From the NCBI GenBank assembly GCA_017541465.1, contig JAFXYZ010000048.1, positions 1 to 37,186 of the forward strand: a DNA stretch of 37,186 nt, given 5' to 3'. The position numbers and the translations under genes are program-made. The DNA comes from a bacterium. Lineage in GTDB: Bacteria > Cyanobacteriota > Vampirovibrionia > Gastranaerophilales > Gastranaerophilaceae. Within the stretch, counting starts at the first letter, position 1, and every line of letters starts with the position of its first letter. The notes under the pieces were generated by a model. The model was given only the letters and a program-made list of their open reading frames with translations. It did no database searches and was not told the origin of the DNA. Shown piece by piece: positions 1 through 37,186 of this stretch.

Positions 1-30
1 CCTAGCCCTCTCCCGAGGAGAGGGAACGAG
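1..30 (+). repeat. Palindromic repeat inside the prepilin leader
   Basis: CCCTCTCC (6-13), loop CGA, then GGAGAGGG (17-24) form a perfect 8-bp stem. The surrounding bases closely match the intergenic element at 10854-10885, so this is a copy of a dispersed repeat. It is translated here as the PSPLPRRGN part of the prepilin leader. Confidence 0.75.
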
Positions 31-678
31 TTAGGTTTTACTCTCGCAGAGGTTCTGATAACTCTTGTTATTATCGGTGTTATTGCTGCAATAACTGTGC
101 CGACATTGATGAATAATACAAATAATCAGGAATATGTTTCAAAATTAAAAAAAGCCTATTCAACTCTTGCGCAAGCAACAAATTTAATAATTGCAGAGGA
201 GGGTACACCCAAAGCATCTGTTGGAGGTTGGACAAAAGATAATGATGAAATGTATAATTTATATAAAAAGCATTTATTAAACTCTAAAGATTGCGGTCCA
301 AACTCGGATTGTTTTTCAACAGGAATTTATAAATACCCGACAGGGCATTCAAGTGATTATACTGGTTCATGGAATACAGATGAATACAGAAAACTCGTAT
401 TATCAGATGGTACTCAAGTAATATTTCAGTTTGCTAGAGATGAAAGTTGGAAAAATTGCACTTTCTCAAGTCATGGTTCTAATAATTACTGCGCTAGGAT
501 ATTTGTTGATATAAACGGTGAGAGAAAGCCTAATCAAATAGGAAAAGACTATTTTGGTTTTGTTATCAAAGAAAATGGATTATATCCTTATGGTTGTGAT
601 TATGAGGGTTATTGTCCCGGCGGTGGTGGTTTAGGTTGTGCCTGCAAAGTCTTGCGTGAAGGTGCAATAAATTATTAA
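1..678 (+). CDS. Type IV pilin-like prepilin, 5' end cut by the window
   Basis: The reading frame is open from base 1, so the true start lies upstream. It encodes a leader tail (PSPLPRRGNELG) followed by F-T-L-A-E-V and a roughly 20-residue hydrophobic helix ending in ITVPTL. This is the class III prepilin signal: cleavage after Gly, N-methylated Phe at +1 and the conserved Glu at +5. The GTG at base 97 lies after the helix and cannot be the real start. The globular part is about 180 residues, with DGTQVIFQF and FVDINGERKPNQIGKDYF segments typical of the many pseudopilin-like proteins in this lineage. It has several cysteines (NCTF, YCAR, GCDYEGYC, GCAC) that could form disulfides, which fits the downstream thiol-redox pair on the other strand. 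Whether it is a major pilin, a minor pilin or a secretion pseudopilin cannot be told; no assembly ATPase or peptidase gene is nearby. Confidence 0.85.
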   Translation, partial: PSPLPRRGNELGFTLAEVLITLVIIGVIAAITVPTLMNNTNNQEYVSKLKKAYSTLAQATNLIIAEEGTPKASVGGWTKDNDEMYNLYKKHLLNSKDCGPNSDCFSTGIYKYPTGHSSDYTGSWNTDEYRKLVLSDGTQVIFQFARDESWKNCTFSSHGSNNYCARIFVDINGERKPNQIGKDYFGFVIKENGLYPYGCDYEGYCPGGGGLGCACKVLREGAINY

Positions 679-680
679 AA

Positions 681-745
681 TGTAAGTTTTGCATTCTAGT
701 CTGACAACTTTACATAAATCGTAAGTTGGGCATTCCTGCCCAACA
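681..745. repeat. Tandem pair of hairpin repeats between convergent genes
   Basis: The second unit holds a perfect inverted repeat, GTTGGGCA-TTCC-TGCCCAAC (725-744). Its 26-bp core, 720-745, recurs identically at 36993-37018. The first unit (681-714) starts TGTAAGTT and ends AACTTTACA and looks like a decayed relative. It sits between the pilin stop and the stop of the convergent ccdA-like gene and could act as a weak two-way terminator, but no T-run follows the stem on either strand. Confidence 0.75.
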
Positions 746-749
746 AAAA

Positions 750-1460
750 TTATATAAACTGTCTAAATATCATATAGTAAATGAAAAGAGCGGTTATTAT
801 TAAAAGTATTCCGCTCAGCTTCATTATTTTTTCGCTGTGCTGAGAAAACATTCTAAGTTGTTTTATTACATTTGCAAACAGTGCGCAGATTATGATTATC
901 ACGCATTCGCCTAAAGCAAAACTGAAAAGATAAAGCACCGCAAGATAAATATTTTTCGCTAAACTCGCAACCGCCATAACGGAAGCCAGTATTGGTGTTG
1001 AGCAGGGCGAAGAGGTCAGGGCAAACACTATACCGATTATAAGCGGATAGATGAAAATTCCCCCTTTTGTGTTCTGGGGTAGTTTTTTTATAAAATTAGG
1101 AATATTTAATTCTATTGTGCCGACCATAGTCAAGCCGAAAATCATCAGAAGTGAAGCGATAAAGAGTACAAAAACAGGGGAGGTTGTACTCCCTAAAACC
1201 TTTCCCCCGACAGCACAGAGCGCGCCTATAATTCCCATTGTGAGTGCTAAACCAAGCGAAAAAGACAACATCTGAACAAACAAAACGGAATTGTTTTTCT
1301 TTTCACTTCCCCCGACATAGGCGATTATTAACGGCAAAATCCCGAGCGAGCAGGGGGACAGTGACGACAAAACCCCTGCTAAAAACGACATCAAAACAAT
1401 CAGATAAGGCGCGTTATCAGTTGAGAGGTATGTTGTAAGTGTCTGAACAATACTATCCAT
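750..1460 (-). CDS. CcdA/DsbD-family membrane thiol-disulfide transporter
   Basis: This 236-residue, largely hydrophobic protein has about six membrane segments. SPCSLGILPL (Cys37) lies in the first helix and SSPCSTPIL (Cys153) at the start of the fourth, which is the paired-cysteine layout of the CcdA/DsbD core. Such proteins pass electrons from cytoplasmic thioredoxin across the membrane to extracytoplasmic thiol proteins. The start overlaps the end of the upstream thioredoxin-like gene by 8 nt (ATGGATAG), so the two are translationally coupled and probably form a redox relay. It may serve cytochrome maturation or general disulfide reduction; no cytochrome gene is visible here. Family call is firm, substrate unknown. 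Confidence 0.88.
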   Translation of the reverse strand: MDSIVQTLTTYLSTDNAPYLIVLMSFLAGVLSSLSPCSLGILPLIIAYVGGSEKKNNSVLFVQMLSFSLGLALTMGIIGALCAVGGKVLGSTTSPVFVLFIASLLMIFGLTMVGTIELNIPNFIKKLPQNTKGGIFIYPLIIGIVFALTSSPCSTPILASVMAVASLAKNIYLAVLYLFSFALGECVIIIICALFANVIKQLRMFSQHSEKIMKLSGILLIITALFIYYMIFRQFI

Positions 1461-1845
1461 TCAGCATTGACTCCAGGAGCTTTATCATATCCTCTTTTGA
1501 CATATAACCTTCTGTTTTGTTGATGATTTTGTTGTCTTTATCAATAAAAATCAAAGTGGGAACTAGGGTAACCTCGTATTTTTTAACCATTTTTTTTGTA
1601 TCTCCCTTCTTTTCAAGCGCATTTATTTTGACTATATTAACTCTGTCCTTATAATCGTCCTCTATAAGAGCAAGTTCACTTTTTACCCTCTTGCAGTCAA
1701 GACACATGGTTGAGGTAAAGAGCATAAAGGTCGGCTGATTATTGTCCGCAAGCGCTATATCAGAGGTTGCTCTGTTTCTGTCAAGAAAAATAAACGCGGC
1801 TATCGGAAGAATTATTATTAATAAAATTATAGTGATATTTTTCAT
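1453..1845 (-). CDS. Membrane-anchored thioredoxin-like protein
   Basis: The 130-residue protein has an N-terminal hydrophobic anchor (about residues 4-20), then a thioredoxin fold with the active site C48-L-D-C51 and the cis-proline loop VTLVPTL (Pro96). The anchor would place the redox domain outside the cytoplasm. CLDC differs from the classical CGPC, so its redox potential and substrate range may differ. The start has a good ribosome-binding site (AAAGGG). The gene is first in a two-gene unit with the CcdA-like transporter, which would keep it reduced. Its in vivo client is unknown; cysteine-containing pilins nearby are one possibility, purely by inference. Confidence 0.88.
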   Translation of the reverse strand: MKNITIILLIIILPIAAFIFLDRNRATSDIALADNNQPTFMLFTSTMCLDCKRVKSELALIEDDYKDRVNIVKINALEKKGDTKKMVKKYEVTLVPTLIFIDKDNKIINKTEGYMSKEDMIKLLESMLNG

Positions 1846-1906
1846 ATTTTATCCCTTTTGTTTATAAAATATACTATACCACTAAATTTTAATATTCTCT
1901 ATTTGT

Positions 1907-2077
1907 CTATATTTCTTCAGGAAGATAAAAATCTCTTTTATCCAGTTCTTCTCTGATTTCGGAGTATTTTTTTATTCCCAAAACCGCGTTTTGGTACTCC
2001 CGGACGATAGAGATAACGTCATCCGTTGTCAAACTGATTAATCTTCTTCCCTTTTTGTTTTCGATTATTTTTGCCAT
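1907..2077 (-). CDS. Small conserved-looking protein of 56 residues, function unknown
   Basis: I translated this by hand. ATG is at 2077-2075, the stop TAG at 1909-1907, and a near-perfect ribosome-binding site (GGAGGAGG, 2083-2090) lies 5 nt upstream. The product starts MAKIIENKKGRRLISLTTDD and ends DFYLPEEI. It is charged, has no cysteines, no signal peptide and no membrane helix, and its middle (DDVISIVREYQNAVLGIKKY) should be helical. It could be a DNA- or protein-binding small regulator or an antitoxin-like protein, but I recognise no family. It lies downstream of nothing on its strand and diverges from the radical SAM gene. The strong ribosome-binding site is the main support. Confidence 0.7.
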   Translation of the reverse strand: MAKIIENKKGRRLISLTTDDVISIVREYQNAVLGIKKYSEIREELDKRDFYLPEEI

Positions 2078-2259
2078 AATTTCCTCCTCCTTATGTTTTT
2101 CCTTCGGCGAAGAAGAAAATTACTTTACAGATTTACTCCTGTTGGTTTAAAAATAAATTTTCAGATATTAACCCTGATTTAGCTCAACTGACTAATTTTT
2201 TCAAAATACCTTTAGTGTTAAAACACTTTTGTAAGAAGAGAAAAGAAAGGTTGAAAAAT

Positions 2260-3114
2260 ATGAATAATTCGATAATAAAAGCCCCGGTTGTTGTGATGAA
2301 GGAGCTCGAGTCAGTATTCTTTGTACTGACCATGAAAAACTGCAACCTCAGGTGCTCTCACTGTTATATAGATTTTCCCCGGAAACCTCAAAAAGATTTT
2401 ATAAGCCTTGATAAAATAAAAACTTCACTCAGTCAGCTCAGAAACTCAGGGGTTAAATATCTTCATCTCTCGGGCGCAGAGCCTATGCTTCATCCTGATT
2501 TTAACACTATTTTGAGGATGTGTCTCAGAGTTTCTTCTGTCGTTATCCATACAAACGGCACTATGATAAACGATAAAAAAGCAAGATTTCTGAGAAAGGT
2601 TGAGGATGAGAAGAACAATGATAACGAAATAATCTTTAGAGTAGGTATAGACCACTTTGATGAGGAAACAAACGATTCTATCAGGGGAAGAGGAAGCTAC
2701 CGAAAGAGCATGAATGCGGTAAAAAGCCTTTATAAATACGATTTTAACCCGATTTTAACTATCGTTAATCATTTTGATTTAGATGAAAGTGTTATAAAAA
2801 CAGAGTTTTCAAAGATTTGCTCTGAGTTTGGGTTTGAGGTTGAGGATCTGAACTTTAAAATCATTCCGCTTTTAAAGAAAGGGGTTTATAAAAATGCCGA
2901 AAATATTGATTATTCTATAATGAATACCGACTGTTCAAGGAGCAGAACGGTGAGCGCGAACGGTGTATTTACATGCCCTCTGCTTTCAGACGATAACAGG
3001 GGATTAACGGGCAGCGACATCTCTGATTTTTCGCCAAAAGCCTATATAGAATCCGATTTTTGTACTCAGTGCGTAAAAAACAATAAATCTCTGTTTTGCT
3101 TTGACTGGGTATAG
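2260..3114 (+). CDS. Radical SAM enzyme with C-terminal cysteine cluster
   Basis: I chose the ATG at 2260 because GAAAGG lies 9 nt upstream; an in-frame GTG at 2215 has no such site. The 284-residue protein carries the radical SAM cluster C28-x3-C32-x2-C35 (CNLRCSHC), the glycine-rich LHLSGAEP motif, and a C-terminal set of cysteines (TDCSRSR, FTCPLL, DFCTQC, LFCF) resembling a shortened SPASM/Twitch domain for an extra Fe-S cluster. SPASM enzymes often modify peptides or proteins, but some act on small molecules. No RiPP precursor, transporter or maturation partner is adjacent apart from the unrelated-looking 56-residue gene on the other strand. The reaction is unknown. Confidence 0.85.
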   Translation: MNNSIIKAPVVVMKELESVFFVLTMKNCNLRCSHCYIDFPRKPQKDFISLDKIKTSLSQLRNSGVKYLHLSGAEPMLHPDFNTILRMCLRVSSVVIHTNGTMINDKKARFLRKVEDEKNNDNEIIFRVGIDHFDEETNDSIRGRGSYRKSMNAVKSLYKYDFNPILTIVNHFDLDESVIKTEFSKICSEFGFEVEDLNFKIIPLLKKGVYKNAENIDYSIMNTDCSRSRTVSANGVFTCPLLSDDNRGLTGSDISDFSPKAYIESDFCTQCVKNNKSLFCFDWV

Positions 3115-3118
3115 CATT

Positions 3119-3259
3119 CTCCCTCTCCTTTGGGAGCGGATTTTCGGACGGAATGTAATTCCGGATAGCGAAGTTTGAAGTTGCGGCTTGCGGAACGCAA
3201 AAAGCAACGGCAAAACTGAGCGTGGAGAAAATCCAAGACAGAGGGGTGGGGTGAGGGTT
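3119..3259. repeat. Long form of a dispersed palindromic repeat
   Basis: The element begins CTCCCTCTCCTTTGGGAGCG and ends AGAGGGGTGGGGTGAGGG, with internal GGATTTTC and GAGAAAATCC arms that can pair. On the minus strand its ends match the short intergenic copy at 10846-10880 (CCCTCACCC...GGAGAGGG). The start of its interior, GGGAGCGGATTTT, and its AATCCAAGA match the copy at the right edge of the window. It is more GC-rich than its surroundings. Long open frames crossing it are artefacts of the repeat. Confidence 0.7.
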
Positions 3260-3306
3260 TGCCCGAAGGGATAAATTTTAAAATATTTCTTTTTCAAAAA
3301 AGAAGG

Positions 3307-3648
3307 TTACCACTTCTTAAATATAAAAAATGCCGCAAGAACAATGAAAATGAAGCCGACGAGGTAATTCCACCTGAATTGTTCTTTTAAATAAAAAACT
3401 GCAAAACCGCTGAAGACAAGCAGGGTGATGATTTCCTGTATTGTCTTTAACTGTGCTGCGGTGTAAACTTCATAGCCAATTCTGTTTGCAGGCACCTGAA
3501 AACAGTATTCAAAAAACGCAATTCCCCAGCTGACAAGGACGACAAGCCATAAAACAGAGCTCCTGAATTTAAGATGTCCGTACCAGGCAAAGGTCATAAA
3601 TATATTAGAAATTAAAAGCATAACTATAGGTAATACGTATCTGTACAT
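3307..3648 (-). CDS. DUF486 small membrane protein (DMT superfamily)
   Basis: The 113-residue protein has four predicted membrane helices and matches the DUF486 family as I know it: NIFMTFAWYGHLK, a WLVVLVSWGIAFFEYC helix, the VPANRIGY motif, the AAQLKTIQEIITL helix and a final helix after FRWNYLVGF. It is the usual length for the family. These are half-sized relatives of drug/metabolite transporters and may work as dimers; the substrate is not known. A ribosome-binding site (AAAGGGG) and a TATAAT box lie upstream on the minus strand. It is a single-gene unit flanked by the long repeat. Confidence 0.9.
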   Translation of the reverse strand: MYRYVLPIVMLLISNIFMTFAWYGHLKFRSSVLWLVVLVSWGIAFFEYCFQVPANRIGYEVYTAAQLKTIQEIITLLVFSGFAVFYLKEQFRWNYLVGFIFIVLAAFFIFKKW

Positions 3649-3798
3649 TGATTTTCCCCTTTTTTCTAAATTATACCTTCACCAATTTGTTTAAATGTAT
3701 TTTTAACATTTATTAATATTTAAAGAAAAAATCTAAAGTCTTAAAAGTCCTGTCCGATTAAAAAAATATCAGACAGTTAAAAAGGGGGAAACACAAAA

Positions 3799-3951
3799 AT
3801 GACATTCAGTTTATTGGACGGAACAACACAAATGGTTTTGATGGGAGTATTTATGTATGTATTCCTTATCGCAATTCCTCAAATGATGGAAAAAACAGCA
3901 AAAAACGAAAAGAAGTACCCGATTTATTCAAATGTACTTCAATATTCATAG
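3799..3951 (+). CDS. 50-residue single-pass membrane peptide, function unknown
   Basis: I translated this by hand. ATG is at 3799 with an unusually strong GGGGG ribosome-binding site (3784-3788), and TAG is at 3949-3951. The peptide starts MTFSLLDGTTQMVLMGVFMY, has one hydrophobic helix (about residues 10-29) rich in methionine, then a charged tail (MEKTAKNEKKYPIYSNVLQYS). A strong stem-loop terminator follows 39 nt after the stop, so this is a self-contained transcription unit. That makes it more likely a real, well-expressed small protein than chance. No family recognised; candidate roles are a membrane-protein regulator or toxin-like peptide, neither supported by sequence. Confidence 0.7.
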   Translation: MTFSLLDGTTQMVLMGVFMYVFLIAIPQMMEKTAKNEKKYPIYSNVLQYS

Positions 3952-3989
3952 TCAGATAAGTTAAAAGAAAGGATGTATTTTTTCATTTT

Positions 3990-4019
3990 GAAGCAGGCTT
4001 CGCGCCTGCTTCATTTGTG
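3990..4019 (+). terminator. Stem-loop terminator of the small membrane peptide gene
   Basis: GAAGCAGGC (3990-3998), loop TTCGC, and GCCTGCTTC (4004-4012) form a perfect 9-bp GC-rich stem. The tail ATTTGTGT is only partly T-rich, so termination may be incomplete. Confidence 0.7.
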
Positions 4020-4176
4020 TCCGAACAAAATTTGCGATAAGCGAATTTTGTGAGTGGCGTGTGAGAAAAGGTGAGCTGTTATGACGGCTCGGATGACGAG
4101 GCGGCATAATGCGACACTAGATTAGACTGTTTAAAAATATTAATTTTCTCAATTTTTTCTGGAACTGAGTTTTTGT
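4013..4176. other. Gene-free stretch with repeat-like, structured sequence
   Basis: No supported gene lies between the terminator and the next start. ACAAAATT (4025-4032) and AATTTTGT (4044-4051) form an 8-bp inverted repeat. GC-richer sequence with GAGC...GCTC and GACGAGGCGG segments follows to about 4115. The style resembles the other intergenic repeats in the window, but I could not align it to one of them. The last 50 bases are AT-rich and probably hold the promoter of the next gene. Confidence 0.4.
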
Positions 4177-4209
4177 GTGTGGTATAAATTTTTTAGGGAG
4201 AAAAGGAAA

Positions 4210-5337
4210 TTGAAAAAGGTTAGTTCTGTTTTATTTATATCACTTTTGTTATTGTCTCACAGTGCTTTTGGGGCGGCTAAGGGAGAAGTTGATTATTTCC
4301 CCATAAGGACCTTTGTTCCTGTTCCAAAGACAAATCCTTATGCAGAAAAGAAGGAAGAGACTTCCCAAACCGAACAAACAATAAAAACAGAACAAAAACC
4401 GGCTCAGCCCGAACAGGCGGTTACACCACAAAAAGAGCCTGTTATACTGACAAGACCTTCTCAGTCTCCAACTCCTTCTTCAAAGTCTTCAAAATCGGCA
4501 AAGGTAACTCAGCAAAAGAAAACAACCCAGTCCGCTCAGGTTTCGCTTCCTTCTTCAAACAAGCCTGAAGAATACAGCCTGAAGCTCAATGAAGATGAGA
4601 AAAACAGAATTAAATTAACTCCCGAGAATACCTACCAGAAGGATGAACTCATAGTTAAGGATAAACAGCTTCTTGAAACTCTGGTTTCTGACCAGCAGAA
4701 GGACGAGATTAAGGATATTGAACTTCTCTGGGATTCAACCGTCAACAATAATGAGCTGATTAAGTTTACAATGAATAAACTCAACACTCCAGACAGCCAA
4801 AAGCGACTTCATTCTTCAATTATGGCAAAGACTTTGTCTGCAATTATCTATGGCGCGAGTTTCCTTCCGACCTTTACGGGTTCAAATGCGCTTGTTCAGT
4901 CTGCTGCGTTTACTTCCGGAAGGTTGGCCAATAACTATCTCAACAGAGGCAGCTCGAATATGCAGGAAACTGTTCTGACTGATACCGAGTTAATTCAGCT
5001 TGCCGGCACGATAGAAGAGCTTCAGGACCTTATTATTTCAACTTATTACAATTATAAAGGCTCTTTAAACAAGCTGAAAGACACAAGAAACAAGCTTATT
5101 TTGTATAACAAAAACTATTCTGTGGCCCTTGCTCAGAAGGACGAGGTCGAAATTGCCGTATCCTCTGCTTTGTATGAGGATACAAGACTTGAAGAGTTAA
5201 GGCTTGAGGAGGAGGCAAAGAAATATTCCCTTGCGCTTGAAAGACTTGCAGGGAAAAAGGCGGTCGATGATTTGATTTTGTCACAGTATGCGCTTGATAA
5301 TAAACTGTTTAACGATAATTCGTTCAAGAAGGATTAA
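4210..5337 (+). CDS. Secreted protein with C-terminal helical domain, first of two tandem paralogues
   Basis: I start at the TTG at 4210 because AGGGAG lies 9 nt upstream and the product then begins with a clean Sec signal peptide (MKKVSSVLFISLLLLSHSAFGA). The GTG at 4177 has no ribosome-binding site. The 375-residue protein continues with a low-complexity P/Q/T/S/K linker (about 35-120), then a helical domain (about 150-375) with LLWDS, ELIKFTMNKLNTPD and a glycine-containing stretch, and finally long coiled helices ending in LERLAGKKAVDDL. That helical half aligns with the next gene. The LERLAG end is reminiscent of TolC-type helical hairpins, but no porin strands are seen. Function unknown; probably periplasmic. 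Confidence 0.8.
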   Translation: MKKVSSVLFISLLLLSHSAFGAAKGEVDYFPIRTFVPVPKTNPYAEKKEETSQTEQTIKTEQKPAQPEQAVTPQKEPVILTRPSQSPTPSSKSSKSAKVTQQKKTTQSAQVSLPSSNKPEEYSLKLNEDEKNRIKLTPENTYQKDELIVKDKQLLETLVSDQQKDEIKDIELLWDSTVNNNELIKFTMNKLNTPDSQKRLHSSIMAKTLSAIIYGASFLPTFTGSNALVQSAAFTSGRLANNYLNRGSSNMQETVLTDTELIQLAGTIEELQDLIISTYYNYKGSLNKLKDTRNKLILYNKNYSVALAQKDEVEIAVSSALYEDTRLEELRLEEEAKKYSLALERLAGKKAVDDLILSQYALDNKLFNDNSFKKD

Positions 5338-5339
5338 TG

Positions 5340-6233
5340 ATGAAATATTTAAAAACAATAATTCTATTATCACTGATTTTGGGCATAAATGCTGCTTATG
5401 CCGACACTCTTGACGATTTAACCACACCGAAACGACCTCTTTACAGGCTCGGAACTTCTTACGATGTTGAAAGAGAGTATAAGGTTACTGATTTAACCTC
5501 AAAGAAAAATGAGGTTAATGCCTATTACGACAAGAATAACCTCAAAAATAAGACCTATGCTGATTCTTCACTGAAGGAAATTTCAAAGGAAATCAGTCAG
5601 CTGGTTACTATTGAAAAGTCTGAAATGTTTGAGGATATTCAGATTTTATGGGTGGGTGCAGCTTCAAAGAGTGAAACAATAAAATTTGCGCTTTTTAAAC
5701 TTTCAAACCCCGATGCTGATAAGCCGAATGATACAATTATTAAAAAAATAATCAAACCGCTTTCAACTGTTTCACAAATTGCGGGTGCAGGTCTTGGTGA
5801 TCCGATTAGCGCTACTACCGCTCTAATCAGCGGTCAGCTACTTCATTCGCTGTCTTTCAACGATAAAGATTTAAACTATAAATATACAAAAGTCACGGAT
5901 TCTGATATGATAGTCCTTCTGAGTAAGGTTGAAAAACTCCAGAGAACACTCATTGAGGAGTATATGGACTATATTGCAACTTTTAAAATGCTGAAGATGA
6001 CTGAGGAAAATGTTAAAAGACGTGAGGAAAGATATAACGCAGCGCAGGGAACGGCTACAAAAGAACAGCTTCTTGTTCTCGATGCTTTCTACCGTACTGC
6101 TTTGGACAATAAACGTAAACTTGAATTTGAATTTTTCTCACGCAGAGCAACTCTTGAACAGCTTGCAGGTCCTGAAGCTATGCAGGAGTTTGAGGTTAAC
6201 CTTATTAAAAGAACCAACGAAAACCGCAGTTAG
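5340..6233 (+). CDS. Secreted helical protein, second of two tandem paralogues
   Basis: Two adjacent ATGs (5337 and 5340) follow the upstream stop TAA at 5335. The second has better spacing (6 nt) from AAGGA; either way the pair is translationally coupled. The 297-residue protein has a signal peptide (MKYLKTIILLSLILGINAAYA) and lacks the long P/Q linker of its neighbour. Shared landmarks are DIQILW versus DIELLW, ETIKFALFKLSNPD versus ELIKFTMNKLNTPD, a DSDMIVLLSKVEKLQ/DTELIQLAGTIEELQ helix, and the end LEQLAGPEAMQEF versus LERLAGKKAVDDL. The two probably form a complex outside the cytoplasm. I recognise no named family. Confidence 0.82.
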   Translation: MKYLKTIILLSLILGINAAYADTLDDLTTPKRPLYRLGTSYDVEREYKVTDLTSKKNEVNAYYDKNNLKNKTYADSSLKEISKEISQLVTIEKSEMFEDIQILWVGAASKSETIKFALFKLSNPDADKPNDTIIKKIIKPLSTVSQIAGAGLGDPISATTALISGQLLHSLSFNDKDLNYKYTKVTDSDMIVLLSKVEKLQRTLIEEYMDYIATFKMLKMTEENVKRREERYNAAQGTATKEQLLVLDAFYRTALDNKRKLEFEFFSRRATLEQLAGPEAMQEFEVNLIKRTNENRS

Positions 6234-6242
6234 TCTATAATA

Positions 6243-6264
6243 CTCTTAATAAATGATTTAAGAG
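6243..6264 (+). terminator. Weak AT-rich stem-loop after the paralogue pair
   Basis: CTCTTAA (6243-6249) and TTAAGAG (6258-6264) form a 7-bp stem with an 8-nt loop, followed by CTTCTGATTTTA. It is AT-rich and may only attenuate transcription into the next small gene. Confidence 0.35.
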
Positions 6265-6312
6265 CTTCTGATTTTATTTATAATGCAAAAGTAAAAGGTA
6301 AAAGGGAAGATT

Positions 6313-6579
6313 ATGCTGCCTATTGTTACGGAAGAACAGTCAAGTCTGGCATTTGCCGAGATTTTCCAGGATGTCCATTCCTGGAGAAAGAAGATGATTC
6401 ACTATATTAAGGACGAAAATCCCGAAATTAATTCTGCCATCATCGAAGCGGCAAATAACACAGACCTTGATCCAAAGGCGGTTGCACTTGGCGCTTATAT
6501 GACCTATATCCTTCTTGAAATGGCTTCAAAAGAACAGGATACAATGGGCGTTATTGAAGATGACGAGGAAGAAATTTAG
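6313..6579 (+). CDS. Small acidic protein of 88 residues, function unknown
   Basis: ATG at 6313 follows a clear ribosome-binding site (AAGGGAAGA). The product is soluble and mostly helical, with an aromatic/basic patch (FQDVHSWRKKMIHYIKDENPE) and an acidic end (EDDEEEI). It has no signal peptide or membrane helix. It lies 79 nt after the secreted paralogue pair and may be co-transcribed with it through a weak hairpin. Its stop overlaps the convergent GGDEF gene's stop by 4 nt. No family recognised. Confidence 0.75.
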   Translation: MLPIVTEEQSSLAFAEIFQDVHSWRKKMIHYIKDENPEINSAIIEAANNTDLDPKAVALGAYMTYILLEMASKEQDTMGVIEDDEEEI

Positions 6580-8483
6580 ATTACCTGCTCATCCTGAATT
6601 ACACTGACGAACTCGTTTACGAGGTCTTTGTTCCACTGTTTGTCTGCCTCTTCTCTGATTATTTCGAGGGTTTCGTCTAAAGTAAAGGCTTTTCTGTAGG
6701 GCCTGTCCTGTGTCATGGCATAGAAGGCATCTACAAGAAGGACTATCTGCGCGGTTACGGGAATCTGGTTTTCCGAAATGTTATGGGGATACCCCTGTCC
6801 GTCCCAACGTTCGTGATGGTTTTCGATTATTTCGATAACATTTTGCAGATTCCCTGAAACAGGCTCTAGAATTGTCTGTGTTGCAAGTGTCGGGTGTGTA
6901 TGAATTGTCTCTATTTCTTTTTCGCTGAGCTCTGATTTTTTGTTCAGTATCTCGTTTGGCACCATAATGTTTCCGATGTCATAAAGGAGCATAGCGATTT
7001 TGAGGTTGTCTGTGTCTGCTTTTGAAAGATTAACTCTCTTTGCAAGAATTGAAGCAAGAATAATTTTGGACTTCGTTGTTCCGTTTTTATACATTTTATT
7101 GTAGGTTTGCTCTATTATGTCAGCTATAGAGCAGAGAATTTCCTGGGTATTTTGTTTTTTGTTTTCGACACTGTTTAATTTTTCGGTTATCTGATCAACA
7201 ACCTCCTGCCCGACAGGTAGTTTATTTTCTTTGACGAGTTCTAGGAAGGTGTTGATTGCAGTTTCCTGCCAGGTTGCTTCTTTCTCTTTTTTCGCCATTT
7301 CAACTCTGTTTCTGCCGTTCATTTTTGCTCTGTACATAGCCTGGTCGGCTATTTCTATCAGTTCATCAATTCTGTCGGAGTGCTCAAGGAAGGTTGCGAC
7401 ACCTATACTTGCGGTAATATGCCCGATTTTTTCGAGCTCTTTTGTTTCTATTGCTTTTCTGATACGCTCTGCCGCTATCAAGGCACCGTTTGAATCAATA
7501 CCCGGAAGAAGAATGTTAAATTCCTCGCCCCCGATTCTTGCATAAATATCTATTGCTCTTGATTCCTTCTTTAAAATGCCTGCAATAGCTTTGATTGCGA
7601 TGTCGCCGTACTGGTGACCGTAAGTATCGTTAATTCTTTTGAGGTAATCGAGGTCAAGCGAAATGATAGAAAACGGCTGTTTCTGGCGGATGGCTCTCTC
7701 TGCTTCTTTGATAATACTGCTTTCAAAGAAGCGTCTGTTGTAGATTTGTGTCAGAGGATCGGTAACAGCCTGCTGCTTAATTTCCTCAAACAACTCTGCA
7801 ACTGTAATTCCGAGCTCTATTTGTTTTGAAAACAGCGAGAGGAAGTTCATTTCAATATCGCTTATTTCCTGCCTCGGTGAATAAATCATAACGCAGCCAA
7901 AGGGTGTTTTGGCTTTATAAAGCGGAATAACTATCTCTGATTTTGCCATAAAATTAGAGATTATGGTGTTTGTGTTGGCTTCAGAGATGTTTGGGAAAAG
8001 GTTTTTAACCGTTTCCGAGATATTGTGAAAAGTTCTTATCTTCTTTTCGTTAATTGTTTTGACGAGGTTTGAATTTTCGTTGTAGGGCAGGTTTGAGCCG
8101 ACAAAAGGCATCCCGATTATTTCTTCAATTTTTGAAGTAAATCGTGATTTTGAAAGAGATTTTATTGTAAAACTCTGCTTTCCTCTGTCATCATAGACAA
8201 TTTTAAGGACTATAATTCCGATGTAGTCCATATCTGTTGAGAGAATGTCCGCAATTTTGTCGAGAACATTCGCCAGAGGCTCCGGGGAGTTCATCATATC
8301 CCAGACACTTGAGAGAGTAAGAATTGTCTGGTTTGTCTGTGCCAAATCGCGGGTTTTTTGCTCGATTTCTTCCTCAAGCGCGGCATTTCGGGCATAGACC
8401 TCCGCAAAATCAGCGCCTGTCTTATATATACCCCTGTCTATATGCTGTATGGTTTTTATAAACTTCTTAAAATTAGATAACAT
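6576..8483 (-). CDS. GAF-GGDEF-HD-GYP cyclic-di-GMP protein with altered HD motif
   Basis: This cytoplasmic 635-residue protein combines a coiled N-terminus (about 30-55), a GAF-like sensor (about 55-230), a GGDEF diguanylate cyclase domain (about 238-396) and an HD-GYP domain (about 440-630). The cyclase site is intact (GGEEF, 318-322), with an RAID inhibitory I-site (309-312) exactly five residues before it. The phosphodiesterase half keeps HHERWDGQGYP (556-566), but the HD dyad, usually LHDIGK, reads L-Y-D-I-G-N (500-505). Losing that histidine and lysine should weaken or abolish hydrolysis, so the net activity may be c-di-GMP synthesis with a sensory HD-GYP module. The likely outputs are pilus or envelope behaviour, by inference. 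Confidence 0.93.
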   Translation of the reverse strand: MLSNFKKFIKTIQHIDRGIYKTGADFAEVYARNAALEEEIEQKTRDLAQTNQTILTLSSVWDMMNSPEPLANVLDKIADILSTDMDYIGIIVLKIVYDDRGKQSFTIKSLSKSRFTSKIEEIIGMPFVGSNLPYNENSNLVKTINEKKIRTFHNISETVKNLFPNISEANTNTIISNFMAKSEIVIPLYKAKTPFGCVMIYSPRQEISDIEMNFLSLFSKQIELGITVAELFEEIKQQAVTDPLTQIYNRRFFESSIIKEAERAIRQKQPFSIISLDLDYLKRINDTYGHQYGDIAIKAIAGILKKESRAIDIYARIGGEEFNILLPGIDSNGALIAAERIRKAIETKELEKIGHITASIGVATFLEHSDRIDELIEIADQAMYRAKMNGRNRVEMAKKEKEATWQETAINTFLELVKENKLPVGQEVVDQITEKLNSVENKKQNTQEILCSIADIIEQTYNKMYKNGTTKSKIILASILAKRVNLSKADTDNLKIAMLLYDIGNIMVPNEILNKKSELSEKEIETIHTHPTLATQTILEPVSGNLQNVIEIIENHHERWDGQGYPHNISENQIPVTAQIVLLVDAFYAMTQDRPYRKAFTLDETLEIIREEADKQWNKDLVNEFVSVIQDEQVI

Positions 8484-8513
8484 CTTTTCCGTATGTGCCT
8501 ATGTTTTATGGAT

Positions 8514-8542
8514 ATTATACAACGGTCAAATATTCAAGTTAA
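8514..8542 (-). promoter_or_regulatory. Sigma-70 type promoter of the GGDEF gene
   Basis: On the minus strand, TTAACT (8542-8537) is followed after 17 bp by TATAAT (8519-8514). The predicted leader is about 25 nt and carries a GGAAAAG ribosome-binding site. The -35 box overlaps the last codons of the upstream glycosyltransferase gene. Confidence 0.5.
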
Positions 8543-9586
8543 GATGTTGTTTACAATATTTATTATTTTTTCGGTATCAATTTTGTTACGGCACTCTTCC
8601 GTCTGAAACCTGCATTTTCTCTTCATACAGGGGGAACAGTCTTCATCTGACTGTACGGAATAATAGTTTTCACCAAAGGGGGCTGTTCTGTTTCGGGAGG
8701 TTGAGAAAAAGAGAGTTATGACTTTGGGCTTATTCACTGCCCAGGCAATATGTGCACTGCCTGAATCGGGGGAAATGACTATATCTGCTCTTGATAAAAC
8801 TTCTCTTAATTCTTTCAGATTAGTTTTTCCCGTTAAATTTATGACTTCCTTTTCGCTCATTGAAATTATTTCATCAGTGAGTTTCTTTTCGTTTGCAGAA
8901 GCTGTAATTATTATATTAGCTTTATCCGAAAAGGTTTTTATGAGCTTTGCCCAGTTTTCGTTTTTCCAGTGTTTGTTTGACCAGGTGGTGGAGGGGGCTA
9001 GAATAATTGTCGGTTTTTCATTTTTTATTTCTTTTAAAAGCTCATCCGCTTTTTCTTTTGCGCTGTTAATTGAAGGGGGAAGCGGGAATTTTATTTCCGC
9101 TCCGCTCCAGCCTAAATATTTTGCTATATCGAGATTTCTTTTGACAACGTGGTAGTTTATATCAAAAATCTTTCTGTCTGTTTTGATTATTTCGTTTGAA
9201 AACAGGGTTGAAAACTCTCTTCCGCCTTCCTGCGCGATTTTTCTTTTTCCTTTTGCTGCTCCAACCCAAACGGCGCTTTTTAACAGTTGCTGAACATCAA
9301 TAATGAGGTCGTAATCGGTTTCTCTCAGGCGCTTTACTATAGAGATAAAATCGGAAAAGTTTTGAAATTTGTTTTTTCTCTTCTTCCATTTCTTCTTTGG
9401 AACGACAAAAAGATTATTAATTAAAGGGTTATTTCTCAAAAATTGTGAGGCTTTATCTTCAACTATCCAGTCGATGACTGATTTTGGGTATAATTCCTTC
9501 AGCGCACTCAGAAGGGGGAGAGTGTGGATAACATCTCCGAGGGCGCTTAGTCTTACGATTAAAATTTTTATCTCTTTTTCTTCCAT
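8534..9586 (-). CDS. Glycosyltransferase family 9 (LPS heptosyltransferase-like)
   Basis: The 350-residue protein has the GT9 architecture: N-terminal ILIVRLSALGDVIHTLPLLSAL (about 8-29), the central IILAPSTTWSNKHW nucleotide-sugar loop, and the C-terminal DIVISPDSGSAHIAWA acceptor/donor motif. A Cys-containing tail (DCSPCMKRKCRF) resembles WaaC/RfaF-type enzymes. It would transfer heptose from an ADP-heptose donor onto a lipid A-core acceptor at the inner face of the inner membrane, implying an outer membrane. WaaC versus WaaF cannot be decided. No Shine-Dalgarno precedes the ATG; instead TGATATAAT ends 7 nt upstream, so the message is probably leaderless. Confidence 0.9.
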   Translation of the reverse strand: MEEKEIKILIVRLSALGDVIHTLPLLSALKELYPKSVIDWIVEDKASQFLRNNPLINNLFVVPKKKWKKRKNKFQNFSDFISIVKRLRETDYDLIIDVQQLLKSAVWVGAAKGKRKIAQEGGREFSTLFSNEIIKTDRKIFDINYHVVKRNLDIAKYLGWSGAEIKFPLPPSINSAKEKADELLKEIKNEKPTIILAPSTTWSNKHWKNENWAKLIKTFSDKANIIITASANEKKLTDEIISMSEKEVINLTGKTNLKELREVLSRADIVISPDSGSAHIAWAVNKPKVITLFFSTSRNRTAPFGENYYSVQSDEDCSPCMKRKCRFQTEECRNKIDTEKIINIVNNILT

Positions 9587-9593
9587 ATTTTCA

Positions 9594-9602
9594 ATTATAT
9601 CA
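9594..9602 (-). promoter_or_regulatory. Extended -10 promoter, predicted leaderless start for the GT9 gene
   Basis: TGATATAAT reads 9602-9594 on the minus strand. Only 7 nt separate the box from the ATG at 9586, so transcription should begin at or next to the A of the start codon. No convincing -35 box is present. Confidence 0.6.
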
Positions 9603-9744
9603 TACTTTTATTACATTTTATTTACAAAAATGAATACTTTTTTAAACTTTTTAGAGGAATATTTTTTTTTGAAAATTGATTATGATATTTGTGTCAGGAA
9701 ACGGAAAAAATATAAACTATCAAAGACGCAAAAAGGACGATTTA

Positions 9745-9990
9745 ATGAAAAAAGAAGATATGAACAACATAAAAGAGTCAATAATGATGTGTAAAATCAG
9801 ACTCAGAAATATGCAGCCCTATATCAAAACTTCTGAGAAAATTTCCCAATCCTATAATAAGGTCTTAATTGAAAAAGCGGTTTTAAGAGAAAAAGCACTT
9901 CATAAAGAGCCGACTTTTATGCAGAAATTAGCAAGAAAACTGTCCCCTAATAAGAAAAAACTCATCTGCGATTATTTTAAGTCTGCGTAA
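9745..9990 (+). CDS. Small basic protein of 81 residues, function unknown
   Basis: I start at the ATG at 9745, where AAAGGA (9733-9738) gives a ribosome-binding site; an upstream in-frame ATG at 9676 has none. The product begins MKKEDMNNIKESIMM, is lysine-rich and helical (KTSEKISQSYNKVLIEKAVLREKAL) and ends in a basic segment (KLARKLSPNKKKLICDYFKSA). No signal peptide or membrane helix. It lies directly upstream of the switchable pilin gene. It could be a nucleic-acid-binding or small structural protein; no family recognised. Confidence 0.65.
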   Translation: MKKEDMNNIKESIMMCKIRLRNMQPYIKTSEKISQSYNKVLIEKAVLREKALHKEPTFMQKLARKLSPNKKKLICDYFKSA

Positions 9991-10018
9991 ATTGTTATTT
10001 TTTTACAAATCTTGGGAA

Positions 10019-10044
10019 AAATGATATTATAATTAATATCATTT
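10019..10044. promoter_or_regulatory. 26-bp dyad overlapping the -10 box of the prepilin gene
   Basis: AAATGATATTA (10019-10029) and TAATATCATTT (10034-10044) are perfect 11-bp arms around a 4-nt centre. A consensus TATAAT (10028-10033) lies in the middle; TTTACA (10002-10007) is a possible -35 box at a long 20-bp spacing. A dimeric regulator bound here would block RNA polymerase. It could alternatively be a weak hairpin ending the upstream small gene, but the stem is nearly all A-T and no T-run follows. Confidence 0.55.
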
Positions 10045-10064
10045 AAACGGAAGAGAGAAAAATC

Positions 10065-10788
10065 ATGTATAAAAATAATAACCTTAAATCTACTACCCCC
10101 CCCCTATAATAATGGCGGATTTACGCTTGCAGAAGTGTTGATAACCCTCGTTATTATTGGTGTAATTGCTGCAATTACTGTTCCAACTTTAATCACTAAA
10201 TACCAAAAAGAACAAACTGTTACAAAATTAAAAAAAGAATATTCTGTATTTAACCAGGCAGTACAACTTGCAATAAAAGATTATGGAACAATGGAGACTT
10301 GGGATGCCCCTGCTGAAAGTTCCTTTGAAACTTCTTCATATATGTTCCAAAAATATGTAATTCCATATTTAAGTATTTCAAAACCAATTAAATCAATAAC
10401 TGAAGATAATATTGAAGTAAAAAAAATTAATAATGATATTTTAAATTTTAATGATACATATTTAAAATTCTATCTTACAGACGGTACTTCAGTTATTGGC
10501 AGATATAATTACTATGGACCTACAACACACAGGTCATTAGCAATCTATATTGATATCAATGGAGATAAACAACCTAATAGACTTGGTCGTGATATCTTTA
10601 TTTATATGTATTGGATATATTATCCAGCTGATAAAAAAATTCAAGGGCGTTTTTTGCCTAATATGTTTAATTTTGCTCAAACAAGAGAACAAATACATCA
10701 AAATTGTTCATTTCAAACAAATGGTGATGGTTGTGCAAATTTAATAATGACAGATTCTTGGCAGATTAAAGACGACTATCCTTGGTAA
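10065..10788 (+). CDS. Prepilin gene with start codon out of frame across a C9 tract (possible phase variation)
   Basis: ATG at 10065 follows a ribosome-binding site (GAAGAGAG). The start reads MYKNNNLKSTTPP, then meets nine consecutive cytosines (10096-10104), which shift it into CTA-TAA and stop. The pilin frame proper, GGFTLAEVLITLVIIGVIAA and onwards, begins just after. Removing one C (or adding two) joins them into MYKNNNLKSTTPPYNNGGFTLAEV..., a normal class III prepilin of about 240 residues. The mature domain has DGTSVIGRY, YIDINGDKQPNRLGRDIF and two cysteines (NCSF, GCAN), paralogous to the pilin at the left edge. No in-frame ATG, GTG or TTG lies between the tract and the leader; the GTG at 10135 would remove the leader. 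Either slipped-strand OFF state or a homopolymer sequencing error. Confidence 0.85.
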
Positions 10789-10792
10789 TGTT

Positions 10793-10811
10793 GTCGGGCT
10801 AAAGCACCGAC
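10793..10811. repeat. Imperfect hairpin after the prepilin gene
   Basis: GTCGG-GCT-AA-AGC-A-CCGAC forms a stem with one bulged base, 4 nt after the prepilin stop codon. It resembles a short dispersed intergenic hairpin, but no second copy is in the window. Confidence 0.4.
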
Positions 10812-10845
10812 CTATGAGTGTCGATATTTCTTGAAGGTAAAATCA

Positions 10846-10889
10846 ACCCTCACCCTAACCCTCTCCCATAGGAGAGGGAATTAGTTTTT
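10846..10889 (+). terminator. Short form of the palindromic repeat, likely terminator
   Basis: The sequence AACCCTCACCCTAACCCTCTCC leads into a perfect 8-bp stem, CCCTCTCC (10859-10866) with GGAGAGGG (10871-10878), followed by AATTAG and five T residues (10885-10889). Its flanks match both the leader repeat at the left edge and the ends of the long repeat at 3119-3259. It would end transcription from the prepilin gene before uvrB. Confidence 0.6.
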
Positions 10890-10907
10890 CTCATCCATTT
10901 ACTCTTA

Positions 10908-10916
10908 TGCTAAAAT
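10908..10916 (+). promoter_or_regulatory. Extended -10 promoter, predicted leaderless start for uvrB
   Basis: TGCTAAAAT ends 6 nt before the uvrB ATG at 10923, and no Shine-Dalgarno or clear -35 box is present. Transcription should start on or beside the start codon. Confidence 0.6.
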
Positions 10917-10922
10917 ACTGTT

Positions 10923-12905
10923 ATGGATAAAGAGTTAAAAATCGTTTCTAAATTCAAACCCTCGGGTGACCAGCCTAAGGCTATAAAACAGCTTGTAGAG
11001 GGGCTTAATCAGGGGTATGACTGCCAGACTTTGCTCGGAATTACGGGTTCGGGCAAGACCTTCACTATCGCAAACGTAATTGAGCAGATACAAAAGCCTA
11101 CTCTCATCATAGCCCACAATAAAACCCTCGCAGCGCAGTTATATAACGAATTTAAAGAACTTTTCCCCGAAAATGCCGTTGAATACTTTATCAGCTATTA
11201 TGACTTTTATCAGCCTGAAGCCTATATCCCGAGAAGTGATACCTATATTGAAAAATCGGCAACCATTAATGATGAAATAGACAGACTTCGCCACAACACA
11301 ACAAGAAGTCTTTATGACAGAAAAGATGTTATAATAGTTGCTTCAGTCAGTTGCATATATGGTTTAGGACTTCCCGAAAGCTATTTTAAAGGTACCATAA
11401 CTCTCAATGTCGGTGATATTATTGACACAGAGGCGCTTTTAAAACATCTGGTTGAAGTCCAGTATTCAAGAAACGACCTCGAGCTTCAGCGCTCAACCTT
11501 CAGAGTGCGGGGCGATTTAATCGAAATAATGCCTGCCTATGAAAAGATTATAACAAGGCTTTATCTCTTTGGAGATGAGATAGAAAAGATAGCAAAAATC
11601 AACCCTGTTACGGGCGAAATCGTTGAAAGGCTTGATAAGGTAACCATTTTCCCTGCCGTTCACTACCTCTCTTATGACGAGGATAAGGATACAACCCTTG
11701 CGATGATTAGGCAGGAACTAAGTGAGCAGGTAAAACTCTTTGAAGCCGAGAATAAGTTAATCGAGGCGCAGAGAATAGCCCAGAGAACGAAATATGATAT
11801 TGAAATGATTAAAGAAATGGGGTATTGTTCGGGGATAGAAAACTATTCAAGAATAATCGAAAGACGCGCCCCCGGTACTCCGCCCGCCACTTTGCTCGAT
11901 TACTTCAGAGATGATTTCCTTCTTGTTATTGATGAATCTCATGTAACCATTCCTCAGCTAAAAGCTATGTATAACGGTGACCAGGCAAGAAAAAATGTTC
12001 TTGTTGAGTATGGCTTCAGGCTTCCTAGCGCAAAGGATAACCGCCCTTTAAAATTTGAAGAGTTTTGGGACAGAGTCGGGCAGAAGATTTTTGTTTCCGC
12101 TACACCCTCAGACTTTGAGAAGGAAAACTCCTCTCAGCTCGTTGAGCAGATAATCAGACCGACAGGGCTTGTTGATCCTGAAATTATAGTAAGACCTTCT
12201 CTCAATCAGGTTGATGACCTTATGAGAGAGATAAACGAGACAACCCAAAAGGGCTACCGAACCCTCATCACGACTTTAACCAAGCGAATGGCTGAAGATT
12301 TAACGGATTATCTTACCCAAAACGGAATTAAGGTCAGATATATCCACAGTGAAGTCGTATCCTTAGAAAGAGTTGAAATTTTAAGAGATTTAAGGCTCGG
12401 GGTTTTCGATGTTCTTGTCGGGGTAAACCTATTAAGAGAAGGACTTGATATACCCGAGGTTGCGCTTGTCGCCATTATGGATGCCGATAAAGAGGGCTTT
12501 TTGAGGTCTGATACAAGTTTAATTCAGACAATAGGAAGGGCTTCGAGAAACTCTGATTCAAAGGTGCTTATGTATGCCGATAAAATAACGGACAGTATGG
12601 ACAGAGCCATTAAAGAAACAAACAGAAGAAGAAGTATTCAGCTCCAATACAACAAAGACCATAATATCGTTCCTATGACGATTAAAAAGCCCATTGAAAA
12701 CAACCTTCTTCAGCTTGTTGAAAGCTACAGAAACATTGAAGATATTATTGCGGAGGAAATGGTCGAAAATAATATCTCAAAAGAAGATTTACCAAAGATT
12801 ATCTCAAAACTCGAAAAGGCGATGAAAAAAGCCGCAAACATCCTCGATTTCGAGAAAGCACTCGAAATCAAAGAGCAGCTGAAGAAGTTAAAGAGCCTTC
12901 TTTAG
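10923..12905 (+). CDS. uvrB: Excinuclease ABC subunit B (UvrB)
   Basis: The 660-residue length is usual for UvrB. It has the helicase Walker A loop GITGSGKT (39-46), the DNA-clamping beta-hairpin [12 protein letters not shown] (92-103), the Walker B type LLVIDESH motif, helicase motif VI in [10 protein letters not shown], and the C-terminal UVR domain ([20 protein letters not shown]) that contacts UvrC. It verifies DNA damage handed over by UvrA in nucleotide excision repair. It is a lone gene, followed by a convergent membrane protein whose stop codon overlaps its own by 4 nt. Its promoter position suggests a leaderless message. Confidence 0.98.
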
Positions 12906-13624
12906 AGGTGAAGGTAGTCCATATCCTCATCAGAGATGATTAATTCTTCATAGAGCTGAATTAAAAACTGTATGCTTACCAGATATGAGAATAGTGTCGT
13001 AAACGCATAAAGAGATAATTTGAAGATTACAAAAGTTGAGGGTGTTTCACCAAAGGCGGAATTTCCCGCAAGAAATACAAAGTATGCAGGAATACCGATA
13101 CATATCGCTATCTGGATAAAGAGCTTTAAAATCTGAATCATAAACTCTCCGCCGACATCGGATATGGTTTTAAATTTGAAGGCATGGAGAAGGTTATATT
13201 CCTTTGCGTAAAGCGTAAGCTGGACAAATACTATTGCAAGCCATATGAGGAGTGCAAAAATAATTGCCAGGTATTTAATTTCGGCAACAGTATTTTGCAG
13301 ATTTTCAAACCATAAAATAAGGAAGAAAATACCTACCGTAATCGGAATAATACACAGCATTCCGCCGAGTCCCCGAATGATAACGTCATAAACAGAGGTG
13401 ATAGGGTTCGGGAAGTATAAATCTCTGTCTTTTATGGCTTTATGGAAGGTAACAATAAGATAGCCGACAAAATAATAGGCGATTGCCCAGCCGAGAACCG
13501 GGAAATTGAAAATTTCTTCGCCGATAAAAAATAAAAACAATACCGGAACAAGCAAAAGCGCCAGTTTTGGTATTAAAAGTTTGTCATTTGTTAAAGTCCT
13601 TATTGCATCTATTACTGAAGCCAT
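12902..13624 (-). CDS. DUF4013-like multi-pass membrane protein
   Basis: The 240-residue protein is strongly hydrophobic with about six membrane helices. A conserved-looking loop ([15 protein letters not shown]) between the early helices and the pattern of paired helices resemble DUF4013 membrane proteins; this is from memory and only moderately sure. It starts 9 nt after the ftsH stop on the same strand, with AGGA 7 nt before its ATG, so it is the second gene of an ftsH operon. Its function is unknown; co-expression with FtsH hints at membrane-protein homeostasis. Confidence 0.75.
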
Positions 13625-13633
13625 AATTTTTTC

Positions 13634-15487
13634 CTATCCGTTATTTCTTATTCTTTCAATAATTTTTGTTACATCATCGTTATCAAGAGTTTCGTGTTCA
13701 AGCAGCTCTCTTGTGATAGCGTCTAATAAATCGCGGTTTTGGGTTAATAAATCTTTTGCATACTGGTATCTTGCATCGATAATGTGCTTAACTTCTTTGT
13801 CTAATTCTGCCGCAATTTCTTCAGAGAAATCTCTTGTATGACCGAAGTCTCTGCCCATAAAGACGTGCTCCTGCGATTTCCCGTAGGTCATAGCGCCCAT
13901 TTTTTCGGACATACCCCATTGATTAACCATTTTTCTTACGGTATCCGTTACTTTTTCAAGGTCGCTTGAAGCCCCGGTTGAAATTTTATCTGCACCGAAA
14001 ACAATTTCCTCTGCAACTCTTCCGCCTAAGGTCATTGTAATCTGGTCGAGTAACTTAGCCTTGCTGACATGCACCTTATTATCCTCGGGCTTTGTCCAGG
14101 TGATACCTAAAGCATAGCCTCTCGGGATAATCGTAACTTTATGAAGGTCATCGCATTCGGGAAGAAGTTTTGCAAGAAGTGCGTGTCCGACTTCGTGATA
14201 TGAGGTTATCTCTTTATCCTCATCGGTCATAACCCTGCTTTTCTTCTCAATACCTGCAATAACTCTGTCTATAGAGTCGTCAATTTCAGAGTTATTAATA
14301 ACCGTCTTGTTCTTTCTTGCTGCAAGAAGTGCCGATTCATTCAAAAGGCTTTGCAAATCTGCGCCCGTAAACCCGGGAGTGCGTTTTGCGAGTGTCTTTA
14401 AATCTACATCTTCGCCGAGCGGTTTACCCTTTGCGTGAACATTCAAAATAGCTTCTCTTCCCTTTATATCAGGTAAGCTGACCATAATCTGCCTGTCAAA
14501 TCTTCCCGGGCGAAGGAGTGCGTTATCTAAAATGTCAGGTCTGTTTGTTGCCGCAAGAATTATAATGTTTGTGTTTTCGTCAAACCCGTCCATTTCAACG
14601 AGAAGCTGGTTCAGTGTCTGTTCTCTTTCATCGTGTCCGCCGCCTAAACCTGCGCCTCTCTGACGGCCTACGGCATCAATTTCATCAATAAATACGATAC
14701 AGGGCTGATGTTTTTTAGCCTGTTCAAATAAGTCACGAACCCTTGAAGCACCGACACCTACGAACATTTCAACGAAGTCTGAACCGCTTATTGAAAAGAA
14801 CGGAACACCTGCTTCACCTGCGATAGCTTTTGCCATCAGTGTTTTACCTGTACCGGGTGCGCCTACGAGAAGAACACCTTTTGGAATTTTTGCTCCGAGC
14901 TTGATATATTTTTCACCGTCTTTAAGAAAATCGACTATTTCCTCAAGCTCCTGTCTTTCTTCATCAATACCCGCAACATCGGTAAATTTAACCTTAACCT
15001 TACTGTCGAGCATCATCTTTGCTTTACTTTTCCCGAACGATAGTGCCTGAGAGCCGTTCGCCTGAATAATTTTTGAAATTATAACAAAGAGAACTATCAT
15101 AAGTAAAATAGGAAGGAACATTCCCGCTAAGCCCATAAACGAGGAGGACTCGCCCTGCTTTTTTATTGAAATATTAACGTTATTTTCTTCTAAAATCGGG
15201 TAAAGATTAGAGTCGTTCTGAGGTATCATAACCTTGTACCTTAGAGCCGAGGTGACTGTTTCCGTTCCGTTTATATTCGTTTTAATCTCATCATTAAAGG
15301 GGACTGCCGTCAGAGAATCCTTTTCTATCTCAACTGACTTGATTTCTGCGCTTCTTACCTTACCGAGAAAATCAGAATAAGTCATATTCTCTGTTGTGGT
15401 GACGGGACCGACAAAAAGCATCGATATAAGAGCAACTGCCAAAAGTCCGACCACTATCCATATCCCTAATGATTGATTTTTATTCAT
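13634..15487 (-). CDS. ftsH: ATP-dependent zinc metalloprotease FtsH
   Basis: The 617-residue protein has two membrane helices (about 8-27 and 116-138) flanking a periplasmic loop. An AAA+ domain follows with Walker A GAPGTGKT (209-216), Walker B IVFIDE (264-269), a pore loop with [13 protein letters not shown] and the SRH region [19 protein letters not shown]. The peptidase zinc site is HEVGH (431-435), a conservative change from the usual HEAGH. It degrades misfolded or regulated membrane proteins. Upstream on the minus strand lie TATAAT and an AAGGTG ribosome-binding site. The membrane protein gene downstream is co-transcribed. Confidence 0.98.
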
Positions 15488-15610
15488 ATATTTTCACCTT
15501 GTCTAAACTAATAATGTGATTATACCACCAAATTTCAAAATGATAAATTCTCTTAATATTCGGGCAAAAATTATTCTTCACATGTTTTATACTTTCAGAG
15601 TTTACCAGAT

Positions 15611-17239
15611 ATGAATGTAAGTTTTAAATCCGCAAACGTTAATATAAATGTTGTTTCAGATACCCACGGTCACATCAGTGATTGTGATAAGTTTTTGGGA
15701 ACTTTCAAGGACAATAAAGAAAAACTCACAACGGACGGCAGCCGTGGTAATGCCGATTTGTTTGCGGTTTGCGGTGACTGGTTTATTTCCGGCGGTTCAA
15801 AAGGCTATCATTCAAACCCCGAAAAACCTTTTGGGCTCTTTCAGCTTGATGTTTTTAACAAAATGACCGATACTCTTAAAACCTCTGTAAAAGGGCTTCA
15901 GACCTTCTTTATCCCCGGAAACCACGAATTTGACGGCGGTGCTGTTCTCCTCTCTGACACCTTTGAGAAGATGGATAAAGATACCACTATTATTGATACA
16001 AACCTCGATTTGAATAATTCCCCTGTTTTTCAAAAATCAATTGATGAAGGTAAACTTGTAAACTCTAAAGTGATAGAGGTTGAGGACGATAAAAAAGACG
16101 GAGTATTTCATAAAGTCCTTCTCTTAGGTGTTTCACCCGTTAATCTGGCATATTACAGCAAGAACACCGCAGGAGCAAAGTTTATTGACAATATCAATCT
16201 GGCGCAAAAACAGGTTATTCCTGAAGAATATGAAGCAACAATGGACGACTGCATTAAAAGAATTGATGAGTTTAAGAAGGAAAACCCGAATGGTGCGGTT
16301 GTTTTCTTCTCTCATACAGGTGTAAATTTTGCGGAGAATTTAATAGAACGAACAAAACATGTCGATTTTGTTTTTGACGGGCATGAACACAAAAACGGTG
16401 TTCAGATGGTTGAAAATGTCCCTGTCTTTGCACTTTCAAAAGATTTTCACTATTTCGGCAATTTAAAACTTCATTTTGACGATAACGGTAAATTATCTTT
16501 AAAGTATGAGCAAATTCCCGTTATGAACTCATCCTCAGCTCCCGATAAAGAAATGAGAGAATTTTATCAGGACCTCTTAAAAAATGATTTAAGGCCGGAA
16601 TACAGAATTATTTCAAATAAAGAAGGTGTTTTATCCGATAAAGACATAAGGCTCGGCGAAAATCCTCTCGCGAATTTTATAACGGACACAATTCTCTCTG
16701 AGATTCAGAAAATTGATTCTTCGGTTGATATTTTTGCCCTGAACTCCTCTGCGATGAGGAATTACCTCCCTTCAGGGAAAAATAACCCGATTAGCCATAT
16801 GCAGGTTATGAATGTTCTGAGCGGTATAACGGAAAATGAAGCCCAGCTCGTAAAAACTAAGGTTGACGGGTTTGAGTTAATCGAAATTCTGCTTGATAAC
16901 TATATCACAAACAGAACTGCCCCCGAAAGAATCCCTGTAATTCATTATTCAGGTCTTATTGTCGATAAAACCGCCCTTCTTGATGCCTACGATAAGGGTG
17001 AAGGGTATGAAGAACTTGCAAAGTGTATCAAAACTCAAAAAGATGGCGAAGTAATTGATTTAAAGAAAAATTATAATCTGGTAAATGTAGTTAAATACTT
17101 TAATAAGATGCAAAATCCTTATTTAAGGGAAATCGGAAAACGCGCAAAACCCGTTCGCGGAAATGCAAAAGCCTTGTTTGAAAAACATTTTGACGAAAAT
17201 AAAACAATAAACTTTACCTATGAACCCAGATTATTTTAA
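15611..17239 (+). CDS. 5'-nucleotidase/metallophosphatase family protein without Sec signal
   Basis: The 542-residue protein has the dinuclear metal site of UshA-like calcineurin-type phosphoesterases: SDTHGH (Asp17, His19), CGDW (Asp56), GNHE (103-106), FFSHTG (His235) and DGHEH (His258, His260). The C-terminal half (about 345-540) matches the 5'-nucleotidase substrate domain (NPLANFITDTIL, ALNSSAMRNYL). Typical UshA enzymes are periplasmic, but this one has no signal peptide and begins MNVSFKSANVNIN, sharing an N-terminal VSFK/VSFG motif with unknown proteins further along. No Shine-Dalgarno is evident; TATACT lies 17 nt before the ATG. Likely activity: nucleotide, nucleotide-sugar or polyphosphate ester hydrolysis. 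Confidence 0.87.
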   Translation: MNVSFKSANVNINVVSDTHGHISDCDKFLGTFKDNKEKLTTDGSRGNADLFAVCGDWFISGGSKGYHSNPEKPFGLFQLDVFNKMTDTLKTSVKGLQTFFIPGNHEFDGGAVLLSDTFEKMDKDTTIIDTNLDLNNSPVFQKSIDEGKLVNSKVIEVEDDKKDGVFHKVLLLGVSPVNLAYYSKNTAGAKFIDNINLAQKQVIPEEYEATMDDCIKRIDEFKKENPNGAVVFFSHTGVNFAENLIERTKHVDFVFDGHEHKNGVQMVENVPVFALSKDFHYFGNLKLHFDDNGKLSLKYEQIPVMNSSSAPDKEMREFYQDLLKNDLRPEYRIISNKEGVLSDKDIRLGENPLANFITDTILSEIQKIDSSVDIFALNSSAMRNYLPSGKNNPISHMQVMNVLSGITENEAQLVKTKVDGFELIEILLDNYITNRTAPERIPVIHYSGLIVDKTALLDAYDKGEGYEELAKCIKTQKDGEVIDLKKNYNLVNVVKYFNKMQNPYLREIGKRAKPVRGNAKALFEKHFDENKTINFTYEPRLF

Positions 17240-18042
17240 AGCTCTTCAAAGGCTTTATTGACAATATCTTTAACCTCTATATCCGTTTTTTCGTCTTTAT
17301 CCGTCAGATAAATAAGATATTCAATATTTCCCTTAGGTCCTTTTATAGGGGAATAGGTCAGCGCCTGAGGATAAAGATTTATTGAAGGAACAAAATCAAG
17401 AATTTTGTTTATTATTTTTATATGAGTTGTTTTTTCTCTCACAACCCCGTTTTTGCCGATCTCTTCTCTCTCAGCTTCAAACTGTGGCTTTATCAGGGCG
17501 ACAATTTCAATATCCTTTTCCCTCAAAAGTGCTTTTATGTTTGGAAGAGTTTTTGTAAGTGAGATGAAGGATAAATCGCAGGAACCGAACTGCGCTTTTT
17601 CGCTCTTTTCATCTCTGTATATTTCTTCTGTTGCGCAGTTTTTGATGTTCGTTTTCTCGATAACAACAACTCTTTTATCGTTTCTCAGCTTCCAGGCAAG
17701 CTGTGCGTAGCCGACATCCACCGCATAAACAAGCCTTGCGCCGTTTTGAAGCATACAGTCGGTAAATCCTCCCGTTGAAGCCCCTGCATCAAGACATATT
17801 TTATCTTTTAAATCGATTTTGAACTCTTTTACCGCTTTATCCAGTTTAAATCCGCCCCTTGAAACAAACGGCATGGTTGAGACTTCAAAGGTGGTATTAT
17901 CTTTTACTTCAAGCATATACCCTGCTTTTGTAATCTTTTCGCCGTTTACCTTAACATCGCCAGCCATAATGGATGCCTGAGCCTTGCTCTTGGTCTCAAA
18001 ATAACCTCTGTCGGTTAAGATTTTATCAAGTCTTTCCTTCAT
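17236..18042 (-). CDS. tlyA: TlyA-family rRNA 2'-O-methyltransferase
   Basis: The 268-residue protein has an N-terminal S4 RNA-binding domain (RLDKILTDRGYFETKSKAQA, about 4-23, through VNGEKI) and an FtsJ-like methyltransferase domain with the SAM-binding loop CLDAGASTGGFTDCML and a later DLSFISLTK motif. TlyA enzymes methylate cytidine 2'-hydroxyls in 16S and 23S rRNA; older annotations call them hemolysins, which this sequence gives no reason to adopt. Its ATG overlaps the tatD stop in an ATGA arrangement, so the two genes are translationally coupled. Confidence 0.94.
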   Translation of the reverse strand: MKERLDKILTDRGYFETKSKAQASIMAGDVKVNGEKITKAGYMLEVKDNTTFEVSTMPFVSRGGFKLDKAVKEFKIDLKDKICLDAGASTGGFTDCMLQNGARLVYAVDVGYAQLAWKLRNDKRVVVIEKTNIKNCATEEIYRDEKSEKAQFGSCDLSFISLTKTLPNIKALLREKDIEIVALIKPQFEAEREEIGKNGVVREKTTHIKIINKILDFVPSINLYPQALTYSPIKGPKGNIEYLIYLTDKDEKTDIEVKDIVNKAFEEL

Positions 18043-18797
18043 AACTTAAATACCTCAAGAGCATTCTTTGTTGTTATTTTATTGAGTTCTTCCAAACTTA
18101 TTCCTCTGATTTCCGCTATACATTTTGCGCTTTCAAGCATATATGACGGTTCATTTTCCTTTCCCCTGTAAGGAACTGGGGCAAGATAGGGACAGTCGGT
18201 TTCAATTAAGAGTTTATCTGACGGAACATTTTTGGCTACTTCCTTCGGCTTAACGGCATTTTTAAAGGTTACAACACCGCCTAAGGCAATATACCAGCCT
18301 TCTTTTGTGCACTGTTTCATAAACTCAACACTTCCAGAAAAACAGTGCATTATGACCTTTATATCACCCAAATCAGCCAGCTTTAAAAGATTATAAGTGT
18401 CCTCATGCGCTTCTCTGTCGTGGATAATGACAGGAAGTTTAAGTTCTTTTGCCAGCTCTAACTGCCTGGAAAAAATTTCCTTCTGTTTTTCTTTTGTATC
18501 AGTTGTCCAGTAATAATCAAGCCCGATTTCTCCTATCGCAACAACCTTTTTATTCTCTGAGAGCCGTCTGATTTCATCTAAAGTGTCATCTTCAAATTTA
18601 TCAACCTCTTCAGGGTGTACTCCAAGCGCAGCAAAGATAAAATCATTTTCCTCTGCGATTTTTAAAACCCTTTCAAAATTTGAGGGTTCAGCCGATGGGT
18701 TGATTATTTTTTCTATCTTTACATCTTTTGCTCTTTTTATAACTTCTTTAAGTTTTGTATCGTCAAAAGAATCGAGGTGTGCGTGGGTATCTATCAT
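18039..18797 (-). CDS. tatD: TatD family metal-dependent deoxyribonuclease
   Basis: The 252-residue TIM-barrel hydrolase has all expected metal ligands: His5 and His7 (DTHAH), Glu90 (GEIGLDYYW), His126 (IIHDREA), His151 (MHCFSGS) and Asp201 (IETDCPYLAP). Family members are 3'-5' exonucleases or hydrolases with roles in DNA turnover. Upstream on the minus strand are TGCTATAAT and a ribosome-binding site (AAAAGGA). It is the first gene of a two-gene operon with tlyA. Confidence 0.95.
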   Translation of the reverse strand: MIDTHAHLDSFDDTKLKEVIKRAKDVKIEKIINPSAEPSNFERVLKIAEENDFIFAALGVHPEEVDKFEDDTLDEIRRLSENKKVVAIGEIGLDYYWTTDTKEKQKEIFSRQLELAKELKLPVIIHDREAHEDTYNLLKLADLGDIKVIMHCFSGSVEFMKQCTKEGWYIALGGVVTFKNAVKPKEVAKNVPSDKLLIETDCPYLAPVPYRGKENEPSYMLESAKCIAEIRGISLEELNKITTKNALEVFKL

Positions 18798-18882
18798 TAT
18801 TTTTTCCTTTTATTATCTTAATATTATAGCAAATTTTAAAATTTTCATACATTATATAAATAGTTTTTAAAGGTAAGATAAT

Positions 18883-19542
18883 ATGCAGGTCGCAAAAGTT
18901 ACAAATACCGCTTATCAAAACACTCAGCCAAAAACATCAAAAATCGACAAAAAGGTGCTTGCCGCTTCTTTAATCGGTGCAGGGCTTACGACAGGTGCTG
19001 TTTTATACAAAGCCGCAAAAGGCGGTAATTTTCAGCTTTCAAAATTTCACTACAGCGACAAACAACTCATTTTAATCGGTGCAGGCTCTGTTTTGGGAGG
19101 GCTAATCGGCGGCAGTATTTCAGATAAAGAAAACATGAAGTATAAATATAAAGAAGGACTTCACCAGTTCTTCGGTAATATCTTAGCTCCCATCGGGGTT
19201 TTGACTGTATCAGAAAAAATACTCGATGCCACTAAGGTCTTAACCAAAGTAAAACAACCCTATTCAACAATAATTAAATCTGCGGCAACAATAGGAAGCC
19301 TTGTTCTCGGCATGCACTTAGGTAATTCTTTAGTCAGCAAGTTCACCGATAAACTTTTCCATGAAAAAGATAATCACAAAATAAAAATTGAGGATTACAG
19401 CGTTCATACAGACGATTTATGTATGGCAATAAGCCACATAGGAAAAGGCTCTTTAATTTCGAGAATTGCCGTACACTGTCTCCCGTTTGCGTTCCTGCTC
19501 TCAGGCTACAAAACAGGCGCAGCTAAACCTGAAGAGAAATAA
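18883..19542 (+). CDS. Multi-pass membrane protein, function unknown
   Basis: The 219-residue protein has hydrophobic segments at about 25-44, 61-80, 131-150 and 193-208, several rich in glycine (GAGSVLGGLIGGSIS). A short polar N-terminus (MQVAKVTNTAYQNTQPKTSK) leads into KKVLAASLIGAGLTTGAVLY; this layout of short polar head, lysine pair and helix recurs in the 28.7-31.1 kb proteins. AAAGGTAAG serves as the ribosome-binding site. Its stop codon directly abuts that of the convergent next gene with no spacer. No family recognised. Confidence 0.75.
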   Translation: MQVAKVTNTAYQNTQPKTSKIDKKVLAASLIGAGLTTGAVLYKAAKGGNFQLSKFHYSDKQLILIGAGSVLGGLIGGSISDKENMKYKYKEGLHQFFGNILAPIGVLTVSEKILDATKVLTKVKQPYSTIIKSAATIGSLVLGMHLGNSLVSKFTDKLFHEKDNHKIKIEDYSVHTDDLCMAISHIGKGSLISRIAVHCLPFAFLLSGYKTGAAKPEEK

Positions 19543-20394
19543 TCAGATACATTCTTCGCAATAGTTCTTTGGCCTTTGTTCTTGTGGCATGTTATCATAC
19601 AGAGATTTATGTTTGCTCTTAACGGGCGCATTTCTTCTTCTGTCAAGCTGGGTTTGTCTGCGCTCTGCTCTTTGCTTGCATTTCTCTATGTCATCAAGCT
19701 GTTTTTGACTGTATTGTACCTGGTTTTCCTGTATTATTTTTTCAAGTCTTTGTTGTCTTTCCTGTTCTCTTTTTTGTCTTGCGAGTTCTTTATCTTCCGC
19801 GCTCAGCTTAATAACCTTCTGCTCCTCGTTCTTTTGCTGCTGCAAAAGAGCTTTTTGAACTTTTTGCTGCTCGATTAACTGTTTTTTAGCCTCCTCCTGC
19901 TGCCGCTTTTCGGCTTCTTTTTGAGCTTTTTCAAACTCTTTTAAAGCCTGCTTCTGCTGTTCTTCAAGGAGTTTTTGCTGTCTTAACTGTTCTTTTTGTT
20001 CGGCTTCCTTCTGCCTTCTTGCATTTTCCCTTGCTTCTCGCTCTTCCATAGCATTTCTGAGGTTTCTTGCCCTGTCGTTTTTTGCCCTTTCTTTATCCTC
20101 TAAATACTTTTGGTACTGAGAGTTATATTGTGAATATTTTCTGTCTTTATAGGTAGTCGGGGCTTCTCTTTCCATAATGTCGTCAAGCGCCTTGTTGACA
20201 TCCTGAAATTCCTTGTCATCTTCAGCTGAAATCGGGGCAAGAAAATCATCTTCAACGGGTTTGGGGCGGTTTTGACTGTTTACAAATCCGGTATATCCCG
20301 CAAAAGCCGTTGCTAAAAGCATGATTACAACAAGAATGATTGCATTCTTCTGGTAAGTGTTATATTTATATTTGTATTTTTGTTTTTTCATCAT
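19543..20394 (-). CDS. TolA-like single-pass protein with long charged coiled coil
   Basis: The 283-residue protein has a lysine/tyrosine-rich N-terminus, one membrane helix (about 17-36) and then a very long Q/E/K/R-rich helix (about 90-240; repeated KEAEKRQQEEAKKQ-type segments) projecting outward. It ends in NYCEECI, a CxxC pair (Cys279, Cys282). The shape recalls the middle domain of TolA, a periplasm-spanning rod, but no TolA C-terminal domain is present. Two adjacent ATGs start the frame. TGCTAAAAT ends 6 nt before the first, and there is no Shine-Dalgarno, so the message is probably leaderless. The role may be structural, linking the two membranes. Confidence 0.78.
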   Translation of the reverse strand: MMKKQKYKYKYNTYQKNAIILVVIMLLATAFAGYTGFVNSQNRPKPVEDDFLAPISAEDDKEFQDVNKALDDIMEREAPTTYKDRKYSQYNSQYQKYLEDKERAKNDRARNLRNAMEEREARENARRQKEAEQKEQLRQQKLLEEQQKQALKEFEKAQKEAEKRQQEEAKKQLIEQQKVQKALLQQQKNEEQKVIKLSAEDKELARQKREQERQQRLEKIIQENQVQYSQKQLDDIEKCKQRAERRQTQLDRRRNAPVKSKHKSLYDNMPQEQRPKNYCEECI

Positions 20395-20400
20395 AATAAT

Positions 20401-20409
20401 ATTTTAGCA
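20401..20409 (-). promoter_or_regulatory. Extended -10 promoter, predicted leaderless start for the coiled-coil gene
   Basis: TGCTAAAAT reads 20409-20401 on the minus strand, identical to the uvrB box, with 6 nt to the ATG at 20394. No -35 box or Shine-Dalgarno is seen. Confidence 0.6.
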
Positions 20410-20532
20410 TATTTTTTTTGTTAAGTATAATAACAATTCCTTTTTTTTTAATTATTTCACTCCTTTTTTTGTAGTAAACTTGTTAAGGCGCGAAAAAATC
20501 CTGCGCCGGTTTTTATGATTTTGGAGAAGAAT

Positions 20533-21906
20533 ATGTATAATGTAGCTATTGTTGGCGGTGGACCTGCCGGAATATTTACCGCGCTTGAGTTGACGAAATT
20601 AAAACCTGACTGGAAAATCGTCTTAATCGAGAAGGGTACAAAAATCGAAAAGAGGAAATGCCTTTTGAGAGAGGGCTATGAAAAATGTCCTACCTGCAAA
20701 AAGTGCGGACTTCTTTGCGGATGGGGAGGCGCAGGTGCGTTTTCCGACGGAAAACTTACCCTTACACCTGATGTCGGCGGTCATCTTCTCGATTATATGG
20801 AAAGAAGCAAAGTTGAGGATTTGATTAAATATACGGATGATATTTATCTGAAATTCGGCGCGGTTGATGAGGTTTTCGGTACCGATAAGGAAAGTTTTGC
20901 CGATATTGAACGCGCAGCTACACTTGCTGAATTAAAGCTCATCCACTCCCCCGTAAGACACCTCGGAACTGAAAGAAGCCTTGATGTTTTAAAGAATATG
21001 CAGGATTATCTTTCCGAAAAAATTACAATTCTTTTTAATACCTCCGCAAAAAGCCTGATTGTTGAAAATCAGCAGGTTAAGGGGATAATTACTAATGATA
21101 ACCAGACAATAAATGCCGATTATATTATTATTGCCCCCGGAAGAGAAGGCGCAGACTGGCTAACAAAAGAGTTTGCGGATAACAATATCGGTATGGTTAA
21201 TAACGCAGTCGATGTCGGGGTTCGTGTAGAATTGCCGGCTCCTGTTTTTGAGCCTATTACGGAAAAATTATATGAATCAAAACTCATTTACCACTCCCCC
21301 ACCTTTGGGGATGAGGTCAGAACCTTCTGTATGAACCCTTATGGTGAGGTTGTTGCGGAAAATTATAACGGTATTTCGACAGTAAACGGACACAGCTATG
21401 CGAACTTCAGAACGGCAAATACAAACTTTGCTCTGCTCGTAAGCGAAAAATTTACAGAGCCGTTTAAAGAACCTATAGCTTATGGTCAGCACGTTGCAAG
21501 ACTTGCTAATATGCTCTCGGGCGGGGTTTTGGTCCAGAGGTTCGGTGATTTGCTCGACGGTCGCCGCTCAACTCCCGAAAGAATTAAGAGCAGTATCATT
21601 CAGCCTACTCTTAAATTCGCAACCCCGGGTGATTTGAGTTTGGTATTGCCTTACAGACAATTAACCGCAATAAAGGAAATGCTCTTTGCTTTAGATAAAA
21701 TTGCCCCCGGAACAGCTTCAAGATATACTCTTTTATACGGAATTGAGGTTAAGTTCTACAGCGCAAGGGTAAAACTCACAAACGAACTTGAAACAGAGGG
21801 AGTTAAAAACCTCTTTGCAATAGGTGATGGCGCGGGAGTAACAAGAGGTCTTATTCAGGCTTCGGCATCAGGCATTCACGTTGCAAGAGTAATTTGCGAA
21901 AGATAA
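20533..21906 (+). CDS. FAD-dependent oxidoreductase (COG2509-like) with N-terminal cysteine cluster
   Basis: I start at the ATG at 20533, which has GGAG 6 nt upstream; the ATG at 20515 has no ribosome-binding site. The 457-residue protein opens with a Rossmann FAD-binding motif (VAIVGGGPAGIFTALEL), followed by five cysteines within 20 residues (Cys43, 52, 55, 58, 62) and the GWGGAGAFSDGKL loop. A C-terminal FAIGDGAGVTRGLIQASASG segment completes the FAD site. This matches the uncharacterised FAD-dependent dehydrogenase family COG2509 as I remember it. The substrate is unknown. A perfect terminator follows. A short GGCGC...GCGCC hairpin precedes the gene. Confidence 0.88.
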   Translation: MYNVAIVGGGPAGIFTALELTKLKPDWKIVLIEKGTKIEKRKCLLREGYEKCPTCKKCGLLCGWGGAGAFSDGKLTLTPDVGGHLLDYMERSKVEDLIKYTDDIYLKFGAVDEVFGTDKESFADIERAATLAELKLIHSPVRHLGTERSLDVLKNMQDYLSEKITILFNTSAKSLIVENQQVKGIITNDNQTINADYIIIAPGREGADWLTKEFADNNIGMVNNAVDVGVRVELPAPVFEPITEKLYESKLIYHSPTFGDEVRTFCMNPYGEVVAENYNGISTVNGHSYANFRTANTNFALLVSEKFTEPFKEPIAYGQHVARLANMLSGGVLVQRFGDLLDGRRSTPERIKSSIIQPTLKFATPGDLSLVLPYRQLTAIKEMLFALDKIAPGTASRYTLLYGIEVKFYSARVKLTNELETEGVKNLFAIGDGAGVTRGLIQASASGIHVARVICER

Positions 21907-21929
21907 TTTTTAAACTTGATAATAAATTA

Positions 21930-21958
21930 AACGGCTGAATTCCTTCAGCCGTTTTTTG
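21930..21958. terminator. Strong intrinsic terminator, possibly two-way
   Basis: AACGGCTGAA (21930-21939), loop TTCC, and TTCAGCCGTT (21944-21953) form a perfect 10-bp stem that runs into a T-tract on the plus strand. On the minus strand the same stem is followed by TAATTTATT, so it probably also ends the convergent STAND operon. Confidence 0.92.
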
Positions 21959-21961
21959 ATT

Positions 21962-24900
21962 TTAAATTATATTCTGGTTATCCGTATTTATATTAGGATT
22001 TATGTTATTTAGTTTACAAAAGGTACTGAAGACGGCCTGCGCATTTTTGATTTCTTCGAGCAGATTTGGAAGGTTCAGCTTCTTCGCTATTTCAAGGGCT
22101 TCAGATTGTACCTGAATTACATCAAGTGCCGTTTCGGCTTTTGCCTCCCCTGATGAAAGAAGCCTTATGCTCTCTTCCATATAATTTGCATAGCAGAGCA
22201 TAAGTTTAAACAGTGCATAAAACAGTCCGTTTTGCTGCGCTATGGAAATAGCCTGCTCTAAGTGCATTTTAGCTGATTCTAAGTCGCCGGTTATAATATA
22301 AACTTCTGCTATAAATTTCTTTAAATAGATAATGAAATTATAGTTGTTGATTTTTGGTCCCTGCGCAACCTCAAGAGCCTTCTGGGCTATATTTAGCGCT
22401 TTTTGTGCATCCTCTGTAATTAAAGTTGTCTGGGCTATTAAGTACCAGCAAAGAAGTGCGCCTATTGCGTTTTTCTCTTTTGCAAAATATGTAATCTGTT
22501 CATTATATATCCCAAGCGCCTTTTGGCTGTTCCCGTCTTTTTGGATAATATATCCCAAAATCAGCTTAATTATGTTTTTGACAAAATGTTCGTTGGAATT
22601 ATTCGCAAAAGTCGCCAGTTCAAATAACTCTTCTTTTGAAATATGACTGTCTGCTAAGATTTTATTAATCAGATTAATTAAGTTCCACTCTGAAAGAAGG
22701 TCACTTTCGGGTTCGTTTTGTGTGTATGCGTTTGCAATACCCGACAAAATCTGGCTTGAATTGTTTAAATCACCTGCCGAAGTGAAGGCAAGAGCCTCCG
22801 TCAGCATTGTTTTTGTCGTGAAATAGTCCTCCTGCACGGTCAGAGCGGGAAGATAGTTCTTTATTTCCCCGATGGTGTCAAAGGACATAGAATTGCCCTG
22901 CATAGCATAAGCGCTTGCAAGAATAATGTTTGCATTTATCCAGGCGGTCATAACCAGTTCTTTTAAATTCTTGTCCTTTATTCCTTTAAGTATTGAATCC
23001 TGAAGTATCGGGCTGATTTCATTAGTCATCAGATTAATGATTTCTTCGCAGTTTCCGATGCTGTACAGTGCCTTTAGTTTTCTTTCTTTGATTAAAGCAA
23101 GCTCAAGCTCTGATACTTCGCCGTTTGTATTCTTTATAACCAAATCTACCGCTTCAATGGCACCATAGTAATTTCCCGTCATATAACAGCTGTTGACAAG
23201 ATAACCGCAAAGGTCTATTGCTTTTGTTATATTGTTTGTCTTTTGGGCAAAGTCGATAGCATTTGAAAGATAGGATATTGCTTCCGCAGGTGAATTTTTG
23301 TAGTTCAGTTTCCCTATTTCTTCATAAACAGCATTTATCGTCTCTTCATTAGTACCCTCAGGGCTCTTATTCAACACCTTCAGCTGGTGTTTTCTTGCTA
23401 TTGTATATAAATTTATATCCCCGAGGTAAGAAATATACCCTGCGATTTTATTCAGGTTTTCAAAGATTTCTCTCTTATCGAAATAGTTTTCAAATTTCGT
23501 TATCGGATATACGGGTGAAGAGAAAATGAACTGAGATAAGGGTGCAATAGTGCTTTTGATGATATTATCATATTCCCCGCTGTCCTTTGCCTCCTGTTCA
23601 ATTATTTTCCAAACAGTATAACTTCTGAAGGTCGAAGAATACGGTGTCAAATCTTCAATATAGAGAATATTTTTCAGCTGGGTTAATACTGCGTTCGTGC
23701 TGTTATCCGTTAAATTCAGGCACTGCGCAAAAATCTGGTTATCAAACCTGTACCCCAGTACCGCAGCCGTATAAAGTGCCGTTCTGAGCTGGGGCATGAG
23801 TAATTTTAACCGCTCTTTTATTACAAGCTCAACAGAGGAAGGAATTGGCGAAGTCAGATTACTCTGCTGAAGTTTAAGCGCATTGTTATCAACAAAAATT
23901 ACGCCCGTTTCAAACAAAAACGCAATTATGTTTTCGAGCATCAGAGGTGAATTTTTTGATAAGTTTAAAAGAGTTTCCCACATTGATGTACCAAAAAGAT
24001 TTTCGTCATTGTTCAAATACTGAAGCGCAAAGGTTTTGAGTTCACTCTTCGTAAACGGTTTGATATGTACTGTCTTTGCCGTCTGTGCATTGACGTTTCT
24101 TGTATAGAAATATCCCTCTGCCGCCTTATCCTCCTGATATGTAATAAGTATCCTGAGTTTGCCGTCAAGAAGGTCTGTATCTATCATCTTTGTTAAGAGT
24201 TCAAACGACATTCCGTCTATAAAATCAAAATTATCGATAGCTATAACAAAATAATCTACATTTGAGGCTAAACCCGTAAGAACTTTTTCAATTAAAGTGA
24301 AAAGCCGCCCTTTGTTTTCGTTTATATTTGAGAATACGTCAGATTTATTCGGGTATAAGAAATTGACGAAATCGCTTATTTCATTATCCGATAACCCCGG
24401 GAAAGCCTGCTTTAAAGAGGATTTATTGCTCTTAATAAACGCATTTATGTTGTTTGAAGTAAACGTACTTAGCCCGAGAAGTGTCAAAAACGCGTCCTGG
24501 AAAGCTCCGAGTGCGCTTACCTGGGTTGACTGAGAGCATCTTGCATATAACTGAATTGCCGAAAAATTCTCGGAAAGAGTTCCCATAATCTGCTTCATTA
24601 AAACAGATTTGCCTAACCCTCCGTCACCCGTGATTGCGGTGATATTTTTATAGGGAGGAGTTGTCATTGACGTTACTGTTGACTGAAGCGCGGAAGCAAA
24701 AGTCGAATTTTCTATACTTGCCTGAATATGAGGTGTCTCAGGGCTCTCAAACGTTTCTTCTACACTGTCCTTTATCTCTGCATCAACTTTCGTGTCAAAG
24801 AAATCCTCCTCTTTGCTCTCTTCTTCCGTTGCCGTTTCATTATCGTCAGAAAGAAAAACGAGGTCGCTTTGCTCTTCTTCTTTAAAATTATTATTCTCTA

Positions 24901-25885
24901 GATTTTTTTTTTCTTCTGTTGAGGTTTCTTCAACAACTGCCTGAAAAGTAAGTTCTGTCTGAGTTTCCTGGGGACTATCCTGAATTAAAAGAGTGCCGTC
25001 CTGTATATCAAGAGGACTGTCTTGAATTTCCAGAGGACTGTCCTGAATTTCCAAATCAGGCTGAATATCAGGCTCTGTATTCAGAGGAATATCCTCCTCG
25101 CTGTTTGGTGCTAAAATAACATCTCTTATAGGTTCGGGTTCCGGCTTAGCTTTTTTCTTTCCGAAACCGAAGAAACCGCCACCACCCTCAGGTTTTGCGG
25201 GCTTTACTGGTTTTTGAGGTTGCTTGCTCTGAACACTTTTCCCTGCACCGGGTGACTTCATTATGCAGCTCTGTATTTTATTTGATCCATGTCTGATAGG
25301 GGGAGGTGTCGGAATTGAAGGCTCTGACTGAATGGGCTCTGCTTTTTGAACAGGCTCGGCAGGCATAGAGGGCTGAATTTCGCTCTGAGGTTCTTCCTCC
25401 TTTTTCTCCTGAGGGTTAAGAAAAACTATTTCCTCCGAAGTCTTTTCGGGCACTTCTTCAATTTTTTCCTGCTCCTGCTTTTTTGAATCAATATCAATAA
25501 AATCTATTGTCGGGTTAGTTTCTTCCGGTGTTGTTACTGCTTCGGGCTTCTTCTGGGAGTTGATAAAATCAGTCAGGCTCATTGCTTTTGGCTGAACCTC
25601 TTCAACAATTTTTTCTTCAGGTTTTGTTTCAGGAGTTTCGTTTATAACCTCCTCGTGTTCCTCCAGCGAAGCACCGCATTTTCTGCAATTTTTAGAGTAA
25701 TATAAATTGTTGCTTCCGCAGTTAAGGCAGACTTTTAAAAGCTCTGTACCGCATTCGATACAGTATTTTGAGCCAAAACGGTTTAATGTATTGCACTCAG
25801 GACAATACATATTAACTTTTATTCCGCAGTGCGGACATCTTAGTGCGTCATCAGGTATTTCGTTTTTACATTTAAAACATAACAT
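21962..25885 (-). CDS. Zinc-ribbon / STAND-type ATPase / TPR protein, 1307 residues
   Basis: The N-terminus holds three successive four-cysteine zinc ribbons: Cys3/6/17/20, 28/31/42/45 and 53/56/67/70. A long disordered E/P/Q-rich linker (about 75-400) follows, containing four near-repeats of an (L/I)xIQDSPL unit at 278-305. A P-loop NTPase then begins, with Walker A GDGGLGKS (420-427) and Walker B YFVIAIDN (545-552), and a winged-helix-like region. The C-terminal 500 or so residues are helical repeats resembling TPRs (for example ALNIAQKALEVAQ, SAKMHLEQAISIAQQNG). This is the layout of STAND signalling ATPases, in which repeats sense and the NTPase switches. No DNA-binding or enzymatic effector domain is visible. 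It is last in the operon with the sigma-like and anti-sigma-like genes (17-nt gap). Partner and signal unknown. Confidence 0.88.
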   Translation of the reverse strand: MLCFKCKNEIPDDALRCPHCGIKVNMYCPECNTLNRFGSKYCIECGTELLKVCLNCGSNNLYYSKNCRKCGASLEEHEEVINETPETKPEEKIVEEVQPKAMSLTDFINSQKKPEAVTTPEETNPTIDFIDIDSKKQEQEKIEEVPEKTSEEIVFLNPQEKKEEEPQSEIQPSMPAEPVQKAEPIQSEPSIPTPPPIRHGSNKIQSCIMKSPGAGKSVQSKQPQKPVKPAKPEGGGGFFGFGKKKAKPEPEPIRDVILAPNSEEDIPLNTEPDIQPDLEIQDSPLEIQDSPLDIQDGTLLIQDSPQETQTELTFQAVVEETSTEEKKNLENNNFKEEEQSDLVFLSDDNETATEEESKEEDFFDTKVDAEIKDSVEETFESPETPHIQASIENSTFASALQSTVTSMTTPPYKNITAITGDGGLGKSVLMKQIMGTLSENFSAIQLYARCSQSTQVSALGAFQDAFLTLLGLSTFTSNNINAFIKSNKSSLKQAFPGLSDNEISDFVNFLYPNKSDVFSNINENKGRLFTLIEKVLTGLASNVDYFVIAIDNFDFIDGMSFELLTKMIDTDLLDGKLRILITYQEDKAAEGYFYTRNVNAQTAKTVHIKPFTKSELKTFALQYLNNDENLFGTSMWETLLNLSKNSPLMLENIIAFLFETGVIFVDNNALKLQQSNLTSPIPSSVELVIKERLKLLMPQLRTALYTAAVLGYRFDNQIFAQCLNLTDNSTNAVLTQLKNILYIEDLTPYSSTFRSYTVWKIIEQEAKDSGEYDNIIKSTIAPLSQFIFSSPVYPITKFENYFDKREIFENLNKIAGYISYLGDINLYTIARKHQLKVLNKSPEGTNEETINAVYEEIGKLNYKNSPAEAISYLSNAIDFAQKTNNITKAIDLCGYLVNSCYMTGNYYGAIEAVDLVIKNTNGEVSELELALIKERKLKALYSIGNCEEIINLMTNEISPILQDSILKGIKDKNLKELVMTAWINANIILASAYAMQGNSMSFDTIGEIKNYLPALTVQEDYFTTKTMLTEALAFTSAGDLNNSSQILSGIANAYTQNEPESDLLSEWNLINLINKILADSHISKEELFELATFANNSNEHFVKNIIKLILGYIIQKDGNSQKALGIYNEQITYFAKEKNAIGALLCWYLIAQTTLITEDAQKALNIAQKALEVAQGPKINNYNFIIYLKKFIAEVYIITGDLESAKMHLEQAISIAQQNGLFYALFKLMLCYANYMEESIRLLSSGEAKAETALDVIQVQSEALEIAKKLNLPNLLEEIKNAQAVFSTFCKLNNINPNINTDNQNII

Positions 25886-25902
25886 AATTTATATTCTCGC
25901 TA

Positions 25903-26490
25903 TTATCTTTTGTATAGGTATGCACTTATCAGCTTGGATAAGTGAAGTAATCTCTTACAAACCTCACCCTGAGGAATGTTTAGTTCTTTTGAAATTTCGT
26001 TTTGTGTTTTTTTCTTTAAATATCTTAAATAGAAAATATCATATAATAATTTGCTCGGAATTTCCTTGTGAATGATACAGACTGTGTCGGTAATATTCTG
26101 CAGGAGCTCTCTTTTTATTTCTATATCTTCTGTTGTATCAACGGGATCGGGAAAATCATATTTAATAACCCTGTCACCTTCGCTGAAAGATACTTTTTCT
26201 TCTGCCGGGGAAGTATCCTCTTTAGAAGCTGTAACTTCAGCCTTTTTATATCTCTGCTTCTGCTTCAGAATGGAAATCATAGTTGTATTAACTATTTTTG
26301 AAACAAAATTTTCAGCCTTCTGTATATTATCAGAGGTGCTGAGGATAAGATATGCTTTATTGTAGGCTTCCTTGCAAAATTCCTCCTGCAAATCTTCGTT
26401 GCCCTGAAAATATGCATTTTCTGTTACAAATTTTTCTATAAGCTTTTGTTGTTCTTCTTGTTGCAGCACTTTACTTCCACTTTTTCCCAT
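25903..26490 (-). CDS. Sigma-70-like factor (ECF-like), 195 residues
   Basis: The C-terminal part (about 125-190) reads as sigma region 4: KLLYDIFYLRYLKKKTQNEISKEL..., with a helix-turn-helix at about 160-188 (TQNEISKELNIPQGEVCKRLL). The N-terminal half (about 12-80) has the length and helical pattern of region 2 (EEFCKEAYNKAYLILST...) but is divergent. A charged linker separates the halves, as in ECF factors. It lies 13 nt after the gene for a zinc-finger anti-sigma-like membrane protein, which supports the call. In cyanobacteria DUF1822 genes often neighbour sigma factor genes (my recollection, unchecked). A non-sigma HTH regulator is the main alternative. Confidence 0.7.
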   Translation of the reverse strand: MGKSGSKVLQQEEQQKLIEKFVTENAYFQGNEDLQEEFCKEAYNKAYLILSTSDNIQKAENFVSKIVNTTMISILKQKQRYKKAEVTASKEDTSPAEEKVSFSEGDRVIKYDFPDPVDTTEDIEIKRELLQNITDTVCIIHKEIPSKLLYDIFYLRYLKKKTQNEISKELNIPQGEVCKRLLHLSKLISAYLYKR

Positions 26491-26503
26491 ATAATAACAT
26501 AAA

Positions 26504-28459
26504 CTAAAGTTTTATGACCATTTTAACATAATATTCATCTAACTTTAGCTCTTCCTGAGTAGCAGCAGGAATCTGAATAGAACTTGTTGCTTCTCTTAAA
26601 CTTTGCATAATTGCTTCATCTATTGATTTAACTCCGCTTGACGGCGAAATTCTTGAAGATTTGATTAAACCTTCGGGTGTGATAATAACCTCGACAACAA
26701 CATTGTTGCTGTAAGGCGCCTGAGTAATACTGTTTGTATTCAGTTTAAATTTTGCTCTGAACCTCTTGTCGATTATCTGAAGATAGCTTCTGAAATCCGG
26801 GTTTGTCAAAAGTGAATTTTGGGCAACCCAGTTAAGGCTTTTCAGCTTAACAAACCCTGTATTATTGTTGATGTTTTTAACAATTGTACTTTCCATTCCG
26901 CTTCCGCCTAACTCACCCGGAATATCTGTCGGGGTTGACGTATTACTTGATTTTGGAGCAATCAGGAAGGAATAAATACCCCAAATCGCAAGAACACCTA
27001 TAAGTGCAATAACCAGAAGGTGGCTTTTGGGCTTTTCCTGTGTTGACTGAGGAGGTATTTTGGATATTAATTCCTCTGAAACATTTTCCCCGGAGCTTTC
27101 AATAACACCGTCATCTTTTGTGAAGGTATCCGTTATATCCGGGTTTTCCTTTGTTTCTTTTGTAAAGGTATCAACCCCTTCCCCTTCAACTATTGTGTAA
27201 TCTTCCGATTTTTCTTCTCCGTAAATGGGCTGACCGAATTCGTCATAATCTATTATGACTTTTTCCGTTTTGCCTTCAGTTGCCCTGTGTTCGCCTGTTG
27301 ATTTCTTTATGGCTTTTTTATTTTCATATTCCGTATTAAACATTTCATCGGGAATATCTTTAAGAGAATCCGCAAGTGACGGACGGACAGGGGGAGCCTG
27401 TTTGGGGGCTTCTTCCTTTTCAAATCTTATTTCTGTCGGCTTATTTTGCCCCTGAAGCATTGTCTCTTCAAGTGTAGGAACATCCTGCAAAAACAGAGAA
27501 TCTTCACTACCTAATTTAATAGGATTATCGTCAGGTTTAAGCTCAATTTTCGGCTCTTCAAGAGTTCCCTCCTCTTTCGGCTTCCGGGGAGTTACTTTCG
27601 GAGTGTTTTCAAACAAGCCGTCTATTAAAACATCATTTTTTTCTTTTGTTAAATTTTTTATTCTTTCTTCTTTTTCTTCCTGTTCTCTCTGATGTTTTGC
27701 TGCCTCGTCCTCTTCCTCATCATCCTGAGCATTGAGAGCACCGATTATATTGAGAGATTCATCTTCAAATAAATCGTTATAGTGTTCAAGGTTTGTTGCA
27801 ATCATGTCAAACCCGCAGAAATTGATTAACTCTGTTCTGCAGACGGGACAATTAAGAAGGTGATGAAGGAGTTTTTGTTTTGTGAAGTTATCGGCTTCAT
27901 CATCAAGGTAAGAAAGAATTTTCGTATTAAAGAATTTATGGTCTTTTTCACTGTTATCAACAGTGTTTTCTTCTCTGAGTTCCTGAAGAAGGTCGGACAT
28001 GTCCTTTAATTCGTCAAAACCCGATTTGTAATATAAATTATTATATTTCTCATATTTGAGGTTCTTAGGCGATACATATCCTATAAACTGAGGTGTCTGA
28101 AGGTTTTTGTCTATTGTTGCAACGAGATAAAAATCAGGAAGAATTTCATTTTCAAAGTGTGAAACGGGAATATAGAAGCACTCTCCCGGCATCGCAAGTC
28201 TGACATCAATTCTCCAGTTGTTTACATAGAGGTCGGTAATCTCATATTCTTCACTTAATTTTGCAACCTTATAGATGTTCTTTGTATTTGATACTTTAAG
28301 ATGCTGCTGCATGAAGAAATTAGCAAGCGAATTGATAATAACCAAAGACGCATACATTCTTTTTCTGTTGTTTGTATCTTTGATTTTTAATGAATATATA
28401 CCCGAAAACCTTAGTCCGTCTTGAGTAACTTTTAAGTCGATATTTTCTTCAGATTTCAT
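26504..28459 (-). CDS. DUF1822 + anti-sigma zinc finger + transmembrane + TonB C-terminal domain protein
   Basis: The 651-residue protein has four recognisable parts. Residues about 35-135 resemble DUF1822 (a WRIDVRLAMPGECFYIP core, then FIGYVSPKNL). Residues about 180-212 (LSYLDDEAD...HHLLNCPVCRTEL) fit the H-x3-C-x2-C zinc-finger anti-sigma motif (His200, Cys204, Cys207). A disordered acidic linker (about 245-475) leads to one membrane helix (480-499). Residues about 553-651 (VVVEVIITPEGLIKSSRISP, SSGVKSIDEAIMQSLREA) match a TonB/TolA C-terminal domain, which would be periplasmic. The cytoplasmic end could hold the sigma-like factor encoded next, while the outer end senses or couples to the outer membrane. 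GAGATGAGG is the ribosome-binding site. It is first in the operon. Confidence 0.8.
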   Translation of the reverse strand: MKSEENIDLKVTQDGLRFSGIYSLKIKDTNNRKRMYASLVIINSLANFFMQQHLKVSNTKNIYKVAKLSEEYEITDLYVNNWRIDVRLAMPGECFYIPVSHFENEILPDFYLVATIDKNLQTPQFIGYVSPKNLKYEKYNNLYYKSGFDELKDMSDLLQELREENTVDNSEKDHKFFNTKILSYLDDEADNFTKQKLLHHLLNCPVCRTELINFCGFDMIATNLEHYNDLFEDESLNIIGALNAQDDEEEDEAAKHQREQEEKEERIKNLTKEKNDVLIDGLFENTPKVTPRKPKEEGTLEEPKIELKPDDNPIKLGSEDSLFLQDVPTLEETMLQGQNKPTEIRFEKEEAPKQAPPVRPSLADSLKDIPDEMFNTEYENKKAIKKSTGEHRATEGKTEKVIIDYDEFGQPIYGEEKSEDYTIVEGEGVDTFTKETKENPDITDTFTKDDGVIESSGENVSEELISKIPPQSTQEKPKSHLLVIALIGVLAIWGIYSFLIAPKSSNTSTPTDIPGELGGSGMESTIVKNINNNTGFVKLKSLNWVAQNSLLTNPDFRSYLQIIDKRFRAKFKLNTNSITQAPYSNNVVVEVIITPEGLIKSSRISPSSGVKSIDEAIMQSLREATSSIQIPAATQEELKLDEYYVKMVIKL

Positions 28460-28549
28460 AATTCCTCATCTCGATATTTTATTATATATCAAATCCTTCA
28501 ATTCTGTCTTTATCTTAACAATATAAATGCTTCATTTTTTGAAAAGGTA

Positions 28550-28558
28550 TGCTATAAT
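28550..28558 (+). promoter_or_regulatory. Extended -10 promoter with a long leader
   Basis: TGCTATAAT (28550-28558) is a strong extended -10 box reading toward the gene at 28700. Transcription would start near 28565, leaving an untranslated leader of about 135 nt with two ribosome-binding-like sites (TAGGAG near 28662, TTAGGAGG just before the gene). The rest of 28460-28699 holds the promoter of the divergent anti-sigma operon and no supported gene. Confidence 0.5.
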
Positions 28559-28699
28559 TATTCTCAGAGAGAATTTAAAACAAAAAAAATGTGTGTTATT
28601 AATGTAACAATTTGTAAACCTGGAAAACCAAAAGAGCAATTAAGATTTCTCACGTGTTTTATAGGAGTATCTAATTAAGAAGTAAGTTAGGAGGTTTAT

Positions 28700-29101
28700 A
28701 TGAATATCAGTCCGGTAAGTTTTGGAAATGTTGACGCTACATCAAGATTTCAGGAAATGATTGCAAAACCGCAGGCATACACTCTTCAGAATACTGCAGT
28801 TGCATCAACTCCCGTAGGTGAAGCCCCTAAGAAAAAAGGCGGTTTCCTTAAAAAAGCATTATTGACTATCCTCGCAGTCTGCGGTGCTATCGCAGCTATT
28901 GCATATGCAACAAAGAAAGGCAAATTTGATGTTAACCCCGAAGCAGGCAATAGAGTCGTAAATACCGTTAAATCAGCTCTCGGCAAAGTAGGTAATGCCG
29001 TAAACGATTTCGCGGCAAAACACTCCGGTGACATTCAGAAGGCTAAAGATGCAGTACAGGAAGCAGCTGAAAAAGTTACCAAAAAAGCTCCTCAGGCATA
29101 A
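28700..29101 (+). CDS. Small single-pass membrane protein with N-terminal VSFG motif
   Basis: The ATG follows an excellent TTAGGAGG site. The 133-residue protein starts MNISPVSFGNVD, has a polar stretch, then a lysine cluster (KKKGGFLKK) and one membrane helix (about 50-70). A helical, lysine-rich tail follows (VKSALGKVGNAVNDFAAKH... QKAKDAVQEAAEKVTKK). The strong promoter, ribosome-binding site and terminator suggest high expression. The tail resembles amphipathic LEA/apolipoprotein-like helices. No named family; the N-terminal motif recurs in the proteins at 15.6 and 31.1 kb. Confidence 0.8.
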   Translation: MNISPVSFGNVDATSRFQEMIAKPQAYTLQNTAVASTPVGEAPKKKGGFLKKALLTILAVCGAIAAIAYATKKGKFDVNPEAGNRVVNTVKSALGKVGNAVNDFAAKHSGDIQKAKDAVQEAAEKVTKKAPQA

Positions 29102-29124
29102 TAAATAAAAAAAGTATTAAGAAG

Positions 29125-29153
29125 AGAGGCACGATACATGCCTCTTTTCTTTT
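29125..29153 (+). terminator. Intrinsic terminator after the VSFG membrane protein
   Basis: AGAGGC (29125-29130), a 9-nt loop and GCCTCT (29140-29145) are followed by TTTTCTTTT. The stem extends imperfectly with A-T pairs. Confidence 0.75.
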
Positions 29154-29170
29154 AAATAAGAAAGTACTCT

Positions 29171-29626
29171 ATGATAGTATCTCCTCCGCAAGATTATAAA
29201 TACAGTGCAGACTCGCATTTTGCCTCTTTGACGCAGAATGTCAATCAGTCAATGACTCGTGCTGCAATTATTCTTGACAGGGAAACAAAAGATATTACTC
29301 CTCTTGTTACTCTTTCGCTTCCTGCTCTTGCGCTGGTTACTTTTTACGGAAAAAATCAGGCATTTATCCCTAATTCAGGCGATAAATTTCTTAAAAGAAC
29401 TTTTAAATCCGCAGGGCAGAAGGTTACTGATTTTGTATCTTCTTCAACGGGAAAAGCATGGAAATATACAAAAGAACTCTTTAATAAATCAGGTCATTGG
29501 ACCAGATATAATGTGGGCGAAACCTTCAGCGAATTAAAAGGTATTTTCGGGGGCAAATTATCCGGTCTCGGCCGTGCGCTCAGAGATGATGCGAGAGATG
29601 TTATAAAAGCTTTACTGAGAAGATAA
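29171..29626 (+). CDS. Small protein with one hydrophobic segment, function unknown
   Basis: The 151-residue protein starts MIVSPPQDYKYSADSHFASL and has a hydrophobic stretch (about 42-60, TPLVTLSLPALALVTFYG). A basic, helical remainder follows (KRTFKSAGQKVTDFVSSSTGKAWKY ... ALRDDARDVIKALLRR, in parts). The ribosome-binding site is weak. Its layout, a short polar head followed by one helix and a long amphipathic tail, resembles its neighbours at 28.7 and 31.1 kb, which suggests a related gene group. No family recognised. Confidence 0.7.
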   Translation: MIVSPPQDYKYSADSHFASLTQNVNQSMTRAAIILDRETKDITPLVTLSLPALALVTFYGKNQAFIPNSGDKFLKRTFKSAGQKVTDFVSSSTGKAWKYTKELFNKSGHWTRYNVGETFSELKGIFGGKLSGLGRALRDDARDVIKALLRR

Positions 29627-29689
29627 TTTTCTTGCAAGAGAGATATTTATTTATTACTATTATCTTGTGATATAAAACCGGGGTAAAAT

Positions 29690-31078
29690 ATGTCAAAGAT
29701 AAAGTTTGGTACGGACGGATGGCGGGCAGTTGTCGGCGAAGAGTTCAACGATGAGAATGTCGCGAGGGTTGTTAAGGCGATAGGTCAGTATGTTTATTCT
29801 CATTTCGGAGTAAGAAAACCCGTGCTAATAGGCTATGATCCGAGAAACCTGGCTCCCGAGTTCGCAAAATATGCGTCTGAGCTCTTTAGTGCCTATGGGA
29901 TAAAGGTTTTTCTCTCTGATAAAATTGTACCGACACCCGTAATTGCCTTCAGTGCAAAGAGGATGAACTCTAATGCCGTTATGTTTACCGCTTCACATAA
30001 TCCACCCGAATACTTAGGGATTAAGTTTATACCGGATTACGGCGGGCCTGCGACAAACGAAATTACCCGTGAAATTGTTTATAACACGGAGGAGAACATA
30101 GAACCGTTTGGTGAGGCTGTTCCGGTTAATCTTATTTCTTTTGAAGAGGAATATATCGCACATCTTGAGAAAATAATTGATTTCAAACGAATTGAAGAGG
30201 CAAATTTGTATGTCAATTATGATGGACACCACGGCGCTGCCGCACTTGTCGTCAAAACGATTATGAATAAATACCATATCAAAAATACCTCGCTTAATCT
30301 CATAAGAGACGTTAATTTTGGCGGATTTATGCCCGATCCGAAGGAAAAATATCTTCCCGAATTAAAGAAATTATGCAAAGAGAACCATTCGATAGGCCTC
30401 AGCAACGATGGAGACGGAGACCGCTTTGGGGTGTTTAATGAAAAAGGTGAGTTTGTGAGCGCAAATGAAATAATAGCAATTTTGCTTTTGCACCTCGTAA
30501 AAAATAAGGGCTATTCGGGAAAACTTGCAAAAACGGTAGGGGCAAGCTCCATGCTCGATTTAATTGCAAAGAAAACGGGTGTTGACGTTATTTTAACCCC
30601 CGTAGGCTTTAAATGGCTCGGCGAAGCAATGCGAAATGAAGATGTCATTATCGCGGGTGAAGAGTCGGGAGGGTTGAGCATAAAAGGTCATATTCCCGAA
30701 AAAGACGGAATTTTGGCTGATTACCTTATCTTAGAAGCCATGGCATATTCGGGGAAAAAGCTCTTTGAACTTCAGGAGGAGTTAAGAAATCTTCTCGGAA
30801 CTGAGTTTTATTCTGACAGGCTCGATTTTTCCTTTTCTTCAAATGACGAACAGCAGAAGGTGTTGGATAAATTTTTAAATCTTAAAGAGTTTTCGGGTAA
30901 AACAATTACAGACAGAAATTTTATTGACGGTGCAAAATACATTTTTGATGACGGAAGCTGGATTTTAGTCAGAAAGAGCGGAACAGAGCCGCTTTTGAGA
31001 ATTTATTTTGAAGCGCAGGATAAAGATACTCTCGATTTTCTTGAAGAAGGTGTTAAGAAATTTGTAGAAGTGAGCTAA
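29690..31078 (+). CDS. Phosphoglucomutase/phosphomannomutase family protein
   Basis: The 462-residue enzyme has all four alpha-D-phosphohexomutase signatures: the catalytic phosphoserine loop TASHNPPEYLG (Ser102), the metal loop DGDGD (240-244), the sugar-specificity loop GEESGG (323-328) and the phosphate-binding RKSGTEP (428-434). It interconverts 1- and 6-phosphates of glucose, mannose or glucosamine and so feeds glycan, glycogen or envelope synthesis. GEESGG favours glucose or mannose rather than GlmM. The ribosome-binding site is CGGGGT. It is unrelated in function to its neighbours and may be expressed alone. Confidence 0.95.
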   Translation: MSKIKFGTDGWRAVVGEEFNDENVARVVKAIGQYVYSHFGVRKPVLIGYDPRNLAPEFAKYASELFSAYGIKVFLSDKIVPTPVIAFSAKRMNSNAVMFTASHNPPEYLGIKFIPDYGGPATNEITREIVYNTEENIEPFGEAVPVNLISFEEEYIAHLEKIIDFKRIEEANLYVNYDGHHGAAALVVKTIMNKYHIKNTSLNLIRDVNFGGFMPDPKEKYLPELKKLCKENHSIGLSNDGDGDRFGVFNEKGEFVSANEIIAILLLHLVKNKGYSGKLAKTVGASSMLDLIAKKTGVDVILTPVGFKWLGEAMRNEDVIIAGEESGGLSIKGHIPEKDGILADYLILEAMAYSGKKLFELQEELRNLLGTEFYSDRLDFSFSSNDEQQKVLDKFLNLKEFSGKTITDRNFIDGAKYIFDDGSWILVRKSGTEPLLRIYFEAQDKDTLDFLEEGVKKFVEVS

Positions 31079-31145
31079 ATAGCGCAATTCTCTTTCTTTT
31101 CGGGTTTTATTTACAGTGGTTGTAAGTATCTGAATAAATTGAACT

Positions 31146-32918
31146 ATGAACAGAGTTAATAAGGTAAACATAGCCTTTGGTGTAAACCCGTCTGAGAAAA
31201 ACACTCAGGCTGACTCTTCGCAGCCGTTTTATCTGAGTTCGATTTATAAAGATTTTCCGCTTACAGACAATTTTTATTCAAGATTTCAGCAGCCAAAAGA
31301 GGATATTAAAGCTAAAAATAAGCTCACCGCAAAAAGAGTTGCACTGACGGCAGGCGGTATTGTTACTGTTATGGCACTTCTGAGCGGTGGTGCTTTCAGC
31401 AGAATCTACAGAAGGTCATCCGATTTATATTCTGATTTATCCCAAAAAGTCCAGGCAAGCGAACTTTCAGGTCAGACAAAAACCTTCCTGAGTTCTGTTG
31501 AAACAGTGCTCTCACGCGGGTTTAAGAAGGTGCTTGATGTCTTTAAACTCTCCGCAAATACTGTTGCCGTAAGAGACTCGGGTGTTGATAAACTTCTCGA
31601 AAAGACAAAACCCACAAGCAGATTTGCAAACTGGTTAAGAAGAGTTTTCGGCAATATTGCAACAAACGAGCTTGACAGAAGATATGACACCGTTGAAAGG
31701 ACTATGAGACACTTCAGCGCAGAGGTTTCGGATATGGTTTCCTCTTCTCTCTCTGAGGGTGGTGAAAAGTTAGAAAAAGTTATTACCATAAAAGGAAAAA
31801 GCCAAACCTTAGGCGAATGGCTCAAAGAACTCGGTTCTGAGGTCATGACTCTCAAATCTGATTATGAAGGCGGATTTTCAAAGGATGCCAGAATTTTAAG
31901 AGAAAAATTCAGAGCAAAAGGGCTTTCAGACCTGCCTGAGCGCCAGTGGAACAAAATTGTCGGTGAAGGCGGTGTCTTTAACCTCAAAAAGTATAAAAAC
32001 TATATAACGGTTGAGCTTACAGAAGATACAAGGGAAGAACTTGCAAAAGAAATTTCTTCTGCCCGCAAACTCTTCACAAATAACGTAAAGCACGAATATA
32101 AATCAATTCGCTCCGGGTTAAGAGAACTCTCTGACATCTTAAAAATGGACGATAAAGAAGGCAGAACATGTCTTGCATATCTGCATGACGGTGCGGAAAA
32201 ATTCAGAAAGTGCCATGGCGCAACAGAAGGCGCTGACAGACAGGCTATTATTAAAGAAATGGGTAAATTCCTCGATGATTTATCCTCCCGTATTACCGAA
32301 AACGGTAAATATACCCCCGATAAAGTAAATGTTATCCAAAAAGAGATAGACAGCCTTCGTGAGGTCTTAAACGAATCAGGCATGCAGGCTCAGGGTACTC
32401 TTCAGAGAATTTCGACCATACTCAAAGGGTTAAGCAGTTCGGAGCAAGCCCAGAGCATAATTTCCGAAAAAGAGTTTTCACAAATTAAAAAATCAATTCA
32501 CTCTATGACGGGCAAACTCAATTCAGCCTCTAATTTAGAGATGGATGACTATTTTATTAAAAAAGCTGAAATAAAAATCGGTTCTGCACCGACTGATATG
32601 TTCGGCTTGCTAGGTCCTGTCGGACTTGGCGCTTATGCTATTGCGCGCGGAAAGACTAAAGATGAAAAAGTCGAAGCGGCTCTGACTACGGCAATTCCTT
32701 TGATAGGCGGTATCGGAACATATATTTTTGGTACGGTCAGAATGTTCAGCGCGCCAAAGAACTTAGTGTTCTCGACTATAACCGGTGCAGCGCTCAACCT
32801 GTTAGGTCAGCAGGCTGTTAAGTTATACCGTGCTTATCAGGAAAAACAGTCTCTTGTAAAAGTCGCCCTCAGTTCCTATAAAAATTTAATCGGACAGGAT
32901 AATAAGATAAACAAATAA
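31146..32918 (+). CDS. Large helical membrane protein with N-terminal IAFG motif, function unknown
   Basis: The 590-residue protein begins MNRVNKVNIAFGVNPSEKN and has a membrane helix at about 64-84 (VALTAGGIVTVMALLSGG...). A long, charged, mostly helical middle follows (about 90-480). The C-terminal region is hydrophobic and glycine-rich (about 488-560; FGLLGPVGLGAYAIARG, IPLIGGIGTYIFG). No cysteine-based or enzymatic motif is visible. No Shine-Dalgarno precedes the start; an imperfect -10-like TAAATT lies 5 nt upstream. It could be a scaffold or injected/secreted effector-type protein, but nothing in the sequence decides this. Confidence 0.75.
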   Translation: MNRVNKVNIAFGVNPSEKNTQADSSQPFYLSSIYKDFPLTDNFYSRFQQPKEDIKAKNKLTAKRVALTAGGIVTVMALLSGGAFSRIYRRSSDLYSDLSQKVQASELSGQTKTFLSSVETVLSRGFKKVLDVFKLSANTVAVRDSGVDKLLEKTKPTSRFANWLRRVFGNIATNELDRRYDTVERTMRHFSAEVSDMVSSSLSEGGEKLEKVITIKGKSQTLGEWLKELGSEVMTLKSDYEGGFSKDARILREKFRAKGLSDLPERQWNKIVGEGGVFNLKKYKNYITVELTEDTREELAKEISSARKLFTNNVKHEYKSIRSGLRELSDILKMDDKEGRTCLAYLHDGAEKFRKCHGATEGADRQAIIKEMGKFLDDLSSRITENGKYTPDKVNVIQKEIDSLREVLNESGMQAQGTLQRISTILKGLSSSEQAQSIISEKEFSQIKKSIHSMTGKLNSASNLEMDDYFIKKAEIKIGSAPTDMFGLLGPVGLGAYAIARGKTKDEKVEAALTTAIPLIGGIGTYIFGTVRMFSAPKNLVFSTITGAALNLLGQQAVKLYRAYQEKQSLVKVALSSYKNLIGQDNKINK

Positions 32919-32928
32919 TGTAAAAATG

Positions 32929-32937
32929 TGATAAAAT
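32929..32937 (+). promoter_or_regulatory. Extended -10 promoter, predicted leaderless start for the secreted protein gene
   Basis: TGATAAAAT ends 7 nt before the ATG at 32945. No Shine-Dalgarno lies in the intervening ATTTTTT and no clear -35 box is seen. Confidence 0.55.
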
Positions 32938-32944
32938 ATTTTTT

Positions 32945-33778
32945 ATGAGGAAAATATTTTGTCTGTTAATCTTTTTATTTTTGTTTTGTTCATCGGCTCT
33001 TTCCTATGAGCTTGATACCTCTTTTGATGACGAGGTCAGAAAACAGTATAATATTGAAGAACTGAACGAGCAAAACGCGGACAGGATAAAACTTCCGAAA
33101 CTTCCGGACCTGCCTGATGATTCTGATTTTGATGTCCCTAACCCGCCAAAGGCTCAGCCTTCAAATCTTCCTTATTTCCCCGAAAACTATAAGGGCGAGG
33201 TGAAAATATTAAAGAGCGGTCTGAGGTTCTTTGTTGCAAATGCCCAGCCCTTATCCGACAGATATAAAGAAGGGAGCACCGTAACCTTTTCAAACCTTGA
33301 AGAGGTGAATTTTAACGGTATAACTATCCCTCAGGGGGCAGTGTTCAGAGGAAAAATTTCAGAGGCTCATCTTCCTCAGATGACCGGAAACGGCGGGCTT
33401 GTCAGGGTTGAAATAGATGAACTTGCGTATAAAGGAAATCTCTATAAAATATCAGCATCTGTTGTGAAAATTGACGATAAAAGAGCTTTTGGGGGCAAGG
33501 TTAAGGGAAAAAGACAGTACGTTTCAAACCTCAAAAAATCAAACAGCAGGGGGGTAAAATTCAACAGAAAAATGGTTAAGGCGGCTAAAAAAGTGGAAAG
33601 ATACCCCGTTGTCGGAATTTTGGGTGTCGTACCAAGAGCGGTCGGCGTTGTTACCTTAGGCGCAAACGGTGCAATTTCCCCTATAAGCGCATCTTTTAAA
33701 CGGGGTAAGCATGCCTTTATTCAGAAGGGAACTGTCTTTGAAATTAAATTAACCAAAGATGTAAAATTAAAAGCATGA
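32945..33778 (+). CDS. Secreted protein of unknown function
   Basis: The 277-residue protein has a Sec signal peptide (MRKIFCLLIFLFLFCSSALS, probably cleaved before YELD). An acidic/proline-rich region (about 45-75, LPKLPDLPDDSDFDVPNPPK) follows, then a beta-rich domain with GITIPQGAVFRGKISEAHLP and GLVRVEIDELAYKGNLYKI. That pattern is loosely like the TrbI/VirB10-type beta barrel, but similarity is weak. A basic segment (KVKGKRQYVSNLKKSNSRGVKFNRK, in parts) and a C-terminal FEIKLTKDVKLK strand complete it. It is probably periplasmic or outer-membrane associated. The transcript is probably leaderless. Confidence 0.75.
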   Translation: MRKIFCLLIFLFLFCSSALSYELDTSFDDEVRKQYNIEELNEQNADRIKLPKLPDLPDDSDFDVPNPPKAQPSNLPYFPENYKGEVKILKSGLRFFVANAQPLSDRYKEGSTVTFSNLEEVNFNGITIPQGAVFRGKISEAHLPQMTGNGGLVRVEIDELAYKGNLYKISASVVKIDDKRAFGGKVKGKRQYVSNLKKSNSRGVKFNRKMVKAAKKVERYPVVGILGVVPRAVGVVTLGANGAISPISASFKRGKHAFIQKGTVFEIKLTKDVKLKA

Positions 33779-33850
33779 TTTCTTGATTATCCTCTTCTTT
33801 TGTTTTATTGTTTTTTTGTAGATTTATTATTAATTTTTCAGAGGTAAAAA

Positions 33851-34948
33851 ATGCTGAGAGCGGGAATTGTAGGACTTCCAAACGTCGGTAAATCGACTTT
33901 ATTTAATGCGCTGACTTCATCATATAACGCAGAGAGCGCAAACTATCCGTTTTGCACAATAGAGCCGAATGTCGGTGTCGTTCAGGTTCCTGACGAAAGG
34001 CTTTATATATTAAAAGATTTAGTTAAAACAAATGTCGTAATTCCGACAGCTATTGAGTTTGTTGATATTGCAGGGCTTGTTAAAGGTGCAAGCAAAGGGG
34101 AAGGTTTAGGAAACCAGTTTTTGCACAATATAAGAGAAGTTGATGCTATTATTCAGGTGGTAAGGTGTTTTGATGATGAAAACACAGTCCACGTTGAAGG
34201 TAAGGTTGATCCTATCTCTGATATTGAAACCATAAACACAGAGTTGGCTCTTGCGGATATGGCATCAATCGAAAAAAGGCTCGAAAGACTCTCTAAACAG
34301 ATTAAAACAAACGATAAACAGGCTGTAATTGAATATAATGTTTTAAAGAAGATTAATGAGCTTCTTGAAAGGGCATCTTTTATTAACGTAAATGATTATT
34401 TTAAAGATGAAGAACTTGAGTTTGCAAAACATTGTCAGCTGATGAGCACAAAACCCGTAATTTATGCCGCGAATGTCTCAGAGGCTGATTTAAAGAACGG
34501 AAATGCTTATGTTGATAAGGTCAGAGAGTATGCTTCAAAGCATGGCGCCGAGGTCGTAGTTATTTCGGCTAAAATAGAAGCCGAACTTGTTGCGCTTGAT
34601 AAAGAAGAGGCAAAAGCCTATCTGAATGATTTAGGTGTTGAAAATTCAGGGATAGAGAGGATGATTAAGTCCGTTTATCACCTTTTGAACCTCAGAACTT
34701 TTATAACGGCAGGGGAAAAAGAAGTGCATGCCTGGACAATTACGGCAGGCGCAAAAGCTCCCCAGGCTGCGGGGGTAATTCATACCGATTTTGAAAAAGG
34801 GTTTATCAGAGCGGAAATCACCGCTTATGATGATTTTGTTGCCTGCGGCTCTTATGTTGCGGCAAGAGAAAAAGGTCTGACAAGACTTGAGGGAAAAGAC
34901 TATGTCGTTCAGGACGGTGATCTTGTTCACTTCAGATTTAATGTGTAG
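33851..34948 (+). CDS. ychF: Ribosome-binding ATPase YchF
   Basis: At 365 residues it is the standard length. It has the Obg-family P-loop GLPNVGKST (8-16), the switch II region DIAGLVKGASKGEGLGNQFL, and the NVSE motif in place of NKxD, typical of YchF and linked to its preference for ATP over GTP. A coiled-coil insert and a C-terminal TGS domain (EVHAWTITAGAKAPQAAG ... DGDLVHFRF) follow. It binds ribosomes and is linked to stress responses and translation quality. GAGGT lies 7 nt before the ATG. The lytic transglycosylase gene follows after 15 nt and is probably co-transcribed. Confidence 0.97.
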   Translation: MLRAGIVGLPNVGKSTLFNALTSSYNAESANYPFCTIEPNVGVVQVPDERLYILKDLVKTNVVIPTAIEFVDIAGLVKGASKGEGLGNQFLHNIREVDAIIQVVRCFDDENTVHVEGKVDPISDIETINTELALADMASIEKRLERLSKQIKTNDKQAVIEYNVLKKINELLERASFINVNDYFKDEELEFAKHCQLMSTKPVIYAANVSEADLKNGNAYVDKVREYASKHGAEVVVISAKIEAELVALDKEEAKAYLNDLGVENSGIERMIKSVYHLLNLRTFITAGEKEVHAWTITAGAKAPQAAGVIHTDFEKGFIRAEITAYDDFVACGSYVAAREKGLTRLEGKDYVVQDGDLVHFRFNV

Positions 34949-34963
34949 TTAAGAGATTTTTAA

Positions 34964-36952
34964 ATGAAAAAAGGTTTAATAAAGTTTTTAATATTTGTGG
35001 TTATAATCTGCGCGGCAGGGTATTCCGTTTTAAAGTATAACGACAAAATTTCTGCCGATAACCCCAGATTATGCAGACAGGGGATAGAGTTCTTTAATCA
35101 GGGTGATTATCAGAACGCATATTATAATTTTTCAAAGGTAAACAGGTTTTCACCGCTTCACAGTCTTGCAATTTTAAGACAGGCGCAGTGTGCGGACAGG
35201 CTTTTGAATTATGAAACCGCAGAGGAAAAATATAAAACTTTTCTTGAAATGTCGCCAAAATCGATTTTTTATTCTTCTGCTACCTATAACCTCGCAAAGG
35301 TTTTGTTCTATGAAAAGAAATATGATGAGGCAAAAGAGGTATTTTTATCTTTATATAACTCCTCCAATAAAAATGATTATTCGGTCGGTGCAAGATATTT
35401 TCTCGGGCTTATTGAAAAAAATAACGATAAAAATTTGGCGAAGAAGTATTTTCTTGAATACATAGACGGCATGCCGAACGGAAAAAATTCTCTTAACAGC
35501 GCGGAGGAACTCTCTCAGTTCGGGAATGAACTCACGGCTGATGAGGATTTCGCGGTAGGAAAAGTGTATTTTTATAATAAAAAGTTTGATAAGGCGCTTT
35601 CTTATTTCTATAAAGTTCCCATTGAAAAGTCCTGGGCATATCTTGCGGTTTCAAATATGAACCTTGATAATAAGACGATTGCGAAAAAGCAAATAGAGAC
35701 TGGTATTGAAAAATACACCTCTGATGTTGATAACGATATTCTTGAAAGAGTTTATAATCTCTATGCTGATACCTTCCCGAAACGTCCCAAACAGGAAACC
35801 TGGAGGAATATTTTAAATAAGGTTTCCGAGTTTAAGGCAAAAGGTGAGGATTTTGTTCTCTTTAAATATGCGCAGACACTGAGCGGCGAGAGTGCAATCG
35901 TTGTTTATAACAGACTTTCAAAAGATTACCCTAAGAGTGATTATGCCCCTGAGGCGATTTGGCAGGAGTTTTGGTATCACTATAACAAAAAGAACTATTC
36001 AAAAGCAAAGGCTATAGGTGAAAAGTTTTTGAAGGACTACCCTAAAAGCACAGCAGTTCCGCGTCAGATGTACTGGCTCGGAAAAATTGCCTTAAAAAAT
36101 AATGATAAACAGGCGGCTAACGGATATTTCTCAAAGATTATGAACTTTTACCCGGATAACTATTATGCCTTCAGAACCTATACCCTCTCGCATAACCTTA
36201 AAAATGCCTGGAGGGTTGACGATAACAGACAAATTCCCTCAAAACCCTATGAAATTGACTTTCCCATAAGTTATTCAAACATTGATATTAAAGATTTAAA
36301 ACTCATAAATACCCTGCTTGAGCTCGGGGATACCGAGGTTTGGGTTGAAGCTGATTTCGGGAATAAAATTGTTGAAAGCTGGTTTGCACTAAAACGCGGT
36401 CAAATTCAGCGCTCTATGGTGCTTGCAAGAGACGGCATTGAAGAAATGCCCGTTAAACCTCATTTTGACAATGTTGTTTATTTGCTGGCTTATCCTAAAT
36501 ACTTTGTTGATGATATTAATTCTTCCTCAAAAGAATTTGGGCTCAGTCCTTTTCTTGTTATGTCTTTAATAAGAGAGGAGAGTTATTTTAACCCTGAAGC
36601 AAAGAGTTCATCGGGTGCGCTCGGGCTTATGCAGTTAATGCCTATGACGGCTGATTTCGTTGCTAAAAAGTATAATCTTCCTGAGCCTTCAGGACAGAAT
36701 TTATCGGAGCCGAAATCAAATATTTCTTATGGCTGCGGCTATTTGAGATTTTTGGATGAGCATTTTAACGAAAATGATTTACTCTCTGTAATCGCTTATA
36801 ACGCAGGCAACGGCTCCGTTAAGAAGTGGGTTGAAAACGCAAAATACTCTGATTTTGATGAGTTTATAGAAAATATTCCCTATACGGAATCAAGAGACTA
36901 TATCAAAAAAGTTTACCGCTCATATTGGAATTATACGAATATTTACAGATAA
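34964..36952 (+). CDS. Slt70-like lytic transglycosylase with TPR-like repeats
   Basis: The 662-residue protein has an N-terminal membrane anchor or signal (about 5-22), a long superhelical domain of TPR-like repeats (about 35-480; for example YETAEEKYKTFLEMSPKS, YDEAKEVFLSLYN) and a C-terminal SLT domain. The catalytic glutamate lies in LIREESYFNPEAKSSSGALG, followed by LMQLMP and the VIAYNAGNGSV substrate motif. It cleaves peptidoglycan glycan strands with 1,6-anhydro ring formation, in wall turnover or in making room for envelope machines such as pili. The family is clear; it is slightly longer than E. coli Slt70. AAGAGA is its ribosome-binding site. Confidence 0.94.
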   Translation: MKKGLIKFLIFVVIICAAGYSVLKYNDKISADNPRLCRQGIEFFNQGDYQNAYYNFSKVNRFSPLHSLAILRQAQCADRLLNYETAEEKYKTFLEMSPKSIFYSSATYNLAKVLFYEKKYDEAKEVFLSLYNSSNKNDYSVGARYFLGLIEKNNDKNLAKKYFLEYIDGMPNGKNSLNSAEELSQFGNELTADEDFAVGKVYFYNKKFDKALSYFYKVPIEKSWAYLAVSNMNLDNKTIAKKQIETGIEKYTSDVDNDILERVYNLYADTFPKRPKQETWRNILNKVSEFKAKGEDFVLFKYAQTLSGESAIVVYNRLSKDYPKSDYAPEAIWQEFWYHYNKKNYSKAKAIGEKFLKDYPKSTAVPRQMYWLGKIALKNNDKQAANGYFSKIMNFYPDNYYAFRTYTLSHNLKNAWRVDDNRQIPSKPYEIDFPISYSNIDIKDLKLINTLLELGDTEVWVEADFGNKIVESWFALKRGQIQRSMVLARDGIEEMPVKPHFDNVVYLLAYPKYFVDDINSSSKEFGLSPFLVMSLIREESYFNPEAKSSSGALGLMQLMPMTADFVAKKYNLPEPSGQNLSEPKSNISYGCGYLRFLDEHFNENDLLSVIAYNAGNGSVKKWVENAKYSDFDEFIENIPYTESRDYIKKVYRSYWNYTNIYR

Positions 36953-36963
36953 CATTATAGTAG

Positions 36964-37018
36964 GGTAGACTTTAGTCTACCGATTATAAAAACGTAAGTT
37001 GGGCATTCCTGCCCAACA
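36964..37018. repeat. Two hairpin repeats after the transglycosylase gene
   Basis: GGTAGACT-TT-AGTCTACC (36964-36981) is a perfect 8-bp inverted repeat starting 11 nt after the stop. GTTGGGCA-TTCC-TGCCCAAC (36998-37017) is a second, within the 26-bp block (36993-37018) identical to 720-745. Neither is followed by a T-run. Confidence 0.8.
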
Positions 37019-37045
37019 CTAAAAATGTTAAAAATTTACAAAATT

Positions 37046-37186
37046 GGGAGCGGATTTTGGCTAGGGCGGAGTCGAGGACAGAATGTCCGAGCGAGCCCGT
37101 GTGTTCGAGAAAATTGTCGGAGCGATTGAAAATCGAAGATTTTCAAAAGCGGAGTACTCAATTTTCGAGTTGCCAATAATCCAAGA
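37046..37186. repeat. Copy of the long dispersed repeat, cut by the window edge
   Basis: It begins GGGAGCGGATTTT and ends AATCCAAGA at the window edge, both matching the element at 3119-3259, but the middle differs. It contains internal palindromes such as GAAAATC-GAA-GATTTTC. No gene is supported here. Confidence 0.6.

What the first reader, a model, noticed from the sequence alone, without database searches (positions are those of the whole stretch)
25903..28459. Sigma-like factor paired with a DUF1822 / zinc-finger anti-sigma / TonB-C transmembrane protein
The 651-residue protein joins a DUF1822-like domain, an H-x3-C-x2-C anti-sigma zinc finger, one membrane helix and a periplasmic TonB/TolA C-terminal domain. 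A sigma-70-like gene follows after 13 nt. TonB C-terminal domains normally touch outer-membrane transporters, so this could couple outer-membrane state directly to sigma release without a separate FecR-type relay. I know of no described system with this architecture.
Basis: partly seen in the sequence, partly recalled or inferred. Interest (0 to 1): 0.8.

Follow-up and report, generated by a model that had tools for sequence, protein, structure and literature searches.

The report
Envelope-spanning anti-sigma switch in gut cyanobacteria
Non-photosynthetic gut relatives of cyanobacteria carry an undescribed three-gene switch: an RNA-polymerase sigma factor, a membrane-spanning inhibitor with an unusual combination of domains, and a signalling-type ATPase; it looks like a core way for these uncultured bacteria to turn events at the cell envelope into gene expression.

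Summary
At 25903-28459 (minus strand) a 651-aa protein (DUF1822-like N-domain, zinc anti-sigma domain, one membrane helix, TonB/TolA-like C-domain) precedes, by 13 nt, a 195-aa sigma factor that models and searches as an ECF sigma (sigma2 + sigma4). The trio is nearly universal in Candidatus Gastranaerophilales: 78 of 80 fetched sigma loci have the anti-sigma gene, or its C-terminal part, directly upstream; 73 have the ATPase downstream. Most anti-sigma genes carry a conserved ECF-type promoter (TTTTGGAATATTTTTTTT-N5-TGTAATCT), even in two genomes where the sigma gene lies elsewhere, which links the two functionally. The window's own genome lacks it.

Sigma/anti-sigma pairing is well supported. 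Contact with TonB-dependent transporters is not the general function: 43 of 51 genomes with the TonB_C anti-sigma have no detectable transporter, and the TonB-ExbB coupling motif is absent. The DUF1822 part resembles the PD-(D/E)XK nuclease fold, with a conserved D-x8-D-x-R motif. DUF1822 next to a sigma gene is already known from phototrophic cyanobacteria. Best filed as a new variant of the ECF/class I anti-sigma kind.

The parts
26504..28459 (-). anti-sigma gene, 651 aa: DUF1822-N, zinc anti-sigma domain, acidic linker, one TM helix, TonB/TolA-like C-domain
27965..28447 (-). DUF1822 N-terminal domain (residues 5-165), PD-(D/E)XK-like fold by model; conserved D76, D85-x-R87
27755..27952 (-). 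class I anti-sigma domain (residues 170-235) with zinc ligands H174, H200, C204, C207
27038..27754 (-). acidic low-complexity cytoplasmic linker, residues 236-474, net charge -29; total protein length varies 557-1805 aa in relatives
26960..27016 (-). single membrane helix, residues 482-500
26582..26785 (-). TonB_2/TonB_C (TonB/TolA C-terminal-like) domain, residues 559-626, predicted periplasmic
25903..26490 (-). ECF-type sigma factor gene, 195 aa
26260..26460 (-). sigma region 2, residues 11-77
25909..26133 (-). sigma region 4, residues 120-194; recognition helix IPQGEVCKRL deviates from the order-wide SQ[SAG]E[VI]SKRL
21962..25885 (-). third gene, 1307 aa: double zinc ribbon, P-loop (AAA_16/STAND-like) ATPase, TPR
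24605..24628 (-). Walker A of the third gene, GDGGLGKS, residues 420-427
28460..28699 (.). intergenic region ahead of the operon, where relatives carry the GGAAT...TGTAATCT promoter; not detectable in this genome

Best explanation
The trio is an ECF sigma factor switch. (1) The 195-aa protein is an ECF sigma with sigma2 and sigma4 only. (2) The 651-aa protein is its membrane-bound class I anti-sigma: the helical, often zinc-containing domain behind the DUF1822-N domain holds the sigma in the cytoplasm. (3) One TM helix carries a TonB/TolA-like domain into the periplasm, where it senses the state of the envelope by binding a partner that is usually not a TonB-dependent transporter; an outer-membrane or peptidoglycan-associated partner, of the sort TolA C-domains contact, is my guess. 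(4) The signal passes through the TM helix, by regulated proteolysis or conformational change, and releases the sigma. (5) Free sigma starts transcription at a GGAAT/TGTAATCT promoter ahead of the anti-sigma gene, which raises inhibitor and sigma together and resets the switch. (6) The zinc-ribbon/STAND-like ATPase encoded downstream is a co-produced signalling partner whose place in the chain is unknown. Shown by computation: domains, folds, gene unit, conserved promoter, order-wide distribution. Inferred: sigma binding, topology, sensing, the release step, positive autoregulation, and the role of the ATPase.
For: Sigma: TIGR02937 6.5e-10 over residues 13-186; profile finds SigW at 4.1e-4 over nearly the full length; the model's Foldseek list is headed by ECF sigmas (SigmaE, AlgU, SigL, SigH, SigW further down; prob 1.00, E from 0.0019) and its VIA list is sigma factors only, sigma4 aligning at 1.8-2.3 A in the best cases. 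Linker between sigma2 and sigma4 about 42 residues. Anti-sigma: the profile's best PDB hit is RsiW (E 0.0082, profile positions 176-226), the partner of SigW; RslA aligns to residues 172-231 (Z 4.5, rmsd 5.3, 56 residues); H174 plus H200-x3-C204-x2-C207 are present together in 47/59 and lost together in whole clades while the helical segment stays. Class I anti-sigma groups mix zinc and non-zinc forms (PMC7406223). Gene unit: 78/80 loci with the anti-sigma gene or its C-terminal part directly upstream of sigma, 73/80 with the ATPase directly downstream. Promoter: word pair GGAAT-N18-ATCTA in 23/71 upstream regions against a shuffle maximum of 6 for any pair; fixed-spacing motif 36-133 nt ahead of the anti-sigma gene in 57/70; 66/72 regions score 20 bits or more against a shuffle maximum of 8.5 (matrix trained on the same set). 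It stays on the anti-sigma gene where sigma is unlinked: G040 (35.3 bits) and, with spacing one shorter, G045 (8.9 bits). Topology: one TM window in 70/72, net charge higher on the N side in 47, lower in 17.
Against: No contact between sigma and anti-sigma was computed. The window genome itself lacks the promoter motif, and four genomes with dispersed genes lack it too (G035, G020, G002, G025). Where the ATPase gene is unlinked it does not carry the motif, so it is not a necessary output. Genome-wide, well-matching sites are almost all at the anti-sigma gene, which leaves the wider regulon unknown. The periplasmic partner is unidentified. Positive-inside evidence for topology is modest.
Confidence: 0.68

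Rival explanations
1. One reading: the TonB_C domain touches TonB-dependent transporters directly and releases sigma on transport, a FecR-free form of cell-surface signalling.
For: The domain is homologous to TonB/TolA C-termini; the window genome has one TonB-dependent receptor.
Against: 43 of 51 genomes with the anti-sigma have no receptor by barrel or plug model; no S-x3-H in 72 TM segments; a dedicated TonB sits beside ExbB in the window genome.
Confidence: 0.04
2. The decisive input is cytoplasmic: the DUF1822 domain and/or the STAND-like ATPase sense a cytosolic ligand and control sigma release, while TM helix and TonB-like domain only anchor the complex.
For: DUF1822 sits next to sigma genes in phototrophic cyanobacteria in soluble-looking proteins of about 390 aa; the ATPase is kept with the pair; D76, D85 and R87 are among the best conserved residues; Kaur et al. 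2021 group DUF1822 and ECF sigma with caspase/STAND-type systems (PMC8195603).
Against: The periplasmic domain has invariant W544, Y559, G609 and D614, more than an anchor needs, and is kept throughout the order.
Confidence: 0.22
3. The sigma-like protein no longer works as a sigma factor and acts as a DNA-binding regulator or adaptor.
For: Region 2 is divergent: Pfam finds it in 7/20 relatives only; several usual region-2 residues are changed.
Against: Complete sigma2/sigma4 model, conserved region-2 blocks NEDL..DF and GR.RR, and an ECF-like two-box promoter with fixed 13-nt spacing ahead of the partner gene.
Confidence: 0.05
4. The long protein is a TolA/TonB-like envelope structural protein and its neighbourhood to a sigma gene is incidental.
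For: TonB_2 is its best Pfam hit.
Against: Anti-sigma domain with all-or-none zinc site, RsiW match, near-invariant adjacency to sigma, sigma-type promoter on the gene even when unlinked.
Confidence: 0.01

Closest known systems
SigW/RsiW (Bacillus subtilis) and other ECF sigma / membrane-bound class I anti-sigma pairs
   Same: Two-domain ECF sigma, adjacent single-pass anti-sigma with H-x3-C-x2-C domain, autoregulatory-looking two-box promoter; best profile hits in the PDB include SigW and RsiW.
   Different: The anti-sigma has an extra DUF1822 (nuclease-fold-like) domain in front, a very long acidic linker and a TonB/TolA-like periplasmic domain, lies upstream of sigma, and comes with a STAND-like ATPase gene.
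FecI/FecR cell-surface signalling
   Same: ECF sigma, single-pass regulator reaching into the periplasm.
   Different: No FecR domain match; receptors absent from most genomes; sigma-type promoter ahead of the regulator gene, whereas FecI-like ECFs are cited as exceptions to autoregulation (PMC8103513).
DUF1822 + ECF sigma + CHAT/EACC2 neighbourhoods of phototrophic cyanobacteria (Kaur et al. 2021, PMC8195603)
   Same: DUF1822 gene next to a sigma gene: 26 of 30 fetched loci have a sigma-like ORF directly upstream; profiles of the two DUF1822-N groups align over 137 columns, E 2.4e-6, probability 89%.
   Different: There: full-length DUF1822 of about 390 aa, sigma first, CHAT/CHASE2 genes nearby. 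Here: N-terminal half of DUF1822 only, fused to anti-sigma, TM and TonB-like parts, anti-sigma gene first.
SigG/SapG of cyanobacteria (PMC2758279)
   Same: Cyanobacterial ECF sigma co-transcribed with, and binding, a neighbouring regulator (literature).
   Different: No sequence relation between SapG and this anti-sigma was tested here.
TonB / TolA C-terminal domains
   Same: Homologous C-terminal domain behind one TM helix.
   Different: No ExbB/ExbD coupling motif in the TM segment; fused to an anti-sigma domain.

Membership tests
ECF (group IV) sigma factors | sigma2 and sigma4 only, linker under about 50 residues | tested here: met
   Model helices 11-77 and 120-194 with a stretch of about 42 residues between, mostly of low confidence; sigma folds only in VIA.
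ECF (group IV) sigma factors | family model match | tested here: inconclusive
   TIGR02937 6.5e-10, 38.9 bits against cut-off 42.9; Sigma70_r4 over cut-off; Sigma70_r2 in 7/20 relatives.
ECF (group IV) sigma factors | GGAA-type -35 with A/T tract and a -10 at fixed spacing ahead of its own operon | tested here: met
   Met in relatives; not found in the window genome.
ECF (group IV) sigma factors | directs RNA polymerase to that promoter | not testable with these tools
   Needs in vitro transcription or a reporter.
Class I anti-sigma (ASDI), zinc-binding form | H-x3-C-x2-C in a helical domain | tested here: met
   H200-x3-C204-x2-C207 plus H174; RsiW E 0.0082; RslA Z 4.5.
Class I anti-sigma (ASDI), zinc-binding form | gene adjacent to and cotranscribed with the sigma gene | tested here: met
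   78/80 loci have the gene or its C-terminal part directly upstream; cotranscription itself is inferred from spacing.
Class I anti-sigma (ASDI), zinc-binding form | binds sigma between or around sigma2 and sigma4 | not testable with these tools
   No complex prediction available.
FecI/FecR cell-surface signalling | FecR domain and a TonB-dependent receptor with signalling domain | tested here: not met
   No FecR match in Pfam or NCBIfam; receptors absent in 43/51 genomes with the anti-sigma.
TonB energy transducers | S-x3-H motif in the TM segment | tested here: not met
   0 of 72.
TonB energy transducers | TonB/TolA-type C-terminal domain | tested here: met
   PF13103 in 44/44.
DUF1822 (PF08852) | full-length family match | tested here: not met
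   Only profile positions about 29-168 of 370 match, below cut-off in the window protein; many relatives are over the cut-off.
PD-(D/E)XK nuclease superfamily | core fold | tested here: inconclusive
   Nearly all of the 50 listed VIA rows are nuclease-fold entries, Z 4.3-8.2, but the scores are in the range the tool calls middling; no significant Foldseek hit.
PD-(D/E)XK nuclease superfamily | D ... (D/E)-x-K catalytic motif | tested here: not met
   D76 ... D85-x-R87: the lysine is replaced by arginine (R in 53/59).

The most novel reading that the evidence does not exclude
The DUF1822 domain is a PD-(D/E)XK-derived nucleic-acid-binding or cleaving module, so that one anti-sigma protein reads two inputs, nucleic acid or a related ligand in the cytoplasm and envelope state through the TonB/TolA-like domain, with a STAND-like ATPase as third component: an innate-immunity-like sigma switch shared, in different forms, by phototrophic and gut cyanobacteria.
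Probability: 0.12. Interest if true: 0.85.

Novelty: new variant of a known kind. Interest (0 to 1): 0.6.

Why it matters
Gastranaerophilales are mostly uncultured, largely gut-dwelling bacteria, and none of the papers found here describes a sigma-factor circuit in them. This trio is close to a core gene set of the order, comes with a predicted promoter that can be tested in a laboratory host, and gives DUF1822, a family of unknown function spread through the Cyanobacteria, a likely place in sigma-factor control and a possible fold. It also shows a TonB/TolA-like domain serving as part of an anti-sigma factor in genomes that mostly have no TonB-dependent transporters, so such domains should not be read automatically as transporter contacts.

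Tried and rejected
1) TonB-dependent transporter coupling: tested by barrel and plug searches in 59 genomes and rejected as the general function. 2) Zinc as an essential sensor: the ligands are lost together in whole clades with the helical domain kept, so zinc is more likely structural; compare PMC7406223. 3) A wide regulon by promoter search: strict and relaxed patterns in 59 genomes gave good matches almost only ahead of the anti-sigma gene; the off-operon sites looked at mostly lie inside ORFs or lack a convincing downstream gene. 4) Foldseek on anti-sigma residues 1-248: no significant PDB match; VIA as a second look points to PD-(D/E)XK. 5) Defence systems: only trivial PADLOC matches. 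6) Literature: no paper with all terms on ECF, anti-sigma, TonB, zinc finger and cyanobacteria and none on Gastranaerophilales with sigma factors; DUF1822 in two papers. 8) The sigma family outside the order: only weak matches, mostly to the HTH of other sigmas, in other families of the class. 9) A sigma/anti-sigma complex was not modelled: the structure tool takes single chains and returns no coordinates.

Full report
What is there. On the minus strand three genes follow each other closely: 26504-28459 (651 aa), 13 nt, 25903-26490 (195 aa), 17 nt, 21962-25885 (1307 aa).

The sigma factor. Pfam gives Sigma70_r4 over cut-off and NCBIfam gives the ECF superfamily model over residues 13-186 at 6.5e-10, a little under its cut-off. 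A profile of 20 relatives finds SigW at 4.1e-4 along most of its length. An AlphaFold2 model on 56 sequences (pLDDT 82.7; pTM 0.40, as expected for two domains on a flexible linker) matches ECF sigma factors at the head of the Foldseek list, and every row of the VIA list is a sigma factor. Region 2 is divergent, region 4 conventional.

The anti-sigma. The N-terminal 248 residues give a confident model (pLDDT 88, pTM 0.83). Residues 170-235 are an anti-sigma domain: the family profile's best PDB match is RsiW, RslA aligns there, and the four ligands H174, H200, C204 and C207 are kept together in 47 of 59 sequences and lost together in whole clades. Residues 5-165 are the N-terminal half of DUF1822 (52 of 59 relatives match). 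VIA aligns this part with PD-(D/E)XK nucleases and relatives (Hjc, NhoI, DpnI, SPARDA, EcoRV, HincII, TSEN15), Z up to 8.2 over 111 residues at 3.3 A. That consistency is suggestive, but Z of this size is called middling by the tool and Foldseek finds nothing significant. The conserved D76 (58/59), D85 (56/59) and R87 (53/59) are spaced like the superfamily's motif, with R in place of K; a subgroup of phototroph DUF1822 shows D-x8-E-x-R (read from the alignment). A long acidic linker, one TM helix and a TonB/TolA-like domain (TonB_2 in 44 of 44; invariant W544, Y559, G609, D614) complete the protein. Length varies from 557 to 1805 aa, with the conserved domains at the two ends.

The third protein. 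Double zinc ribbon, a P-loop ATPase matched by AAA_16 and, weakly, NACHT and NB-ARC models, and TPR. The cysteine pairs are present in all 69 sequences checked and the P-loop GK[ST] in nearly all. Many genomes carry a second, more distant copy.

Conservation. Sigma: 51 of 59 relatives; anti-sigma: 52; ATPase: 58. In 80 named loci fetched with a sigma profile (Candidatus Gastranaerophilales in most titles) the anti-sigma gene, or its C-terminal part where the gene is split, stands directly upstream of sigma in 78, and the ATPase directly downstream in 73. In a few genomes the three are dispersed yet all or most still present. In other families of the class only weak matches appear, so this sigma family is order-specific. 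Some of the same species occur in both genome collections, so the two counts are not fully independent.

The promoter. Before any matrix was built, the word pair GGAAT-N18-ATCTA occurred in 23 of 71 regions ahead of the anti-sigma gene, against at most 6 for any pair in shuffles. The full motif, TTTTGGAATATTTTTTTT-N5-TGTAATCT with constant spacing, lies 36-133 nt ahead of the annotated start in 57 of 70; allowing for mis-called starts 66 of 72 regions score at least 20 bits against a shuffle maximum of 8.5 (the matrix was trained on the same set, so this number is partly circular). GGAA with an A/T tract is a usual -35 type of ECF sigmas, and autoregulation is common among them (PMC8103513). 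In G040 the sigma gene lies elsewhere in the genome, but the anti-sigma gene still carries the motif at 35.3 bits; in G045 the same promoter is present with spacing one base shorter; the unlinked sigma and ATPase genes do not carry it. This is the strongest computed evidence that the sigma controls the anti-sigma gene. The window's own genome has no such site. Its sigma4 recognition helix is also the only one among those compared with IPQGEVCKRL in place of SQ..[VI]SKRL. A joint change of promoter and helix is possible, but this is one case.

The TonB question. TonB-dependent receptors occur in 11 of 59 genomes by two models. Of 51 genomes with the TonB-like anti-sigma (counted), 8 have one. 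The TM segments lack the S-x3-H motif (0 of 72; the role of the motif is my own knowledge), and the window genome has a separate TonB next to ExbB. So the domain is homologous to TonB/TolA C-termini, but its partner is in general something else.

Relation to known systems. In phototrophic cyanobacteria DUF1822 genes also lie beside sigma genes: 26 of 30 fetched loci have a sigma-like ORF directly upstream (Pfam confirms two that were tested), and CHAT/CHASE2 genes lie next to two of the loci tested. Kaur et al. 2021 noted ECF sigma and DUF1822 next to EACC2/caspase genes (PMC8195603) and called DUF1822 a TPR protein; the model here suggests that its N-terminal part is not TPR. The two DUF1822-N groups are related by profile comparison (E 2.4e-6, probability 89%). 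The association of DUF1822 with sigma factors is therefore known; the fusion to an anti-sigma domain, TM helix and TonB-like domain, the order-wide trio with a STAND-like ATPase, and the promoter were not found described in the papers available here.

Verdict. An ECF sigma / class I anti-sigma switch of new architecture, well supported as such; the mechanism of sensing is open. New variant of a known kind; interest 0.6.

Noticed in passing
window 28700-29101 (+); L080, L116, L119, L121, L124, L227, L229-L231, L234, L235: A small gene upstream of the operon, in divergent orientation in the window, encodes proteins of about 125-150 aa that begin M-I-[SN]-x-V-S-x-[VIL]-[SN]-F-[KR]-G in many relatives (window: MNISPVSFGNVD). 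A pattern of this kind is about threefold enriched at N-termini over other positions, though largely through this one family; it could be a targeting signal.
   Followed up: partly
G000 genome; window 25945-25977 and 28460-28699: The window species has lost the order-wide sigma promoter and has a changed sigma4 recognition helix (IPQGEVCKRL), possibly a joint change of promoter and reader.
   Followed up: partly
L127:3842-5272, L071:5911-6801: In two lineages the sigma gene in the trio encodes 476 aa and 296 aa instead of about 195, with no Pfam match for the 476-aa form.
   Followed up: no
G035, G020, G002, G025, G040, G045: The trio genes are scattered in the genome in these lineages but all or most persist, as expected of a functional unit.
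   Followed up: partly
L108:802-1461, L111:799-1461: In some phototrophic cyanobacteria the ORF directly ahead of DUF1822 is a 220-aa protein with no sigma match in Pfam, perhaps a very divergent sigma factor.
   Followed up: no
genomes: Many Gastranaerophilales genomes hold a second, more distant protein of about 1170 aa with the same zinc ribbon and ATPase/TPR layout outside the operon.
   Followed up: no
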